The translations under genes were made by a program, and so were the position numbers. Positions 1 to 64,000 of a stretch of DNA of 64,000 nucleotides are shown piece after piece (position 1 is the first letter of the stretch; each line of letters opens with the position of its first letter). Under the pieces are notes generated by a model. That model had not been told where the DNA came from and did not search any database. It saw nothing but the letters and a program-made list of their open reading frames with translations. The stretch is from Streptomyces sp. NRRL F-5135 (GTDB lineage Bacteria > Actinomycetota > Actinomycetes > Streptomycetales > Streptomycetaceae), in contig NZ_JOHR01000009.1 in NCBI RefSeq assembly GCF_000719775.1, forward strand, positions 124,001 through 188,000. Reading direction: 5' to 3'.

Positions 1-1188
1 ACCCCAGCCGGGGCCGACGCCTACGGCGGTGTGGACTTCTCCACCCTGGAGATGCGGTATATCTCCGACGGGCTGGACGGCCTCAGCTATGCCTACTCCG
101 GTACGACGCTCCCCGACGAGTACCAGCAGGACCCCGGCCTCGGCGCGCGGGTCGTCCAGGATTTCGGCACGGATCTGCGGACCTGGCTGGCACTGGACCC
201 GCAGAAGTTCTGGGTCAATCTCAATCCCGCCGAACCGGACCGGATCGTCGACGCCGCCCTCGGACGGACCAACGCCGGCCGGGTGATGCTTGAGGCCGAC
301 CTCCAGATGAAACGGACGAAGGCGAAGATCCTTCACCCCGATGCGGAAACCGGAAAACGCTTCTGGCGGGACATCCGGCCGTCTGCAAACGGTTCCCTCT
401 GCCTCTCCTCCCGCATGTGGATCGTGCCGGGGAAGATCGAGGTCCATGAGAACGGCGAGGCGCTGCACATCCTCGAAGCGCCGCTCGACGTGAAGACGGA
501 GTCCCTGAACGTCGACGACCCCGACGCGGGGTCGTGCGACACCGACCCCGTGGCCGACGCCCACAACGAGAACCTGGAACGGACCCTCGTCCTGCCCGAG
601 ATCAGGAAGGCGGTCAACACCGCACCCGAGTACGCGCCCCTGCGCCGGGCGTTCCTGGCAAGGATCATCGCCCAGTGGGTCAGGAAGCGTCACCAGCAGG
701 GCCACCGGACGTCCTTCGACGGTGTGATCGACAGCGAGGAACCGGGTGAGTCCACACACGGTGGCCGGAGCCCCAAGGATGTCTTCGACGACTACGTCCA
801 CTCCTACCGGCACAAGGAGTTCGATGTCACCCGCAGGACGACCGAGGGACGGGTCACGCGCGTCACCCGGTACGTATACGGCGGCGCGGACTTCACCCGG
901 GTCGATCTCACCACTGTCGGGAAGGTGGACATGCGCGAGCGGTACCCGCAGTTCGTTGAATCCGCACAGGCTTCCGTCGAACGGCAGGTGACCGCCGCCG
1001 ACGGTTCCGTCTGGTTGGGTGGTTCGACCATCCCCGCGGAGGAGGGTTTCTGGAGCAGCCTCAAGGACGACGCCGTCCGAATGACGGGCGGGAACGGTTT
1101 CGTCCTGTCAATGACGGCTCTCGTTCTGGGCGGACTTCTCCTCAAACTCCGCAGCCGTCTGCGCCGGCGCGGCCGGCCCTCCGCCTGA
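1..1188 (+). CDS. Surface protein with C-terminal membrane anchor (5' partial)
   Basis: The reading frame is open from base 1, so the N-terminus lies outside the window; the first in-frame GTG at 31 is unlikely to be the real start. The visible 396 codons are hydrophilic, with mixed charge and a DDPDAGSCDTDP acidic patch. Near the C-terminus a single hydrophobic segment (GFVLSMTALVLGGLLLKL) is followed by an arginine-rich tail, RSRLRRRGRPSA. That is the layout of a protein exported and held by one C-terminal transmembrane helix with a positive cytoplasmic stop. I do not recognise the family and assign no function. A strong hairpin follows 20 bases after the stop. Confidence 0.75.
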   Translation, partial: TPAGADAYGGVDFSTLEMRYISDGLDGLSYAYSGTTLPDEYQQDPGLGARVVQDFGTDLRTWLALDPQKFWVNLNPAEPDRIVDAALGRTNAGRVMLEADLQMKRTKAKILHPDAETGKRFWRDIRPSANGSLCLSSRMWIVPGKIEVHENGEALHILEAPLDVKTESLNVDDPDAGSCDTDPVADAHNENLERTLVLPEIRKAVNTAPEYAPLRRAFLARIIAQWVRKRHQQGHRTSFDGVIDSEEPGESTHGGRSPKDVFDDYVHSYRHKEFDVTRRTTEGRVTRVTRYVYGGADFTRVDLTTVGKVDMRERYPQFVESAQASVERQVTAADGSVWLGGSTIPAEEGFWSSLKDDAVRMTGGNGFVLSMTALVLGGLLLKLRSRLRRRGRPSA

Positions 1189-1208
1189 CCAGTCCCACCG
1201 GCGCCGTT

Positions 1209-1242
1209 CGGCTGGGTCCCGGGCTGCCCCGGGACCCAGCCG
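1209..1242 (+). terminator. Perfect 15-bp hairpin after the surface-protein gene
   Basis: CGGCTGGGTCCCGGG (1209-1223) pairs perfectly with 1228-1242 around a 4-base loop. There is no T-run after it, which is common for Streptomyces terminators. It sits 20 bases past the stop codon at 1188. Confidence 0.7.
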
Positions 1243-1313
1243 CATGACGTGCCGGACGTTGCCTAGCCTCGCGCTTTCATGAAGGGGGCTGTCCGGCAGG
1301 CGGTCAGGAAAGC

Positions 1314-1362
1314 TGAAAGTGCCCCTGACCAGCAAGAATGAGGATTGTCGAGGTCCATGTTA
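1314..1362. mobile_element. Solo left-end remnant of an IS1380-type element
   Basis: The stretch starting GAAAGTGCC and carrying ATGAGGATTGTCGAGG closely matches the left end of the IS1380-type element at 4467-4520 (GAAAGTGCC, then ATGAGGCTTGTCTAGG). No transposase follows; after about 50 bases the sequence changes to the C-terminal half of an IS5 transposase. It is best read as a scar where an IS1380 copy was deleted or recombined. The right boundary is approximate. Confidence 0.5.
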
Positions 1363-1597
1363 CAAATACCGCCGACTCGTCTGGGACCTCGGCGTGAAAC
1401 CGCTGATCGCCCGCCGTGGCACCGAGCACGGCTCCGGCCTGGGCACCCAACGCTGGGTCGTGGAGCGCGCGTTCGCTCACCTGCACTGTTTCCGTCGACT
1501 GCGGATCCGCTGGGAGATACGCGACGACATCCACGAAGCCTTCCTCACCCTCGGATGCGCACTCATCTGCTGGCGACGCCTGAAGGCATCCCGGTAG
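1363..1597 (+). pseudogene. IS5-family transposase, C-terminal fragment
   Basis: The frame reads KYRRLVWDLGVKPLIARRG, then RWVVERAFAHLHCFRRLRIR and a tail ending CALICWRRL. This is the DDE C-terminal third of IS5-family (IS427-like) transposases, including the late WVVER region with the catalytic glutamate. The start of the protein is missing, so it cannot be active. The matching N-terminal third lies on the opposite strand at 3872-4242; only about 55 residues between them are absent. That arrangement suggests one element split by an inversion. Confidence 0.75.
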
Positions 1598-1603
1598 GAG
1601 TGC

Positions 1604-2443
1604 TCAGGTGATGTCGTCGACAAGAGCCTCAAGGTGGCGCTCTCCGTCGCGGGTGTGCGCGCCGGCGGCCAGTGCAGCCTTCGCTAGGCGGGTTGCAGCG
1701 GGCTCACTGAAGAGTCCGCTGAGAAGCTCGTCGGCCTTCCTCAGGCCGTCGGTGGTCGACTCGGCCGCGGTGTCGACCGCTTCGGTCGCGGCGCGGGCGA
1801 CGCCCGGCGGCAGAGCGGCGATGCGGGCGGCGAGAGTATCGACGACGTGGTCGAGTTCGGTGTCCGGCACGGCCCGGTTCGCCCATCCGATCCGTTCCGC
1901 GGTCGCGGCATCGATCAGCTGCCCGCCAAGGATGATCTCCAGAGCGCGTGCGCGACCCACGAGACCGGGCAGGTATGCAGTGCCCCCCGCGCCCGGGATG
2001 ATTCCCAGTCGGCACTCCATCTGGGCCATTCCGGCGCGCTCGAGCGATGCGAACCGCATGTCCATCGCGGACAGCAGTTCCGCACCGCCGCCGCGTGCCA
2101 GTCCGCGCAGCTTGGCGATGGTGATCTGCGGCAGCGACCGGATGCGTTCGTGGAGCCGCATCATCGGGTTGAGGGACTGGTCCTGGTCGGGTGCGACGGG
2201 GAGGGCAACGAACGCCGCGGGGTCGTCGGCAGTCGTCATGTCGCCGTGCGCGACGAAGAAGTCCCGATCCGCGCTGTCAAAAACGATCACCCGGATGTCG
2301 TGGTCGCCGGACATGGTGTCCGCGAAGCGGTCCAGGTCCGTCATCAGGGCGGCATCGAGCAGATTGACGGGAGGGTTGTCGATCACGACGTGCGCCACGC
2401 CGCTGGTGAGAGAGATCTTGAGGGTCGAGTACGCGTCAGTCAT
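1604..2443 (-). CDS. Enoyl-CoA hydratase/isomerase family protein
   Basis: A 279-residue crotonase-fold protein. It has the early strand motif VAHVVIDNPPVNLLDAALM, an oxyanion-hole region IAKLRGLARGGGAELLSAMD, and the later GIIPGAGGTAYLPGLVGRA segment, where family members carry the catalytic acid. Crotonases act on acyl-CoA thioesters in the cytoplasm, but the exact substrate cannot be told from sequence. It is divergent from the HxlR gene at 2539 with a 95-bp gap holding an inverted repeat, so HxlR control is likely. It sits between IS fragments, so it may have arrived as cargo of the island. Confidence 0.85.
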   Translation of the reverse strand: MTDAYSTLKISLTSGVAHVVIDNPPVNLLDAALMTDLDRFADTMSGDHDIRVIVFDSADRDFFVAHGDMTTADDPAAFVALPVAPDQDQSLNPMMRLHERIRSLPQITIAKLRGLARGGGAELLSAMDMRFASLERAGMAQMECRLGIIPGAGGTAYLPGLVGRARALEIILGGQLIDAATAERIGWANRAVPDTELDHVVDTLAARIAALPPGVARAATEAVDTAAESTTDGLRKADELLSGLFSEPAATRLAKAALAAGAHTRDGERHLEALVDDIT

Positions 2444-2471
2444 GATTCCCGTTCCGCTGTCAGGTCATTAG

Positions 2472-2502
2472 GTATCTGATGTATATCTAGTAGTACGGAT
2501 AC
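2472..2502. promoter_or_regulatory. Candidate HxlR operator between divergent genes
   Basis: GTATC (2472-2476) and GATAC (2498-2502) form the ends of an imperfect inverted repeat; 8 of 12 positions per arm pair. It lies midway between the enoyl-CoA hydratase start (2443) and the HxlR start (2539). The segment is AT-rich compared with its surroundings, as expected for a promoter. HxlR proteins usually bind inverted repeats next to their own gene; the assignment here is inferred from position. Confidence 0.45.
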
Positions 2503-2538
2503 ACTTCAACGAAATCAGGTATCGCGAGGGAGACCGAC

Positions 2539-2898
2539 GTGCCCGAAGTGGAGCTCAACGGCGACGGCCGGCAGCTGCTCGACCAGGTCTTCGACAAGTG
2601 GTCCTTGCTGGTACTGGCCGCATTGTGCGACCGTCCCCGACGCTTCAACGAACTCCGGCAACACATGCCCGCTGTCACCCCGAAGTCACTGACCGCATGC
2701 CTGCGACGACTGGAGCGCAACGGCATGGCCGAGCGAGCGGTCGTATCCACGGAACCGGTGGCGATCGAATACCGCATCACTCCCCTGGGCCGAACCCTTC
2801 GGCCCCCTGTGCACGCCGTACTGGAATGGGCCGTCGGCCACCTCGACGCGGTCGAAGCCGCCCGCTGTCACTACGACAAGCGACGTGCGGACAAGTGA
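2539..2898 (+). CDS. HxlR-family transcriptional regulator
   Basis: A 119-residue winged-helix protein of normal family length. DKWSLLVLAALCDRPRRFNEL is cut here to DKWSLLVLAALCDRPRRFNE, the family signature helix pair; the recognition helix follows (TPKSLTACLRRLERNG) and then the wing (YRITPLGRTL). The GTG start is supported by GAGGGAGA at 2525-2532. HxlR proteins are small dimeric DNA-binding regulators that often sense reactive aldehydes or quinones. The divergent enoyl-CoA hydratase is the obvious target. No cysteine in the helix-turn-helix hints at a redox switch. Confidence 0.88.
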   Translation: MPEVELNGDGRQLLDQVFDKWSLLVLAALCDRPRRFNELRQHMPAVTPKSLTACLRRLERNGMAERAVVSTEPVAIEYRITPLGRTLRPPVHAVLEWAVGHLDAVEAARCHYDKRRADK

Positions 2899-3089
2899 CA
2901 TCCCGGCGTGTCCAGCGCAGGACGGTGCCAGAACCCCCAACTCGTGATGCCGAGCCGTTCGCTGTGTGCGGCCAGGGTCAGACCCGTACCAACGATCGCC
3001 CAGCCGATCCGGGCCAATAGCCAGGATGAGCTCGGCCCTCGCCGCACCATCGCGACACCCTGGGCGAACTGCTGCTGCTCGACAGCCAC
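2871..3089 (-). CDS. Possible small membrane protein fragment
   Basis: A 72-codon minus-strand frame with one hydrophobic helix (SWLLARIGWAIVGTGLTLAA) preceded by basic residues and followed by SERLGITSWGFWHRP. It overlaps the end of the HxlR gene by 28 bases and lies against the broken left edge of the IS3 remnant. It could be a real small single-pass protein or debris of a larger gene. No family is recognised. Confidence 0.3.
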   Translation of the reverse strand: MAVEQQQFAQGVAMVRRGPSSSWLLARIGWAIVGTGLTLAAHSERLGITSWGFWHRPALDTPGCHLSARRLS

Positions 3090-3111
3090 TGTCGCCTGAA
3101 AGGCATTCCGT

Positions 3112-3832
3112 CAGGAGTTCTTATGGCGTCCGCCGGATCACCCGCGCACTGCGGCGCAAGGGCGTCCACGTGGCCCGCTGCACCGTCGAGCGGCTGATGA
3201 CCGAGCTGGGCCTGGAGGGCGTCATCCGCGGCCGGCGGCGCCGCACCACCGTGCCGGAGCCGTCGGCACCCAGGCCGCCGGACCTGGTCGACCGTGACTT
3301 CACCGCGAGCCGGCCCGACCAGCTCTGGGTGGCCGACATGACCTATGTCCGTACCTGGACGGGCTGGGTGTACATGGCGTTCGTCCTGGAGGTCTTCTCC
3401 CGGACGATCGTCGGATGGCAGGTCGCAACCCACATGCGAACCGAACTCCCGCTGGACGCGCTGGAGATGGCGCTGTGGCGCAGACGGATCAAGAAGGGCT
3501 CCGGACTGATCCATCACAGCGACCGCGGCTCGCAATACGTATCCATTCGCTACACCGACCGGCTCGCCGGGATCGGCGCCGCTGCCTCGGTCGGCTCCGT
3601 CGCAGACAGCTACGACAACGCGATGGCCGAGGCGCTCAACGGCACCTTCAAGGCCGAGCTGATCGAGATGCAAGGGCCATGGCGGGACTTCGACCAGGTC
3701 GAGCGGGCGATCTTCCAGTGGGTCACGTGGTACAACGAAGAACGCCTGCACTCCGCACTCGACTACGTATCGCCCGCCGAGTACGAACGCGACTGGTGGC
3801 GACAACAGGGAACCACCCCGCAGTCCGCCTGA
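3112..3832 (+). pseudogene. IS3-family transposase OrfB, 5'-truncated
   Basis: Recognisable IS3 OrfB begins at SYGVRRITRALRRKG near 3112 and runs to a normal C-terminus. The full DDE core is present: WVADMTYVRT (first D), HHSDRGSQY (second D) and AMAEALNGTFKAELIE (E). The N-terminal helper region and all of OrfA are missing, so the element is dead. An IS3-type right end, reading TGAGCTGCCCCGA on the minus strand, ends with the expected CA at 3870-3871. It abuts an IS5 transposase that it interrupts. Confidence 0.85.
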
Positions 3833-3871
3833 AACAAGACCGCCGGACTCTACGAAAGTCGGGGCAGCTCA

Positions 3872-4242
3872 GTTCTTGCTGCCCGGCCGTGCGCGGTCGA
3901 CCGGGCTGGGACCGCTTTTGGGCCCCGCCGGGCCGCGCGGACGTGCGAGGAATCGATCACCGCCCGCTCCCAGTCCAGCTGGTTCCTGGACCGCAGCTCG
4001 TTCAGCAGCAGCTGGTGGAGCTGGTCCCATACGCCGGCCTCGTTCCAGGCCGCAAGGCGCCGCCAGCAGGTCATGCCCGAGCCGAAGCCCAGCTCCTGGG
4101 GCAGGTACTCCCATTGGATGCCGGTGTGCAGGACGAAGAGGATCCCGCACAGCGCCTGCCGGTCCGGCGCCCGTGGTCTGCCCTCGACTTTCTTCGGACC
4201 CGGCTTCGGCAGCAACGGCTCTACCAGCGACCGCCAGTTCAT
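3872..4242 (-). pseudogene. IS5-family transposase, N-terminal fragment with slippery site
   Basis: The frame starts MNWRSLVEPLLPKPGPKK and carries the IS5/IS427 signatures FVLHTGIQWEYLPQELGFG and the DDE first aspartate in AVIDSSHVRAARRG. At about 3920 the coding frame must shift by -1 to continue as KSGPSPVDRARPGSK. The shift point is C CCA AAA G, a textbook slippery heptamer, so this is probably the programmed OrfA/OrfB frameshift of the family rather than damage. The gene then ends abruptly at the IS3 right end (3871). The middle and C-terminal part is lost. Confidence 0.8.
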
Positions 4243-4460
4243 CCGACACGATCCACGGCCGCGACTGACGATTTCCCATACTCGGACATACGAGTAGAGA
4301 GGCCGACAGTCTCATGATCAGCAGCTTTTGTTAGAGCCAGTAAGCCGCACAACCAGCCGCGTCCGCGGCTTGACAATCGCATAGGGAGGTTCCTGAAACA
4401 GGAGATCCACCAGAGCTAACCTCCGCGTTTCACTTGCGGCCGTGTCCGGATCTTGAGCGG
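4243..4460. other. Remnant sequence between IS5 and IS1380
   Basis: Bases 4243-4300 should hold the terminal repeat of the IS5 fragment. From 4318 to about 4440 a minus-strand frame reads SETRRLALVDLLFQEPPYAI and ends RLTGSNKSC with a TGA. It may be the tail of a chromosomal gene cut by the IS1380 insertion, but no family is recognised. Confidence 0.35.
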
Positions 4461-4466
4461 AAACGC

Positions 4467-4537
4467 GAAAGTGCCTTCTGAGCTGGGATGATGAGGCTTG
4501 TCTAGGGCTTCTGTCACCACAGCAGGAAGGCACTTTC
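4467..4537 (+). promoter_or_regulatory. Inverted repeat that hides the transposase ribosome-binding site
   Basis: GAAAGTGCCTTC (4467-4478) is perfectly complementary to GAAGGCACTTTC (4526-4537). The second arm contains the Shine-Dalgarno AGGAAGG (4524-4530), 10 bases before the GTG start at 4541. A transcript entering from outside the element would fold and mask the site; one started inside would lack the left arm. This resembles read-through protection known for other insertion sequences. Confidence 0.6.
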
Positions 4538-4540
4538 TGC

Positions 4541-5944
4541 GTGCACACTACCGGGTCGCGTCCCAAGCTCGTCGTATCAGCCGACGGTCGCGGGGTGGTC
4601 AGTCATGCCGGGTCCCGTCTGCTGGCCGATCTCGCCGATGCCACCGGCCTGACCACGGCCTTCACGAACGCGCTGCGCCATCTGCGACCGCGCGGCACCG
4701 GTCACGCCCCCGGCCGGATCGTCTTGGACTTGGCGGTGATGCTGGCCGACGGCGGGGAGGCGATCACCGACCTGGCCCTGCTGCGGGACCAGGCCGAGGT
4801 GTTCGGCCCGGTCGCGTCCAATCCCACCGCGTGGCGACTGCTGGCGGGTATCAATCCGGCCGCACTCGGCGCTCTGCGCGCGGCCCGTGCCGCCGCCCGC
4901 GAGGTCGCCTGGCTGCAAGCCGACGAGAGGCGGGAGGCAATACCGGCCTCCCGTGCAGGCGGACGCGAACTGTCGGGTCTGGTCCTGGACATCGACGCCA
5001 CCCTGGTCACCTGCCACTCCGAGAAGGAGCACGCGGCGCCGACCTACAAACACGGCTTCGGCTACCACCCACTGCTGTGCTTCCTCGACAACACCGGCGA
5101 GGCCCTGGCCGGCCTGCTGCGGCCCGGCAACGCCGCGGCCAACACCGCCGAGGACCACATCACCTTGCTCGACGCCGCGCTCGCCCAGCTCCCCGACGCC
5201 CACCGCCACGGCACCAACATCCTCATCCGTGCGGACAGCGCCGGATCCGCCAAAGCGTTCCTGGCCCACATCCGCGCCCTGCGCTCGGGCGGGATCCACA
5301 CATCCTTCTCCGTGGGATGGTCCATCACCGAACCGGTCCGCCGAGCCATACGCCAGTTGCCCGACCAGGTCTGGCACCCTGCCCTCGAACAGGACGGCAC
5401 CCTGCGGGAAGGCGCCCAGGTCGCCGAGCTCACCGGCCTGGTCGACCTACCGAGCCTGCCCGAAAACACCCGGATCATCGTCCGCCGCGAGCGCCCGCAT
5501 CCCGGCGCCCAGCTGTCCCTGTTCGATCTGGACGAAGGCATGCGCCACCAGGTCTTCCTCACCGACACCCCCTACGGCGAAGGCTCATTGCAGCACCTGG
5601 AAGTCCGCCACCGCGCGCACGCCCGCGTCGAGGACCGCATCCGCTGCGGCAAGACCACCGGCTTCGGCCGCTTCCCCTCCCGACACTTCCACGTCAACCA
5701 AGCGTGGCTGGAGCTGTCCCTGACCGCCCTCGACTTGCTCGCCTGGACTCGCCTCCTGCTGCTGGAGGGCGAATTGGCAGCCGCCGAGCCGAAGAAGCTC
5801 CGCTACCGGCTGCTGCACGCAACTGCCCGCATCACCCGCGGCGGACGCCGCATGAACCTGCGGATCGCCGCGACCTGGCCCTGGCGAAACGAGCTGACCA
5901 GCGCATTCGCCCGCCTAGCGGCGCTGCCACGGCCAGCCACCTGA
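4541..5944 (+). CDS. IS1380-family transposase
   Basis: A 467-residue transposase of the usual IS1380 length. It opens with the N-terminal RPKLVVSADGRGVVSHAGSR, then the DDE core: LVLDIDATLVTCHSEKE with the first aspartate, KHGFGYHPLLCFLDNTGEAL, and ILIRADSAGSAKAFLAH with the second aspartate. A C-terminal block around RIRCGKTTGFGRFPSR and ALDLLAWTRLLLLEGEL is also typical. The GTG start follows AGGAAGG at a good distance. No stop or frameshift is seen, so it is probably functional. Expression is likely limited by the hairpin over its ribosome-binding site. Confidence 0.92.
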   Translation: MHTTGSRPKLVVSADGRGVVSHAGSRLLADLADATGLTTAFTNALRHLRPRGTGHAPGRIVLDLAVMLADGGEAITDLALLRDQAEVFGPVASNPTAWRLLAGINPAALGALRAARAAAREVAWLQADERREAIPASRAGGRELSGLVLDIDATLVTCHSEKEHAAPTYKHGFGYHPLLCFLDNTGEALAGLLRPGNAAANTAEDHITLLDAALAQLPDAHRHGTNILIRADSAGSAKAFLAHIRALRSGGIHTSFSVGWSITEPVRRAIRQLPDQVWHPALEQDGTLREGAQVAELTGLVDLPSLPENTRIIVRRERPHPGAQLSLFDLDEGMRHQVFLTDTPYGEGSLQHLEVRHRAHARVEDRIRCGKTTGFGRFPSRHFHVNQAWLELSLTALDLLAWTRLLLLEGELAAAEPKKLRYRLLHATARITRGGRRMNLRIAATWPWRNELTSAFARLAALPRPAT

Positions 5945-6095
5945 ACGTCGGCACCATCCCTGCACGCCCACGACCCGAGGAACCCTGGAGACACCGACCC
6001 ACGCGTCGGGCCTCGACCATGCCCGCCCGGCAGCCAACGATCAGAAACCCCACTTCACAGCCATCACTCCAGCTCAGCCACCCGAAACGAAACGG

Positions 6096-6324
6096 GGAGG
6101 CTAGAGTTCGACAGGTCTTTGTGCATGTCAGCAACGCGTCGCCTCCTATGGCATGTGAGTTACGTGGCAGGGAGCAGGTTGCGGAGCGCTCGGTCGTGCG
6201 CTTGGCGCCGGTAGAGCCACGACGAGCCCAGGGCCAGTTGGAGCGAGCCTTCTACCTGAAATGCGATCTCACGAACTGGGCGAAGAAGCCGCAGCATTCG
6301 TTCTGAGGTAGCTAATGTGACGGC
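6096..6324. other. Gap between IS1380 and the GGRGI gene
   Basis: No convincing gene is present. A minus-strand frame ending at 6161 reads VEGSLQLALGSSWLYRRQAH and may be the tail of a gene broken by the insertion. A plus-strand GAGGTAG at 6305-6311 lies 13 bases before the next ATG and is a weak ribosome-binding site. Confidence 0.35.
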
Positions 6325-7443
6325 ATGCCAGCACCCGCGCGTGTTCCCATCGGCACAGATTTCGGAGCCCTCGTCACCGTTGCCGAGCCCACAAGTGTCC
6401 TCACCCCGTCCGGGCGACGGCGCCGGTACGTGAAGTGCCGCTGTGCCTGCGGCAGGGCTGTGGAGATCCTTCTTGAGAATCTCCGCAGCGGGCACAGCAC
6501 AACATGCGGGTGTGCCCTAGCCGGGGGATCTTCGGCGAGGGAGGCCCTTGCCATCGGCACCCGTTTCGGGCGCTGGTCCATCGCGAGCGCGCCAGTCTGG
6601 GAGCCGATCCCCGGCCGGCCGTACGCGCAGCGGGCTCTCTACGACTGCATCTGCGACTGCGGAACCAGACGCCGTCTACGCGAGCACAATCTGCGGCAGC
6701 GCAGTCGTTCATGCGGCTGCCAGCGCAGCGAGAGCATCTCAGCGCTGAAGGGCACAACCAGGACCGGGAACTACCGAACGGTGCAGATCGAGGTTGGGAC
6801 GCGCTTCGGCCGATTTACGACACTCGAACCGCCGTTCCTGCAAACACGCGGGAACGGCAGTAGGCACTCGGTGGTCAAGTGTCGATGCGACTGCGGGAGC
6901 GAGCGGACCATCACCGCGAACAACCTGCTCAACGGCAATTCGGCCTCCTGCGGCTGTCTGCAGCGAGACATCGCCTCAGCGGCGAACACCCTTCACGGTG
7001 CGACGGTGGCCCGACGTGGCAAGGTCGACGACCCAGACAGCGCACGGCTCTACACCATCTGGCAAGGTATCAAGGACCGGTGCAATCGGAAGACACACCC
7101 GGCGTGGCCGCGGTACGGCGGCCGCGGCATCAGTATCTGTGCAGAGTGGAGGAACGACTTCTCCGCGTTCAAAGCATGGGCTCTTAAGCACGGTTACGCC
7201 GTTGGCTTGGAGTGCGACCGTGTCGATCCCGATGCCGGTTACTGTCCGGAAAACTGCCGCTGGATCACAAAACGGAAGAACATCGAGCACATGCGCAGGG
7301 CTTGGGGCGACGACCTTGATCAGCGGCTCATCGCAGAGGCCAAGCGTAGGGGGATCGGTCCGTACGAGCTGATCTCTCAGGCAGTCCGCACCTTCCTTGG
7401 TGAGCCGAGCGACGCCGATGACCGCGCCGCGATGGAACTGTGA
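6325..7443 (+). CDS. Triple zinc-knuckle, GGRGI/HNH-like phage-type protein with ribbon-helix-helix tail
   Basis: The 372-residue protein has three internal repeats (about residues 8-63, 76-132 and 156-211). Each opens with an IGTRFGR-like strand and ends with a C-x-C-x-C-G and S-x-x-CGC cysteine pair, typical of a zinc ribbon. Residues 241-320 hold the motif seen in many phage HNH/AP2-like DNA-binding proteins: RLYTIWQGIKDRC, RYGGRGISICAEW and DRVDPDAGYCPENCRWIT. The tail (329-360, LDQRLIAEAKRRGIGPYELI) looks like a ribbon-helix-helix domain. DNA binding is likely; cleavage is possible but unproven. It lies between an IS and a recombinase module and ends 2 bases before a convergent gene. Confidence 0.7.
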   Translation: MPAPARVPIGTDFGALVTVAEPTSVLTPSGRRRRYVKCRCACGRAVEILLENLRSGHSTTCGCALAGGSSAREALAIGTRFGRWSIASAPVWEPIPGRPYAQRALYDCICDCGTRRRLREHNLRQRSRSCGCQRSESISALKGTTRTGNYRTVQIEVGTRFGRFTTLEPPFLQTRGNGSRHSVVKCRCDCGSERTITANNLLNGNSASCGCLQRDIASAANTLHGATVARRGKVDDPDSARLYTIWQGIKDRCNRKTHPAWPRYGGRGISICAEWRNDFSAFKAWALKHGYAVGLECDRVDPDAGYCPENCRWITKRKNIEHMRRAWGDDLDQRLIAEAKRRGIGPYELISQAVRTFLGEPSDADDRAAMEL

Positions 7444-7444
7444 G

Positions 7445-8056
7445 TCAGGTTGGCGACGCTTCTCCGTTGCTCTGGGCCTTGATCATTCGGCGGAGGCTGG
7501 TCCGTACCGCACCGAGCTCGTGCTCCAGATCGGTGACATGGCGCTCGAGGCCGGACTTCGCGACAGTCACTTCGTGCAGGTTCGCTTGGAGGCGGGTGTT
7601 GGCCTCGGTGAACTCCTGGACGCGGGTGGCAAGGTCCCGCGTGCCGAGTTGGTCGAGTTGTTGGCCGAGGTGGCGGCGGACGGTTTGCTGCAGCTGGTCG
7701 CGCTCGTCGCGGAGTCGGCGGATCTCCTCGCGGGCGAGTGCAAGGTCGGCGCGAAGGCCCGCAGGGCTGACCTGAGCCATCGTGGCCGACTGCGGTCGCG
7801 TGGACCGCTGCTGGTGGATGGCGGACGCGATGTGTTCGCGCACTCCGTCGGCGTAGGTGAGCCACGTTGAGACGTTGGCGGCGCGAGCCACGGCGGCGAA
7901 GGTGATGGGGTCACCGTTGCTCGCCATCTCTTGGACGGTCTCCAAGACGCGAGCGCGTTTCGTGCGGCTGTCGCGACGGCGGGCCTCGCGCAGGACCTGG
8001 GTCGGTGTTCGGCTGGCCGAACCGCTGGTGGACGAAGCCGTGGGGTGAGGGCTCAC
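7445..8056 (-). CDS. DUF6262/TnpC-like coiled-coil accessory protein
   Basis: The protein is 203 residues from the GTG at 8056. It begins with a basic region (VLREARRRDSRTKRARVLET), a small helix-turn-helix-like stretch (PITFAAVARAANVSTWLTY), then a long coiled coil from LRADLALAREEIRRLRDERD onward. This is the third component of Tn554-like TnpA-TnpB-TnpC modules. The start overlaps the TnpB stop by four bases (GTGA), indicating translational coupling. The coiled coil probably tethers the recombinases or sets orientation; its exact role is not settled for the family. Confidence 0.8.
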   Translation of the reverse strand: MSPHPTASSTSGSASRTPTQVLREARRRDSRTKRARVLETVQEMASNGDPITFAAVARAANVSTWLTYADGVREHIASAIHQQRSTRPQSATMAQVSPAGLRADLALAREEIRRLRDERDQLQQTVRRHLGQQLDQLGTRDLATRVQEFTEANTRLQANLHEVTVAKSGLERHVTDLEHELGAVRTSLRRMIKAQSNGEASPT

Positions 8057-10047
8057 GCTGGCCTCCGGTTGACGACGGTCAGGGGCAACGTCGTGCGGCC
8101 GTGGGTTGCACGGGCTTTCCGCAGGACCGCGCTGGCTTCCTCGATCTCGGAACGTTCGTCGTCGGGCAGGCTGGCCAGTTCGTTCTGCATGGTGGCGATG
8201 ACCTGCTGGAATGCGGCGATCTGCTCGGTGAGGTTGCGGATGACGAAGCTGTCGACATCCATCGCCCGGGCGATCTCGCGGTCGGCGCGAAGGGAGTTGA
8301 TGTGTTCCTCGATCGCAGGGAGGTAGGACGGGTCCGGGCGATAGAAGCCGCAGCCAGAGCACTGGAAGCGGATCGGGCAGGCGCTTCCGCCAGCCTTGAC
8401 GTTCGACGGCTCGATGCAGTTGCCGAACGGGACCGCGACGGAGCGGGCCTCGTATCCAGTGTTGGAGCTCATAGGGGCGGGGTTGCCTGCGCGGTCGATG
8501 ACGTGCAGGCGCATCGTGGAAACCGCGGCGCGTTTCCGCTTCAACGAGACCTTGTAGTAGCCCATGGTCGTGCTGATTTGCCGGTGGTCCATGAGCTCTC
8601 TCAGCACGTCGATCGGGACGCCGGCGTCAGCGTGACGTTGGGCATAGGAGTGCCGGAACGCGTAGGGGTAGATGAGCGTCCGGTCGAAAGGCAGCGGACT
8701 GCCGTCCGGGCCGGTGGTGTTGGAGTCGAGCTTCGGAATGGCGTCCACCCAGCGCCGCAGATACCTGGACGGGTAACCGGGGGTGAGGTAGGGATCGATG
8801 TGATCCCCGGTGATCGTCGGGAAAAGATGGCCCTCGCTGACCGGCGGCGTCCGCAGCCGGCTGCGAACCGGCAACCATTCCTGTACGGCTTGGGCGGTCT
8901 CCCTGGTGATCGGTAGGCGGCGCCGGTGGCGCTTGCTCTTGTAGTTGTCCCAGATCAGCTCGTAGTCGTCACCGGAGTGCTCCAGGCAGTTGGAACGCAG
9001 GCTGCAGATCTCGCGTGGGCGCCTGCCGGTGTCGCGCAGCAGCACATAGGCAGTGCGGAGCATGTGCCGGACTTCGTCGTCGGTGAGGTGCCCGTAAGGG
9101 ATGCCGACGCCGAGCGTCTCCAGGTGGGTGTCGAGCTGGGCAATAACCGGCTCCGGGATTGCCTTGCCGTTCTCGTCCTCGTCGTCGTGTCCGATGCTGT
9201 GCCGCCGGTGGTGGCGGGCGAAGGCGGTAGGGGCATCGGCCATCAAGCCCGTCCGGCGGCCGAAGTCGAGCAGGCTGAACAACTTGTGCGCCATGCTGCG
9301 AGCACTGTTGCGCGTGAAGAGTTCGCCGTCCTTGCGACGGGCACTACGAATGGCGTCCACCGCGGCGTCCATGTCGGCGGCGGTGAGCCGGGCCGGGTCC
9401 ATGGCGCCGCCAGGCCGCTGGTTCAAGGCGCCGGAGACGAGCACGGAGACCCTGAAGGTGTCGCGCAGGACCTCCAGCGAGGGGTCGATGTGGCGGGCCC
9501 ATTCCAGGGTGAGACCCCGCAGCCATGGCTGGGTGATGGCGGTGAAGCCCAGCTCGCCGTGCGTGGACCGGGCCCGCCCGGTTTTGGACTTCCGGGAGGG
9601 TGCCTTGATGGAGGGCAGGTGCCAGACCAGCTTGTCCGTGGGCTTGATGCCGCACATCTCTTCGTGGCCGACGTGCACCGCTCGGTAGATCTCGTTGATG
9701 TGTGCCGAAGCGCCGGTGCAGGTCTTCGTGTGCGCAAGCGCCATGAGCTCGCTGCGGTCAGCGCCCAGCAGACGCGGCCGGTCACCCAACAGGCCGGCGA
9801 GCATCCGGACCAGAGTCGGGTCGATCTTTCCGCCGCGGGCATCGCGCTGCTGAAGGGCATAGAGCATCTCCCAGCGCATCACCGGCTGGAATGGGATCAG
9901 CGAGAACTGGTGGGCACGCAGGAACGGCGTCTGCCGCAGAGCCCACGCCTCGACGGGCTCGTCCGATGCGTCTCGCCGGTGCTTGGCGACGTGGTACGAG
10001 CACAGCGTCTTCAGTCCCGACCGCTCTTGCTCGCACCGGTCGATCAC
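8053..10047 (-). CDS. TnpB-like tyrosine recombinase (N-terminus probably lost)
   Basis: The protein is about 664 residues from the first GTG. Tyrosine-recombinase catalytic residues are visible: Arg345 in GRRPREICSL, Arg465 and His466 in YAFRHSYAQ, His488 in LMDHRQ and Tyr497 in TTMGYYKVS. After these comes a cysteine cluster (CIEPSN, CPIRFQCSGCGFY), likely a zinc-binding end domain. The frame stays open upstream through WARTWPVPLTDTLQ to about 10119, where it runs into truncated TnpA out of frame. A deletion therefore removed the natural start. The chemistry may be intact but expression is doubtful. The downstream partner TnpC overlaps by four bases. Confidence 0.8.
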   Translation of the reverse strand: MIDRCEQERSGLKTLCSYHVAKHRRDASDEPVEAWALRQTPFLRAHQFSLIPFQPVMRWEMLYALQQRDARGGKIDPTLVRMLAGLLGDRPRLLGADRSELMALAHTKTCTGASAHINEIYRAVHVGHEEMCGIKPTDKLVWHLPSIKAPSRKSKTGRARSTHGELGFTAITQPWLRGLTLEWARHIDPSLEVLRDTFRVSVLVSGALNQRPGGAMDPARLTAADMDAAVDAIRSARRKDGELFTRNSARSMAHKLFSLLDFGRRTGLMADAPTAFARHHRRHSIGHDDEDENGKAIPEPVIAQLDTHLETLGVGIPYGHLTDDEVRHMLRTAYVLLRDTGRRPREICSLRSNCLEHSGDDYELIWDNYKSKRHRRRLPITRETAQAVQEWLPVRSRLRTPPVSEGHLFPTITGDHIDPYLTPGYPSRYLRRWVDAIPKLDSNTTGPDGSPLPFDRTLIYPYAFRHSYAQRHADAGVPIDVLRELMDHRQISTTMGYYKVSLKRKRAAVSTMRLHVIDRAGNPAPMSSNTGYEARSVAVPFGNCIEPSNVKAGGSACPIRFQCSGCGFYRPDPSYLPAIEEHINSLRADREIARAMDVDSFVIRNLTEQIAAFQQVIATMQNELASLPDDERSEIEEASAVLRKARATHGRTTLPLTVVNRRPA

Positions 10048-10109
10048 GCAAGCCTGCAGGGTGTCGGTGAGCGGTACTGGCCAGGTGCGGGCCCAGACCT
10101 CGACCTCCG

Positions 10110-10867
10110 GGCTGCTCCGCGTAGAGGCCGACCACCTGTTCAGCGACCGGGATCCATCGGGAGTACGCAGACTTCGCCAAGGCCCCGTTGGGATTCAGCC
10201 GCCGCCGGACATGCACGTGCGGGCCGGTGACCTGGCAGCCGAAGATCTCCGACCGGGTCAGAAAGTGCATGTCCTCCCGGCGCAGCCCCAGGCCCTCACC
10301 GATACGGATCCCGGTGCACCGCAGCAGAGCCACCAGGAAGCGGTCACGGGCCCGCGGTGTGAGCTCCAGCAATCCCTCGATCTGCGCGTCGGCCAGCCAT
10401 TCGATGCCGTCGTCAGCCACCACGAACTTGATCGTCCGGCCGTTGACCGTGCGGTACTGGGCATCCTCACCCGCGTCGTAGCCCGGCGGCAGGAAGGAAA
10501 GGTACTTCTGAGCAGAGAGTCGATCGACCACTTCGGCTGGCACCCAACCGTGCGCGGTGCCGAACCGCAGGAACTCGAACACCGTGGTCAGCACGGCGTT
10601 CGCGGACTTCTTGGTCCGGAACCGCACGACGGTGGACCGTGGCCCGCGCGGCGGCAGCGGTTCGGTGATCAGCCACTGGGCGAAGCGCGCCAGCTCCAGG
10701 AACGTCGGTCGGCACCAGTCGAGGCCGACCGTCCTGCAGTACGTCTGGTAGAGCGCGACGCGGCTGGCGTAGACGCGCTCGGTGTTCGGCGACCGGTCCG
10801 CCGCTCGCAGCCCGGCAAGGTAGACCGAGCCCTCGGTGTGGATGGTGTACCTCTCGTCGACGATCAC
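10110..10867 (-). pseudogene. TnpA-like tyrosine recombinase, 3'-deleted
   Basis: The best start is the GTG at 10867 (VIVDERYTIHTEG). The core-binding domain (NTERVYASRVALYQTYC) and the first catalytic block (CTGIRIGEGLGLRRED) are present. It stops matching after RWIPVAEQVVGLYAE near 10115. The normal second half, with the H-x-x-R box and the nucleophilic tyrosine, is gone, and the frame becomes meaningless antisense of TnpB. One deletion thus joined TnpA codon ~250 to the early part of TnpB out of frame. Confidence 0.75.
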
Positions 10868-11022
10868 CCCCTGGACGCTGCCGTCCGCAGGAGAAATCTC
10901 CCTCTCCGCTCTGTAAAACACATGTACCCAACGCAGCAAGGAGCTAGTGGATACCAACGAGGCACACCTGAGGGCTACGGCCCAAACCCACGTACCAGTC
11001 CCCGACTTCGGCCTAGAGATAA

Positions 11023-11154
11023 CCCTGGGCCGGCAACAAGGGCCAGCAGTTCTCCCAGATCGGCAACGCCGTACCCCCGTTGCTCGCCGGCCACCTCCTC
11101 GCCCCGCACCTCGGCGTCACTCTCGACCCCGACGACTTCAGCCTCGCCGCCTGA
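11023..11154 (+). pseudogene. 3' remnant of a C5-cytosine DNA methyltransferase
   Basis: The last 43 codons read AGNKGQQFSQIGNAVPPLLA and continue to DDFSLAA and TGA at 11152-11154. QF-x-QIGNAVPP is motif X, the C-terminal signature of cytosine-5 methyltransferases. An in-frame TAA lies just upstream at 11020, and the rest of the gene is replaced by the TnpABC-like segment. The TGA overlaps the next gene's ATG (TGATG), so the methyltransferase was once translationally coupled to it. Confidence 0.8.
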
Positions 11155-12269
11155 TGCCCCACGCCCCCGAACCCGGCGAAGACGACTTCGACGTCATCGC
11201 TCCGCCCCAACCCATGTTCCACGTCGAGCAGGCCCTCCTCGGTGCCCTCCTCCTCGACCCGCACCGAGCGGACGACGTGATCGGCATCGCCGCCGACTCC
11301 TTCTCCACCGCCGCGCACGCCGCCCTGTACGCCGCGATCACCACCCTGCCGCGCCCCGACCCCGCCGAGCACGCGAAGAACACCAAGTGGCTCGACCGCG
11401 TACTCGCCACAGCCCGGGAGCAGGCGCGCGAGCTGACCGCCTCCTACCTGCACACCCTCATCCAGGTCTGCCCCTGGCCCAGCCATGCCCCCGCCTACGC
11501 CCGGATGGTCGAGGCCGAACACGCCCGCCACCGCCTGCAGACGGCCGCCGAACGCCTCATCCACACCGTCCACGACGTCACCCTCCCGCACCCCGTCCAG
11601 ACGATGCTCACCGAGGCCGACGCGCTCACCGTGGTCGTGAACGACATCGCCCACCGCTTCCCGCCCCGCGCAGGCGTGCTACCCCGCACCAAAGCACCAC
11701 CGTCGCCCGCCGCACCCGACCCCGCCGAGGCCATCGAAGAGGAGCAGATCCTCCTCGCCACCGCCACGGCCCACCCCGCCGACATCGACGCCGTCCGGTG
11801 GCTACTCCCCGACGACCTCACCCTGCCCCTGCACGCCGGCCTATGGCAGTGCCTGACCACCCTGACCCGCCGCAACGAGCCCGTCGCCCCCGTCACCGTC
11901 CTGTGGGAAGCACAGCAGCGCGGCCTACTGGACGCCGGAAGTGAACCGGGCGAGGTCCTGCGCATGCTGGCGAAGCCCGCCGGTTCCGTCGAGCACTGGA
12001 GTGCGCGGGCGTTGCAGCGCTCCCTCCTGGCGACGGCCGAGCACACCGGCCGGCGCATCGAGGCATACGCCGGCGACCCGGCGAACACCCCCTTCCAGCT
12101 CGTCGTCGGCGCCCGCGCCCTCGCCGACATCGCCGCCGTCCGCACCCGCTGGCAGCACGCCACCGGAACCACCCCGCTACAGCAGCGACGAGCGGCGCCC
12201 ACCACCCGCGCCAGCCCGCCGACCACCACGGCCGCACACGCCACCCGGCCCACACGAGCAACCCGATAA
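11154..12269 (+). CDS. DnaB-N-domain-like protein of integrative element
   Basis: The protein is 371 residues. Two copies of a helicase-loader-type helical domain are visible. The first is around residues 22-60 (FHVEQALLGALLLDPHRADD, then AALYAAI). The second is around 195-260 (EEQILLATATAHPADIDAVR, then HAGLWQCL). Both match the DnaB N-terminal fold, but no RecA-like ATPase or Walker motif follows, so it is not a helicase by itself. The tail is proline/threonine-rich. The ATG overlaps the methyltransferase stop. In actinomycete integrative elements this gene commonly sits between a methyltransferase and a DUF317 gene; a part in element replication is plausible but inferred. Confidence 0.75.
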   Translation: MPHAPEPGEDDFDVIAPPQPMFHVEQALLGALLLDPHRADDVIGIAADSFSTAAHAALYAAITTLPRPDPAEHAKNTKWLDRVLATAREQARELTASYLHTLIQVCPWPSHAPAYARMVEAEHARHRLQTAAERLIHTVHDVTLPHPVQTMLTEADALTVVVNDIAHRFPPRAGVLPRTKAPPSPAAPDPAEAIEEEQILLATATAHPADIDAVRWLLPDDLTLPLHAGLWQCLTTLTRRNEPVAPVTVLWEAQQRGLLDAGSEPGEVLRMLAKPAGSVEHWSARALQRSLLATAEHTGRRIEAYAGDPANTPFQLVVGARALADIAAVRTRWQHATGTTPLQQRRAAPTTRASPPTTTAAHATRPTRATR

Positions 12270-12334
12270 CTCCCGAGTACGCCGGTGGCCAGACCCGAAG
12301 GCCCGACCACCGGCAGAACAGATGAGACCCCCAC

Positions 12335-13696
12335 GTGACTCCCGCCATCGACGCCCACGTCCGCCTCGACACCCACCCCACTCACCCGAGCGCCGTGCAG
12401 GCCGTCCTGACCGGCACCCAGGCCCGCGTCGCCTCCATGGCTCTGGAGGCCGCCGACTGGAATATCGCCGCCACCAACGTCCTGGTCCTGGCCCGCATCG
12501 ATCACGAGGAGCCCTACTGGGCCGCCGACGCAGCCAAGCACCTGACCGCCGAAGGCATCACCGTCGAGATCACCCCACGCCTCCAGGAGGCCATCGACGA
12601 GCAATGGACCTGGCCGAACTACCCGATGCCCTGGTGCACCCGCAGCGAAATCCGCGAGATCTCCAACCAGGCGCAGAAGATCCACGACGACATCCTCCAC
12701 GGCCAGCTCCTCATCCACGCCCACGCCCACGACGGCCACACCACCGTCGCGGTCGGCACCTACCTCCACCGGGGCGGCAAGTCCGTCTACCTGCACGGCG
12801 AGGACCACCTGCGTCAGATCGCCGATACGTTTGACTCACCCGCGCAGGCACTGGCGGCCTTCGAGAAGGTCCACGCGGCCGAGATGCGCCCCGGCCCGGC
12901 GCCCTTGACCGACACCGAACGCGCCGCCATCGCAGCGCGTTCCGTCTTCGACGTCACCACAGCCCAGTCCGGACCGTCCCGCCCGGAGCCGGAGGCTGTA
13001 CCCGTCTACCTGGCCGATGCCGGCGACCACGACGCGCTCCTCGACAGCTTCCTCAACGCGCACGGCGAGTTCGAGAAGTGGCGCACCTGGTCGGATGAAA
13101 CGACCCACGCCATCCACGAGTCGCAGACCCTGCGCATCGAGCGCGTCCACGAAACCCAGGCCCGCGAGACCGCCTGGACCGTGGCCGCCTACGAGACACC
13201 CGTCTCCGACCGCATGTGGCACCTCACCGCGACCAGAGACACCCCCGCCCCTGTGCTGCAGGACCTCCTGATACACCTTGCCGACGGCGATGGCCCGGAC
13301 ACGATCACCGGCGCCTCGGTGGACGAGAAGACGGTCACCACAGCCACTCAGCCGCTCACGGACGCCGGGTGGAAGCACCCCTTGACCGGGCACGGGATCC
13401 GCTGGACGTCCCCCGACGGGGAAGCAGGCGTCCAGTTCGCCCCACTGAGCGCGCAGCACCCCCAGAACCCTGCCACCTGGACCATCTGGGCCCGCGCCAA
13501 TCCGGACCGGCCCACCTGGGCCATCACCGCGTCCCCGCACAACCCGAGTTCGCTACTGGCGGGTCTCGCAGAAACCCTCGCCCAGGAGACCGGCACACGC
13601 CAGGTCCAGCCGGGCCGCGAGCACGGAGTCCGCCTCACCTCCAGTGCGCCAGCGGCTCCGACAGCCGCCGACCGTCCCGCCAGCCGCTCACGCTGA
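12335..13696 (+). CDS. DUF317 domain-containing protein
   Basis: The protein is 453 residues from a GTG. The C-terminal 90 residues contain the DUF317 pattern: LTDAGWKHPLTGHGIRWTSP, then WTIWARANPDRPTWAITASP and SLLAGLAETLAQ. A related but less clear copy lies before it (residues about 235-300, SDRMWHLTATRDTPAPVLQD). The N-terminal third (ALEAADWNIAATNVLVLARI) is unassigned. DUF317 proteins are near-exclusive to Streptomyces mobile elements and have no known biochemical role. It follows the DnaB-N-like gene after 65 bases, probably as one operon. Confidence 0.85.
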   Translation: MTPAIDAHVRLDTHPTHPSAVQAVLTGTQARVASMALEAADWNIAATNVLVLARIDHEEPYWAADAAKHLTAEGITVEITPRLQEAIDEQWTWPNYPMPWCTRSEIREISNQAQKIHDDILHGQLLIHAHAHDGHTTVAVGTYLHRGGKSVYLHGEDHLRQIADTFDSPAQALAAFEKVHAAEMRPGPAPLTDTERAAIAARSVFDVTTAQSGPSRPEPEAVPVYLADAGDHDALLDSFLNAHGEFEKWRTWSDETTHAIHESQTLRIERVHETQARETAWTVAAYETPVSDRMWHLTATRDTPAPVLQDLLIHLADGDGPDTITGASVDEKTVTTATQPLTDAGWKHPLTGHGIRWTSPDGEAGVQFAPLSAQHPQNPATWTIWARANPDRPTWAITASPHNPSSLLAGLAETLAQETGTRQVQPGREHGVRLTSSAPAAPTAADRPASRSR

Positions 13697-13996
13697 TCAC
13701 CGGCCCGCACGAGCGGTGCAACATAGCGCGGGATCGCCGGTTGGCCAAACCGGCGATCACTGGGTTATCGCGGCGAAGGCTGTGTCCACCTTCCCTGGTG
13801 TCTCGGTCCCCAGCCGGAAGGTGGTGTCCGAGACCAACCGCGGGCCGAGCAGCTGTGTCGCGGTCGTCGAGCGTCGACGTTCCGCGCCGAAGTTCGCGCC
13901 TTCCGGTGGAAGTTGGACGAACCTGTCGCTCACGCACTGCTACAGCTTCGCAACATTGAGCGCGCCTGGCTGCCTGTAGCCCGTATCAACGTCTTC
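13697..13996. other. Intergenic region with an 11-bp inverted repeat at 13732-13758
   Basis: GATCGCCGGTT (13732-13742) pairs perfectly with 13748-13758 around a 5-base loop and probably ends the DUF317 operon. The remaining sequence to 13996 shows no gene I would support. Confidence 0.6.
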
Positions 13997-14956
13997 ATGG
14001 CTACCATCCCGCCCCGCCGAACTGGTCGAGCCGCCCGTCTGAAGCGTGCCGCCCGTCGCCGCACCCGGCCCGCGCCCCGCCGCCTCGCCGCTCCGATCGG
14101 CCCCCGCCCGCCGGGCCGACGTCGCCGCCCCCTCGCTCCTATGTCCCCTGCAGCCCGGCAGCCGTCTGCTGCCTCACCGACGGACTGGTGGACGCGCATT
14201 CAGCAGCTCGTGAACACTGCGGCCGCCCTGGGCACCCTCGTCGTGATCGTCTTCACCTGGCTGTCGATCCAGCAGGTCAACAGCGAGCACGCCCTCACCC
14301 GCGAGGGGCAGGTCACCGACCGCTACAACGCCGCCGTCGAGGACATCGGCGAGGACTCCCAGGAGATTCGCCTGAATGGCATCTACGCCCTGCAGCGCAT
14401 CATGGAGGACTCCCCTCGCGACCAGCCCTCCATCATCAACGTCCTGTCCGCCTATATCCGCAACCACGCCAAGGAACCGAAACGAGACACGGTCATCTCC
14501 GATGGCTGGGACCTGCCCAGTGACATCCAGGCGGCCCTCACCGCACTCGGCTACCGAAACCCGCACTTCGACGGCAACGCCGTTATAGACCTGCACGGCG
14601 CGTACCTGCGCGGCGCATACCTGCCCAGCGCGAACCTGCACGGCGCGAACTTGCGCGATACGGACCTCAGCCTGGCGTTCCTGAATCGCGCGAACTTTGG
14701 TGGCGCGAGCTTGGCCAGCGCGGATCTGGGAGGCGCGCTCCTGTTCCGCGCGGACCTGCGCGGCGCGAGCCTGTACTTTGCGGACGTGTCCCCTGCAGAC
14801 CTGCGCAGCGCGAACCTGGCCCGCGCGGACCTGTCCCTCGCGAATCTGGCCAGCACGGATCTGGGCGGCGCGAACCTTACCGGCGCGGACCTGCGCGGCG
14901 CGGACCTGCGCAGTGCGAAGCTACACGGCGCGAAGCTGGGCGACGCAAAGCGGTAG
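13997..14956 (+). CDS. Membrane-anchored pentapeptide-repeat protein
   Basis: From the ATG at 13997 the product is 319 residues: a basic, arginine/proline-rich N-terminus, one transmembrane helix (TAAALGTLVVIVFTWLSIQQ), a helical linker (residues ~100-190), and a run of about 20 A(D/N)LxX pentapeptides to the C-terminus (GANLRDTDLSLAFLNRANFG and onward). The repeats form a right-handed quadrilateral helix; in some relatives these mimic DNA. No ribosome-binding site is clear, and the ATG at 14140 is an alternative start. It belongs to the island and may serve as accessory cargo. Confidence 0.8.
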   Translation: MATIPPRRTGRAARLKRAARRRTRPAPRRLAAPIGPRPPGRRRRPLAPMSPAARQPSAASPTDWWTRIQQLVNTAAALGTLVVIVFTWLSIQQVNSEHALTREGQVTDRYNAAVEDIGEDSQEIRLNGIYALQRIMEDSPRDQPSIINVLSAYIRNHAKEPKRDTVISDGWDLPSDIQAALTALGYRNPHFDGNAVIDLHGAYLRGAYLPSANLHGANLRDTDLSLAFLNRANFGGASLASADLGGALLFRADLRGASLYFADVSPADLRSANLARADLSLANLASTDLGGANLTGADLRGADLRSAKLHGAKLGDAKR

Positions 14957-15192
14957 CGTCTCACTCTGCTTGGGTCGGTTGCTCGTCACCGACGCGCTGG
15001 GATGCGAGTTGCCACTGTGACGATGACTGCAGGAGCCTCGTCTGAGCACAGCCGGTGTCCGAGATCGGGAACTTAACCCGGCCGAACCAAGGCCCCCAGC
15101 AGAGTCGCCTACCGACGGCATGCATCGCCGATCAGGGCTCTTCATCAGACTGCCTTGCTGGTCTCGGCTCTACTGATCACCGCGGTGTGACA

Positions 15193-15457
15193 TCAGCGGC
15201 GGTGCAGGGGGAAGACGCGCGTGTCGTTGTCCCCCTGCTCGTGGTTGCGAGCCGGGGCGGGGTGCGTACCGGCTAACGTACTCAGCTCGCGGCGGAGACG
15301 TTCGAGTTCGTCGTCCTTGGCCGCTAGGACGGACAACAGCACCCGGTGTCGTTCCTTGAGGTGGGTGAACTCGGTGCTCGTGTGGGCGAGTTTGCTGGTG
15401 AGCCGGTGGTTGAGACTCCGCAGCCGTGTGATGCGGGCCTCGCGGGGGTCGGGCGGA
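15193..15457 (-). pseudogene. C-terminal remnant of a coiled-coil (TnpC-like) protein
   Basis: Reading minus strand from about 15457, one frame gives DPREARITRLRSLNHRLTSK, then LKERHRVLLSVLAAKDDELE and RLRRELSTLAG, ending at TGA 15193-15195. The heptad pattern and charge match the coiled-coil tail of DUF6262/TnpC-like proteins. It has no start codon of its own; it is joined directly and out of frame to the middle of the integrase gene upstream, so a deletion removed everything between. Confidence 0.6.
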
Positions 15458-16342
15458 TGAGTGCACCGCCGCCAGCGAGGAGTAGTCGATCCACGTCGTG
15501 TGGAACTTCCGCCCCTTGGCCGCCAGCTCCGGGACTACCCACGGGATCGGCACCTCGGTCGGCTCAGCGGGCAGCGGCGGAACCTCATGAACCAGCAGGT
15601 GGGTGAACTCCCGGCTCCGCATCCCGGTGCCCAGCACCAGGCCACCCATCGCTGCGTTCCGGCCCGGTCACCGGCCGCGGAACGTCGCATCCTCCAGCCC
15701 GTCCGGGCCCAGCCCAGCCAGGCCGTAGCGGAACAGATCGGCGAAATCCGACCCCAGGTGCTGCACCTTCACGTGCGGCTTCGGCCGCCGCAGCCGGGCC
15801 CGGTTGTACCGGGCCTCCACCAGACGGCCCTGCACCATCCGCTTGCCCGTAGCGACCGTGAACGGCACCGCCGTGGCCAGGCCCACACCCTCGGCCCAGT
15901 CGTAGAACCGGCTCAGCGCCGTAACCTGCAACTCCCATGACGAGAACTCCACCCGCTCGTCCAACGGCCCCGACAACCGACCGTCCGCGTACGTAGCAAG
16001 CGCGGCGACCAGCTCCGGCCGCGTACCGAACAGCGCGACACGGTGCCGCCGCAGATGCAGCAGCCAGTCCCGGGCCGCCAACGCGTACGCCGCCACGAAT
16101 TCGGGGGACGGCGCCCCGCTCGACGGAAGCGTACGAAGCCAGGAGGCCACCGCCCGCGTCGCCCGTGGACCGACCTCGTCCTCGAACAGAAAGTCGTCGT
16201 CGACCAGCACCGGCATGCGCTCAGGGATCAACGGCTCGCCGTCGAGCCCCCAGGACTGCCAGCCCGCGGCAGAGAAGAAGTGCACCAACACGCGGCGGGA
16301 CGCTACGTCCGCGACGCGACCCTCATCAACTGCTAACCCCAC
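15458..16342 (-). pseudogene. Tyrosine-type integrase with in-frame stop and missing C-terminus
   Basis: From GTG 16342 the frame reads an N-terminal SAM-like domain (PSPEFVAAYALAARDWLLHL, then ALSRFYDWAEGVGLATAVPF). After FRGR there is an in-frame TGA at 15668-15670; beyond it the same frame continues correctly as PGRNAAMGGLVLGTGMRSRE, which carries the first catalytic arginine. It then stops matching after WIDYSSLAAVH near 15458. The H-x-x-R and tyrosine parts are gone. The gene has both a nonsense codon and a deletion, so it is dead. Confidence 0.75.
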
Positions 16343-16510
16343 GCCTGATCAACGGGAGTTGAGGAATGTGAGACACGCCAAGAAAGCAGCGACAACCGCG
16401 GACCATAGATAGTCCACCGCCACCCCCTGCCCGGACGTCGAAAGGACCCGCCCACGACCGCAGAGACATCTCGAAGCGCAGCCCGCCAGGTGCCGTGCAG
16501 CGGCAGCCGT

Positions 16511-17404
16511 TCACGCCGCCGCGTAGCTCGCCCGGAACAGACCCTGCGCCCGCTCCACGTCCCTCGGCGTACGGAGCTGGACCTCCAGGTCGCCCGTCCC
16601 GTGGTGACCGAGACCGGACACGTCCCGGGTGAAGCCCGGAACAAGGTCTACGTCCTTCGGGTCGACCTTCAGGTAGACCAGCAGCTTGGTCCGCTGCGGC
16701 GGGCACAGGCAGGCGAAGTTCCGCAGCCGCTGATACGCCCGGTAGGTCTTGCGCTCCACGCGGTTCACGCCGTCCCCGAGCCCGAGCAGGACCTCGTCGA
16801 CCGCGCCCGCCAGTCCAACCATCGCCGCGCCCTGGACGTCGGCCGTTGCCTGGGCAACAGACTGGCGCCGTGTCCGGCGGGCCACGTGCATGCCGCCGCT
16901 CACTGAGGCCACGGTCTCAAGGCCAAGCAGGTCGCCGAAGAGTCGGTAGCGGACCAGGTCGATCGACCGCCGGTGCTCGCGCACAGCATGCACGTCATAG
17001 CGGGTGAAGTCGCCGGCGATACAGATCAAGCGTGGGCCGCTCCACAAGACCTGGTCCGCGGCCGTCACCCCGAGCCGGTCGCGGACCAGGTGCTCGAACT
17101 CGGCGCGGTGGTCCATCAACCAGGCCAGGTAGAACAGGCCCTGATTGATTACGCCGGCATCCGTGCCGCGCTTGTACTCGACGATGACCGGCGATCCGTT
17201 CTCGTCCAGCCCGAGCGAGTCGATCCGGCCCCCGTGCACCGGTCCGGTGCTGTACTCGCTCGCCAGGAACCGGACGCCCAGCAGCGTCTCCATGTGCATC
17301 TCGACGAGACCCTGTACATCGGCTTCGATCTCAGCAAGACGTGGCATGACCTCCGTCATGCCACTATTCGTCGTGTCCGTACGGAACAGCTTCAGGCCCG
17401 ACAC
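16511..17404 (-). CDS. DUF5655 / endonuclease NucS-like protein
   Basis: I place the start at the GTG at 17404 because GAGGAGGGG lies just upstream; this gives 297 residues. The first half has a PD-(D/E)XK nuclease-like core: GGRIDSLGLDENGSPVIVEY followed by KRG, that is the D-x(n)-E-x-K pattern, and then NQGLFYLAWLMDHRAEF. The second half has the DUF5655 domain (YRAYQRLRNFACLCPPQRTK, then GHHGTGDLEVQL). Related proteins occur widely as lone genes; nuclease activity is inferred from the motif. It is the last gene before the element's right attachment site, a usual place for cargo such as defence genes. Confidence 0.75.
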   Translation of the reverse strand: MSGLKLFRTDTTNSGMTEVMPRLAEIEADVQGLVEMHMETLLGVRFLASEYSTGPVHGGRIDSLGLDENGSPVIVEYKRGTDAGVINQGLFYLAWLMDHRAEFEHLVRDRLGVTAADQVLWSGPRLICIAGDFTRYDVHAVREHRRSIDLVRYRLFGDLLGLETVASVSGGMHVARRTRRQSVAQATADVQGAAMVGLAGAVDEVLLGLGDGVNRVERKTYRAYQRLRNFACLCPPQRTKLLVYLKVDPKDVDLVPGFTRDVSGLGHHGTGDLEVQLRTPRDVERAQGLFRASYAAA

Positions 17405-17637
17405 CTTTCCCCTCCTCGGCTCAAAGATCACCAACGCCGAGGGGGTGCCGGATTGTTTCCATGAGCGGCCGGGAGCGTGTGAAGGTGGAGTAAGGACGCG
17501 GGCCAAGGCCATAGTGGACGTTCCCATCCCACAGGGACACTCGAACGGCCAGATCCCACATGCGTCCCACAAAGCGCCTGACTACCCATCACGTATTCGA
17601 CAAAGCGCAGGTCAGAGCAGATCTTGGCTGGATACAG

Positions 17638-17686
17638 CAGGCGCCTTCTAAGCGCTTGGCCGCAGGTTCGAGTCCTGCCGGGGGCG
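17638..17686 (+). other. attR: 3' half of tRNA-Arg(TCT)
   Basis: The anticodon stem-loop (17640-17656, loop CTTCTAA, anticodon TCT), T-arm (GCAGG-TTCGAGT-CCTGC, 17662-17678) and 3' acceptor strand CGGGGGC plus discriminator G (17679-17686) are all present. The matching 5' acceptor GCCCCCG and a proper D-arm are absent upstream. This is the hallmark of an attachment site left after integration into a tRNA gene. The complete tRNA should sit at the other junction, outside the window on the left. Confidence 0.75.
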
Positions 17687-17702
17687 CGTCTACGCGCGAT
17701 GC

Positions 17703-17728
17703 GAAGCCCTCCTTCGGGAGGGCTTTCT
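17703..17728 (+). terminator. Terminator after the tRNA/att site
   Basis: AAGCCCTCC (17704-17712) and GGAGGGCTT (17717-17725) form a 9-bp stem with a TTCG tetraloop, followed by TCTC. It fits the end of the tRNA transcript. Confidence 0.85.
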
Positions 17729-17744
17729 CGCAGGCCTACGAGGC

Positions 17745-17788
17745 AAAAGCGGCCTCGGGCCCCCGCCTTCGCGGGGCTCCGAGGCCGC
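17745..17788 (-). terminator. Two-tier hairpin terminator of the TetR gene
   Basis: GCGGCCTCGG (17749-17758) pairs with 17779-17788, and inside it CCCCGC pairs with GCGGGG around a CTTC loop. On the minus strand the stem is followed by TTTT (the AAAA at 17745-17748), so it ends the minus-strand TetR transcript. Confidence 0.85.
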
Positions 17789-17836
17789 TTCGCATGCCGC
17801 CCAGTCTTCGCGGACCCCGTCCCACCACGGGCGCGG

Positions 17837-18505
17837 TCACGTCATGGTCCGGTCGAATTCGGCCTGGGCGAGGGCGGGGTGGGGCAGCGCGGTCGGGCGG
17901 TCGCGGTCGTGGCGGAGGCCGTCGAGGATGAGGGTGAGGTAGCGCTTCCACAGGTCGGGAGCGGTGGCGCCGCTCTGCTCGACGATCACTCCGAGCATCA
18001 GCTGAATGAGGGGGAAGTCGGTCGGTTCGATGTCGTCGCGCAGCCGGCCGGCCCGCTGGGCGCGGGCGATGACGGCACCGACGGCGGGAGTCAGACGCTC
18101 CCGCATGGCAGTGCCCCGCTCCTTGGCGCGCGCGCCCTCCAGCAGAACTTGGCGCAGCCCGCGGTTGTCCGCGAAGTGCTGGCCGGCCAGATGGAAGAGC
18201 TGGACGAGGCCCTCCCAGGAGTCTTCGTGAGCCAAGGCCTGTTCGGCCAAGTCGGCCAGGTGCTGCACGGCGTTTTCGAAGACGGCGTCGACGAGTTCGT
18301 CTCGGCTCGCGAAACGGCGGTAGGCGGTGCCGACACCGACGCCCGCGTGGCGGGCGATGTCGTCGAGAGTGACGTCGACGCCTCGCTCGGCGAAGACCTC
18401 CTGGGCCGCGGCGATGATCCGCCGCCTGTTGCGCTCCGCGTCCGCCCGAAGCGGGCGTGCGGGGCGGTCCCCGGAGGGCGGGGCGGGGGTGGTCCGACGG
18501 CTCAT
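17837..18505 (-). CDS. TetR-family transcriptional regulator
   Basis: The protein is 222 residues. The N-terminal helix-turn-helix is clear at about 25-70: RRIIAAAQEVFAERGVDVTL, DDIARHAGVGVGTAYRRF. The C-terminal ligand domain (residues 80-200) resembles the SbtR-like TetR group. It is transcribed away from the FAD monooxygenase at 18773, and the gap holds two matched operators. It most likely represses itself and the monooxygenase until a small aromatic or antibiotic-like ligand binds. Confidence 0.92.
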   Translation of the reverse strand: MSRRTTPAPPSGDRPARPLRADAERNRRRIIAAAQEVFAERGVDVTLDDIARHAGVGVGTAYRRFASRDELVDAVFENAVQHLADLAEQALAHEDSWEGLVQLFHLAGQHFADNRGLRQVLLEGARAKERGTAMRERLTPAVGAVIARAQRAGRLRDDIEPTDFPLIQLMLGVIVEQSGATAPDLWKRYLTLILDGLRHDRDRPTALPHPALAQAEFDRTMT

Positions 18506-18525
18506 GGCTCCTACTGTACCCAGGC

Positions 18526-18588
18526 AAGTGGAGATCTCATCTCCACTTCGGTGCTACGATGGATTCCGCAAACGGAGAACATCTCTCC
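18526..18588. promoter_or_regulatory. Twin TetR operators with identical spacing
   Basis: Two palindromes share GGAGA-N5-TCTCC: 18530-18544 (10-bp arms extending to 18526-18548) and 18574-18588. Their centres are 44 bp apart, close to four helical turns, so two dimers would bind the same face. The first abuts a minus-strand -10-like TACAGT (18514-18519). A plus-strand -10-like TACGAT (18555-18560) lies between the two sites. Both genes can therefore be shut off together. Confidence 0.75.
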
Positions 18589-18772
18589 ATTTCGTGGTCC
18601 CGTGTTCGGAGAAGCCCGTGAGTGCCCTTCCCCAGGAAGCGAGCCCGCCGCAGGCGGGCCAGGCCGGCGACCAGGCCGGCAGCCGCCGCGGTGCGCCCCG
18701 GCAGGACCCCGACGCCGCACCCACTGTCCGCACGTGACCCACCCCTTCCGAACGCCGAGAGACAGGACCGTC

Positions 18773-19987
18773 ATGAACAACACCCCGCGCGCCCTGATCG
18801 TGGGTATGGGCATCGGCGGACTGGCCGCCGCGATGCGCCTGCACGAGATCGGCTGGGAGCCCGTACTCGTGGAACGCGCCCCCGGACGCCGCCCCGCCGG
18901 GTACTTCGTCGGGCTCTTCGAGACCGGCCGCGCCACCGCGCAGCGCATGGGTGTCCTCGACGCCATCGGCAACCGGGCCGACCCCACCAGCATCACGTAC
19001 GACATCGAGCGGACCGGCCGCCGCCGCCCCGGCATGGGCTACGGCGATCTCCCCGGCGGCCCCCGCCTGATACTCCGCGGCGACATCGAAGGCGCCCTCT
19101 ACGAGACCGTCGCCCCCGCCACCGAGATCCGCTACGGCACCACCCCGGTCGCCATCGACGAACACCCCGACGGCGTCGACGTCACCCTGCGTGCCACCAC
19201 CGGTGAGAACACCACCGAGACCACGGAGCGCTTCGACCTCGTGGTCGGCGCAGACGGCCTGCGCTCCACCGTGCGCCGCCTCGCCTTCGGCCCCGACACC
19301 GAGTTCATGCGGCCGCTGAACCACATCATCGCCGCCACCGTCATCAAGGAACCCGTACCCGGCTACCGGCCCCAGGACGGCGTCGTCCTGGCCGAACCCG
19401 GCCGCTCCGTATGGACCTTCCCCTTCACCGACCACCAGCCCGGAGTGCTGTTCAACTACCGCACCGACGACGAGGACGCCCAGTTCCGCCGCCCGCCCGT
19501 CGAATCCCTGCGCGCCGCCTTCGGCCCCGAACCCACCGGGCCGGTCCTGGCACACCTCCTCGACCAGTTCGAGAAGGCCGACGACCATCTCTTCGACTCC
19601 GTACACCAGGTGGAGATGGACACCTGGCACACCGACCGCATCCTCCTGCTCGGCGATGCCGCATGGTGCCTGACCCTCTATTCCGGCATGGGCGCCTCCA
19701 CCGCCCTCGCCGGCGCCGACCTCCTCGGCACCCTGCTCCAGCGCAACCCCCGCAACACCGCCCGGGCCCTGCGCGAATGGGACCAGAAGCTGCGCCCGTT
19801 CATCGCCGTCCAGCAGAAGTCCGGCCGCACGCAGGGCCTGACGATGTTCGTCCCGCAGAGCCGCCGCGACAAGGCCATGCGCACCGCCACGCAGAAGGTG
19901 CTGGGCAACCGCGTCGGCAAGAGCGTCATGAAGTCCCTGATGGCCAAGGGATTCAAGGAGAAGTCCATCGACATCGCCGCCGTCTGA
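18773..19987 (+). CDS. FAD-dependent monooxygenase (class A)
   Basis: The protein is 404 residues. The ADP-binding GxGxxG is at the N-terminus (LIVGMGIGGLAAAMRLHEIG). The DG fingerprint is in LVVGADGLRSTVRR, about residue 155, and the second FAD motif is RILLLGDAAWCLTLYSGMGA near 290. This is the PHBH/TetX-type fold that hydroxylates aromatic or polyketide-like rings using NAD(P)H and O2. TetX-like drug inactivation is possible, but motifs alone do not show it. It is divergent from a TetR gene with twin operators. The last codons overlap a tandem-repeat array. Confidence 0.9.
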   Translation: MNNTPRALIVGMGIGGLAAAMRLHEIGWEPVLVERAPGRRPAGYFVGLFETGRATAQRMGVLDAIGNRADPTSITYDIERTGRRRPGMGYGDLPGGPRLILRGDIEGALYETVAPATEIRYGTTPVAIDEHPDGVDVTLRATTGENTTETTERFDLVVGADGLRSTVRRLAFGPDTEFMRPLNHIIAATVIKEPVPGYRPQDGVVLAEPGRSVWTFPFTDHQPGVLFNYRTDDEDAQFRRPPVESLRAAFGPEPTGPVLAHLLDQFEKADDHLFDSVHQVEMDTWHTDRILLLGDAAWCLTLYSGMGASTALAGADLLGTLLQRNPRNTARALREWDQKLRPFIAVQQKSGRTQGLTMFVPQSRRDKAMRTATQKVLGNRVGKSVMKSLMAKGFKEKSIDIAAV

Positions 19988-20048
19988 CCTCACCGCCGTC
20001 CGACCTCACCGCCGTCCGGCCACACCGCCGTCCGGCCACACCACGCCG
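19986..20048. repeat. 16-bp tandem array starting in a stop codon
   Basis: GACCTCACCGCCGTCC occurs at 19986-20001 and 20002-20017, a near copy (GGCCACACCGCCGTCC) at 20018-20033, and a partial fourth copy. The first unit begins with the GA of the monooxygenase TGA. Confidence 0.85.
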
Positions 20049-20240
20049 AAAAGCGACCGGCTGCACGCCGAAGAGGCTCGGAGCGGTTCACAGTCCGCGT
20101 CCGCCCTCGCGGCGGGTGCGGCCGAGCGGACCTGGGCCGCGCCGCATATGGCGCGTTACGCCATGGTCGCGGTAACTCCCGCCCCACGACACTGAATCGC
20201 CCACCACTCGTCGCTCCACTCAACCGCAGCGGGAGAGAGC

Positions 20241-20654
20241 ATGCGCACTCGGATCACCACGGGTCTCGGTGTCACCACCCTGGCCACGGGGATGCTCCTG
20301 GCCCTTCCAGGAGTCGCCGCCCAGGCGGCCGCGGCCGCCCCCACCAGTCCGTTCGACGTCTCCGACGCGACCACGTACACGAGGGGCGTGCTGACCTGGA
20401 ACGACCGGTCCGTCAACGTGACCGGGGAGCACTCGTCCCCGAGCTCGGACGACTGCCGGGCGACCTGGGTGTACACCTACGACGCCGGAGGAAACAGACT
20501 GGGCTCCAAGGGCATCGGCTTCGTGTGCGCCCGCACCGCCGCCTATGACCTCACCGTCCCCGCGGACATCGAAGGCGGGGCCGATCGGGTCATGGTCTGC
20601 CTCGACGACCGCGAACTGAACGACGTGAAGTGTGACGTGTTCTCAAGACCCTGA
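20241..20654 (+). CDS. Small secreted protein
   Basis: The 137-residue protein has a clear Sec signal peptide: MRTRITTGLGVTTLATGMLL then a hydrophobic stretch and an AQAAAA cleavage region near residue 30. The mature part has four cysteines (DDCRATW, FVCAR, MVCLDD, VKCDVF), likely two disulfides. GGGAGAG lies 5 bases before the ATG. I do not recognise the family. It stands alone, converging on the DUF5954 gene. Confidence 0.8.
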   Translation: MRTRITTGLGVTTLATGMLLALPGVAAQAAAAAPTSPFDVSDATTYTRGVLTWNDRSVNVTGEHSSPSSDDCRATWVYTYDAGGNRLGSKGIGFVCARTAAYDLTVPADIEGGADRVMVCLDDRELNDVKCDVFSRP

Positions 20655-20690
20655 TCCCGGCCAGGCGCGTCGGTCGACGCCAGGCCGGGC

Positions 20691-20767
20691 GGGGCGGAAA
20701 CGGACGGGACGGCACCGGCCGGGGCGGAAACGGACGGGACGGGAACGGACGGAGCGGGAACGGACGG
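20691..20767. repeat. GC-rich direct repeats between convergent genes
   Basis: A 22-bp unit is repeated exactly at 20691-20712 and 20721-20742. Two shorter GGGAACGGACGG copies follow (20741-20752 and 20756-20767). The array fills the gap between the secreted-protein gene and the convergent DUF5954 gene. Confidence 0.8.
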
Positions 20768-20787
20768 GGCGGAACCCGCCGGAGAGT

Positions 20788-21801
20788 TCAGCTGTAGTGG
20801 ATCGTGCCGTCCGCGTCCATGGTCGGATGCATCTTCATCGGACCGTACTCGTCGTGGTCCGAGGGCCGGGGCGGTTCCGGCCCGTCGGGGCCGAGGCGGA
20901 CCATCCGCTCGATCCGGCAGATCCGGTACAGCGTGTCACCCACGCGCGCCTCGTCGGCCCGGCCGGCGGCCCGGAACCTCTTGGCCGCCTTCGCGTACGC
21001 GGCCTTCTCGTCCTCGCTGAACTCGTGGACGAGCGGCCAGATTTCGGTCATCGCGTCGTAGAGCATGCGTCGCGCGTCGTGCGGGGTCGGCATGAGGGTG
21101 CCCCGGGGCCGCCAGCCGTGCTCATTGCGCTCGGCGACACTGAAACCGACCGGCAGCAGGACGACATGCGGGTGGGTCCTGGTCGCCCGCACGGATTCGG
21201 CGCGCACCTTCGCGGGAAACCGGGACCCCGTGTACGCGAAGTCCCGCAGCGCCAGCTTCATGGCGCCCGCGATCAGGCCGTCCTCCCGGCCGGCGTCGAG
21301 GACGAAGCCCTCGTCCGGCGACGGGACGTCGCGCCGCACGCTCCAGGACGCGCCGACCGGCTCGACGTCGGTGGGCCGCGGCGGCTCCAGTCCGTCGTCC
21401 CCGCTGCGCGCGAACTCCTCCCCGCGCGCCACCCGGTAGCGCACGCCGAGGACCTCCAGCTCGTCGACCGGCTCCCGTTCGAGCACCGACACCGCCGCCA
21501 GCAGCTCGCGCCGCGCCCCGGGGTCCTCGGTGTCGTCCTTCGCCTTGAACCACAGGTAGGAGTTCAGACTGTCCCGCGCCTGCTGGGGCATGCCGTCCAA
21601 CACCCGCTTCAGCAGCCGCCACTCGGGCCCGGCCGCGGGATCCCGGACGGCGACCCCGAAGACCGGCCCTCGCAGCGCGATGTGCGGATAGCGCAGCGAC
21701 GCGTCCACCGCGTCGGCCTCGGTCACCCACGCCGCGGGGTCGTCACGGCGGACCAGCCCCGCGTGGAGCGCGTCGAGTTGTCGCTTCCAGTCATTGACCA
21801 T
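20788..21801 (-). CDS. DUF5954 family protein
   Basis: The protein is 337 residues and cytoplasmic, with no signal peptide or transmembrane segment. Recognisable features are the N-terminal helix DWKRQLDALHAGLVRRDDPA, the repeated phrase E-P-PRPTD / PEPPRPSDHDEY that marks two related half-domains, and the C-terminal MKMHPTMDADGTIHYS. DUF5954 genes are common in Streptomyces and have no known function. Codon use matches the neighbours. It converges on the secreted-protein gene. Confidence 0.8.
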   Translation of the reverse strand: MVNDWKRQLDALHAGLVRRDDPAAWVTEADAVDASLRYPHIALRGPVFGVAVRDPAAGPEWRLLKRVLDGMPQQARDSLNSYLWFKAKDDTEDPGARRELLAAVSVLEREPVDELEVLGVRYRVARGEEFARSGDDGLEPPRPTDVEPVGASWSVRRDVPSPDEGFVLDAGREDGLIAGAMKLALRDFAYTGSRFPAKVRAESVRATRTHPHVVLLPVGFSVAERNEHGWRPRGTLMPTPHDARRMLYDAMTEIWPLVHEFSEDEKAAYAKAAKRFRAAGRADEARVGDTLYRICRIERMVRLGPDGPEPPRPSDHDEYGPMKMHPTMDADGTIHYS

Positions 21802-22497
21802 GCACGCATTGTGTCGGCCGACGTGCGGGCGCAGACCCGAAATACCGCAAGTGACGGTGATTTCCCGCTCCTCCAGGACGGCCCCGCATGCCCTGAACTG
21901 CCGCGCAGCCCGGCCGACCGAGCCAGGGTCACCCGAAGTGATGAATCCCGCGCCGCCCGTCCGACTCCGCCACGAGCTGTCGTCCGAGCACTCGCGAACG
22001 CACGGGGTCTGTCGGCTGCCGTGCGCCAGCCGAGCAGGAAGCCCCGCCGGGCGCCAACAGACCCTGACGGGGCGGCCGGTCGTCCGTCGCGCGTTCCGGA
22101 GCGCTCAACGCAACACTCCACGCAAGAGACTCGTGCATCAACCGGACTCGACGAGGAACGTGGCGACCCTATGGGCCGATGAGCTCGCGGGCCGCCTCGC
22201 TCCCCGTGTCCGCCCTCACGAGAGGGGGAGAACCGAACCCCCGGTTCCGGCGCCCGGCCGGCGGCTCGTCCCGTACGCTCGGCAACACCACCTCCCGCGC
22301 AATCCCCCGATCGTGTGGCCACCCACCTCACGAGTGATTCGAACGGGCCCCCTCGGCCGACTCCGCCCACGGCGCACGGCCTCCACGGCACCCTCGAACG
22401 TCTGTTCTATGATTCCCCCGGCGTCCCCCGTAACAGGCCCTTGATCAGGTCCGTTGTCCGGGCGCTTGCCCCTACTGCTCTGTGCCCAGGAGGAATC
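21802..22497. other. 700-bp region without a supported gene
   Basis: No frame here has a good start, a ribosome-binding site and a recognisable product. It contains the upstream region of the DUF5954 gene on the left and the leader of the peptide-kinase operon on the right, ending in the strong AGGAGG at 22490-22495. I searched for tRNA arms and found none that close. Confidence 0.5.
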
Positions 22498-22650
22498 ATG
22501 CGACCTGTCCCCGCTCCCCTTGCCGTGGTCGCCGGACCTCCCGCGTTCGAGTACGGCGGGGTCCCGCGCCTCCTCGCCGTCCGCCCGGTTGACGCGTCCG
22601 GCCGCCGCGCGGGGCTGGCAGCACGACCGTCACCGAGGTGGGGCGCATGA
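22498..22650 (+). CDS. 50-residue peptide coupled to kinase gene
   Basis: ATG 22498 is preceded by a near-perfect AGGAGG at 3-8 bases. The product is proline, arginine and alanine rich, starts MRPVPAPLAVVAGPPAFEYG, has one tyrosine, one tryptophan near the end and no cysteine. Its TGA overlaps the ATG of the kinase gene (ATGA), so translation is coupled. It could be a leader peptide that sets kinase translation, or a substrate of the kinase. Relatives are unknown to me. Confidence 0.6.
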   Translation: MRPVPAPLAVVAGPPAFEYGGVPRLLAVRPVDASGRRAGLAARPSPRWGA

Positions 22651-23717
22651 GTCACCGCCACGACACCGCCACCGCGGCACCGGCCGGACCGGCGGCATCG
22701 GCGGCGGCGGTCGAGCCCGCCCAGCCGGTTGAATCCGCCCGGCCCGTCCGGCCCGCCCGGTCTCCCCGGCCCGCCCGGTCCGCCCTCGCCTCGCCGACCG
22801 GCGCCACCGCACGCCCCGGCGACCACGCCGGGCCGCGCCCCGCGCCACTCCCGGCCGCGCTGCGCGCCTGGGCCGAGCATGTCGTCGGTCCGCTCGCCTC
22901 CGTACGCGACGCGTCCCATCCCCGCCGGACCTCCCGGGTGTGGGAGGTCACCGACGGCCGCGACCGGCGCTTCTACCTCAAGCAGTCGCCAACCCCGGGG
23001 TTCTACGAGCGTGAGACCTTCGGGTACCACTCCGCCGTTCCCGTCCTCGGGTACGACCGCGCTCCCCGCCTCGTCGACAGCGACGCCCACCACCTCGCCC
23101 TGCTGCTGACCGCCGTCCCCGGCACCCCCCTCTCGCGGCTCAGCCTCGGCGCCGCCGCGCACCGGGCCGCGCACCGCCAGTTCGGCGCCCTGCTCCGGCT
23201 GCTGCACGGCACGGAGAAGCTGTCGGTCGCCGCCCGGCGGGCCGCCGTGGACAGCGCCGTCCGCACGGCGACCGACGCCGAGGAACACCTCGTACGCGCC
23301 GGTGACCTGCTGTCCGAATCCCGCCGCGCGCTCGTCCGGCACGCCGCCGAGCAGTTGCGCGGGCTCGCCGACCGGCTCGTTCCCGGCCATGTCCACGGCG
23401 ACGCTCAGGAACGCAACGCCCTGTGGACCGGCCGGCGGCTCGCCGTCATCGACTTCGAGCGGTCCCGGTACGCGCCGGCCGTCCAGGACTTCGTACGGCT
23501 GGCCTGCGAGGCGTGGCAGGGCCGCGACGACCTGCGGACCGCGTTCCTCCAGGGGTACGGCCGGTCCTTGACCGGGACCGAGCGGTACGCGCTGCCCTGC
23601 CTGGCCGCTCTGGACGCGGCGAGTTGTCTGGCGTACGGACCCGCCCATGGCGAACACGACGTCACCGCGCGCGGCCTGCGCACGCTGGACCGGCTGGAGC
23701 GGGGGGTCTTCGGATGA
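22647..23717 (+). CDS. Aminoglycoside phosphotransferase (APH)-like kinase
   Basis: The protein is 356 residues from ATG 22647. Residues 1-65 are a low-complexity Ala/Pro/Arg region. The APH/choline-kinase fold follows: [19 protein letters not shown] with the ATP-binding lysine, then the Brenner-type catalytic loop [13 protein letters not shown] and the metal-binding IDFERSRY. The substrate is unknown; family members phosphorylate drugs, sugars or small alcohols. Its start overlaps the 50-aa peptide and its stop overlaps the NUDIX fusion gene (both ATGA), so the three proteins form one tightly coupled unit. Confidence 0.85.
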
Positions 23718-24763
23718 ACGGCCGTCCGACGGGACAGTCCGCCGCCGTCGCGCGGTGTGCCGTGTGCGCGGCGTACGAGGCACGCGACGTGCGGGCGGCC
23801 GGGGCGCATCGCGTCGGTGTCCTCGCGCTCGACCTCCGCGACGTGTCCCACCGCTGCTCCCCGCACAGCGACCCGCGTCGGCTGCCGGCCGAACTGGCAC
23901 CCGCGATCGGACCCGGCGGGCTGCTGCACCTCACCGTGCGGACCGACGACCTCACCCCCGAGCTGTGGGAGGACTTGCTCGTGGAGGCCGGTTTCACCGT
24001 TGACGACATGACCACCGGCGACACCGTCAACGCCGACGACACCGTCGACGCCGACGCCGTCGTCGGCATGGGCACCGCCGGTCGTCCCGGCGGGCATCGC
24101 CTGATCCGGGCCCGGCGGCGCGACCGGCCCCCGTACCCCCGCGTCGCCAGTTCACCCCGCGTCGGCGCCCGGCCGCCCACCGCGCACGCCATGATCGGGG
24201 TCGGCGTGATCGTGCGGGACGGCGCCGGGCGGGTCCTGCTCGGTCTGCACCGCGGCGGAACGTGGGAGCTGCCGGGCGGCGCGCTGGAGCCCGGCGAGTC
24301 GGTGGCCGCCGCCGCGGTGCGCGAACTGCGGGAGGAGACGGGGCTGCGCGCCCACGAGCACGACGTGACCGTCTTCGCGATGCTGCTCGACACGGCCGTC
24401 GGCGCGCCGCGGGAGGACCGCCCGGACAAGGGCGGCGACACCCACTGGACCGACGGGACCGACGCCGGCCTCGCGCGCGTGACCATGGCCGCCGTCGTCA
24501 CCGTGTACGACGGGGCGGTCCTGGCCGCCGAGCCCGAGCTGATCCGGCACTGGCGCTGGACCCGCGCCGACGAGCTGCCGAGCCCGCTGTTCACGCCCTC
24601 GGCGCAGGTCCTCGCGGCCTGGCGGCCGGAACTCGACATCGAGCACGGGCCCGTACACCGTCTCGACGTCCTGGACCGGACGGCCCCCGGGACCGGTCCC
24701 GGATTCGGTCCCGCTACCGGTCTCGGCCCCCCGGTTCAGGGCTTCCGCGCGACGCCCGCGTAG
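23714..24763 (+). CDS. Methyltransferase-like/NUDIX hydrolase fusion
   Basis: The protein is 349 residues. Residues ~30-100 ([20 protein letters not shown], then [20 protein letters not shown]) resemble the end of a methyltransferase-type domain with no SAM-binding glycine loop. A short acidic linker carries two 18-bp DNA repeats (24020-24055). The NUDIX domain is at about 155-300 with the full box [18 protein letters not shown] then REETGL. NUDIX enzymes split nucleoside diphosphate-linked compounds. The C-terminal tail is Gly/Pro rich. Its last 28 bases overlap the convergent methyltransferase gene. Confidence 0.8.
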
Positions 24764-25557
24764 ATCGAGACGGAGGCGTCGTTCACGCCCTCCGGCAGCG
24801 CAGTCCCGTCAGGCCGCCACCGGTGCGCCACGGCCACGCCCGGCTCCACGAGCTCCAGGCCGTCGAAGAAACGGAGGACTTCGTCCCGGGACCGCACCTG
24901 AGCGGGTATGCCGCCCTGGCGGTACACGGCGACCACGTTCGCCCAGGTCTCCGGCTCGAAGTCCGGGGTGCAGTGGGAGAGGACGAGATAGCTGCCGGAC
25001 GGCAGGGCGTCGAGCAGGAACCGTACGATCTCGTGCGGTCCGTCCTCGTCCGGCACGAAGTGCAGCAGCGCGTTGAGCGAGAGCGCGACCGGCCGGGACA
25101 GGTCCAGCGTGTCGCGCAGCCGCTCCGACTCGATGATGCTCTTCGGGTCCCGGACGTCCGCCTGGATGTACGTGGTACGGCCCTCGGGCGTGCTGCGCAT
25201 CAGGGCCTCGGCGTGCCGCAGGACGACCGGGTCGTAGTCGGCGTAGACGACCCGGGAGTCCGGGGCGATCTCCTGGGCGATCTGGTGGAGGTTGGGACGC
25301 GTCGGAATTCCCGTACCGATGTCGAGGAACTGACGGATGCCGGCCTCACGGGCGAGGTAGCGCGTCGCCCGGTGCATGAAGTAACGATTCGTCCGTGCGG
25401 TGATCTTGACGGTCGGATGGACCTTCTCGACGTTGGCCGCGGCCACCTCGTCGACTTCGTAGTAGTCCTTGCCCTGGAGGTAGTAGTCGTACATACGGGC
25501 GGGGTGCGGTCGGGTGGTGTCGATCTCGACGACCGACGACCGGTCGAGGTCCGTCAT
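24736..25557 (-). CDS. DUF574 SAM-dependent methyltransferase
   Basis: The 273-residue protein carries all the hallmarks of the actinobacterial Methyltransf_19 (DUF574) family: [20 protein letters not shown], the SAM loop [18 protein letters not shown], the acidic end of the next strand in [16 protein letters not shown], and [20 protein letters not shown]. The substrate is unknown; the genus has many paralogues, often beside XRE/DUF397 genes as here. It is convergent with and overlaps the NUDIX fusion gene by 28 bases. Confidence 0.9.
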
Positions 25558-25604
25558 GCTGAGCCGTCCAATTCTGGCCGTTGCGAGGGGGGTTGGTCGA
25601 TCAA

Positions 25605-25640
25605 GTGGAGCTGGTGGAGTTGGTGGAGCAGGTGGAGCAC
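25605..25640. repeat. Four 9-bp tandem units
   Basis: GTGGAG followed by CTG, TTG, CAG or CAC is repeated four times without spacing. The array lies between the methyltransferase start and the DUF397 stop. Confidence 0.8.
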
Positions 25641-25713
25641 AGGTGGATCAGGTCGCACGGATCGAGCGGAGAAGAGCTGGAACAGCCGCGACAGGCACAG
25701 CGGGTTCCAGCGG

Positions 25714-25965
25714 CTACCGCGGCTGGAGCGGCTCCAGCAGGAAGTCCGCGAGTCCGTCCTTCGCGCCGGTGATGAAGTCGGCCATGGCCGCGGTGGTGCA
25801 GATCAGCGTCGGCCCGGACGGGTCGGTGGACTGGCGGATCGCGACGAGCCCGCCGCCCATCCTCTTCGCCTCGACGCAACTGCCGCCGTTGGGGCCGCTC
25901 CACGGCTTCTCCCAGCCGTCGGCGCCCAGCCCCTCGGCCGGCATGCCGTTGAAAATCTCCCGCAT
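25714..25965 (-). CDS. DUF397 protein
   Basis: The protein is 83 residues with the DUF397 pattern: WEKPWSGPNGGSCVEAKRMG and the C-terminal VAIRQSTDPSGPTLICTTAA then a MADFITG helix. DUF397 proteins pair with XRE/DUF5753 regulators in Streptomyces, sometimes acting as toxin/antitoxin-like or antagonist partners. Its ATG overlaps the XRE stop (TGATG), so the pair is co-translated. Confidence 0.9.
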   Translation of the reverse strand: MREIFNGMPAEGLGADGWEKPWSGPNGGSCVEAKRMGGGLVAIRQSTDPSGPTLICTTAAMADFITGAKDGLADFLLEPLQPR

Positions 25966-26825
25966 CAGAGTTCCTTGCGTATCACTCGGAGAAAAGCTCT
26001 TGTCTCGTCAACGGGGGCCGCCCGGGCGGACATGTGGTCCAGGACTTCGAGGTAGGCGACGACATCGGAGCGCTGGTCCATGTACGCGGCACCGGTCAGT
26101 CCCTCGGTGTAGACGATGTCCGGCAGTTCGGGGATGTCGAAGCGGAAGAGGTGGAAGGGGCCGAAGGCGCCGAGGTGCGGCCCGACCGAGAAGGGCATGA
26201 CCTGGAGGGTCACATTCGGCAGGTCGGTGGCCTCCAGCAGTCTGTCGACCTGCGCGCGCATCACGTCCGCGTCGCCGACGGGCCGGCGGAGGACCGCCTC
26301 CTCCATGAGGATCCACAGGGTCGGCGCGTCCGGTTTGGTGAGCAGTTCCTGCCGCTTGATCCGGAGGGCGACGCGCCGTTCCAGTTCCCGGGCGTTGCCG
26401 TGGGCGCCCACCCGCAGGACGGCCCGCGCGTAGTCCTCGGTCTGGAGGAGACCGGGCACGTAGTGGGGCTCGTACGTCCTGATCAGGCCGGCTTCGTCCT
26501 CCAGGCTGACGTAGGCGCTGAACCAGCCGGGCAGGGCGTCGCGGAAGCGGTGCCACCAGCCGGGTCTGTTCGCGTCCTTGGCGAGTTCGACGAACTCGCT
26601 CGCCTCCGGCTCGCCGACGCCGTACGCCTGGAGCAGCAGCCTGACGTACGGAAGCTTGAGGCTGACCTCCGAATTCTCCATGCGCCGAATGGTCAGCGGC
26701 GTGACGTCGAGAACCTCGGCCGCCGCCTCTCGCGTCACCTTCGCCTTCTCCCGCAGCGCGCCGAGGCGCTTTCCCAGGACGATGCGCAGGACCGTGGGCG
26801 CGGTACCCGAACGGGCCTCGTTCAC
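25965..26825 (-). CDS. XRE-family regulator with DUF5753 domain
   Basis: The chosen start is the GTG at 26825, because AGGAGG lies 8 bases upstream; the product is then 286 residues. The Cro/CI-type helix-turn-helix is at about 15-65 (LGALREKAKVTREAAAEVLD, VTPLTIRRMENSE). The DUF5753 ligand-like domain follows, with the standard YEPHYVPGLLQTEDYARAVL and LPNVTLQVMPFSVG. Such proteins regulate development or antibiotic genes, often with a DUF397 partner, which follows here. It is divergent from an RsbW-like ATPase. Confidence 0.9.
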   Translation of the reverse strand: MNEARSGTAPTVLRIVLGKRLGALREKAKVTREAAAEVLDVTPLTIRRMENSEVSLKLPYVRLLLQAYGVGEPEASEFVELAKDANRPGWWHRFRDALPGWFSAYVSLEDEAGLIRTYEPHYVPGLLQTEDYARAVLRVGAHGNARELERRVALRIKRQELLTKPDAPTLWILMEEAVLRRPVGDADVMRAQVDRLLEATDLPNVTLQVMPFSVGPHLGAFGPFHLFRFDIPELPDIVYTEGLTGAAYMDQRSDVVAYLEVLDHMSARAAPVDETRAFLRVIRKEL

Positions 26826-27000
26826 GCGACCGCCTCCTTCTGCCGCGTCTTCGGACAGACCTCCCGGCACGGGCTCAGGCTCAGGCTCATTCCCCGAAGT
26901 CTGACAGGAAGTTGACTCACCATCCAGACGGACCGTGAGCATTTTGAAATTATCAGAACGGTTGGTTGCGGCCTGAGCGCCTCAGCAGCATAGTGAACTC

Positions 27001-27630
27001 GTGGCTCACATCACGGATCATGGTGCACGCACGAAACACCAGTCACTCGCTGGTGAGTTGCAGACCCGTGCCCGCCACCTCTGGGACGCCTGGAGCGCGT
27101 CGGTGGGCGGCCCGGACCGTCCGGATCACCATCGACCACGACCCCCCGGGCACGACAGGCTCGACAGTCGCGCGAGCGCGCCGGAGCACAGCACGGTGTT
27201 CCTGCTGCCCAGCAGGCGCGAGTGCGTCGCCGACGCGCGGCAGCGACTGGAGTCCTCGCTCCGCCACCGGCGCGTGTGCGCGGACGCGTGCGACACCGCG
27301 GTGCTGGTGATCTCCGAGCTGTTCACGAACGCCGTCCTGCACACGGACAGCGCGCTGATCACGTGCGAGGTACGGGTCACGGCGGCGCATGTCCGGCTCG
27401 ACGTGCACGACCAGGGCGTACGCGCCCCGCGGGAGCGGACCGCGGAGGGCGCCGGCGCCGGGCTCAGCCCCCGGCGGCCCGACTCCCGCGCGGAGAACGG
27501 GCGGGGGCTGCTGCTCGTGGAGAGCCTCGCCGACGCCTGGGGGGTCGTCCCGCGCGCGGGCGGCACCGGGCGAACCGTATGGGCGACACTGCCGCTCCCG
27601 CCCGAGCAGGCGCCGGCCACTCACACCTGA
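27001..27630 (+). CDS. RsbW/SpoIIAB-like ATP-binding regulator
   Basis: The protein is 209 residues from a GTG. The first 60 are basic and unstructured. A single HATPase_c domain follows with the N box (ISELFTNAVLHTDSALITC), the G1 box (LDVHDQGV) and the G2-like NGRGLLLVESLADAWG, ending GGTGRTVWATLPLP. Proteins of this type are anti-sigma-factor kinases or their relatives. No sigma factor is adjacent. The XRE/DUF397 pair diverges 175 bp upstream, a repeated arrangement in Streptomyces. Confidence 0.85.
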   Translation: MAHITDHGARTKHQSLAGELQTRARHLWDAWSASVGGPDRPDHHRPRPPGHDRLDSRASAPEHSTVFLLPSRRECVADARQRLESSLRHRRVCADACDTAVLVISELFTNAVLHTDSALITCEVRVTAAHVRLDVHDQGVRAPRERTAEGAGAGLSPRRPDSRAENGRGLLLVESLADAWGVVPRAGGTGRTVWATLPLPPEQAPATHT

Positions 27631-27723
27631 GGTAAACCGGGTCACTCCCGGCGTCACCCGCCCCGACAAACACCTATCAGGCGCACAGAACTGGCATGGA
27701 GTCGCCACTCTCTGAACTGGCTC

Positions 27724-28578
27724 TTGTCACGCAACGAAGTCATGTGCGTACATGGAGTTGCGTACGGCTCCGAGGGGATGGCGGGGGTGGTCCACGTGGG
27801 GGATGTTCCAGGTTCTGTACTCAACAGGTCTGCGCTGTCGGTGGACGTCGTTCGGGAGGACGTGGTGGACACGCCCCACCCTCCGGGCAGGCCCATCCGC
27901 GGTGTGCGCCAGGTGACGGCCACCCTGACCGCGCTGGTCCGCTCCGCCCGCCACGAACTGCTCATCTTCGACGATCCGGCCGGCTGCGCCAACCAGTGCG
28001 TGCCGGAGCAGTTCCTCGACTTCGCGGGCGCCTGCGTGCGGGCGGCGGGCGAGCGCGCGTGGGAGGAGGGCCGGGGGGCCGGCGGCCGGCGGCGCAGACG
28101 GCTGCCCGCGGTCTCCGTCCGGCGGATCGTGCCCCGGCACGGGCTGGCGGGGCTCCCGTACCCGCTGCCCCGCCAGCTCCCGGGGCGCGCACGCCAGACG
28201 GACTCGATCCCGTTCAAGATGATCCTGGTGGACCGCTCGGTGGCGGCGGTGCCCCTCGATCTCCAACTGCACTACCACGGACTGCTGCTGATCCGGGACC
28301 CGGTGGTCGTCCAGGCCCTCGTCCGTACGCACGAGATGTGGTGGGAGACGGGCGAGGACCTGCCGACGGCCGCGCTCCCGGCCCCCGGGGTGCTGCCGAG
28401 CCAGTTGCGGCCGGTGCTGGAGGCGCTGTTGGCGGGGCTGACGGACGAGACGGCGGCGACACGCCTGGGCATGTCCACCCGGACCTACAGCCGACGGGTG
28501 GGCGACCTGCTCACCGCGCTCGGCACGACGAGCCGCTTCCGGGCAGGCGCGGAAGCGGCTCGTCGGGGCTGGATCTGA
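27724..28578 (+). CDS. LuxR-type transcriptional regulator with TrmB/PLD-like N-terminus
   Basis: The C-terminal 60 residues form a LuxR-like helix-turn-helix: VLEALLAGLTDETAATRLGM, STRTYSRRVGDLLTALGTTS. The middle region (VRSARHELLIFDDPAG, then MILVDRSVAAVPLDLQ) resembles the phosphodiesterase-like sensor fold found in Streptomyces LuxR orphans. A TTG at 27724 gives 284 residues; the ATG at 27778 is a plausible shorter start. No cognate kinase is nearby. The stop codon lies at the start of a 17-bp tandem array. Confidence 0.75.
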   Translation: MSRNEVMCVHGVAYGSEGMAGVVHVGDVPGSVLNRSALSVDVVREDVVDTPHPPGRPIRGVRQVTATLTALVRSARHELLIFDDPAGCANQCVPEQFLDFAGACVRAAGERAWEEGRGAGGRRRRRLPAVSVRRIVPRHGLAGLPYPLPRQLPGRARQTDSIPFKMILVDRSVAAVPLDLQLHYHGLLLIRDPVVVQALVRTHEMWWETGEDLPTAALPAPGVLPSQLRPVLEALLAGLTDETAATRLGMSTRTYSRRVGDLLTALGTTSRFRAGAEAARRGWI

Positions 28579-28644
28579 CCCTCACGGCACGATGACCCTC
28601 ACGGCACGACGGCCCTCAGAGCGCGACGGCCCTCACGGCGCGAC
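28577..28644. repeat. 17-bp tandem array starting in a stop codon
   Basis: Four units: GACCCTCACGGCACGAT (28577-28593), one C variant (28594-28610), then GGCCCTCAGAGCGCGAC and GGCCCTCACGGCGCGAC. Unit one begins with the GA of the LuxR gene's TGA. The array fills the gap to the convergent ABC permease. Confidence 0.88.
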
Positions 28645-28661
28645 GGCGGACACGATGGGCC

Positions 28662-29519
28662 TCAAGACACGATGTCCTTGCGGGAGAAGCCCCTGAAGGC
28701 CAGGGCGAACAGCACCACCGCGTAGGTCACCGAGATCGCCGCCCCCTTCACCATGCCGCCCCACTCCAGCTGCGGCTGGAGCGCGTCGGCCCAGGCGAAC
28801 TGCCAGTGGGCGGGCAGGAAGTCCCGCCAGGAACCGAGCGCCGTGACGGCGTCCAGCACATTACCGATGATCGTGAGGCCCACCGCGCCGCCGACCGCGC
28901 CCAGCGGGGCGTCGGTCCTGGTCGACAGCCAGAAGGCGAGCGCGGCGGTGACCAGTTGGGAGACGAAGATGAACGCGACCACGACGAGCAGCCGGGGCAT
29001 GGCCTCGGCCGGGGCCAGGGAGCCGCCCGTCGGCAGTTCGAGCGGCCCCCAGCCGTACGCGGCCGTGCCGGCGACCAGCGCCACCAGCGGCAGCAGCAGG
29101 ATCGCCCCGGCGCTCATCAGGAGCGCCACCGCCAGCTTGCTCCACAGCAGCCGGATCCGGGGCACGGGAGCGGCCAGCAGGTAGCGCAGCGACGACCAGC
29201 TCGCCTCGGAGGCGACGGTGTCCCCGTGGAACAGGGCGACGGGCACGACCAGGAGGAAGCCCGCGGAGACGAAGAGACACGTGGCGGCGAAGTTGGCACC
29301 GGAGGCGGTCGCGGTGTCCATCAGGGTCACCCGCCCGTTCTCCCGTCCCTCCGGCGTGCCCCCGATGGCGAAGGCCACGATCATCACGAACGGGAGGACG
29401 GCCAGGACGCTCCCCATGGCCAGCGTCCGCCGCCGCTTCAGCTGCCGCAGCGTCTCGACCCGCAGCGGCAGGGTGCGCCGGGGACGGTAGCCGGGGGCCG
29501 ATTCGGTCAGCGCGCTCAT
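28662..29519 (-). CDS. ABC-2 type transporter permease
   Basis: The protein is 285 residues with a basic N-terminus (LRVETLRQLKRRRTLAMGSV) and six predicted helices, for example SVLAVLPFVMIVAFAIGG, FVSAGFLLVVPVALFHG and LLMSAGAILLLPLVALVAGT. This is the usual ABC2_membrane layout. Its ATG overlaps the stop of the hydrolase-ABC fusion gene (ATGA, 29516-29519). It must be the membrane partner for that fusion's ATPase domain. The substrate is unknown. Confidence 0.88.
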   Translation of the reverse strand: MSALTESAPGYRPRRTLPLRVETLRQLKRRRTLAMGSVLAVLPFVMIVAFAIGGTPEGRENGRVTLMDTATASGANFAATCLFVSAGFLLVVPVALFHGDTVASEASWSSLRYLLAAPVPRIRLLWSKLAVALLMSAGAILLLPLVALVAGTAAYGWGPLELPTGGSLAPAEAMPRLLVVVAFIFVSQLVTAALAFWLSTRTDAPLGAVGGAVGLTIIGNVLDAVTALGSWRDFLPAHWQFAWADALQPQLEWGGMVKGAAISVTYAVVLFALAFRGFSRKDIVS

Positions 29520-32149
29520 GCGGAGCCTCCTGAGATCAGGGTGAGGAACGCGTCCTCCAGGCGTCGGTGCGGCCCGACCCCCGTCAGCGGTACGTCCAGC
29601 CGGACCAGTTCGGCGATCAGGGCCTGGGTGGTCATGCCGTCGAGCCCCACGAGCAGCCCCTCCTCGGTCCGGACGGCGGAGCCGACCCCCGCCAGGCCGG
29701 CGACCTCGTCGGCCACCCGGTCCGACACCGGCTCGGCGGTGGTGACCAGCACGGTGTCGCCCGAGCCGGTGATCTCCTCGACCGGTCCCGCCTGCACGAG
29801 CTGCCCCCGGTCCATGACGACCAGGTGCGTACAGGACTGCTCGACCTCGGAGAGGAGGTGGCTGGAGACGATGACGGTCCTGCCGCCGGCCGCGTACTTG
29901 ATCATCACGTCCCGCATCTCGCGGATCTGGGGCGGGTCGAGTCCGTTGGTCGGTTCGTCCAGGATCAGCAGGTCCGGCATGCCGAGCATGGCCTGGGCGA
30001 TGGCGAGGCGCTGCCGCATGCCCTGCGAGTAGGTGCGTACGGCACGGGCGAGCGCGTCACCGAGGCCGGCGATCTCCAGGGCCTCGTCGATGCGGGAGTC
30101 CTCGGCCGGACGGCCGGTGGCCTGCCAGTACAGCTCCAGGTTGGCCCGGCCCGACAGGTGCGGCAGGAAACCGGCGCCTTCCACGAACGCCCCGACGCGG
30201 GAGAGGACCGGCGCTCCCGGCCTGATGGCGTGTCCGAAGACCCGGATCTCGCCGGCGTCGGGGCCGATGAGCCCCATCAGCATGCGCAGGGTGGTCGTCT
30301 TGCCGGCGCCGTTCGGGCCGAGCAGGCCGAGCACCTGGCCCTTCTCGACCCGGAAGGAGAGGTCGCGGACCGCGTACCGGTCGGACGACTTGGCGTACCG
30401 CTTGGTCAGCCCGCTGATCTGGAGCGGCACTTCGGCGAGCGCGGGGTCGGGCGCGGGCGCGGCGGTGCGGCGCCGGGCGGTGAGCAGCAGCCCGGCCGCG
30501 ATCACGACTCCGGCGGCCGGCAGTCCCCAGGTCCACCAGGGCAGCCCGGTGGCGCCGGTGGTGAGGGCGGGCACGGTCGGTACGGCCAGGGCGCCCGCCA
30601 CGGAGACCCGGTAGTCGGCGGGGGCGGCCGGCGAGGCGTAGCCGAGGTCGGTGGCCGAGAGGACCAGCCGCAACCGGTGTCCCGGGGCGACCTGATGGTC
30701 CACGGCGGGCAGCGTGATCTCGACGGTCCTGTCCTGGCGGGCGTCCTCGACCCGGAGGGGCGTGACGAGCTGGGAGGGCAGTACCTGGCTGCGGCCGTCG
30801 GGACCGACGTCGTAGAGCTTGGCGAAGAGGACCGCCTCACCGGTGCTGGAGCGGACCGTGGCCCGCACGGTCGGCGAGCCGGTGACGCGCAGCGAGCGGT
30901 CGAGGGGCGCCGAGTCGAAACGCGCGTACTGGCCGGGGAAGTCGAGGGAGAGTCCGACACCGGCCGACGACAGCTGGGCGAGCCCGCCGCCCAGCCCGGG
31001 TACGGCGGAGATCGCGGGCGGCGCGCCGCCCGCCGGGTTCTCGAAGGTCTGGGCGCGGCCGGTGAGCGGGACGGATGTGGTGCCGCTCGTCAGGCCCGGG
31101 TAGCGGTCACCGCTCGCGCCGCGCAGCTGCGCCCGGCCGTCGGTGGAGTCGACGCCGCCGGTCCTGCTGACCCGGAACGCGGGACCGGTGGTGGCCTCCT
31201 GGTCGTCCTTGAGATGGCGGTCGAACCACTGGGTGACGCGGCTTTCGAGACGGCCGGCCTCCGGGTCCCCGCCGTCGTGCCCGCCGGCCATCCAGTCGAC
31301 GTCGACGGGCGCCCCGTTGCGCTGGATCGCGCGCGCCATGGCGTCGGCGTGGCCGAGCGGGAAGAGCGAGTCGTTCTGGCCCTGGACGATCAGCGCGGGC
31401 ACGTCGATCCGGTCGCCGACGGCGGACGGGCTGCGCCGCTCGAGGAGGTCACGGGCGGCGGGGTCCGGTTTCCCGGAGAGGGCGACCCGCTCGTACATGT
31501 CGCACAGTTGCTTCTCGAAGCGGGCGCAGCCGCCGCCGTTGGAGATGAAGATCCCGGCCCAGAGCTTCTTGAAGACCCCGTTCGGGAAGAGGGCGTCCGC
31601 GAGGTTCCAATAGGTGATCAGCGGGGCGATGGCGTCGACGCGGTCGTCGTACCCGGCGGCGAGGAGCGAGACGGCCCCGCCGTAGGAGGCCCCCGTGACG
31701 CCGACGCGGGGATCGCCCTTGGCGTCCAGGCTCACCTCGGGACGTTTCGCGAGCCAGTCGATCAGCCGGGAGACGTCCTTGACCTCGTTGTCGGGGTCGT
31801 TGAGTCCGATCTTTCCGGTGGATTTCCCGAAGCCGCGGGCCGACCAGGTCAGTACCGCGTAGCCGTCGCGGGCGAGCTTCTCGGCCTGGGCCCGTACGTC
31901 GTTCTTGCTGCCGCCGAAGCCGTGGCCTATGAGAACCGCGGGCCGGCGTCCGCCGCCTCCCGCGGTGAAGTACGAGGTGTCGATCCGGGCGCCGGGCATC
32001 GTCAGTGTCTGGTCCGCCCGGTGCACCGGGGGCGGCCGGTCCGAGGCGACTGCGGTCCAGGTCCCGGCGCCGACCAGTACGGCGACGGCGGCCAGGCCCG
32101 CGAGCAGGCGTGCGCGCGGCCGGGACCTGAGAGGGGTTCGGGTCTCCAT
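29516..32149 (-). CDS. Fusion: secreted S15/CocE-type hydrolase plus ABC ATPase
   Basis: The protein is 877 residues. Residues 15-35 are a membrane segment. Residues 45-310 form an alpha/beta hydrolase of the X-Pro dipeptidyl-peptidase (S15) group: nucleophile Ser155 in VTGASYGG, Asp260 in VQGQNDSLF and His291 in AGGHDGG. Residues 330-525 form the PepX-C-like jelly roll. A second membrane helix lies at 541-558. Residues 573-877 are a complete ABC ATPase: Walker A GPNGAGKTT (611-619), signature YSQGMRQR (707-714), Walker B LLILDEP (727-733) and an H-loop in SSHLLSEVE. This topology places the hydrolase outside and the ATPase inside, with the permease gene following by a four-base overlap. Confidence 0.9.
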   Translation of the reverse strand: METRTPLRSRPRARLLAGLAAVAVLVGAGTWTAVASDRPPPVHRADQTLTMPGARIDTSYFTAGGGGRRPAVLIGHGFGGSKNDVRAQAEKLARDGYAVLTWSARGFGKSTGKIGLNDPDNEVKDVSRLIDWLAKRPEVSLDAKGDPRVGVTGASYGGAVSLLAAGYDDRVDAIAPLITYWNLADALFPNGVFKKLWAGIFISNGGGCARFEKQLCDMYERVALSGKPDPAARDLLERRSPSAVGDRIDVPALIVQGQNDSLFPLGHADAMARAIQRNGAPVDVDWMAGGHDGGDPEAGRLESRVTQWFDRHLKDDQEATTGPAFRVSRTGGVDSTDGRAQLRGASGDRYPGLTSGTTSVPLTGRAQTFENPAGGAPPAISAVPGLGGGLAQLSSAGVGLSLDFPGQYARFDSAPLDRSLRVTGSPTVRATVRSSTGEAVLFAKLYDVGPDGRSQVLPSQLVTPLRVEDARQDRTVEITLPAVDHQVAPGHRLRLVLSATDLGYASPAAPADYRVSVAGALAVPTVPALTTGATGLPWWTWGLPAAGVVIAAGLLLTARRRTAAPAPDPALAEVPLQISGLTKRYAKSSDRYAVRDLSFRVEKGQVLGLLGPNGAGKTTTLRMLMGLIGPDAGEIRVFGHAIRPGAPVLSRVGAFVEGAGFLPHLSGRANLELYWQATGRPAEDSRIDEALEIAGLGDALARAVRTYSQGMRQRLAIAQAMLGMPDLLILDEPTNGLDPPQIREMRDVMIKYAAGGRTVIVSSHLLSEVEQSCTHLVVMDRGQLVQAGPVEEITGSGDTVLVTTAEPVSDRVADEVAGLAGVGSAVRTEEGLLVGLDGMTTQALIAELVRLDVPLTGVGPHRRLEDAFLTLISGGSA

Positions 32150-32358
32150 GCGTGAACCCTAAACGTGGTTCCGGCGCACCACCGCTGTCCCCGGTCGGAA
32201 CCGCGAGGCATCCTCGAGGCGTACGGGATACCGTCTCCGTACACCGGACGCGGTATGCGCCACGGTGTTCCGCGGCCGCGCTGCCGTACCCGCCGTCCGC
32301 CGCGCTGCCGGCCGCCGGCCGTCGGCTGCCGCGGCCAAGCCGAAGGGGGCAACGGCAC

Positions 32359-32778
32359 ATGGACACCATGATCCGTCGCGCGACGACGGTCGCCGAGCTG
32401 ATGGCGGCGGGGACGCTGTTCGACGGCCCGCCGCGTATCGACTGGGCGGAGTGCTTCCTCGCGTCCCCGGGTCATCTGATGCTGATCGCCTACGCCGACG
32501 ACCGGCCCGTCGGGATGGCCTCCGGTGTGGAGATGACGCACCCGGACAAGGGCACGGAGATGTGCCTGTACGAGCTGGCGGTGGCGGAGCCGTACCGGCG
32601 GGCGGGCATCGGCAGGGCGCTGGCCGAGGCACTGGCGGCGGAGGCACGTGAGCGCGGCTGTTACGACATGTGGGTCGGCGTGGAGACGGGCAACGACCCG
32701 GCGCTCGCGACCTACCGGTCGGCCGGAGCGCGGGAGGAAGGCACGTGCTCCGTGCTGACCTGGGACTTCTCCGGCTGA
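32359..32778 (+). CDS. GNAT acetyltransferase, AAC(3)-I-like
   Basis: The protein is 139 residues from ATG 32359 (an ATG at 32368 is the alternative). Motif A of the GNAT fold is YELAVAEPYRRAGIGRALAE with the R-x-x-G-x-G acetyl-CoA loop. The C-terminal GNDPALATYRSAGAREEGTC then WDF resembles the ending of AAC(3)-I aminoglycoside acetyltransferases (DPA-x-A-Y and RE-E). Drug acetylation is possible, but many such GNATs act on unknown amines. It stands alone, divergent from the hydrolase-ABC operon. Confidence 0.82.
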   Translation: MDTMIRRATTVAELMAAGTLFDGPPRIDWAECFLASPGHLMLIAYADDRPVGMASGVEMTHPDKGTEMCLYELAVAEPYRRAGIGRALAEALAAEARERGCYDMWVGVETGNDPALATYRSAGAREEGTCSVLTWDFSG

Positions 32779-32906
32779 GACGGAAGGGCGTGGCCGCGGT
32801 GGGGGCGGGGCGGGACCGTGTCGGTGCCTGAACCGGGCCGGGACCCGGGGTCGTGTCGACCGGCCGGGGGCCTGTCGGCCGACCGGGGGCCTGCGGCCCG
32901 CCCTGA

Positions 32907-33527
32907 TCACTCAGGCGGCGGCCAGTTCAGCAGGGCCATGTCGGCCACCCCCTGAAGGTCGTCGCGGGTCGCACCACCGGCTGCTTGGACGGCGATGCCG
33001 TTGGCGACGGTCATGAGGTAGCGGGCGAGCAGTCCGGGATCGGTGCCGGGAGGCAGGTCGCCTTCGTCGACGGCTTGCCGGAACCGATCGCGGAGGCGGG
33101 AGGTGTGCTCGTCGCGCCAGGCGCTGAGGGTGTCCCGGGCGGGGCGTCCCGGGTCGCCGGCGGCGAGGGCGCCTTGGACGCCGAGGCAACCGGTGGGGCA
33201 GCCGGGGCGGGTGGTGGCCCGGACGGAGCCGTTCAGGAACGCGGTGGCCACCTGCCGGGCGGTCGGCTCCCGCATGGCCCGGGCCCCGTACGAGGCGGGA
33301 CCTTCGGTGTAACGCTCCAGAGCCTTGCGGAACAGCTCCTCCTTGTTGCCGAAGGCCGCGTACATGCTGGTGCGGGTGATTCCCATGGCGCTGGTCAGGT
33401 CGGTGAGGCTGGCGCCCTCGTAACCCTGTTCCCAGAAGACCCGCATGGCGTGTTCGAGGGCCTCGTCGGCGTCGAATCCTCTCGGCCGACCGATCGGTGC
33501 CTTCCGCCGCGTCTCCATGCGGGCCAT
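32907..33527 (-). CDS. TetR-family transcriptional regulator
   Basis: The protein is 206 residues. The helix-turn-helix is DADEALEHAMRVFWEQGYEG, ASLTDLTSAMGITRTSMYAA then FGNKEELF. The C-terminal domain has the cysteine pair in TRPGCPTGCLGVQGAL, a feature of the YxaF/LmrA-type TetR group whose members sense redox or electrophilic stress. It is divergent from an SDR oxidoreductase with palindromes in the 87-bp gap, so it most likely represses that gene. Confidence 0.92.
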   Translation of the reverse strand: MARMETRRKAPIGRPRGFDADEALEHAMRVFWEQGYEGASLTDLTSAMGITRTSMYAAFGNKEELFRKALERYTEGPASYGARAMREPTARQVATAFLNGSVRATTRPGCPTGCLGVQGALAAGDPGRPARDTLSAWRDEHTSRLRDRFRQAVDEGDLPPGTDPGLLARYLMTVANGIAVQAAGGATRDDLQGVADMALLNWPPPE

Positions 33528-33573
33528 CCTACCCCTTCCGTACTGGACGGTGCAGATGTGCTACGGTCCTCAT

Positions 33574-33593
33574 TCGGTACCGATTGGTATCAA
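33574..33593. promoter_or_regulatory. Tandem 10-bp palindromes, candidate TetR operator
   Basis: TCGGTACCGA (33574-33583) is a perfect palindrome and is directly followed by TTGGTATCAA (33584-33593), an imperfect one. They lie just upstream of the SDR start, next to GGAGG at 33601-33605, so a bound repressor would block the SDR promoter or early elongation. Confidence 0.6.
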
Positions 33594-33614
33594 ACTCTGT
33601 GGAGGTCATGCACC

Positions 33615-34364
33615 ATGGGACAGCTTGAAGGCAAGACCGCCGTCATCACCGGCGGCAGCACCGGGATCGGCCTCGCCACCGCCGTCCGGCTGGCGGCCGA
33701 AGGCGCACACGTGTTCATCACGGGCCGGCGCAAGACGGAGCTGGACGCGGCCGTGGAAACCATCGGCCCGGCCCGGGCCACCGCGGTGGCGGGTGACATC
33801 TCCGACCTCGCCGACCTGGACCGCCTCTACGACGCGGTCCGCGCCCGGGGCCGGGGCCTGGACGTGGTCTTCGCCAACGCCGCGACCGCCTCGTTCGCGA
33901 CACTGGAGCAGGTCACCGAGGAGCACTTCGACCAGACCTTCGGCGTCAACGTCCGGGGCACGTTGTTCACGGTGCGGAAGGCGCTGCCGCTGCTCAACGA
34001 CGGCGCCTCGGTGATCCTGAACGCCTCGGTGCGCGCCGATGACGGTGTCGCGGCGTTCGGCACGTACGCGGCCTCCAAGGCAGCGGTCCGGTCCTTCGCC
34101 CGGACCTGGGCCAACGAGCTCAAGGAGCGGAACATCCGGGTCAACGCGATCTCCCCGGGCACGATCGACACTCCCGCGCTCGACGGGATGGTGGGCGCGG
34201 ACGAAGCGCCCGCCCTCAAGGCGCGGTTCGCCGCCGGTGTCCCACTCGGCAGGATCGGGCGCGCCGATGAGGTCGCCGACGTGGTGGCCTTCCTCGCTTC
34301 CGAGCAGAGCAGCTTCATACTCGGAGCCAACCTGTACGTCGACGGAGGCGAGAACCAGATCTGA
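33615..34364 (+). CDS. SDR-family oxidoreductase
   Basis: The 249-residue protein is a classical short-chain dehydrogenase. It has the NAD(P) loop VITGGSTGIGLATAVRLAAE, a GRR at the end of strand 2 that favours NADP, the NA-x-A segment VVFANAATASF, and the active-site Tyr-x-x-x-Lys in TYAASKAAVRSF with a serine in LNASVRADD. The C-terminus ends in the usual LYVDGGENQI. GGAGG at 33601 supports the ATG at 33615. Its role is probably detoxification, controlled by the divergent TetR. Confidence 0.92.
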   Translation: MGQLEGKTAVITGGSTGIGLATAVRLAAEGAHVFITGRRKTELDAAVETIGPARATAVAGDISDLADLDRLYDAVRARGRGLDVVFANAATASFATLEQVTEEHFDQTFGVNVRGTLFTVRKALPLLNDGASVILNASVRADDGVAAFGTYAASKAAVRSFARTWANELKERNIRVNAISPGTIDTPALDGMVGADEAPALKARFAAGVPLGRIGRADEVADVVAFLASEQSSFILGANLYVDGGENQI

Positions 34365-34373
34365 CGCCGGACG

Positions 34374-34408
34374 GCGTCTGTACGGTCCGCCCCGGGCCGT
34401 ACAGACGC
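34374..34408. terminator. Hairpin between convergent SDR and MFS genes
   Basis: GCGTCTGTACGG (34374-34385) pairs perfectly with CCGTACAGACGC (34397-34408), a 12-bp stem with an 11-base loop. It serves both directions. Confidence 0.8.
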
Positions 34409-34458
34409 GTCACGCCCTATGGCGCGAGCCGTGTGGTGCGCGCGGTCGCCGTGCGGCG

Positions 34459-35748
34459 TCACACGCGTCGCAGGCGCGGCGCGAGCAGCGCCATCGTGAC
34501 CATCAGCGCGGGCAGGACGAGCATGGCGACCCGCAGGTGCGCCGCCTCGGCGATCCCGCCGATCAGGGGCGGGCCCGCGAGGAAGCCCACGTATCCGACC
34601 GCCGAGACCGCCGCGATCGCGGGGCCCGGGCGCTCCGGCCTGACCCGGGCCGCGTGGCTGAAGACCACGGGAATCACCGACGCCATGCCGAGCCCGAGGA
34701 GCGCGTACCCGGCGAAGCCCGCGCCCGGGACGGGGACGGAGACCGAGACCGCTCCGCCGAAGGCGGCGACGAGGGCGCAGCCGAGGGTGAAGCGCACGGT
34801 GCCGGCGCGCGCCCGGATCCGGTCGGACGAGAGCCGCCCGATGACCATCCCGGCGGAGAAGACGGCGAATCCGGCGCCTGCCGCCCCCGGGGAGGCACCG
34901 GTCACGTCGTGCAGGTAGACCGCTCCCCAGTCGTTCATGACGCCCTCCCCCATCAGCGCGCAGAAGGCGACGAGGCCGGGAACCCAGAGCGCGCCGCCGG
35001 GCAGGGCGAACAGCGGCCCCGGATCCTCGGCCGCCGCCCGCTCGTCGGGGAGCAGCGCGAGCGCCGCCACGCCCGCCGCGGCGCACAGGACCAGGGCCGT
35101 GGCGGTGAAATGGGCCGTCACCCCCACGCCCTTGGCAGCCGCCAGGGAGCCGGCCAGGGCTCCCGTGATCCCGCCGAGGCTGAACATGGCGTGGAAGCCG
35201 CCCAGGACGGCGCGGCCGTAGGCGCGCTCCACCATCACGCCCTGGGTGTTCATGGCGACGTCGACGGCCGTGTTGCCGCAGGCGAACACCGCCAGGGTGA
35301 GCGTGAGCAGCGGCAGGTTCGGGGCGAAGGCCAGGCCCGCCAGGGCGACCAGGTAGGCCGCCATGCCGGTGCACAGCACCGGGCGGCTGCCGTGGCGTGC
35401 CACCAGCCCGCCCACCAACGGCAGTCCGAGGAACGCGCCACCGCTGAGCCCGATCAGCGCCACGGCCAGTTGTCCGGCGGACAGTCCGAGGCCCTCCCGC
35501 ACGGCGGGGACCCGGGCCGCCCAGGTGGCGAAGGCCGCTCCGGTGAGGAAGAAGACCGCGCACACGGCCACGCGCGCGCGTCGTGGTGGCGCGAGTGCCG
35601 GGCCCCGGTCCGGCGCGGCCATGGTCGTGACCGTGGCGCCGGCCCGAGCCCCGGACCGGCCCTCCGCCCGATCACCGGTCCGGCCCTCCGCCCGGTCCGC
35701 AGGCCGGTCCGCGGGCCGGCTGTCCTGGGCGTCCGCCTCGTTCCGCAT
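34459..35748 (-). CDS. MFS transporter
   Basis: From the ATG at 35748 the protein has 429 residues. The first ~45 are charged and repetitive (DRAEGRTGDRAEGRSG). Twelve membrane helices follow, for example VAVCAVFFLTGAAFATWAAR, LAVALIGLSGGAFLGLPLVG with the MFS motif-A-like GLVARHGSRP, and a C-terminal LVLPALMVTMALLAPRL. This is typical of the small sugar/drug MFS proteins near YbjJ. Substrate unknown. It converges with the SDR gene. Confidence 0.88.
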   Translation of the reverse strand: MRNEADAQDSRPADRPADRAEGRTGDRAEGRSGARAGATVTTMAAPDRGPALAPPRRARVAVCAVFFLTGAAFATWAARVPAVREGLGLSAGQLAVALIGLSGGAFLGLPLVGGLVARHGSRPVLCTGMAAYLVALAGLAFAPNLPLLTLTLAVFACGNTAVDVAMNTQGVMVERAYGRAVLGGFHAMFSLGGITGALAGSLAAAKGVGVTAHFTATALVLCAAAGVAALALLPDERAAAEDPGPLFALPGGALWVPGLVAFCALMGEGVMNDWGAVYLHDVTGASPGAAGAGFAVFSAGMVIGRLSSDRIRARAGTVRFTLGCALVAAFGGAVSVSVPVPGAGFAGYALLGLGMASVIPVVFSHAARVRPERPGPAIAAVSAVGYVGFLAGPPLIGGIAEAAHLRVAMLVLPALMVTMALLAPRLRRV

Positions 35749-35964
35749 CGAGTGGTGCGTCCTTCCGGTTGCCGACGATCTCCAGATTCCTTCTGAAGTC
35801 TCGGCTCCGGCTCCCCTCGGGGGCTTGGAACCGGCCGAACGGCACACGGACGTGGGACGGCGCGGACACGGAAGGGGGAGCGTGAAGGGTCGCCCGTTCC
35901 GTCACACGGTCAGGTCACACGCCCCTTTCGCACGCACGCGCCCTCTTCGCACGCCCCGACGCGC

Positions 35965-36034
35965 GTCACGCGGCCCCGTGATCGTCGTACGCCCTGTCAC
36001 GCGGTCCCTTGATCGTCGTACGCCCCGTCACGCG
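35965..36034. repeat. 31-bp tandem duplication spanning a stop codon
   Basis: Two copies of a 31-bp unit, 35965-35995 and 35996-36026, start GTCACGCGG and share TGATCGTCGTACGCCC. A third copy begins at 36027. The second and third units encode the C-terminus and stop of the aminotransferase gene (stop at 35997-35999), so the array extends from coding to non-coding sequence. Confidence 0.85.
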
Positions 36035-37331
36035 CCAAGCCGCGTGCGAGCGCCACGACCGCGTCGCGCTCCTCGACCAGCACCTTGTGGAACACCTCGG
36101 CGAACAGCCGCATGGTGCCCTCGTCGTTCGGCGGCCCGAGCGAGCTGAAGCTCTGGCCGAGGACCAGCCGCCGTCGGCAGATCTCCTCCGCCACCGGGTA
36201 CTCCTCGGCCCGGTACCGGTGCCCCGGTCGCGCGTGACCGCAGGTCCACGGGCAGCCGCGCCCGTAACCACGCATCTCCTGGAACAGCGTCTGCGCGGGC
36301 ACCGGCCGCGGCTGCCAGCGCATGATGCCGAGCCCCTCGGCGTTCACCGCGCGCTCGACGGCGTCACGGAAGGCCGCGACCGGCACGTCCGCCTCGGCCA
36401 GCCCCAGCTCCTCCGGCGCGACGAGCAGGGGGTAGAAGAAGTAGACGTGGGTCAGCCCGTCGGGCACCACCGGCGGCCTGATGCCGGGGACGCCCGCCAG
36501 CGCGGCGGTCAGCGCGGCGCCGTTGGCGAGCCGTACGCGCGACATCTCGGGCAGCCGGCCGAGCTGCGAGCGTGCGAAGGCGGCGGCGAGGACGTCGATC
36601 CGGTAGTTCCAGCCCATGATGCGGGCGTTGTAGTCGCGCCCCTGACCAGGCAGTTCCTCGCCGAACATCAGGACCCGGCGCGCGAGCCGGTGTTCGTCGG
36701 GGTCGCGCGTCGCGAACAGCCCGCCTTCGCCGAGAGCCGACAAGCACTTCGAGCCGTTCAGGCTGGCCGCGCTCAGCGTGCCGAGCGCGCCCGCCGGCCG
36801 TCCGTGGTACGTGGCACCGTGCGCCTGCGCGGCGTCCTCGATCAGGGCCAGGCCGTGCCGGTCCGCGATCCGGCGCAGCGGGTCGTACGGGGCGGGCAGG
36901 CCGTTGAGGTCCACGGCGACGATCGCGCGCGTACGGTCGGTGATCCGCTCCTCGATCCGGGCGGGATCGAGGTTGAACGTCTCTATGTCGGTGTCCACGA
37001 AGACCGGCACGGCATTGGCCTGGAGCACACAAGAGGCGGAGGCGAGAAAGGTGTCGGCGGGTACCAGCACCTCGTCGCCCGGCTCGACCCCGGCGGCGGA
37101 GACAGCCATGTGGAGGGCGGCGGTGCCGGAGTTGGCGGCGAGAACGTAGGGCATGCCGGTGAAGTCTGCCCAGGCCGCCTCCAGTTCCTCGACGGCGGCC
37201 ATGGGCCAGTGCCAGGGCGTCGCCCGGTCGAGCGCGCCGAGCACGGCCGTCCGGTCCTCGTCGCGTATCCAGGGCCAGGGGGCGACGGCGCCCTCGGGGA
37301 TGACGGCGCGGCCGCCGGTCAGCGCGAGCAC
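35997..37331 (-). CDS. DegT/DnrJ/EryC1/StrS aminotransferase
   Basis: The protein is 444 residues from the GTG at 37331. This is a fold-type I PLP enzyme: YVLAANSGTAALHMAVSAAG, EDAAQAHGATYHGRPAGALG, and the PLP lysine in SLNGSKCLSALGEGG. The family transfers amino groups to nucleotide sugars or makes AHBA-type precursors. The N-terminal GGRAVIPEGAVAPWPWI is like glutamine-dependent members. Its start overlaps the end of the upstream epimerase gene by 13 bases, so the pair is co-translated. The 3' end runs into a 31-bp repeat. Confidence 0.88.
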   Translation of the reverse strand: MLALTGGRAVIPEGAVAPWPWIRDEDRTAVLGALDRATPWHWPMAAVEELEAAWADFTGMPYVLAANSGTAALHMAVSAAGVEPGDEVLVPADTFLASASCVLQANAVPVFVDTDIETFNLDPARIEERITDRTRAIVAVDLNGLPAPYDPLRRIADRHGLALIEDAAQAHGATYHGRPAGALGTLSAASLNGSKCLSALGEGGLFATRDPDEHRLARRVLMFGEELPGQGRDYNARIMGWNYRIDVLAAAFARSQLGRLPEMSRVRLANGAALTAALAGVPGIRPPVVPDGLTHVYFFYPLLVAPEELGLAEADVPVAAFRDAVERAVNAEGLGIMRWQPRPVPAQTLFQEMRGYGRGCPWTCGHARPGHRYRAEEYPVAEEICRRRLVLGQSFSSLGPPNDEGTMRLFAEVFHKVLVEERDAVVALARGLARDGAYDDQGTA

Positions 37332-38503
37332 GCCGGCACCCCGTCCGTACCGTGCGCGTCGCGCTGCCCCGCACGTTCCGCCTCGTACTGTTCCCCAGTC
37401 CGGGCCTCGCGCCGGTCCTCGCGCGGGTCCTCGATCCGGGCCTCGAGCACGGCGGGGCGCAGCCGCCGCCTGCGTGCGTACGGCTCCCTGCGGAAGGCGG
37501 CTCGCACGGAGGGAAGTTCCGGGTACGGGCCGAGCTCCGCAGCGAGCGCGGCGAGCCCCGCCTCCAGGGTGACCCGTGGCGCGAAGCCGAGCGCGGACAG
37601 CTTGGCGATGTCCGCGACCAGGGCGAAACTGTCCGCCAGGCTGCGGTCGTCGGCCTCCAGCCGGGCGGGCCGGCCCGTGGCGTCGGCGACGGCGGCGGCC
37701 AGGGCCCGCATGGACACCTCCGTACCGCTGCCGATGTTGTAGATCTCGCCGTCCGCCCCACGAACGGCCAACGCGACGAGGGCGCGGCACACGTCGTGGA
37801 CATGGACGAAGTCCCGCGTCTTGCGGTCGATGTCGCCGACGACCGGGATCGGCCGTTCGTTGAGCTGCCACCGCAGGAACTGGGACACCTCGCCCCCGGC
37901 CCGGCGGGGGTCCTCCCCCGGCCCGTAGATCACGAAGGAGCGGCCGATCACGACGGGCAGCCCGGCCGTACGGTGCAGGCTCAGCAGCGCGAACTCACCG
38001 GCGAGCTTGGACGCGCCGTACGGCAGGAAGGGCCCGGTCGGGTGGCTCTCGCCGATCGGCGTGTGCACGGGGGTGCCGTACACGATGGCGGAGGAGAGGA
38101 AGACGAGACGCGGCACGCCGAGTTCGAGGGCGGCGTTGCCCACATTGCTGGTGGCGAGCGCGTTGAGGTGGAAGTCGAGCCGGGGATTCTCGACGGAGAG
38201 GTTCCCGCTGGCGTTGCCGGCCAGATGGAAGACGGTGTCGGCGCCTTCGAGGGCGAGCAGGGTCTCGCCGTAGTCCCGCAGGTCGGCCCCTACGTAGCGG
38301 ACACCGGGCAGCGCGGCGACGTCCTGGCCGAGCGGGGCGTGATCGACGGCGGTGACCTTCGCACCGGCACGCGCCAGGGCCGCGACGAGGTGACGGCCGA
38401 CGAAGCCGGCTCCCCCGGTGACGACGACGTCCGCGAGATCTTCCGCCTCTTGGATGTCCGGCGGCGGCGCCGGAGAAGCTGAGGTACCCGGTGCATGGCT
38501 CAC
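37319..38503 (-). CDS. NAD-dependent epimerase/dehydratase
   Basis: The protein is 394 residues from the GTG at 38503, which has GGGGAG upstream. It is an extended SDR: VVVTGGAGFVGRHLVAALAR (NAD loop), a serine in VFLSSAIVYG, the YGASK catalytic tyrosine-lysine, and GRSFVIYGPGEDPRRAGGEV. The C-terminus ends in a basic, low-complexity tail from about residue 330. UDP- or dTDP-sugar 4-epimerases and 4,6-dehydratases share these features. Together with the downstream aminotransferase it looks like a small amino-sugar or aminocyclitol pathway without a visible glycosyltransferase. Confidence 0.88.
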   Translation of the reverse strand: MSHAPGTSASPAPPPDIQEAEDLADVVVTGGAGFVGRHLVAALARAGAKVTAVDHAPLGQDVAALPGVRYVGADLRDYGETLLALEGADTVFHLAGNASGNLSVENPRLDFHLNALATSNVGNAALELGVPRLVFLSSAIVYGTPVHTPIGESHPTGPFLPYGASKLAGEFALLSLHRTAGLPVVIGRSFVIYGPGEDPRRAGGEVSQFLRWQLNERPIPVVGDIDRKTRDFVHVHDVCRALVALAVRGADGEIYNIGSGTEVSMRALAAAVADATGRPARLEADDRSLADSFALVADIAKLSALGFAPRVTLEAGLAALAAELGPYPELPSVRAAFRREPYARRRRLRPAVLEARIEDPREDRREARTGEQYEAERAGQRDAHGTDGVPACSR

Positions 38504-38657
38504 GGCCGCTCCCCGGTAGGTGGTGTGCTCGTGCCGGTCGCGGCACTCGCCACCGACCAGCGTGACCCGGGGGCCGGGCCGTCCGGGCGAAACACACCTC
38601 ATGGTCCGAAAACAGCGCGGGAACCGCCCGTTTCCGGCCGCACGGGGTGGCGGGGGC

Positions 38658-39236
38658 CTACGGCTCCGGGTAGTCGGTCTCCCGGGGCAACAGCGACGCC
38701 GCCTCGGCGAGTTCACTCGGCCCGCCCACGCGTACGAGCCCGTGGATCCGGTGCGCGAGGGATGTCACGTCCGTCACGGAGACGATCCACTCGTCCGCGT
38801 ACCGCCGCGCGGCCTCGCCGGAGAGACCGAGTTGGAGCGAGCGGTACGGCAACGCGTTCAGCCGCAGATCCCGCTCCGGGTCCCACTGCACGCGGACGGG
38901 CGACTGCCGCAACTCCCGTCTCCAGGCGTCCCGGTCGGCGTGCACGCCCGGATCGTAATGCGACAGACACGCCCGCCCGACGGCCCAGTCGAACCCCTCC
39001 CGGCCGATCTCGACGGCGAGGACGGTCTCCTGGCCTTCCTTGGTCCCCCATCCGCAGCGGTACATCATCCACAGGAACGACGGCTTGACCCACGTCATCC
39101 GATCCCGCTTCCACGCCGCCGGGAACCGCCCGTCGCGCACGGCGGGAAGCCCGATGGCGGGCGGGTACGCCTGGTACACGGTGATGGTGGACGCGGTGTG
39201 CACGGCCCGGATGCGACGCGATGAGATCTCCTGCAT
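38658..39236 (-). CDS. DUF4291 family protein
   Basis: The protein is about 192 residues from ATG 39236 (a GTG at 39260 is possible). The DUF4291 pattern is clear: TITVYQAYPPAIGLPAVRDG near the start, then RMTWVKPSFLWMMYRCGWGT and RVQWDPERDLRLNALPYRSL. The family is widespread and has an ADP-ribosyltransferase-like fold suggestion but no proven activity. It stands alone next to the second XRE/DUF397 set. Confidence 0.85.
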   Translation of the reverse strand: MQEISSRRIRAVHTASTITVYQAYPPAIGLPAVRDGRFPAAWKRDRMTWVKPSFLWMMYRCGWGTKEGQETVLAVEIGREGFDWAVGRACLSHYDPGVHADRDAWRRELRQSPVRVQWDPERDLRLNALPYRSLQLGLSGEAARRYADEWIVSVTDVTSLAHRIHGLVRVGGPSELAEAASLLPRETDYPEP

Positions 39237-39314
39237 ACGGCCACCCTGCTGCGCGGCCACCAGGTCGGGCCACCGAATAATCGTGCGGGCGGCACCGCCA
39301 CGCGTCCGGACCGG

Positions 39315-39536
39315 TCAGGCGGACAGGTCCCCGGCCCTGACCGCACCGACGAAGGCCGCCCAGTCGGTCGCCCGGAAGACAAGGGCCGGACCTTGCGGCG
39401 CCTTGCTGTCACGGACCGGAACGACGGAGGGGCAGCCGTCCGACACCTCGACGCAACCGCCCCCGCCGTTGTCGCTGTAGCTCGACTTGCGCCAAGCCGC
39501 CAGCGCGGATGCGTCAGGAATCGTCGTCATCTTCAT
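39315..39536 (-). CDS. DUF397 protein
   Basis: The protein is 73 residues: AAWRKSSYSDNGGGGCVEVS, then VPVRDSKAPQGPALVFRATD and WAAFVGAVRAG. This is the complete DUF397 domain. The ATG overlaps the end of the XRE gene by 23 bases. It is the likely partner of that regulator. Confidence 0.93.
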   Translation of the reverse strand: MKMTTIPDASALAAWRKSSYSDNGGGGCVEVSDGCPSVVPVRDSKAPQGPALVFRATDWAAFVGAVRAGDLSA

Positions 39537-40351
39537 ACCCTTTCAGGTACCTGCGCACGAGCTCTATGGATTCATCATCTGTCAGCGCCAATGAGCGAGC
39601 AAGATCGAAGCGGTCCGTCAGCTGAACCACCCGCTTCGGTGAATCCGCCCCTTCACCGGAGTCGAAGCTCTCGACCAGGGCCACCGTCGCGCCGTCCTTC
39701 AAGGTCATGAGGGTGAGCCCGCCACCCAGCATCGGGTGCGCGCCCCTGGCGAACGGGAGCACCTGAACCGTTGTCCGAGACCTAGCGGCGGCCCGCAGTA
39801 AACGCTCCAGTTGTTCCACCATGCACGCGGCGCCCCCCACCGGCCGCTTCAGCGCGGCTTCGTCCATGATCGCCCAGTAGTACGGCGGGGTCTCCCCGTG
39901 GAAGATGCGCTGGCGCCGCATACGGACGGTGACCCGCTCGTGTACCTCTTCTTCACTCTCGTCGGGCAATGACCGCCGGAAACAACGCGTGGGCGTAGGC
40001 CGGGGTCTGGAGAAGCCCGGGTACAAGGCTGCTCGTGAAGACCTGGATTCGCTCGGCTTCCGGTTCCTTGTTGACGATTTTCCTGCTGTAGTCGGCGATG
40101 ACCGAGTCGTGCGCCATCTCCAGCAGATCAGCCAGAACTCCGTCCGTGTCGAAGAAATCGTCCAGCATGTTCACCAGGGCCTCGGACGGAAGTTGGGAAC
40201 CCAACTCCACCCGTCCCAGATAACTGTGCGAATAGCCCCCGACCCTTTCCGACAGCTGCCGGAGAGACAGCCCCTTCCGCTCTCGCAGCCTGCGCACCCG
40301 CATCGCCAAGCGTACTCGCGGCGTGAGCTTCCCACCTTCATTGTTGAGTTC
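39514..40351 (-). pseudogene. XRE/DUF5753 regulator with a frameshift
   Basis: From ATG 40351 the frame reads a good helix-turn-helix (RRLRERKGLSLRQLSERVGG, then YSHSYLGRVELGS) and the DUF5753 entry VFTSSLVPGLLQTPAYAHAL, then stops early at ARRE. In the +1 frame the domain continues as LPDESEEEVHERVTVRMRRQ and runs normally to EDDDDS at 39514. The break is near 39970-39985. Either the gene is broken in this strain or one base is wrong. Its DUF397 partner is intact. Confidence 0.8.
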
Positions 40352-40551
40352 CATCGCCCGGTCGAACCTTCTTTCGCGTGACCAGCTTTCTCCAAAGCTG
40401 TTTGGTGACAGTGCGGATATGTCTCTTGCGGCCAGCGGCCGTTGATAGTGGTGACAACTAGCGCACAACAGAGCGTCCGTGCGCAAGACCTGCCCCCGCT
40501 GCCGCCGTTATCGGTCCGGGGCGTGGCCAACGCTTGTGAGGAGCGTCAACA

Positions 40552-40650
40552 ATGGGACCGTTCTTTTCCCGTTTCTTCGTCATGCCACTCAATGGATTAA
40601 TCGCAATGAAGCGGCGGGCCGCGCACTCTTCGGCGAACGGCACCCGGTGA
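40552..40650 (+). CDS. 32-residue upstream peptide coupled to ATPase
   Basis: ATG 40552 has GAGGAG 8 bases upstream, a much better site than any for the next gene. The product starts MGPFFSRFFVMPLNGLIAMK, is basic and amphipathic, and ends at TGA 40648-40650, overlapping the ATPase ATG (TGATG). It may be a leader peptide for coupled translation. Confidence 0.5.
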   Translation: MGPFFSRFFVMPLNGLIAMKRRAAHSSANGTR

Positions 40651-41066
40651 TGCGGGAGTCCGACGGCAACCGGGCCGTCGTGCTGCGCTGGACCCGGCAT
40701 CCCCGCTGCGTGAGCCTCGCGCGTCTGGAGTTGCGCAAGGCGCTCACCGAGTGGGGGTTGTCCGCGCTGGAGGATTCGGCCGTGCTGGTCCTCTCGGAAC
40801 TGCTCACCAACGCGGCCCGGCACGCCCGGGTCTCGCCGGGCCGGCGGATCGAGACGCGTTACCTTCCGGTCCCCGACGGTCTCCGTATCGAAGTGCACGA
40901 CGCTTCCGCCGAACGCCCCGTGCGACGTACACCGGACGAGGACGCGTGTGACGGGCGGGGGCCGATGCTGGTGGCCGCGCTCGCCGACGCGTGGGGCGCC
41001 GACGACAGGGACGGGCCGGGCAAGGTCGTGTGGGCGACGCTGTCCCTTCCGGACGCCGTCCCGTGA
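40650..41066 (+). CDS. RsbW/SpoIIAB-like ATP-binding regulator
   Basis: The protein is 138 residues from ATG 40650. Single HATPase domain: N box SELLTNAARHARVSP, G1-like IEVHDASAERP and G2-like GRGPMLVAALADAWGA, ending KVVWATLSLP. It is the second such gene in the window divergent from an XRE/DUF397 pair. Family members are anti-sigma kinases or their regulators. An in-frame start further upstream at 40479 exists but lacks a good ribosome-binding site. Confidence 0.82.
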   Translation: MRESDGNRAVVLRWTRHPRCVSLARLELRKALTEWGLSALEDSAVLVLSELLTNAARHARVSPGRRIETRYLPVPDGLRIEVHDASAERPVRRTPDEDACDGRGPMLVAALADAWGADDRDGPGKVVWATLSLPDAVP

Positions 41067-41256
41067 ACCGACGGTGACCTGTGACGACGTCCCGGAACGG
41101 GGCTTCGCGGCCAACGCCCCGTGTGCATGGGCGCGTTGGCTGTACGCGGTCACGCCGCCGGATTGTCAGTGGGGCCCGGTAGCTTCCTCACATCGGCGGA
41201 ACCGCGCTGCGCGGCCTTCTGTCGGTCACCACTGGACGACACCTTGAGGAACAGAG

Positions 41257-42897
41257 ATGGAACCGGTCTTCGCGGACTTCTCCACCACCCCGGCCCGACT
41301 GTCGAACGCCGTCGTCGGCCACCACCGGTGCGGGGTCGCCCCTTCGCACCTCGCGCTGGGCGCGGGCGGTTACATCAAGCTCGACTTCTCGACGGGCCGG
41401 GAGGAGAAGAGCTTCGAGGCCGTCGTCACCGTGACGACCCTCGGCGCGAGCGTCCCCATGGACGTCCTGCTCAACGGCGCGCTGGTGGCGGAGCGGCTCG
41501 CCGTGCCCGCGGCGTACGGGGTGTCCGGGGGCGAGGGCCGGGACGTGTCCCAGGACACCGTCCTGTCGGTTCCGGAGGGCGTGCTGACGCCGGGCGACAA
41601 CATCCTGACCATACGCTGCCCCGCCGACGAGGAGGGGATCCTGCGGCTGACCGCGGTCACCGTGGACCCGGCCCGGGACAGCGGCGGGGCGCGGCGCGCG
41701 CTGGAGGCCAGGGCGAGCCGCCGGTCGGTCTTCGCGTTCAGCACCGAGCGGCGCGTGCCGGGCGCGACCGCCTGGCAGCCCGCGCCCCGGCTGCTCTTCC
41801 ACCTCGACCGGGGCGACCGGGCCGTCCCGGCGCACCTCGGCTGGCGTACGGCCGACGGTGCGGAGGCGGCGATCGGGCTACGCGAGGACCTGGCCGGCTT
41901 CCAGGGGCACTACCGGGCCGCCGACGGCGCCATGGGCGAGTTCCGTGGCACCCTGGCGGACCGCTGGGCCTACCCCGAGGGCACCGCCGGCGCGCCGCTG
42001 CACCGGTTCTCCACGGAGGAGGGCCGGGACGGGGACTGGCGCCCGGCCGGGGAGCTGCGGCTGCTGCTCGACGACGGCGGTGCACCGGTGGAGCGGGTGT
42101 CCTGGAGCGACCGGCGCGGCAACGCGGCCTCGGTGACCGTGCGCGCCGCCGACGCCGAACCGGGCGGACCGGCCGGTTCGGGCGGCCCCGCACCGACCAG
42201 CGTCGATGAACTGCTCGACATCACCGACACGGTCACCGACGTCGAGGCGAGCGACGAGTTCGAGATGATGGGCGAGGTCGCGAGCAACCTGCTCCGCAAG
42301 GCCCACAACAAGTGGCTGGCGCACGACGACACCCCCGAGCTGGACTTCACCCTCCGACAGCCCGCCGCCGTCGTGGGGTACCAGCTGACCTCGGCCAACG
42401 ACTTCCCGGACCGGGACCCGCGGGCCTGGGACCTCCAAGGCTCGCACGACGGCAGTACGTGGACGACGCTGGACTCCCGCTCGGGCGAACGCTTCGCACA
42501 CCGGCACGAGACGAAGGACTTCACCTTCGCCAACGCCACGGCCTACCGCCGCTACCGGCTGCTCGTCACCCGGAACGGCGGCTCGAACGAGACCCAGCTC
42601 TCCCGGGTCCAGTTCTTCACCCGCGGCGGCGCCGCCAGCGGTTCCGCCGACGGCGCCGGGTCCGACTTCATCGGCTACTACGCGCCGGCCGGCGGCTCGC
42701 CCGTCGGTTACCGGGGTACGACCGTGCCCGGCCCCGAGTCCGACGCGGGGCATCAGCCGGGCGGTCCGCGTGAGCAGTTGCTCGCCGGGGAACTGGGCGA
42801 GACGGCCCAGGGCCTGGACAACGCGGCCCGGCTCATAGGCAAGCTGGCGGAGTACCTCCGGACCGACGCGTCCGCCGCGGGCCGCCGGGGCGACTGA
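41257..42897 (+). CDS. Discoidin (F5/8 type C) domain protein, cytoplasmic
   Basis: The protein is 546 residues, with GAGGAA before the ATG. Residues 1-135 form a beta-rich domain (AGGYIKLDFSTGREEKSFEA). Residues ~140-290 form a second beta domain with repeated motifs (RLLFHLDRGDRAVPAHLGWR, and later GDWRPAGELRLLLDDG). Residues ~335-450 are a carbohydrate-binding-type discoidin fold: NKWLAHDDTPELDFTLRQPA, DLQGSHDGSTWTTLDSRSGE. There is no signal peptide, which is odd for this domain. The function is unknown; ligand binding is likely. Confidence 0.8.
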   Translation: MEPVFADFSTTPARLSNAVVGHHRCGVAPSHLALGAGGYIKLDFSTGREEKSFEAVVTVTTLGASVPMDVLLNGALVAERLAVPAAYGVSGGEGRDVSQDTVLSVPEGVLTPGDNILTIRCPADEEGILRLTAVTVDPARDSGGARRALEARASRRSVFAFSTERRVPGATAWQPAPRLLFHLDRGDRAVPAHLGWRTADGAEAAIGLREDLAGFQGHYRAADGAMGEFRGTLADRWAYPEGTAGAPLHRFSTEEGRDGDWRPAGELRLLLDDGGAPVERVSWSDRRGNAASVTVRAADAEPGGPAGSGGPAPTSVDELLDITDTVTDVEASDEFEMMGEVASNLLRKAHNKWLAHDDTPELDFTLRQPAAVVGYQLTSANDFPDRDPRAWDLQGSHDGSTWTTLDSRSGERFAHRHETKDFTFANATAYRRYRLLVTRNGGSNETQLSRVQFFTRGGAASGSADGAGSDFIGYYAPAGGSPVGYRGTTVPGPESDAGHQPGGPREQLLAGELGETAQGLDNAARLIGKLAEYLRTDASAAGRRGD

Positions 42898-42965
42898 GCG
42901 GCCACCGGCCAGGTGCCGGTCTCCGGGGCCCCGGCTCCGGGGCCGGCCCCGGGCGGCGCCCCCTC

Positions 42966-44816
42966 TCAGGACAGCACCAGCTCCGGCTCGTACATCTCCA
43001 GCCACAGCGCCAGATCCAGCGCACGCTCCAGACCGCGCCTCGACGCCGTCGTGACCTGGGGGCTCTCCCGTTCCGCCAGTCGCCGCAGGGCCGCCGGGTC
43101 CACCAGGTCGAAGACGGGGTGCGCCGGACGCGCCAGCAGGTCCTTGGCGTGGTTCTGGAGCGCGATCGCGTACTTCGGGTCCTGCGTCGTCGGGTACGGG
43201 CTCTTGACCCGGTCGTACACCGACTTCGGCAGTACGTCCGCCGTCGCCTCGCGCAGCAGGCTCTTCTCCCGGCCGTCGAAGGACTTGAGCGACCACGGCG
43301 CGTTGTACACGTACTCGACCAGCCGGTGGTCGCAGAAGGGGACCCGGACCTCCAGGCCCACCGCCATGCTCATGCGGTCCTTGCGGTCCAGCAGGATGCG
43401 GACGAAGCGCGTCAGGTGCAGATGGGAGATCACGCGCATGCGGTACTCGAAGTCGCTCTCGCCACCGAGCCGTTCGACGCCGGCGACCGCCGTGGCGTAG
43501 CTGTCGCGCAGGAAGGAGGGGATGTCCAGGGCCGTGTTCAGCTCGGGGCGCAGGACCTCCGCCTCGTCGACGTACCTCTCGTACTGCACCAGCCAGGGGA
43601 ACGTCCGCGCCCGCCGCGCCTCCTCGTCGAAGAACTGGAGGTACCCGCCGAAGACCTCGTCCGCCGACTCGCCGGACAGCGCGACCGTCGAGTGCTCCCG
43701 GATCGCCCGGAAGAGCAGGTACAGCGACGCGTCCATGTCGCCGAGGCCCATCGGGATGTCCCGGGCCCTGATCACCCTGGCGCGGACCGACGGATCGGCC
43801 AGCGCGTCGGTGTCCAGGACGATGTCCTGGTGGTCCGTGCCGGCGGTCTTCGCCACGTCGTGCACGAACGGCGCGTCCGGGGTCGTTCGGAGCCGGTCCG
43901 CGACGAAGTGCTCCGCCTGCCCCACGAAGTCGACGGCGAAGCTGCGGACCCGCTCGCCCGTGGGGGCCAGCTGACGCGCCGCCAGCGCGGTCAGCGCGGA
44001 GGAGTCGAGGCCGCCGGACAGGAGAACACAGCGGGGTACGTCGGCGACGAGCTGGCGGCGCACGATGTCGTCCAGCAGGGTGCGGACCCGGGCCACCGAG
44101 GCGTCCCGGTCGTCGCCGTGCGGCCGGGTCTCGAGCGACCAGTAGACGCTCCGGCGCGGGCCGTTCCGGTCCACGGTCACCACCGTCCCCGGTTCGACCT
44201 CGCGCATGCCGTCCCACACCGCGTGTCCGGGCGTCTTGACGAAGGCCGCCAGCTCGCGCAGCCCGTCCAGCGCGACCCGCGGCCGGGCGAGCGGGTGGGC
44301 GAGGATCGCCTTGGGCTCGGAGCCGAACAGGACGCCGTCACCGGTCGGGTGGTAGTAGAGCGGTTTGATGCCCATCCGGTCGCGGACCATCACCAGTTTC
44401 TGGTCCCGGCCGTCCCAGACGGCGAAGGCGTACATGCCGTTGAGCCGCTCGGCGACGGACTCGCCCCACTCCAGATAGCCGTGGAGCACCACCTCGGTGT
44501 CGGAGTCGGTGGTGAACCGGTGTCCCCGGCCGGTCAGTTCGCGGCGCAGCTCGGCGAAGTTGTACGTCTCCCCCGAGTAGACGAGCGCGAGCGGTCCGCG
44601 CGGCGTCCCGAGCGTCATCGGCTGGCGTCCGCCGGGCAGGTCGATGATGGCCAGGCGGCGGTGCCCGAGGCCGGCGGGGCCGTCGGCCCAGGTACCGGAG
44701 TCGTCCGGGCCCCGGCAGGACATCGTCTCCGTCATCGCGTCCAGGGTCGCGGACGCGGTACGCGGGTCACGGTCGAAGGAGTGGTCGAAGGAGACCCAGC
44801 CGGCGATGCCACACAT
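42966..44816 (-). CDS. asnB: Asparagine synthetase, glutamine-hydrolysing
   Basis: The protein is 616 residues with the start at the Cys2-generating ATG 44816, backed by AGGAGG. The N-terminal glutamine amidotransferase (class II) domain begins MCGIAGWV, with Cys as the nucleophile after methionine removal. The synthetase domain follows with the ATP-binding SGGLDSSALTALAARQL and LSGESADEVFGGYLQFF, and VRVPFCDHRLVEYVYNAP. It makes asparagine from aspartate and glutamine. Such genes also build amide side chains in secondary metabolism, so the primary role is not certain. It lies downstream of the inositol operon but beyond its terminator. Confidence 0.92.
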   Translation of the reverse strand: MCGIAGWVSFDHSFDRDPRTASATLDAMTETMSCRGPDDSGTWADGPAGLGHRRLAIIDLPGGRQPMTLGTPRGPLALVYSGETYNFAELRRELTGRGHRFTTDSDTEVVLHGYLEWGESVAERLNGMYAFAVWDGRDQKLVMVRDRMGIKPLYYHPTGDGVLFGSEPKAILAHPLARPRVALDGLRELAAFVKTPGHAVWDGMREVEPGTVVTVDRNGPRRSVYWSLETRPHGDDRDASVARVRTLLDDIVRRQLVADVPRCVLLSGGLDSSALTALAARQLAPTGERVRSFAVDFVGQAEHFVADRLRTTPDAPFVHDVAKTAGTDHQDIVLDTDALADPSVRARVIRARDIPMGLGDMDASLYLLFRAIREHSTVALSGESADEVFGGYLQFFDEEARRARTFPWLVQYERYVDEAEVLRPELNTALDIPSFLRDSYATAVAGVERLGGESDFEYRMRVISHLHLTRFVRILLDRKDRMSMAVGLEVRVPFCDHRLVEYVYNAPWSLKSFDGREKSLLREATADVLPKSVYDRVKSPYPTTQDPKYAIALQNHAKDLLARPAHPVFDLVDPAALRRLAERESPQVTTASRRGLERALDLALWLEMYEPELVLS

Positions 44817-44980
44817 CTTTGTCCTCCTGTCTCCGGTCCGGCCGGGCCACCGGAGCGAATCAGTCGCGGCCGGCGTCTTGGGCACCGGCGCGACGCGTAC
44901 GACTGCGTCCGGTCAACGCGTGCGTCGTGCCGTCGGTCACGGGGTCGGGTGAATCCGCCCGTCGGTGGCCGGTCGTTTCG

Positions 44981-45037
44981 GGACACGACGAACGCGGGCG
45001 GACACGACGAACGGCGGCGGACACGACGAACGGCGGT
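44981..45037. repeat. Three 19-bp tandem units
   Basis: GGACACGACGAACGCGGGC (44981-44999), GGACACGACGAACGGCGGC (45000-45018) and a third ending in T (45019-45037) follow without gaps, just before the hairpin. Confidence 0.85.
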
Positions 45038-45076
45038 GGCCCGTACGACGTCAGGTCGTCGTACGGGCCACCGCCG
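45031..45076. terminator. 20-bp perfect hairpin ending the inositol operon
   Basis: 45031-45050 is exactly complementary to 45057-45076 with a 6-base loop. It lies 90 bases past the mmsA stop on the minus strand and upstream of asnB, so it separates the two units. Confidence 0.85.
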
Positions 45077-45166
45077 CTCGCTGGTGCCGCCGTCGGCCCG
45101 GGCTTGCCCGGTCGGTGGCCCGGCTGCCGGGCCCGTGGGCTCTCGGCCGCCGGGCCGTGCGCCCCG

Positions 45167-46666
45167 TCAGTGGTTGCGCGGGAATCCCAGGTCCACGCCC
45201 GCCGGTGCCTCCGAGGGGTCCGGCCAGCGGGTGGTGACGACCTTGCCGCGCGTGTAGAAGTGCACGCCGTCGTTGCCGTAGATGTGGTGGTCGCCGAAGA
45301 GCGAGTCCTTCCAGCCGCCGAAGGAGTGGTAGCCGACGGGCACCGGGATCGGCACGTTCACCCCGACCATCCCGGCCTCGACCTCCAGCTGGAAGCGGCG
45401 GGCCGCACCGCCGTCGCGGGTGAAGACGGCCGTGCCGTTGCCGTACGGCGAGGCGTTGATCAGGGCCACCCCCTCCTCGTACGTCGCGGCGCGCAGCACG
45501 ACCAGCACCGGGCCGAAGATCTCGTCGCGGTACGCGTCGGAGTCCGTGGAGACCTTGTCGAGCAGCGACAGGCCGATCCAGTGGCCGTCCTCGTAGCCCT
45601 CGACCGTGTGTCCCGTACCGTCCAGGACGACCTCGGCGCCCTGGGCCGCCGCGCCCGTGACGTAAGAGGCGACCTTGTCGCGGTGGGCCTTGGTGATCAG
45701 CGGGCCCATCTCGGACTCCGGGTCGGTACCGGGACCGATCCTGATCTTCTCGGCGCGCTCGCGGATCTTGGCGACCAGTTCGTCCCCCGTCGACCCCACG
45801 GCGACGACGGCCGAGATGGCCATGCAGCGCTCACCGGCCGACCCGTACGCGGCCGAGACCGCCGCGTCCGCCGCCGCGTCGAGGTCCGCGTCGGGCAGGA
45901 CCAGCATGTGGTTCTTGGCGCCGCCGAGCGCCTGGACGCGCTTGCCGTGGGCGGTGGCCGTCGCGTGGATGTGGCGGGCGACGGGGGTCGATCCGACGAA
46001 CGAGACCGCGGCCACGTCCGGGTGCGCGAGCAGCGTGTCCACCGCGACCTTGTCGCCGTGCACGACGTTGAGCACGCCGTCGGGCAGCCCTGCCTCGGCC
46101 GCCAGTTCCGCCAGCAGGTTGGCCGCCGACGGGTCCTTCTCGCTGGGCTTGAGCACGAAGGTGTTGCCGCAGGCGATGGCCAGCGGGAACATCCACATCG
46201 GCACCATCGCCGGGAAGTTGAACGGCGTGATGCCCGCGACCACGCCGAGCGGCTGGCGGATCGCCGCGACATCCACCCGGCCCGCGACCTGCGTGGACAG
46301 CTCGCCCTTGAGCTGGGTGGTGATCCCGCAGGCCAGCTCGACGATCTCCAGCCCGCGCGCGACCTCGCCGAGCGCGTCGGAGTGCACCTTGCCGTGCTCC
46401 GCCGTGATCAGCGCGGCGATGTCGTCACGGCGCGCGTCGAGCAGCGCGCGGTAGCGGAAGAGGACGGCGGTGCGCTGGGCGAGGGACGAGGTCCGCCAGG
46501 TGGTGTACGCGGCCTTCGCGGCGGCTACCGCGCTGTCCACCTCCTCGGCGGAGGCCAGCGCGACCTGGGTGGTGACGGCGCCGGTGGCCGGGTCGGTGAC
46601 CGGGCCCCAGTCGCCCGACGTGCCCTCGACGGTCTTGCCGCCGATCCAGTGGTGGACGGTCTTCAT
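45167..46666 (-). CDS. mmsA: Methylmalonate-semialdehyde dehydrogenase (acylating)
   Basis: The protein is 499 residues from the ATG at 46666. It belongs to the ALDH fold: NAD-binding region ITPFNFPAMVPMWMFPLAIA, catalytic Cys in GSAGERCMAISAVV and a C-terminal GSFGGWKDS-like GYHSFGGWKDSLFGD. CoA-dependent MSDH differs from ordinary ALDHs by using CoA and releasing CO2. In inositol breakdown it turns malonate semialdehyde into acetyl-CoA and CO2 (IolA). It is the last gene of the iol operon, 24 bases after iolD. Confidence 0.92.
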   Translation of the reverse strand: MKTVHHWIGGKTVEGTSGDWGPVTDPATGAVTTQVALASAEEVDSAVAAAKAAYTTWRTSSLAQRTAVLFRYRALLDARRDDIAALITAEHGKVHSDALGEVARGLEIVELACGITTQLKGELSTQVAGRVDVAAIRQPLGVVAGITPFNFPAMVPMWMFPLAIACGNTFVLKPSEKDPSAANLLAELAAEAGLPDGVLNVVHGDKVAVDTLLAHPDVAAVSFVGSTPVARHIHATATAHGKRVQALGGAKNHMLVLPDADLDAAADAAVSAAYGSAGERCMAISAVVAVGSTGDELVAKIRERAEKIRIGPGTDPESEMGPLITKAHRDKVASYVTGAAAQGAEVVLDGTGHTVEGYEDGHWIGLSLLDKVSTDSDAYRDEIFGPVLVVLRAATYEEGVALINASPYGNGTAVFTRDGGAARRFQLEVEAGMVGVNVPIPVPVGYHSFGGWKDSLFGDHHIYGNDGVHFYTRGKVVTTRWPDPSEAPAGVDLGFPRNH

Positions 46667-46690
46667 CGCGTACTCCCTCACAGGTGACCC

Positions 46691-48769
46691 TCACAGATGA
46701 CGGCGCCGGGCGGCGGCGTGGCGGTCGTAGTCCGCACGGGCGTTGACGGCGGACGCGCGGGTCGCCGTCCCGGCCACGGGAACATCCCACCACGCCTGCG
46801 CCGGCGGGACCCCCGGCCCGGTGTCGCCCGTCCCTGTCTCCACGTAAACACAGGTGGCCTCCCGGGCGGCCCGCGCCCGGGCCAGTGCTTCGCGCAGGTC
46901 ACGGACCGTCTTGGCGCGGATCACCCGCATTCCGAGAGAGGCGGCGTTGGCGGCGAGGTCCACGGGCAGCGGGTCGCCGGTGTACGTGGCGTCCTCGGCC
47001 CGGAACCGGTAGGCCGTGCCGAAGCGCTCCGCGCCCACCGCCTCGGAGAGGCCGCCGATGGAGGCGTAGCCGTGGTTCTGGAGGATCACGACCTTCAGGG
47101 GCAGCCGCTCCTGGACGGCGGTGACGATCTCCGTGGGGTTCATCAGGTACGTGCCGTCCCCGACGAAGGCCCAGACCGGCCGCTCGGGGGCCGCGAGCAG
47201 CACTCCGAGGGCCGCCGGGATCTCGTAGCCCATGCAGGAGTAGCCGTATTCGACGTGGTACTGGTCGCGCGAGCGGGCCCGCCACAGCTTGTGCAGGTCG
47301 CCGGGGAGCGAACCGGCCGCGTTGATGACGATGTCCTCACCGGTGGCCAGCGCGTCGAGCGCGCCGAGGACCTGCGCCTGGGTCGGCGGGCGCAGTTCGT
47401 CTTCCGCGTCGAAGGCCGCCTGGACGCGCTGCTCCCAGCGTTCCTTGGACGCGCGGAACTCGGCTTCGTACGAGGCGGGGACGCGGTACGGCGACGCCTC
47501 TCCGCCCTCGAGCCGCTGACCGACCTCACCGCCCTCACCCCTGCCGCCGGCCGGCCCGGCCAGGGCGGTGAGCAGTCCCTCCAGGGCCGTACGGGCGTCG
47601 GCCACCAGCGGGTGCGCCGCGAGCTTGTGGGCGTCGAACCCCGTGACGTTCAGGTTCAGGAAGCGGACTTCCGGGTTCTGGAAGAGGGTGGCGGACGCCG
47701 TGGAGAAGTCCGACCAGCGGGTGCCGACGCCGATGACCAGGTCGGCGGTCCTGGCCAGTTCGTCGGCCGTGGCCGTGCCGGTGTGGCCGACGCCGCCGAC
47801 GTCACAGGGGTGGTCATGGCGCAGGGATCCCTTGCCCGCCTGGGTGGCGGCCACGGGGATGCCCGTCGCGTCGGCGAACGCGGCCAGTACGTCCTCCGCC
47901 CCGCTGTAGCGCACCCCTCCGCCCGCGACCAGCAGCGGGCGCCGGGCGGCGCGTACCAGCGTGACGGCCTCGGCCAGTTCCTCCGGGTCCGGTGCCTGAC
48001 GGCGGATCCGCCAGACGCGCTCGGCGAAGAACTCCTCCGGCCAGTCGTACGCCTCGGCCTGGACGTCCTGGGGCAGCGCGAGGGTGACGGCGCCCGTCTC
48101 GGCGGGGTCGGTGAGCACCCGCATCGCGGCGAGCGCGGCGGGGATCAGCGCCTCGGGGCGGGTGACGCGGTCGAAGTACACCGACACGGGGCGCAGGGCG
48201 TCGTTGACGGAGACATCGCCGGCCGAGGGGACTTCGAGCTGTTGGAGGACGGGGTCGGCGGGCCGGGTGGCGAAGACGTCGCCGGGGAGCAGCAGGACCG
48301 GGAGTCGGTTGATGGTGGCGAGGGCGGCTCCGGTGACGAGGTTGGTGGCGCCCGGGCCGATGGAGGTGGTCACGGCATGGGCGGAGAGGCGGTTGCTCTG
48401 GCGGGCGTAGCCGACGGCGGCGTGCACCATGGCCTGTTCGTTGCGTCCCTGCAAGTACCGCATGTCCGCCCGGGACTCGACAAGGGCCTGTCCTACACCC
48501 GCCACATTGCCGTGGCCGAAGATGCCCCAGGTGGCGTTGATCAAACGCCGGCGACTGCCGTCCCGCTCCGTGAACTGGCGGGCGAGGAAGGCGATCAGCG
48601 CCTGGGCGACGGTGAGGCGCCGGGTGTGCGGGCGCGCGCCAGTGCCGGGCCCTTCACCGGTGCGCGGGTCCGCCTCCGGGAGCGGGTCCGCCTCCGGGAG
48701 CGGGTCCGCGCCGAGGCCCGGGGCATCGCCGGCGCGCGCGTCCTCGCCGGGGTACGGGGTCGTGGTCAT
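46691..48769 (-). CDS. iolD: 3D-(3,5/4)-trihydroxycyclohexane-1,2-dione acylhydrolase
   Basis: The protein is 692 residues. This is a ThDP enzyme of the acetolactate-synthase fold. The N-terminal domain has GIFGHGNVAGVGQALVES and the glutamate-bearing YLQGRNEQAMVHAAVGYAR. The C-terminal ThDP-binding box is VGDGTYLMNPTEIVTAVQ then NHGYASIGGL. The first 45 residues contain an odd ADPLPE repeat. It hydrolyses the ring of the diketone from inositol to give 5-deoxy-glucuronate. The ATG overlaps the iolB stop (ATGA). Confidence 0.92.
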   Translation of the reverse strand: MTTTPYPGEDARAGDAPGLGADPLPEADPLPEADPRTGEGPGTGARPHTRRLTVAQALIAFLARQFTERDGSRRRLINATWGIFGHGNVAGVGQALVESRADMRYLQGRNEQAMVHAAVGYARQSNRLSAHAVTTSIGPGATNLVTGAALATINRLPVLLLPGDVFATRPADPVLQQLEVPSAGDVSVNDALRPVSVYFDRVTRPEALIPAALAAMRVLTDPAETGAVTLALPQDVQAEAYDWPEEFFAERVWRIRRQAPDPEELAEAVTLVRAARRPLLVAGGGVRYSGAEDVLAAFADATGIPVAATQAGKGSLRHDHPCDVGGVGHTGTATADELARTADLVIGVGTRWSDFSTASATLFQNPEVRFLNLNVTGFDAHKLAAHPLVADARTALEGLLTALAGPAGGRGEGGEVGQRLEGGEASPYRVPASYEAEFRASKERWEQRVQAAFDAEDELRPPTQAQVLGALDALATGEDIVINAAGSLPGDLHKLWRARSRDQYHVEYGYSCMGYEIPAALGVLLAAPERPVWAFVGDGTYLMNPTEIVTAVQERLPLKVVILQNHGYASIGGLSEAVGAERFGTAYRFRAEDATYTGDPLPVDLAANAASLGMRVIRAKTVRDLREALARARAAREATCVYVETGTGDTGPGVPPAQAWWDVPVAGTATRASAVNARADYDRHAAARRRHL
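48671..48706. repeat. Two exact 18-bp units inside iolD
   Basis: CGCCTCCGGGAGCGGGTC is repeated without spacing. It encodes a duplicated ADPLPE in the low-complexity N-terminus of IolD and probably arose by slippage. Confidence 0.85.
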
Positions 48770-49719
48770 CGCGCGTCCTCCTCGGCCGCGGGGCCCGGGC
48801 CCGTCCCGTACAGCGGCAGACGGGGATCCACCGGGATGTCCGGCCAGGTGTCCCTGATCCAGCCGTGGTCGGGGTGGTCGCTGATCAGCCACTCCCGCTT
48901 CTCGCCGGGGCCCGCCATCACGTTGAGGTAGTACATGTCCCGGCCGGGCGGGGCGATCGCCGGGCCGTGCCAGCCGTCCGGGATGAGGACCGTGTCGCCC
49001 GTACGGACCTCGGTGAGGACGTCCGTGCCGCCGGGGCGGGAGGGCGAGACACGCTGGTAGCCGACCCCGCCGCGGTCGATCTCGAAGTAGTAGATCTCCT
49101 CCAGCTCGGACTCGGCCCCCGGGATGTGCTCGTCGTGCTTGTGCGGCGGGTAGGAGGACCAGTTGCCGCCGGGGGTGATGACCTCGACGGCGAGCAGCCG
49201 GTCGCAGGCGAAGCCGTCGGGCATGGCGAAGTTGTTGACCTGGCGCGAGCAGACACCCGCGCCCCGCAGCAGGACGGGAACCTCCGGCGCGGGGCCGTAG
49301 CGAGCGGGGAGTCGTCGCTCGCACTTCGCTCCTGCCAGGGCGAAGCGGCCTCCCGCACCGGAGGCGATCTGTGCGTGGGCGTCGCGGGGCACATAGGCGA
49401 AGTCGGTCGCTCCGCCGAACACGCTTCGCCTGCCCAGCAGTTCGAAGAACTCACCTTCCGTGCGCACCGTACAACCGCCCTCGAGGGGCAGGACGATCCA
49501 CTCGCTGTTTCCGGTCGCCAGCGTGTGGCTGCCGCCGGGCGGGAGTTCGAGAACGCGCAGGCTGCTGTAGGCCCAGCCGGCCCGCTCGGGGTCGATGTCG
49601 AGGGCGTACGGGCCACGGGCACCGCTCCCGGCGGGCACGTAGCGGTCGTGCGGCCCGGAGGCCGGGGCGCCGGGCCCGGCCGGCCGGGCCGGTCCGCTCG
49701 GTTCATGGACGGTCGTCAT
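48766..49719 (-). CDS. iolB: 5-deoxy-glucuronate isomerase
   Basis: The protein is 317 residues from ATG 49719, with GGGGAGAG upstream. A cupin-fold isomerase, it has SYPPHKHDEH then EEIYYFEIDRGG, the metal-binding histidines and glutamate of the KduI/IolB family, and DTVLIPDGWHGPAIAPPGRD. It turns 5-deoxy-glucuronate into 2-deoxy-5-keto-gluconate. Its stop overlaps iolD by four bases. Confidence 0.92.
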   Translation of the reverse strand: MTTVHEPSGPARPAGPGAPASGPHDRYVPAGSGARGPYALDIDPERAGWAYSSLRVLELPPGGSHTLATGNSEWIVLPLEGGCTVRTEGEFFELLGRRSVFGGATDFAYVPRDAHAQIASGAGGRFALAGAKCERRLPARYGPAPEVPVLLRGAGVCSRQVNNFAMPDGFACDRLLAVEVITPGGNWSSYPPHKHDEHIPGAESELEEIYYFEIDRGGVGYQRVSPSRPGGTDVLTEVRTGDTVLIPDGWHGPAIAPPGRDMYYLNVMAGPGEKREWLISDHPDHGWIRDTWPDIPVDPRLPLYGTGPGPAAEEDAR

Positions 49720-49736
49720 GCTCTCTCCCCTACCCT

Positions 49737-50618
49737 TCACAGCAGTCCCACGGCCGTGTCGACGGCTCCGGCCACGTCACCGTCGACCGGATAGAGCAGC
49801 GAGCGCCCCACCACCAGCCCCTGGACGGTGGGCAGTCGCAGCGCCTTGCGCCACCTCTCGTACGCGCCCTGCTGGTCGCCCCCCGTCTCGCCGCCCAGCA
49901 GGACGGCGGGCAGCGTCGAGGTCTCCAGCACCCGCGCCATGTCGTCGGGATCCTCGGTGACGGGCAGCTTCAGCCAGGTGTACGCGGAGGTGCCGCCCAG
50001 CCCGGAGGCGATGGCTATCGACCGTGTGACGGCCTCGGCGCTCAGGTCCGTGACGAGCCGTCCGTCGGCCCGTCGGCAGATGAACGGCTCGACGAAGACC
50101 GGCAGCCGCAGCGCCGCCATGGCGTCGACGGCGCGGGCGGCGGAGTGCAGGGTGGTCAGCGAGCCGGGGTCCGCGTAGTCGACGCGGAGCAGCAGCTTGC
50201 CCGCGTCGAACCGGAGCCGGTCGAGGTCCTCGGGGCGGTGCCCCGTGAAGCGGTCGTCCAGTTCGAAGGCCGCGCCCGCGAGGCCACCGCGGTTCATGGA
50301 GCCCATGACGACGCGGTCCTCCAGGGCACCCAGGAGCAGCAGGTCGTCGAGGATGTCGGCGCTGGCCAGCACGCCGTCGACACCGGGGCGCGACAGGGCC
50401 AGACACAGCCGCTCCAGCAGCTCCTGACGGTTGGCCATGGCGGACCGGCTGTTCCCGACCGCGAGCGCGCCCCGGGCCGGGTGGTCGGCGGCGATGATCA
50501 TCAGACGGCCGGTGGGGCGCAGCAGGGGCCGCCGGACCCGGCGGGCGGCGGCCTCGGCGACGGCTTCCGGGTGGTGCGCGCGCAGCCGGACGAGCTCGGC
50601 GACATCGACGCGGGTCAC
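49737..50618 (-). CDS. Inositol-pathway aldolase-type protein (Cgl0158-like)
   Basis: The protein is 293 residues from the GTG at 50618. It is a TIM-barrel class I aldolase-like protein: RLMIIAADHPARGALAVGNS, LLLRVDYADPGSLTTLHSAA, SAYTWLKLPVTEDPDDMARV with a lysine in the usual Schiff-base strand, and AVLLGGETGGDQQGAYERWR. In corynebacterial and streptomycete iol clusters this protein replaces the IolJ aldolase, so it likely cleaves 2-deoxy-5-keto-gluconate-6-phosphate; that role is inferred from context. Its start overlaps the iolC stop by four bases (GTGA). Confidence 0.85.
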   Translation of the reverse strand: MTRVDVAELVRLRAHHPEAVAEAAARRVRRPLLRPTGRLMIIAADHPARGALAVGNSRSAMANRQELLERLCLALSRPGVDGVLASADILDDLLLLGALEDRVVMGSMNRGGLAGAAFELDDRFTGHRPEDLDRLRFDAGKLLLRVDYADPGSLTTLHSAARAVDAMAALRLPVFVEPFICRRADGRLVTDLSAEAVTRSIAIASGLGGTSAYTWLKLPVTEDPDDMARVLETSTLPAVLLGGETGGDQQGAYERWRKALRLPTVQGLVVGRSLLYPVDGDVAGAVDTAVGLL

Positions 50619-51733
50619 GCTCCGGCCTCCGGGGCGGGTCCGGCGGCCGGGGAGGTGGCCGAGGGCGCGGTCGAAGGGTCCGCGGGAGCCGGTGCGGCGG
50701 CCGGGAGCGGCGCCGCCGTTCGGGCCGGCTCCTGGACCGTTTGCCGCTCCTGGGCCGGGGGCTGATCCGGTCGCTGATCCGGGACCGGGCCGCCCGCGAC
50801 GACCTGGCCGACCTCGTCGTCGTACGGCATGGCGGAGGAGCAGGCCAGCCTGGCGGCGACGATCGCGCCCGCCGCGTTGGCGTACCGCATGACCCGTGTC
50901 AGCCCCCAGCCCGCCAGTAGCCCGTGGCACAGCGCGCCCCCGAAGGCGTCTCCCGCGCCCAGCCCGTTGACGACCTCGACGGGGACGGGCGGGACCTCGG
51001 CGCGGGTGCCGTCCCGGTGGACGGCGAGGACGCCCTTCGGTCCCTGTTTGACGACGGCCAGCTCGACCCCGGCGTCGAGGAGGGCCCGCGCCGCCCCGTC
51101 CGGATCCCGCTCCCCCACGGCGACCTCGCACTCGTCGAGATTGCCGACGGCGACGGTGGCGTACCGCAGCGCCTCCGCGTAGTGGGCGCGGGCGGCGGAA
51201 CCGGCGTCGTCCCAGAACATCGGCCGCCAGTCGAGGTCGAAGACGGTGGTGCCCCGGCGATCCCTGGCCCGGAGCGCGGCCAGCGTGGCGGAGCGGCTGG
51301 GCTCGGCGCACAGCCCCGTCCCCGTCATCCAGAAGACGCGGGCCGCCCTGATCGCGTCCAGGTCCAGCTCGTCCGGGTGAATCTCCAGGTCCGGCGCCTT
51401 GGGCTGCCGGTAGAAATAGAGCGGGAAGTCGTCCGGCGGGAAGACCTCGCAGAAGGTCACCGGCGTCGGGTACGCGTCGACCGGGGTCACCCAGTGGTCG
51501 TCCACCCCGAACTCCCGGAGCGCCTGGTGGAGGTAGTCCCCGAACGGGTCGCGTCCGGTGCGGGTGATGACCGCCGCGCGCCGGCCCAGCCGGGCCGCGG
51601 CGACCGCCACGTTCGTCGCGGAACCGCCGAGGAACTTCCCGAAGGCGTCGACCTGCGCCAGCGGGACCCCGGTGCGCAGCGGGTAGAGATCGACCCCGAT
51701 CCGGCCCATGGTGATGACGTCGTGCGCAGGCAT
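50615..51733 (-). CDS. iolC: 5-dehydro-2-deoxygluconokinase
   Basis: The protein is 372 residues and PfkB-family. The N-terminal part has DVITMGRIGVDLYP and KFLGGSATNVAVAAARLGRR. The C-terminal ATP-site GLGAGDAFGGALCHGLLAGW holds the catalytic aspartate in G-A-G-D. A ~65-residue Pro/Ala-rich tail after residue ~315 is unusual for the family. It phosphorylates 2-deoxy-5-keto-gluconate in inositol breakdown. It is the first gene of the five-gene minus-strand iol operon. Confidence 0.92.
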   Translation of the reverse strand: MPAHDVITMGRIGVDLYPLRTGVPLAQVDAFGKFLGGSATNVAVAAARLGRRAAVITRTGRDPFGDYLHQALREFGVDDHWVTPVDAYPTPVTFCEVFPPDDFPLYFYRQPKAPDLEIHPDELDLDAIRAARVFWMTGTGLCAEPSRSATLAALRARDRRGTTVFDLDWRPMFWDDAGSAARAHYAEALRYATVAVGNLDECEVAVGERDPDGAARALLDAGVELAVVKQGPKGVLAVHRDGTRAEVPPVPVEVVNGLGAGDAFGGALCHGLLAGWGLTRVMRYANAAGAIVAARLACSSAMPYDDEVGQVVAGGPVPDQRPDQPPAQERQTVQEPARTAAPLPAAAPAPADPSTAPSATSPAAGPAPEAGA

Positions 51734-51777
51734 GCAGGCCCCTTCGTTCGACCCTTCGGTGCGACGGCCATTGCCAG

Positions 51778-51841
51778 GTTTAATGCTCCCGGCGGAACCC
51801 TGTCAACGCTTTGTCCTTACATTCGGACCAAGGCCTTGACA
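51778..51841. promoter_or_regulatory. Divergent iol promoters with a shared operator
   Basis: A minus-strand TTGACA (51806-51801) with a 17-bp spacer to TTAAAC (51783-51778) drives the iolC operon. A plus-strand TTGACA (51836-51841) faces the dehydratase-like gene. Between them TTGTCC (51811-51816) and GGACCAA (51825-51831) form a near-perfect inverted repeat, a good site for an inositol regulator. No regulator gene is in the window. Confidence 0.65.
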
Positions 51842-51872
51842 CCTTTTCCGCGGGGCCGGAAAGCTGGTCGGC

Positions 51873-52784
51873 ATGACCTCCTCCGCGCCCTCGCAGAACC
51901 GCATCCGGGTCGGATCGGCCCCCGACTCCTGGGGGGTGTGGTTTCCCGACGATCCGCGCCAGGTGCCCTGGCGGCGTTTCCTCGACGAGGTCGCCGAGGC
52001 GGGCTACGAGTGGATCGAGCTCGGCCCGTACGGGTATCTGCCGTCGGATCCCGCCCGGTTGGGCGAGGAGACCGGCCGGCGCGGGCTCAAGGTGTCGGCC
52101 GGGACGGTCTTCACCGGGCTCCACCGCGGGCCCGCCGTCTGGGAGGAGACCTGGGCGCACGTCTCGGACATCGCCGCGCTCACCCGGGCGATGGGCGCGG
52201 ACCACCTGGTCGTCATCCCCTCGTTCTGGCGCGACGACAAGACCGGGAAGGTCCTGGAGGACCGCACGCTCACGCCGGACCAATGGCGCGATCTGACCTC
52301 TCAGACCGAGCGTCTCGGCCGGGAGGTGCGGGACCGGTACGGGCTGCGGGTCGTCGTCCATCCGCACGCCGACACCCACATCGACACGGAGGAGAACGTC
52401 AGCCGTTTCCTCGACGCGACCGATCCCTCCCTGGTCTCGCTCTGCCTGGACACCGGCCACTACGCCTACTGCGGCGGTGACAGCGTCAAGCTGATCGAGA
52501 CGTACGGCGAGCGGATCGGCTACCTCCATCTGAAGCAGGTGGACCCGGAGATCCTGGCCGACGTCGTCGCGAACGAGGTGCCCTTCGGGCCCGCCGTGGG
52601 GCGCGGGGTGATGTGCGAGCCGCCGGCCGGTGTACCGGCGCTGGAGCCGGTACTGGCGGCGGCCAGGCGGCTGGACGTCGACCTCTTCGCCATCGTCGAG
52701 CAGGACATGTACCCCTGCCCGCCGGACAAGCCCTTCCCGATCGCCGAACGTACGCGCCGCTTCCTGCGTGGCTGCGGAGTCTGA
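51873..52784 (+). CDS. Inosose dehydratase-like TIM-barrel protein
   Basis: The protein is 303 residues. It opens with IRVGSAPDSWGVWFPDDPRQ and GYEWIELGPYGYLP. Metal-ligand positions of the AP-endonuclease-2/xylose-isomerase fold are visible in VVVHPHADTHIDTEENVSRF, SLCLDTGHYAYCGGDSV and LHLKQVDPEIL. This matches the IolE-type sugar-phosphate isomerase/epimerase family, which dehydrates 2-keto-myo-inositol. Location beside the iol operon supports the role. The leader is very short (start 51873, -35 at 51836). Confidence 0.85.
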   Translation: MTSSAPSQNRIRVGSAPDSWGVWFPDDPRQVPWRRFLDEVAEAGYEWIELGPYGYLPSDPARLGEETGRRGLKVSAGTVFTGLHRGPAVWEETWAHVSDIAALTRAMGADHLVVIPSFWRDDKTGKVLEDRTLTPDQWRDLTSQTERLGREVRDRYGLRVVVHPHADTHIDTEENVSRFLDATDPSLVSLCLDTGHYAYCGGDSVKLIETYGERIGYLHLKQVDPEILADVVANEVPFGPAVGRGVMCEPPAGVPALEPVLAAARRLDVDLFAIVEQDMYPCPPDKPFPIAERTRRFLRGCGV

Positions 52785-52917
52785 CGGCGGACACGCGATC
52801 GCGTCGCCCGTCTCGGCCGACGGGCCCGGTCCCGGACTGCCCCCGAGGACCGGCCCGCCTCCGACTCCAACTCCGCCTTCTACGCCGTCGCCCGCCCCCT
52901 GTTCCGCTCGCTCTCGC

Positions 52918-55296
52918 TCACCTCTTGCTCCGCGCCCCCGACTCCAGCTCCTTGCCCGGTCCGGACGTCCCTTCCGATCCCTCCGGCTCGTCCGAGCCCT
53001 GCTGCCCGTCGGACGTACCGCTTGTCTCCGCCCCTCGGCCGTCGGCCTGGGGATGACGCTCCTCCGCCCTCGGGGCGGACTCGCCCTCGCTCAGCCCGAA
53101 CCGGACATGGAACCGGCGCAACGGGCCCGGCGCCCACCAGGTCGCCCTGCCGGTCAGCTTCATCACCGCGGGAACCAGCAGACTGCGCACCACCATCGCG
53201 TCCATAAGCACGGCCAGTGTGATGCCGAGCCCCAGCAGCTTCGTGCTGGTCACCCGCGAGGTGCCGATGGCCACCATGACCACCGCCAGGAGCAGGGCGG
53301 CCGCAGTGATCAGCCCTCCGGTGCGCTGGAGCCCGAACGACACCGATCGCTCGTGGTCACCGCTGCGGTCGTACTCCTCCTTGATCCGGGAGAGCAGGAA
53401 GACCCCGTAGTCCATGGAGAGCCCGAAGGCCACACAGAACATCACGACGGGCAGCGTCGTCTCTATGTCCCCCGTGGCCGTGAAGGCGAGCGGACCGGAG
53501 AGGTGGCCGTCCTGGAAGACCCAGACCACCGCCCCGAACATCGCGGTCAGGCTGAGGGCGTTGAGCACGACCGCCTGGATCGGTATCAGCACGCTGCCGG
53601 TGAGCAGGAAGACCAGGAACAGGGTCGCCACCACGATGAGGGCCAGGGCCAGCAGCAGCCGGTCCCCTATCGCGTCCTTGGAGTCGACCAGGACCGCTGC
53701 CGTACCGGTGACCGAGGTGTCGAACTCCGCCGGCTCCGCACGGATCCCCCGGACCAGGTCCTGGGCCTCCTCGCTCACGGCCTCCCCCCTGGGCAGCACC
53801 GTGAAGTACGCGTGCCCGCCGTCGCCGGGGACGGGGCCGTCGGCCCTCGCCACCCCGGGAAGGGCGGCTATCCGGTCGCGGTAGTCGGCGTACTCGGCGG
53901 GCGTCGCATCGCCCTTCGTGAGCACCTGGAGGCCACCACTGGGGTTGCCCGGGAAGTTGTCGCGGATCTCCTGCTGGACGACCCGGGACTCGGCGCTCGA
54001 CGGCAGCTGCCGGTCGTCGGCCGTGCCGAACTTCACGCCCAGGAAGGGCGTCCCGAGCAGTACCAGCCCGGCCGTGGTGGCGAGGGCGAAGAGCGGGGCC
54101 CTGCGCATCACCAGCGCGGCCGTGCGCCCCCACCCCGCCCCGGGCGCCACGGCACCGGACGCCCCGGCGGCACCGGAACTGCCGTCGCCGGCCGCCCCGC
54201 CCGCACCGGTGCCCTCGCGGCCCTTGCCTCGCCCGCGGCGCAGCAGACGCCGAAGGTCCAGGGCATTGACCCGGTGGCCCAGCAGCATGAGCGCGGCGGG
54301 CAGCAGGACCAGCGCGGCGGCGGCCGCGAGCAACACCACCGCGATGCCGGCATAGGCGAAGGAACGCAGGAAGTACTGGGGGAAGACCATCATGGCGGCC
54401 AACGACACCGCCACGGTCAGCGCGGAGAACAGCACCGTACGCCCGGCGGTGCGCAGCGTGGTGCCGACGGCCGCTCTCACCTCGGCGCCCCCGGCCAGCT
54501 CCTCGCGGAAGCGGCGCACGATGAACAGGGCGTAGTCGATGGCCAGCCCGAGGCCCAGGGCAGTCGTCAGGTTCTGGGCGAAGATCGAGACCTCGGTGAG
54601 CTCGGTGAGCCCGCGCAGCACCGCGTCTGTCCCCAGGATGGCGACGACACCGAGCCCCAGCGGCAGCAGGGCGGCGACCGCGCTGCCGAAGACCATCACC
54701 AGCAGCACCAGCGTCACGGGCAGGGCGACCAGCTCGGCCCGCAGCAGGTCCTCCTGGATCGTGGTCTGCACCTCGTGCCGGATGGCGACGGGACCGCCGA
54801 ACGAGACCTCCACCGGCCCCCGCTCGCCGCGGAAGGCGGGCGCTATCCGGTCCAGGGTCGCGGCGGCGGTCTTCTCGTCCCCCTCGAGCCGCGCGACGAC
54901 GAGCGCTTGCCGCCCGTCCTCGGCGCGCAGCGAGGGTGCCCGGGTCTGCCAGTACGACCCGACGCCGGTGATCCCCTTCTCCGCCGCCAGCCGCTCGGTG
55001 ATCCTCTTCGCCTCGGCGGCCACGGCGGGATCGTCCACGACGCGGGTCCCGCTGTCGACGAGCAGCAGCAGATTCGGCTGGGAAGCGGGGAACTCCCGCT
55101 CCAGCGCCTTGGTCGCATAGGTCGACTCGGCGTCCGGATCCTCCCAGCCGCCGCTGCTCAGCCGGTCCCCGACGCCGCCTCCCGCGAACACGGCGAGCAC
55201 CGTGATCACCAGCGCGGCCAGCAAGGTCAGCCTCGGACGCGCGGTGACGAAACGGGTCCACCCCCCGAGCGGCGGCGCCGTGTTGACTTCGGACAT
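52918..55296 (-). CDS. MMPL-family transporter
   Basis: The protein is 792 residues with 11-12 membrane helices and two large periplasmic domains. The MMPL/RND hallmarks are the transmembrane aspartate-tyrosine pairs LGLGLAIDYALFIVRRFREE and VAFGLSMDYGVFLLSRIKEE, plus GRTVLFSALTVAVSLAAMMV. The C-terminus is a charged, low-complexity tail from ~720. These proteins export lipids or hydrophobic compounds. It is divergent from a TetR gene whose operator sits inside this gene's promoter. Confidence 0.92.
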   Translation of the reverse strand: MSEVNTAPPLGGWTRFVTARPRLTLLAALVITVLAVFAGGGVGDRLSSGGWEDPDAESTYATKALEREFPASQPNLLLLVDSGTRVVDDPAVAAEAKRITERLAAEKGITGVGSYWQTRAPSLRAEDGRQALVVARLEGDEKTAAATLDRIAPAFRGERGPVEVSFGGPVAIRHEVQTTIQEDLLRAELVALPVTLVLLVMVFGSAVAALLPLGLGVVAILGTDAVLRGLTELTEVSIFAQNLTTALGLGLAIDYALFIVRRFREELAGGAEVRAAVGTTLRTAGRTVLFSALTVAVSLAAMMVFPQYFLRSFAYAGIAVVLLAAAAALVLLPAALMLLGHRVNALDLRRLLRRGRGKGREGTGAGGAAGDGSSGAAGASGAVAPGAGWGRTAALVMRRAPLFALATTAGLVLLGTPFLGVKFGTADDRQLPSSAESRVVQQEIRDNFPGNPSGGLQVLTKGDATPAEYADYRDRIAALPGVARADGPVPGDGGHAYFTVLPRGEAVSEEAQDLVRGIRAEPAEFDTSVTGTAAVLVDSKDAIGDRLLLALALIVVATLFLVFLLTGSVLIPIQAVVLNALSLTAMFGAVVWVFQDGHLSGPLAFTATGDIETTLPVVMFCVAFGLSMDYGVFLLSRIKEEYDRSGDHERSVSFGLQRTGGLITAAALLLAVVMVAIGTSRVTSTKLLGLGITLAVLMDAMVVRSLLVPAVMKLTGRATWWAPGPLRRFHVRFGLSEGESAPRAEERHPQADGRGAETSGTSDGQQGSDEPEGSEGTSGPGKELESGARSKR

Positions 55297-55389
55297 GGTG
55301 CGGTGTCCCCTTCACCGTGACCCATGTCTCCGCACGGGTCGGCCAGTACCACATAGACTGAAAACACGAGCCATCGCTCGCAATACAAG

Positions 55390-55411
55390 AATGCGAGTTA
55401 CCTCTCGCATT
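55390..55411. promoter_or_regulatory. TetR operator inside the MMPL promoter
   Basis: AATGCGAG (55390-55397) and CTCGCATT (55404-55411) form a perfect inverted repeat with a 6-bp spacer. On the minus strand TTGACA (55417-55412) and CATTCT (18 bp further on) are -35 and -10 boxes, so the operator fills the spacer exactly. A related half site (CTCGCAAT) lies at about 55374. Confidence 0.75.
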
Positions 55412-55444
55412 TGTCAACGGATCCAGGAAAGCCGGGGGATTGAT

Positions 55445-56146
55445 ATGCCGGAGGCGAACAGCGACGACGCCGAGGGCACGCGACGGAAGGTTCCGGACCG
55501 CGCCGCCACGACCGCGCGACCGCGCCGCCGCCAGGCGCGCGGCGAGCGCCGCATCGCCCAGATCCTCGACGCCGCGGCCACCGTGTTCTCCACCGCCGGC
55601 TACACGGGCGCGAGCACCAACGCCATCGCCCGCGAGGCGGGCATCTCCCCCGGCACGCTCTACCAGTTCTTCCCCAACAAGGAGGCCATCGCCGTCGAAC
55701 TGGGCGATCAGCTGCTGCGACGCTGGCGCGCCACCTACGGCCGGGCGCTCACACCCGCCCACCTCGAACTGCCCCTGGAAGAGCTGCTGGAAGCGGTCCT
55801 GGACCCGTTGATCCGGTTCAACCACGAGAACCCGGCGTTCGGCGTCCTGATGCACGGCCCCGACGTTCCCGGAAAGATCGCGATGGACCACGCGGACCTG
55901 CACTCGTCCCTGGTCCCGCAGGTCGAGGGGATCCTGAGCGGCTACCTCTCGGAAGCCTCGCCGGCCGAGGTCTCCCGGATCGCCCGGCTCGCCTTCGCCA
56001 CCTTCAAGGCCGGACTCGACCTGACCCTCTCCGTCGAGCCGGACGAGCGTGACGCGTACATCACCGAGTTGAAGACCCTCCTCTTCCGCTACCTGCAGCC
56101 GCTCGTCGAGGACTGCCGGGCGCGACCCGCCTCATCGACCTTCTAG
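55445..56146 (+). CDS. TetR-family transcriptional regulator
   Basis: The protein is 233 residues from ATG 55445. The first 30 are basic and flexible. The helix-turn-helix is at about 40-85: RIAQILDAAATVFSTAGYTG, ASTNAIAREAGISPGTLYQF. The ligand domain resembles multidrug-type TetR regulators. It is divergent from the MMPL exporter and very likely represses it through the palindrome at 55390-55411. Confidence 0.9.
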   Translation: MPEANSDDAEGTRRKVPDRAATTARPRRRQARGERRIAQILDAAATVFSTAGYTGASTNAIAREAGISPGTLYQFFPNKEAIAVELGDQLLRRWRATYGRALTPAHLELPLEELLEAVLDPLIRFNHENPAFGVLMHGPDVPGKIAMDHADLHSSLVPQVEGILSGYLSEASPAEVSRIARLAFATFKAGLDLTLSVEPDERDAYITELKTLLFRYLQPLVEDCRARPASSTF

Positions 56147-56158
56147 GCTTCGTTTTTA

Positions 56159-56173
56159 TACCCCCTGGGGGTA
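56159..56173. promoter_or_regulatory. CsoR-type copper operator
   Basis: TACCCCC-T-GGGGGTA is a perfect 15-bp palindrome. It matches the G-tract operators bound by CsoR in actinomycetes and lies 90 bp before the copper chaperone. Confidence 0.8.
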
Positions 56174-56263
56174 AAGTCGAATCCGTGGTTCGGCGCCACC
56201 GGGTTCCCGCGACCCTCCGGCGCCCCACAGCCCTCCCCAGCAACGCCCGAAGAGGAGATCACC

Positions 56264-56527
56264 ATGGCCGCCGAGACACAGCCCGAGACCACCGACCGGA
56301 CCACCTCCCCCGACCAGGTCACCACCGTCTACCGTGTCACCGGCATGACCTGCGGACACTGCGAAGGCGCCGTCGCCGCCGAGATCTCCGAGATCGGGGG
56401 CGTGACCTCCGTGCAGGCCGTCGCCGCCACCGGAGAGGTCACCGTCGTCTCCAAGGCCCCGCTGGACGAGACCGCCGTGCGCGCCGCCGTGGACGAGGCG
56501 GGTTACGAGCTGGCCGCGTCGGCCTGA
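56264..56527 (+). CDS. copZ: Copper chaperone, HMA domain
   Basis: The protein is 87 residues. The first ~20 are polar. A single ferredoxin-like HMA domain follows: YRVTGMTCGHCEGAVAAEIS with the Cu(I)-binding M-x-C-x-x-C, then TGEVTVVSKAPLDETAVRAA and VDEAGYELAASA. It carries copper(I) to a P-type ATPase. GAGGAG lies 7 bases before the ATG. No copA is adjacent, so the partner transporter must be elsewhere. Control is likely by CsoR through the box at 56159. Confidence 0.92.
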   Translation: MAAETQPETTDRTTSPDQVTTVYRVTGMTCGHCEGAVAAEISEIGGVTSVQAVAATGEVTVVSKAPLDETAVRAAVDEAGYELAASA

Positions 56528-56593
56528 GCCGTCCCGCGCCCCGTCGGTTACCAACTCTTTGCACCGAAGAGCCTTCACATGAACCACAAGACC

Positions 56594-56622
56594 TTCACAA
56601 AGAGATCTAGATCACATAGATT
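56594..56622 (+). promoter_or_regulatory. Strong housekeeping-type promoter
   Basis: TTCACA (56594-56599) and TAGATT (56617-56622) are separated by exactly 17 bp, close to the sigma-70 consensus used by HrdB. The predicted start is about 56629. It has no conventional gene downstream. Confidence 0.7.
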
Positions 56623-56633
56623 GATGGGTAACC

Positions 56634-56768
56634 ATGAGGACAGCTCGCGAGTCTAAGAGGACGATGCCAGAGAACGTCTTGGGGGACGTTCAGCGGCATG
56701 TCAGGGGATGTCTTGGGGGACATCCCGGACAAGCGATTGGCCGGGGCACGTGCACCGGGGAGCTTTGA
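56634..56768 (+). CDS. Possible leaderless 44-residue peptide
   Basis: The first ATG of the predicted transcript is only about 5 bases from the predicted start, as in leaderless mRNAs. The frame reads MRTARESKRTMPENVLGDVQ then ends GRGTCTGEL. The duplicated unit gives M-P-E-N-VLGDV and, in another frame, M-S-G-D-VLGDI. It may be coding or simply chance within a structured RNA. Confidence 0.3.
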   Translation: MRTARESKRTMPENVLGDVQRHVRGCLGGHPGQAIGRGTCTGEL

Positions 56769-56874
56769 GCGGCCCTCCCGTACGTACCCCGGTCCGACCG
56801 CGCGAGTAGCCGTTGCTGGTTACGGCAGACGCCCGGCCCGGATCCCGTGGGGGGAATCCGCTCCGGGGATATGG

Positions 56875-56924
56875 AAAGCGCCCCGCTCGCCGACCCGTGG
56901 GGGGATCGGCGGCGGGGCGCTTTT
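56875..56924. terminator. Strong bipartite terminator (candidate RNA and citrate synthase)
   Basis: AAAGCGCCCCGC (56875-56886) pairs with GCGGGGCGCTTT (56912-56923), enclosing the 9-bp fourth hairpin. It is followed by TTTT on the plus side and by CTTTCC on the minus side, so it can end the candidate RNA and the minus-strand citrate synthase transcript. Confidence 0.85.
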
Positions 56925-57023
56925 CGGTGGCCCGGAAGCTCCGGAGGTGCTCGGAGACCCGGAGTACTCACAGACCCGGGGGCGCTCGGAGACCCGGGGG
57001 CTCCCAGCGGGGCTCAGAGGTGC

Positions 57024-58322
57024 TCAGCGACCCTCCACCGGAACGAAGTCACGCAGGACCTCGCCGGTGTAGATCTGGCGCGGACGCCCGATGCGGGAGC
57101 CGGGCTCCTTGATCATCTCGTGCCACTGGGCGATCCAGCCGGGCAGCCGGCCGAGCGCGAACAGCACGGTGAACATCTCGGTCGGGAAACCCATGGCCCG
57201 GTAGATCAGACCCGTGTAGAAGTCCACGTTCGGGTAGAGCTTGCGCTCGACGAAGTAGTCGTCGGCCAGCGCGTGCTCCTCCAGCTTGAGCGCGATGTCG
57301 AGCAGCTCGTCGGACTTGCCGAGCGCCGAGAGGACATCGTGCGCCGCCGCCTTGATGATCTTCGCCCGGGGGTCGAAGTTCTTGTAGACGCGGTGCCCGA
57401 AGCCCATCAGCTTGACGCCGTCCTCCTTGTTCTTCACCTTGCGGATGAAGGAGTCGACATCGCCGCCGGACGCCTGGATGCCCTCGAGCATCTCCAGCAC
57501 CGACTGGTTGGCACCACCGTGCAGCGGGCCCCACAGGGCGCTGATGCCGGCGGAGATCGAGGCGAACATGTTCGCCTGCGAGGAGCCGACCAGGCGCACG
57601 GTGGAGGTCGAACAGTTCTGCTCGTGGTCCGCGTGCAGGATCAGCAGCTTGTCCAGCGCCGAGACCACGACCGGGTCCGGCACGTACTCCTGCGCCGGGA
57701 CCGAGAAGGTCATCCGCAGGAAGTTCTCGACGTACCCGAGGTCGTTGCGCGGGTAGACGAAGGGGTGGCCGATCGACTTCTTGTACGCGTACGCGGCGAT
57801 CGTGGGCAGCTTGGCCAGCAGCCGGATCGTGGACAGGTTGCGCTGCGTCTCGTCGAACGGGTTGTGGCTGTCCTGGTAGAAGGTCGACAGCGCGCTGACC
57901 ACGGAGGACAGCATCGCCATCGGATGGGCGTCACGCGGGAACCCGTCGTAGAACCGCTTGACGTCCTCGTGCAGCAGCGTGTGCTGGGTGATCTCGTTCT
58001 TGAACGCGGCGAGCTCGTCGACCGTCGGCAGTTCGCCATTGATCAGCAGATACGCCACTTCGAGGAAGCTGGACCGCTCCGCCAGCTGCTCGATCGGATA
58101 GCCGCGGTAGCGGAGGATGCCCTGCTCGCCGTCCAGATAGGTGATCGCGGACTTGTAGGCGGCGGTATTGCCGTACCCGCTGTCCAGAGTCACCAGACCG
58201 GTCTGAGAACGGAGCTTCCCGATGTCGAAGCCCGTGTCACCGACGGTGCTGTCGATCACCGGGTAGGTGTACTCGCCGTCGCCGTACCGCAGAACTACCG
58301 CGTTGTCGCGTTTCTCGCTCAC
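57024..58322 (-). CDS. gltA: Citrate synthase
   Basis: The protein is 432 residues from the GTG at 58322, which has GTGAGGGA upstream. It is the type II hexameric form: RYRGYPIEQLAERSSFLEVA, the catalytic histidines in LHADHEQNCSTST and GFGHRVYKNFDPRA, and the catalytic aspartate in LYPNVDFYTGLIYRAMG. It joins acetyl-CoA and oxaloacetate in the TCA cycle. It sits alone with a terminator downstream. This is a core gene and marks ordinary chromosome. Confidence 0.96.
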   Translation of the reverse strand: MSEKRDNAVVLRYGDGEYTYPVIDSTVGDTGFDIGKLRSQTGLVTLDSGYGNTAAYKSAITYLDGEQGILRYRGYPIEQLAERSSFLEVAYLLINGELPTVDELAAFKNEITQHTLLHEDVKRFYDGFPRDAHPMAMLSSVVSALSTFYQDSHNPFDETQRNLSTIRLLAKLPTIAAYAYKKSIGHPFVYPRNDLGYVENFLRMTFSVPAQEYVPDPVVVSALDKLLILHADHEQNCSTSTVRLVGSSQANMFASISAGISALWGPLHGGANQSVLEMLEGIQASGGDVDSFIRKVKNKEDGVKLMGFGHRVYKNFDPRAKIIKAAAHDVLSALGKSDELLDIALKLEEHALADDYFVERKLYPNVDFYTGLIYRAMGFPTEMFTVLFALGRLPGWIAQWHEMIKEPGSRIGRPRQIYTGEVLRDFVPVEGR

Positions 58323-58593
58323 GTCATCCCTCACCGACGTAGTGCCTCTTCTTCGAGGTGCCCTGACTGTCTCTACCATCCCCCATTTGGCTCAGGAGAG
58401 TGCACTCGGGGTCGGCCATTTGGCCTTTTGGCGGCACTCAGTGCCGCCAGCCTGCCCATCCTGCCCCCTTCGCCCCGGGTTACGAAAGCCCGCATCACCG
58501 TTTCTTCCCAGGCTCGCACTCCGCCGGGCCCCTCGCCCCCGCTCCCCGGGACGGCCCCGGACGGCCGCAGGCGGCCCCGTGCGGCGCTCGCGC

Positions 58594-60801
58594 TCAGCCC
58601 GCGGCGCCCAGACGGTGGGCCAGCGCCGTACAGCGTCTGCCCGCGGAAACCGTCCGTACCGCCTGCCCGATGGCCTTGCGGGAACCGACGAGGACGACGA
58701 GCTTCTTCGCGCGGGTGACGGCCGTGTACAGCAGGTTGCGCTGGAGCATCATCCACGCGCCCGTCGTCACCGGGATGACCACGGCCGGGTACTCGCTGCC
58801 CTGCGACCGGTGGATCGTCACCGCGTACGCGTGCGCCAGCTCGTCCAGCTCGTCGAAGTCGTACGGCACCTCCTCGTCCTCGTCCGTCCGCACCGTCAGC
58901 CGCTGCTCATCCATGTCGAGGGAGGTCACCACCCCCACCGTGCCGTTGAAGACCCCGTTCTCCCCCTTCTCGTAGTTGTTCCTGATCTGAGTGACCTTGT
59001 CCCCCACCCGGAAGACCCGGCCGCCGACCCGCTTCTCCGGGAGGTCCGGCCGCGCGGGCGTGACGGCCTGCTGGAGCAGCCCGTTGAGCGCGCCCGCGCC
59101 GGCCGGCCCCCGGTGCATCGGCGCCAGGACCTGCACGTCCCGGCGCGGGTCCAGGCCGAACTTCGCGGGGATCCGGCGCGCCGCCACATCGACCGTGACC
59201 CGGCCCGCGTCCTCGGTCTCCTCCTCCACGAAGTGGAAGAAGTCGGCGAGGCCCTGAGTGAGGGGCTGCTGCCCGGAGTTGATGCGGTGCGCGTTCGTGA
59301 CCACGCCCGACTGCTGCGCCTGCCGGAAGATCCGCGTCAGCCGGACCCTCGGCACGGGGCCGCCCTCGGCGAGCAGATCGCGCAGCACCTCGCCGGCGCC
59401 CACCGAGGGCAGCTGGTCGACGTCCCCCACCAGCAGCAGGTGCGCTCCCGGCGCCACCGCCTTCACCAGCTTGTTGGCCAGCAGCAGGTCCAGCATCGAC
59501 GCCTCGTCCACCACCACCAGGTCCGCGTCCAACGGCCGGTCCCGGTCGTACGCGGCGTCCCCGCCCGGTTTGAGCTCCAGCAGCCGGTGCACGGTCGACG
59601 CCTCGGCACCGGTCAGCTCGGCCAGCCGCTTGGCCGCCCGCCCGGTCGGGGCCGCCAGCACCACCTTGGCCTTCTTGGCCCGCGCCAGCTCGACGATCGA
59701 GCGGACCGTGAAGGACTTGCCGCAGCCCGGGCCGCCGGTCAGGACCGCGACCTTCTCGCTGAGCGCCAGCCGCACCGCCTGCTCCTGCTCGGGCGCCAGC
59801 TCCGCGCCCGTACGCCCCGCGAGCCAGGTCAGCGCCCGGTCCCAGGCCACGTCGCGGAAGGCCGGCATGCGGTCCTCGCCGGTCCGCAGCAGCCGCAGCA
59901 ACTGACCGGAGAGGGACACCTCGGCGCGGTGGAACGGCACCAGGTAGACCGCCGTGACCGGATCACCGCCCTCCGGATCGGGCACCTTCTCCCGGACGAC
60001 CCCCTCCTCCTCGCCCGCCAGTTCGGCCAGGCACTCGATGACCAGGCCCGTGTCCACCGCGAGCAGCTTCACCGCGTCCGCGATCAGCCGCTCCTCCGGC
60101 AGATAGCAGTGGCCCTGGTCCGTGGACTGCGACAGCGCGTACTGAAGGCCCGCCTTGACGCGCTCCGGGCTGTCGTGCGGTATGCCGACGGCCTGCGCGA
60201 TCCGGTCCGCCGTCAGGAAGCCGATGCCCCAGACGTCCGCCGCCAGGCGGTAGGGCTCGTTCCGCACGACCGAGATGGAGGCGTCCCCGTACTTCTTGTA
60301 GATCCGCACCGCGATGGAGGTGGAGACCCCCACGCCCTGGAGGAAGAGCATGACCTCCTTGATCGCCTTCTGCTCCTCCCAGGCGGCGGCGATCCGCTTC
60401 GTCCGCTTGGGGCCGAGGCCCGGGACCTCGACCAGCCTTCCGGGCTCCTTCTCGATGATGTCCAGCGTGTCCAGGCCGAAGTGTCCGGTGATCCGGTCCG
60501 CGAACACCGGTCCGATGCCCTTGATAAGGCCCGAGCCGAGATAGCGGCGGATGCCCTGGATCGTGGCCGGCAGGACCGTCGTGTAGTTCTCGCACATGAA
60601 CTGCTTGCCGTACTGCGGGTGCGAGCCCCAGCGGCCCTCCATGCGCAGGGACTCGCCCGGCTGCGCGCCGAGCAGCGAGCCGACCACGGTGAGGAGGTCG
60701 CCGCCGCGTCCGGTGTCGACACGGGCGACCGTGTAGCCGTTCTCCTCGTTGGCGTACGTGATCCGCTCGAGGACCGCTTCGAGGACCGCTGGATTGGACA
60801 T
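58594..60801 (-). CDS. recD2: RecD2-type DNA helicase
   Basis: The protein is 735 residues. The N-terminal domain carries tandem helix-hairpin-helix motifs (IKGIGPVFADRITGHFGLDT, VPGLGPKRTKRIAAAWEEQK). SF1B helicase motifs follow: I VLTGGPGCGKSFTVRSI, II VVVDEASMLDLLLAN, III LLLVGDVDQLPSVGAGEVLR, IV-like RLTRIFRQAQQSG and VI YAVTIHRSQGSEYPAV. RecD2 acts alone, without RecBC, in 5'-3' unwinding and repair. The length is typical. Confidence 0.95.
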   Translation of the reverse strand: MSNPAVLEAVLERITYANEENGYTVARVDTGRGGDLLTVVGSLLGAQPGESLRMEGRWGSHPQYGKQFMCENYTTVLPATIQGIRRYLGSGLIKGIGPVFADRITGHFGLDTLDIIEKEPGRLVEVPGLGPKRTKRIAAAWEEQKAIKEVMLFLQGVGVSTSIAVRIYKKYGDASISVVRNEPYRLAADVWGIGFLTADRIAQAVGIPHDSPERVKAGLQYALSQSTDQGHCYLPEERLIADAVKLLAVDTGLVIECLAELAGEEEGVVREKVPDPEGGDPVTAVYLVPFHRAEVSLSGQLLRLLRTGEDRMPAFRDVAWDRALTWLAGRTGAELAPEQEQAVRLALSEKVAVLTGGPGCGKSFTVRSIVELARAKKAKVVLAAPTGRAAKRLAELTGAEASTVHRLLELKPGGDAAYDRDRPLDADLVVVDEASMLDLLLANKLVKAVAPGAHLLLVGDVDQLPSVGAGEVLRDLLAEGGPVPRVRLTRIFRQAQQSGVVTNAHRINSGQQPLTQGLADFFHFVEEETEDAGRVTVDVAARRIPAKFGLDPRRDVQVLAPMHRGPAGAGALNGLLQQAVTPARPDLPEKRVGGRVFRVGDKVTQIRNNYEKGENGVFNGTVGVVTSLDMDEQRLTVRTDEDEEVPYDFDELDELAHAYAVTIHRSQGSEYPAVVIPVTTGAWMMLQRNLLYTAVTRAKKLVVLVGSRKAIGQAVRTVSAGRRCTALAHRLGAAG

Positions 60802-60810
60802 GACCCGACG

Positions 60811-62262
60811 CTACCGCCCGGCTCCGACAGCCCGTCGCCCCTGTGGACAACTCGGCGTCCGGCCCGGACGCCGCCGCACCACCAGCGCGAGCAGCGCGGC
60901 CGCCGCGCACAGCGCGCCCGACCCCGCCCACACCGGGTCGTACGACCCGAACGTGTCCCGTACGACCCCGCCGGCGCCCGCCATGAGCCCGGCCCCGACC
61001 TGGTGCGCGGCGCTGACCCAGCCGAAGACGATCGCGCTGTCGTCGCCGTGGAACTCCCGGCAGAGCGCGATCACCGGCGGGACCGTCGCCACGTCGAGGA
61101 GTCCGAAGAACACCGCGAACAGCACCAGCGGAGCCCGGACCGTGGCGCTCATCAGAAACGGCAGCACCACCAGCGAGACACCCCGCAGCACGAAGTAGCC
61201 CGCGAGCAGCCGCCGGGGGTCGAACCGGTCGGTCAGCCAGCCGGAGCCCACCGTGCCCGCCACGTTGCACACACCGATCAGCGCGAGGACCGAGGACGCC
61301 GCGGTCGCGGGCATGCCGTGGTCGTGCGCTGCGGGCGTGAAGCTGCTCCACATGACGCCGTTGGTCGAGGCACCGCACACGGCGAAGACGCCGGCGAGCA
61401 GCCAGAAGCCGCGCGTACGCGCCGCGTCCAGCAGGACGCGCACGGTGCGCCGCGCCGCGCCGCGCGCGGGGACCGGGCGGGCGGCGTCCTCCCCGTCCCC
61501 CTCCTCGGCGCCGTACGGACGCGACCCGGCACCGTACGGACGTGTCCCCGCGTCGGCCGGACGGTCCGCCATCAGCAGCCTGACGGGCGGGAGCAGGACG
61601 AGCGCGGCGAGCGCCACCGCCATCAGCGCCGGGCGCCAGCCGTGGCGTTCGACCACCCAGGAGAGCACCGGAAGGAACGCGAACTGCCCGAACACCCCGG
61701 CGGCGGTGAGCACCCCGGTGACCAGGCCACGCCGCCGTACGAACCAGCGCTGGGCGACGACCGCGGCGAACGTCGTCGCCAGCGCGCCGCTGCCGAGCCC
61801 GACCAGCAGTCCCCAGCTGAGGACGAACTGCCAGGGGGCCGTCATGACGGTGGTCAGCAGGCCGCCCGCGGCGAGGCAGGCGAGGGCGGCCGGCACGGTC
61901 CGCCGCGTGCCGAAACGATCCATCAGCGCCGCCGCGAACGGAGCCGTCAGCCCGTACAGCACCATGTTGAGCGAGACCGCGACCCCGATCGTGGAGCGCG
62001 ACCAGCCGAAGGCGCCGTGCAGGGGACCGACCAGTGTTCCGGAGAGCGTGCTGAAGCTTCCCGCGGCGACGATCACCAAGGTCGCGGCGAGGGCGACCCA
62101 CCAGGCGCGGTGCACCCGCGGGACGCGCCCGCGAGGGCCGTGTCCGCCGGGGCCGTCTCCGCCAGGGCCGTCTCCGCCGCGTGGGCGGGTCCCGGGCAGG
62201 GACGTTTCCGCGGTGGCCGCCTCCGTCGTGCGCGTCTCGCCTGTTGATCGCGTTGATCCCAT
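60811..62262 (-). CDS. MFS transporter
   Basis: The protein is 483 residues with 12 predicted helices: VALAATLVIVAAGSFSTLSG, SLNMVLYGLTAPFAAALMDR with motif A-like DRFGTRRTVPAALA, and LLAGYFVLRGVSLVVLPFLM. The N-terminus (~45 residues) is charged and Gly-rich. It resembles the oxalate/formate or monocarboxylate MFS type, but the substrate cannot be told. It is divergent from the GlxA-type regulator, with 71 bp between. Confidence 0.88.
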   Translation of the reverse strand: MGSTRSTGETRTTEAATAETSLPGTRPRGGDGPGGDGPGGHGPRGRVPRVHRAWWVALAATLVIVAAGSFSTLSGTLVGPLHGAFGWSRSTIGVAVSLNMVLYGLTAPFAAALMDRFGTRRTVPAALACLAAGGLLTTVMTAPWQFVLSWGLLVGLGSGALATTFAAVVAQRWFVRRRGLVTGVLTAAGVFGQFAFLPVLSWVVERHGWRPALMAVALAALVLLPPVRLLMADRPADAGTRPYGAGSRPYGAEEGDGEDAARPVPARGAARRTVRVLLDAARTRGFWLLAGVFAVCGASTNGVMWSSFTPAAHDHGMPATAASSVLALIGVCNVAGTVGSGWLTDRFDPRRLLAGYFVLRGVSLVVLPFLMSATVRAPLVLFAVFFGLLDVATVPPVIALCREFHGDDSAIVFGWVSAAHQVGAGLMAGAGGVVRDTFGSYDPVWAGSGALCAAAALLALVVRRRPGRTPSCPQGRRAVGAGR

Positions 62263-62333
62263 GCACTCGACAGTGCGCCCGTCGGTTCGGCTGTTCGAGT
62301 TGCCCGACAGTCAGGACGGGAAAGAATCGGGCC

Positions 62334-63386
62334 ATGGCAGCTTCTCGTCGTTCTCACGGTCCTCGCCATCCCGGCCGTCCCGGCCGTCCCGGCCGTCCGG
62401 GTTCCCACCGTGTCGCCGTGCTCGTCCGTCCCGGCCTGCTCCAGATGGAGCTGGGGATCGTGCACCAACTGTTCGGCAAGGCCGTGTCCGCTTCGGGCGA
62501 GCCGCTGTACACCGTGCTGACCTGCACGCTCTCCCCCGGGGCGATACGTACCGACGCGGATGTCACGGTCAATGTGGCGCACGGCCCCGAGGTGCTGGCC
62601 GAGGCGGACACGGTGATCGTGCCGACCTCGGACGAGGACTACACGCCGGGCGACGGACGGCTCGACGCGCCCCTCGCCGCCGCGCTGGGGCTGATCAGGC
62701 CCGGCACACGGATCGCCTCCATCTGCACGGGTTCGTTCGTCCTGGCCGCCGCCGGGCTGCTCAAGGGCCGGCGGGCCACGACCCACTGGCAGTCCTGTGA
62801 TCAGTTCCGCGCGCTGCACCCCGATGTGCTGCTCGATCCCGACGTCCTCTATACGGAGGACGGCGATGTGCTCACCTCCGCGGGCGTGGCCTCCGGGATC
62901 GATCTGTGCCTGCACATGATCAGGAGCGACCACGGGGTGGCGGTCGCCAACGCCGTGGCCCGTACCACCGTCGTGCCCCCGCACCGGGACGGCGGCCAGG
63001 CCCAGTACATCCGCCGCCCGGTCCCCGAGCCGACGGTCTCCTCGACCCGCAGGGCGCGCGCCTGGGCCGTGGACAACCTCGACCGTCCGCTGCCGCTGCG
63101 GGAGTTGGCCGCCCTGGAGTCCATGAGCGTACGGACGTTCACACGCCGCTTCCGTGAGGAGATGGGGCTCTCACCGGCCCAATGGCTGATACGCCAGCGC
63201 GTCGAACGGGCCCGCCAGCTTCTGGAGGAGAGCGACCTCCCCGTCGACCGGGTGGCGGCCAACTCCGGTTTCGGTACGGCGGTGTCGCTCCGGCACCACC
63301 TCCAGGAGGCCACGGGCGTGACCCCGACGGCGTACAGGAGGACGTTCCGGGGGCCGGGAGAGACCGACCGGGAGGCGGCCGGATGA
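62334..63386 (+). CDS. GlxA-family (AraC/XylS) transcriptional regulator
   Basis: The protein is 350 residues from ATG 62334. Residues 10-25 contain RPGRPGRPG from a 9-bp DNA repeat (62372-62398). A DJ-1/PfpI-like domain follows (VAVLVRPGLLQMELGIVHQL, then RIASICTGSFVLAAAGLLKG). The C-terminal AraC double helix-turn-helix includes LAALESMSVRTFTRRFREEM and VAANSGFGTAVSLRHHLQEA. Relatives control catabolic or stress genes. The divergent MFS gene is the likely target. Confidence 0.92.
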   Translation: MAASRRSHGPRHPGRPGRPGRPGSHRVAVLVRPGLLQMELGIVHQLFGKAVSASGEPLYTVLTCTLSPGAIRTDADVTVNVAHGPEVLAEADTVIVPTSDEDYTPGDGRLDAPLAAALGLIRPGTRIASICTGSFVLAAAGLLKGRRATTHWQSCDQFRALHPDVLLDPDVLYTEDGDVLTSAGVASGIDLCLHMIRSDHGVAVANAVARTTVVPPHRDGGQAQYIRRPVPEPTVSSTRRARAWAVDNLDRPLPLRELAALESMSVRTFTRRFREEMGLSPAQWLIRQRVERARQLLEESDLPVDRVAANSGFGTAVSLRHHLQEATGVTPTAYRRTFRGPGETDREAAG

Positions 63387-63478
63387 CCGCCGGCCGCCCG
63401 GTCGGCCGTACCTCGGAACGAGTTCGCCCCGCGTCGCGTGCGTCACCACGTGCCCACCACGCGTATGTCACCGAACAC

Positions 63479-63520
63479 GCGTCACAATGCGCGCATCACA
63501 ACGCGCGCGTCACAACGCGT
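63479..63520. repeat. 14-bp tandem array across a stop codon
   Basis: Units GCGTCACAATGCGC, GCATCACAACGCGC and GCGTCACAACGCGT are head to tail (63479-63492, 63493-63506, 63507-63520). The last unit includes the stop codon of the isomerase gene (63510-63512). Confidence 0.85.
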
Positions 63521-64000
63521 GTCTCACGTACCGCCGCACGACCTCCTGGAGCAGTCGCACGCCGTCCCCCTGCCACAGCCGCTCGTTGAACAGCTCCACC
63601 TCGACCGGCCCGTCGTAGCCCGCAGCCTCCACCCGTTCACGCCAGGCCCTCAAGTCGACCGAGCCGTCGCCGAGCTGGCCGCGGCCGTTCAGGACGCCCT
63701 CGGGAAGAGGCGTGGTCCAGTCGGCCAGTTGGAAGGAGAAGATGCGCTCCCCCGCGCGGGCGACGGCCGCCGGCGCGCGGTCGTCCCACCAGATGTGGTA
63801 GGTGTCCACGACGACCCCGACCTGGTCGGCGGGAAAGCGTTCGGCCAGTTCCAGAGCCTGGTCGAGGGTCGAGACCACGCAGCGGTCCGAGGCGAACATC
63901 GGGTGCAGCGGTTCGATCGCCAGGCGCACACCGCGGTCGCCCGCGTACGGAGCCAGCTCGGCCAGCGCGTCGGCGATGCTCTCACGGGCCGCCGCGAGGT
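63510..64000 (-). CDS. Sugar-phosphate isomerase/epimerase (5' partial)
   Basis: The frame is open to the window end, so the N-terminus is missing; the GTG at 63929 is internal. The visible 163 codons belong to the xylose-isomerase-like TIM barrel: RLAIEPLHPMFASDRCVVST with the metal-binding glutamate, VVVDTYHIWWDD with aspartate and histidine, RIFSFQLADW and GPVEVELFNERLW with the last glutamate. Hydroxypyruvate isomerases, tagatose epimerases and IolE-like enzymes share these. The substrate cannot be given. Confidence 0.85.
   Translation of the reverse strand, partial: LAAARESIADALAELAPYAGDRGVRLAIEPLHPMFASDRCVVSTLDQALELAERFPADQVGVVVDTYHIWWDDRAPAAVARAGERIFSFQLADWTTPLPEGVLNGRGQLGDGSVDLRAWRERVEAAGYDGPVEVELFNERLWQGDGVRLLQEVVRRYVRHAL

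Follow-up and report, generated by a model that had tools for sequence, protein, structure and literature searches.

The 64-kb window analysed here (the whole stretch of contig NZ_JOHR01000009.1 from Streptomyces sp. NRRL F-5135 under study; coordinates are positions within it) carries a series of conserved elements on its plus strand, convergent with the citrate synthase gene citA:

56602-56616, plus strand: upstream box GAGANNNAGATCACA, conserved in 87 loci
56628-56635, plus strand: GTAACCAT, conserved, proposed -35 element of a putative ECF-type promoter
56651-56656, plus strand: conserved GTCTAA, proposed -10 element, which would place the start at about 56662-56664
56664-56699, plus strand: hairpin 1, type A loop (UC-UUGGGG-GA)
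56700-56731, plus strand: hairpin 2, type A loop, covarying stem
56733-56803, plus strand: central domain with apical loop UUUGAGCG, the loop one U shorter in some loci
56831-56868, plus strand: hairpin 3, type B loop CCCGUGGGGGGA at 56844-56855 (RF02831 match at 56830-56894)
56874-56924, plus strand: hairpin 4, type B loop at 56894-56905, covarying stem and short U-run
57024-58379, minus strand: citA/gltA, citrate synthase (PF00285, 476.8 bits), a convergent neighbour outside the RNA

Other features of the window are separate from this series. Imperfect direct repeats of 14-22 nt resembling GGAGGTGCTCGGAGACCCGG lie between the RNA end and citA (56941-57030). A perfect palindrome, TACCCCCTGGGGGTA (56159-56173), which we take to resemble a CsoR-type copper operator (putative), precedes a small gene (56264-56527) that codes for an HMA-domain, copper chaperone-like protein. 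At 17625-17678 on the plus strand there is a partial match to the tRNA model; it covers model positions 8-63 of 71 and scores 34.4 bits (cut-off 29).

The original prediction described four hairpins with the loops UUGGGG, UUGGGG, GUGGGG and GUGGGG, and these are present at 56679, 56713, 56847 and 56897. Hairpins of six or more pairs that carry a [GU]UGGGG loop occur four times on the plus strand of the window, all within this locus, and once on the minus strand; when 56660-56926 was shuffled 5000 times with dinucleotides preserved, 4944 shuffles had no such hairpin, 56 had one and none had more. The fold of the locus stretch beats 100 of 100 shuffles on both strands. Hairpins 1 and 2 do contain the proposed duplication, as 24-nt copies that are 83% identical and lie 34 nt apart from start to start, with arms AACGTC/GACGTT and GATGTC/GACATC as claimed. 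The accompanying statement that the stems pair completely does not extend to hairpins 3 and 4, for which a GUGGGG hexaloop leaves a C.A mismatch at the third pair from the loop; in the computed folds of these two, CCC instead pairs with GGG, giving a 4-5 nt loop and one bulged A. As for the proposed U-tract terminator, a short U-tract (CTTTTCGG) exists, but a terminator scan gave no site by its own criteria; hairpin 4 is probably a terminator that the scan missed. The structured, conserved central domain at about 56733-56803 had been omitted altogether.

The Rfam covariance model RF02831 (Scr2736) matches 56830-56894 on the plus strand with 61.3 bits (gathering cut-off 43), the one match in this genome. 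All 64 positions of the 64-nt model are matched, from before hairpin 3 to the 5′ foot of hairpin 4, so that model and locus represent the same gene on the same strand, but the promoter, hairpins 1 and 2 and the central domain are not represented in the model, and most of hairpin 4 falls outside it. The Scr2736 gene itself is a known, catalogued sRNA: the sections of PMC8388888 that deal with it state that its expression in S. coelicolor was confirmed by Vockenhuber et al., that its homologue in S. ambofaciens is sRNA #10, and that the IntaRNA-predicted target of sRNA #10 is fabH of a PKS cluster. SCO2736/citA is the citrate synthase neighbour in S. coelicolor, according to the part of PMC6344877 that covers it. 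In the literature that we searched, which leaves most subscription journals outside it, we found no account of Scr2736 function and none of its full architecture, promoter element or loop-number variation; the main texts of PMC3765725 and PMC11678152 mention neither "2736" nor citrate synthase.

For comparison we assembled 112 loci plus the window. Four loci without citA (L032, L062, L107 and L111) were removed, leaving 109, and L001, which repeats the window, was removed as well, leaving 108 including the window. Among these, 97 have the promoter pattern and two copies of the type B 12-mer, six lack the exact promoter, and five lack the 12-mer pair in the expected orientation; 87 of the 97 were kept as non-redundant. 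The unit in relatives reads AGATCACA-N11-GTAACCAT-N15-GTCTAA, then one or two UCUUGGGGGA hairpins, the central domain and two CCCGUGGGGGGA hairpins, the last of them probably a terminator. Across the 87 loci, conservation runs from GAGANNNAGATCACA through GTAACCAT, GTCTAA, the UCUUGGGGGA hairpins and the central domain (conserved as GCCGGGGC ... GGGGAGCUUUGAGCGGCCCUCCC ... CCCGGC), then continues, beyond a variable linker, into hairpins 3 and 4. Since the Rfam model used covers hairpin 3 and the foot of hairpin 4 alone, conservation outside these parts was not forced by the way the loci were fetched; the choice of the 97 and 87 loci did require the promoter pattern and two 12-mers, so the conservation of those elements is partly a product of selection. 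We regard it as about an even call that the locus is, in all respects, a full-length Scr2736 sRNA gene of some 265 nt (about 56662-56924, plus strand) with its own ECF-type promoter, a probable terminator of its own and a role in multivalent capture.

Scr2736 is found across Streptomyces and other genera of the Streptomycetaceae. RF02831 matches 186 of 297 family genomes, and our search R1 matched 197 of 294 genomes in 10 of 17 genera, although its two matches in genus g14 are weak and the loci concerned (L156 and L157) have no exact 12-mer. In a sample of the class, matches were found in 33 of 345 genomes, all of the same genus. Search R2, run on 38 sources, located the central domain in 20 of them at E < 1e-4. 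It found none in five divergent genus members (L139, L140, L147, L152 and L155) nor in L050; the same five lack both an exact TCTTGGGG and the exact promoter pattern, and three of them (L139, L147 and L152) nonetheless retain TTGAGCGGCC. The other two, L140 and L155, have only one exact 12-mer each, as does an extra copy in genome G104 (L158).

The choice of strand depends on comparative data, which matter here because the z-score of the window alone is better for the minus strand (-9.07 versus -5.76). Over the 87 loci, the consensus structure of the plus strand contains 747 G.U cells against 94 A.C cells, compared with 333 against 304 for the minus structure, and the plus strand folds better in 83 of the 87. 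The balance of wobble pairs places the RNA on the plus strand. A functional RNA on the other strand, that is, a 6C-like RNA with C-rich loops in the citA 3′ region, as the original prediction loosely suggested, would gain from that single-window z-score and from the fact that hairpins 3 and 4 pair fully there through U.G pairs, but both the wobble balance and the fold energies over the 87 loci oppose it, the conserved promoter element is oriented the other way, and no RF01066 match was found on either strand of 56500-57030 at E values up to 1. We consider such a minus-strand RNA very improbable.

That the shape of the RNA is under selection, on the strand first proposed, is borne out by covariation. 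Of the 87 loci, 38 were kept as divergent; with L007 skipped, 37 sequences formed alignment A2 (hairpins 3 and 4), and 33 of these, after exclusion of L004, L038, L041 and L092 for length, formed alignment A1 (hairpin 2 and the central domain). A2 is 98.1% paired, with double changes in 11 pairs (72 cells), and A1 is 97.1% paired, with double changes in seven pairs (41 cells). In both alignments the double changes that keep pairing exceed those of all 500 shuffles; the observed covariation values were reached in none of 500, except for further pair types in A1 (10 of 500), and sliding the structures along the alignments lowers pairing to 37-76%. Nearly all of the covariation sits in hairpins 2 and 4. 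In the central domain and in hairpin 3 the pairs are nearly invariant, so that these parts count as conserved but are not proven separately by covariation; the invariance of the 12-mers within A2 is partly due to selection, since exact copies were required.

We also considered a small protein. Frames stay open in this GC-rich RNA, and among those that begin within the first 60 nt the longest has a median length of 96 amino acids (range 35-119 over the 87 loci); single-nucleotide length changes in the central loop and spacings between hairpins 3 and 4 that are not multiples of three argue against coding.

The loops are fixed in sequence, and their number varies. Two exact copies of CCCGTGGGGGGA are present in the expected orientation in 103 of the 108 loci; of the remaining five, four carry the pair on the opposite strand and L025 holds a single copy. 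In type B, either CCC pairs with GGG leaving a bulged A, or a hexaloop is closed by two pairs plus a C.A mismatch. The type A sequence TCTTGGGG is found at least once in all 97 loci selected on promoter and type B loops, twice in 75 and once in 22, which brings the total to four loops per unit in 75 and three in 22. Larger numbers occur occasionally: G017 (L149, 1308-1607) has three diverged tandem modules of 100 nt comprising hairpins 3 and 4, 94% and 80% identical to the first, and G012 has three type B loops. Three type B loops were found in one of the 74 judged loci among the matches listed in the contig scan described below. An exact 49-nt duplication in G136 is perhaps an assembly artefact. 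Elsewhere in the genome of the window's own strain, CCCGTGGGGGGA occurs three more times (one for a reversed-pattern control), never in a type B hairpin, and TCTTGGGGGA four more times (control seven); three of these four, L171, L172 and L173, fold as short hairpins within a 38-nt span. Part of the conservation of the type B loops could serve termination, as both adjoin the 3′ end.

A separate observation concerns three genomes of genus g7, in which a long single hairpin tipped with CCCGTGGGGGGA occurs in another place (in L160 on the minus strand about 1551 from the end; in L161 and L163 at 1551), in L161 downstream of a predicted secreted-protein ORF. This hairpin may be a terminator that was copied, or else a further RNA that displays an identical docking loop.

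The promoter originally read from the sequence, TTCACA-N17-TAGATT, exists in the window but is not what relatives share: TTCACA stands at exactly this position in 15 of the 87 loci, TAGATT in two, and both together in two (the window and L033). The composite element that is shared was used to scan contigs as AGATCACA-N9..12-GTAACCAT-N12..18-GTCTAA, which gave at least 118 stretches, of which 80 were listed (one from Kitasatospora, one from Microtetraspora and the rest from Streptomyces) and six of these 80 were too short to judge. Among the matches listed, the spacings are 11 and 15 in 80 of 80, and at least two copies of CCCGTGGGGGGA follow downstream in all 74 that could be judged; among them, the element belongs exclusively to Scr2736. 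Its core, GTAACC-N16-NGTCTAA, fits the examples of sigma-E-type ECF promoters (GGAACC-like -35, 16-17 nt, CGTCT-like -10) printed in the relevant part of PMC6767563, whose main text includes neither SCO2736 nor SCO2735. This resemblance may point to ECF control. HrdB ChIP-seq assigns 75 of 105 known S. coelicolor sRNAs to HrdB, as given in a portion of PMC6344877, and if scr2736 is among those 75, the ECF reading is weakened.

Farther upstream, the GAGANNNAGATCACA box reads GTG-N6-GTCTC on its opposite strand, one mismatch away from the Streptomyces Crp motif GTG(N)6GNCAC (from an excerpt of PMC10033298), and Crp may bind there. We rejected an MtrA site, as the region has only one half-site of the consensus GTAACCNNNNNGTAACC (quoted from part of PMC12323332). 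Upstream of citA, at 58379-58640, CGTAACCCGGGG contains GTAACC, like the proposed -35 element of the RNA and the MtrA half-site.

The RNA keeps company with citA but occurs independently of its orientation. Among 203 loci with the 12-mer pair, a set that may count some genomes twice, 187 are convergent to citA, nine lie on the same strand and seven could not be placed; the median gap in the convergent loci is 110 nt, and three of these lie 2.0-3.2 kb away. The order inverted from the usual convergent one, with the RNA on the citA strand, is seen in L051, L052, L056, L057, L139, L143, L144, L147 and L152. The prevalence of close convergent pairs would suit a cis-acting element, either a convergent antisense RNA or a bidirectional terminator controlling the end of citA, and the stem of hairpin 4 could indeed terminate both strands, but we think this explanation improbable given the nine same-strand and three distant loci, the RNA's own promoter element, and a structure and conservation that far exceed those of a terminator. 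Because the unit can be inverted or moved away from citA, Scr2736 would most simply be a trans-acting gene. Pairing with the citA leader was tried and rejected, as CCCCC does not occur between -260 and +60.

Loops that stay fixed while their stems drift, and that are repeated within one molecule in a number that differs between loci, give the RNA the build of a titrating molecule. The decoy RNAs CsrB/CsrC and RsmX/Y/Z have several hairpins with one repeated G-containing loop, and their number varies between species. Scr2736 may work like them, by a repeated G-rich hairpin loop in variable number, although we claim no homology; its loop is KUGGGG in place of the ANGGAN of the CsrB/Rsm RNAs, and its genome has no CsrA. 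Titration of CsrA itself, for which the repeated loops and modular copy number would speak and which the original prediction had raised in the form of a CsrA-like partner, has next to no probability in this organism: the genome has no PF02599 match (the controls matched in three of 14: E. coli, B. subtilis and T. maritima), and the loop lacks the ANGGA core. An unrelated protein would have to take the part of CsrA. Hfq is not known from the genus Streptomyces.

As a model, Scr2736 would be a multivalent decoy whose G-rich loops titrate either an RNA-binding protein or RNAs with C-rich loops. Each (C)KUGGGGG hairpin with its fixed closing pairs would form a docking site, to which type B would add its bulged A or C.A mismatch; several such sites on one RNA would draw the partner off its other targets, and the central UUUGAGCG loop may provide a separate contact. 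A protein partner seems slightly likelier than a C-rich RNA, since the odd A and the base pairs that close the loop vary no more than the loop does.

The alternative is a base-pairing sRNA, with the G-rich loops serving as seeds for C-rich mRNA sites or for C-loop RNAs such as 6C, that is, an antisense regulator or sponge. Scr2736 resembles 6C (RF01066) as a multi-hairpin actinobacterial RNA with homopolymer-like loops, and its loops are complementary to those of Scr2736: UCCCCCC, the complement of GGGGGGA, is found in both 6C loops in 30 of 30 fetched relatives as well as in the genome studied here, and 6C matches occur in 60 of 61 family genomes. Scr2736 differs from 6C in carrying G-rich loops on its functional plus strand and in lacking two loops of at least six C; a 6C-like match in this genome is at another site, G000:C13:66220-66295, and scores 43.4 bits, short of the 47-bit cut-off. 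PMC3765725 describes C-rich-loop sRNAs of Streptomyces that are expressed at high levels, including scr5583 and scr1434, to whose descriptions as conserved intergenic stem-loop sRNAs Scr2736 corresponds, except that its loops are G-rich and theirs C-rich. The best candidate for an RNA partner would be 6C. At the position of scr5583, which we take to be upstream of amtB, inspection by eye gave no clear candidate for a C-rich-loop RNA. Several points weigh against base pairing: at one position the type A and type B loops carry bases that cannot both pair with the same partner base, fixity extends to the closing pairs and to the odd A, 6C is present where Scr2736 was not found (e.g., G001-G004), C-G pairing energies do not discriminate, and the window holds no complement besides the antisense of Scr2736 itself. 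We view base pairing as a possible but doubtful explanation. Pairing with the ribosomal anti-SD sequence, another suggested partner, is unlikely by inspection, as the fixed loop is GGGGG and not GGAGG. An aconitase/IRE-type interaction and a G-quadruplex were weighed as hypothetical readings too.

Returning to the decoy model, we put it forward tentatively in a specific form: a CsrB-like decoy without CsrA, under ECF and perhaps cAMP-Crp control, whose KUGGGG hairpins would titrate a putative RNA-binding protein of the Streptomycetaceae or a network of C-loop sRNAs that includes 6C, with the dose tuned over evolution by the number of loops.

The Rfam entry spans roughly one fourth of the unit. 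Probes, deletions and target predictions designed from RF02831 would thus overlook the central domain and the type A loops, together with the greater part of hairpin 4. For work on how the many sRNAs of Streptomyces act, an RNA of this kind, conserved and with G-rich loops that recur unchanged, could be used directly as bait for a protein that binds RNA or for a network of interacting RNAs.
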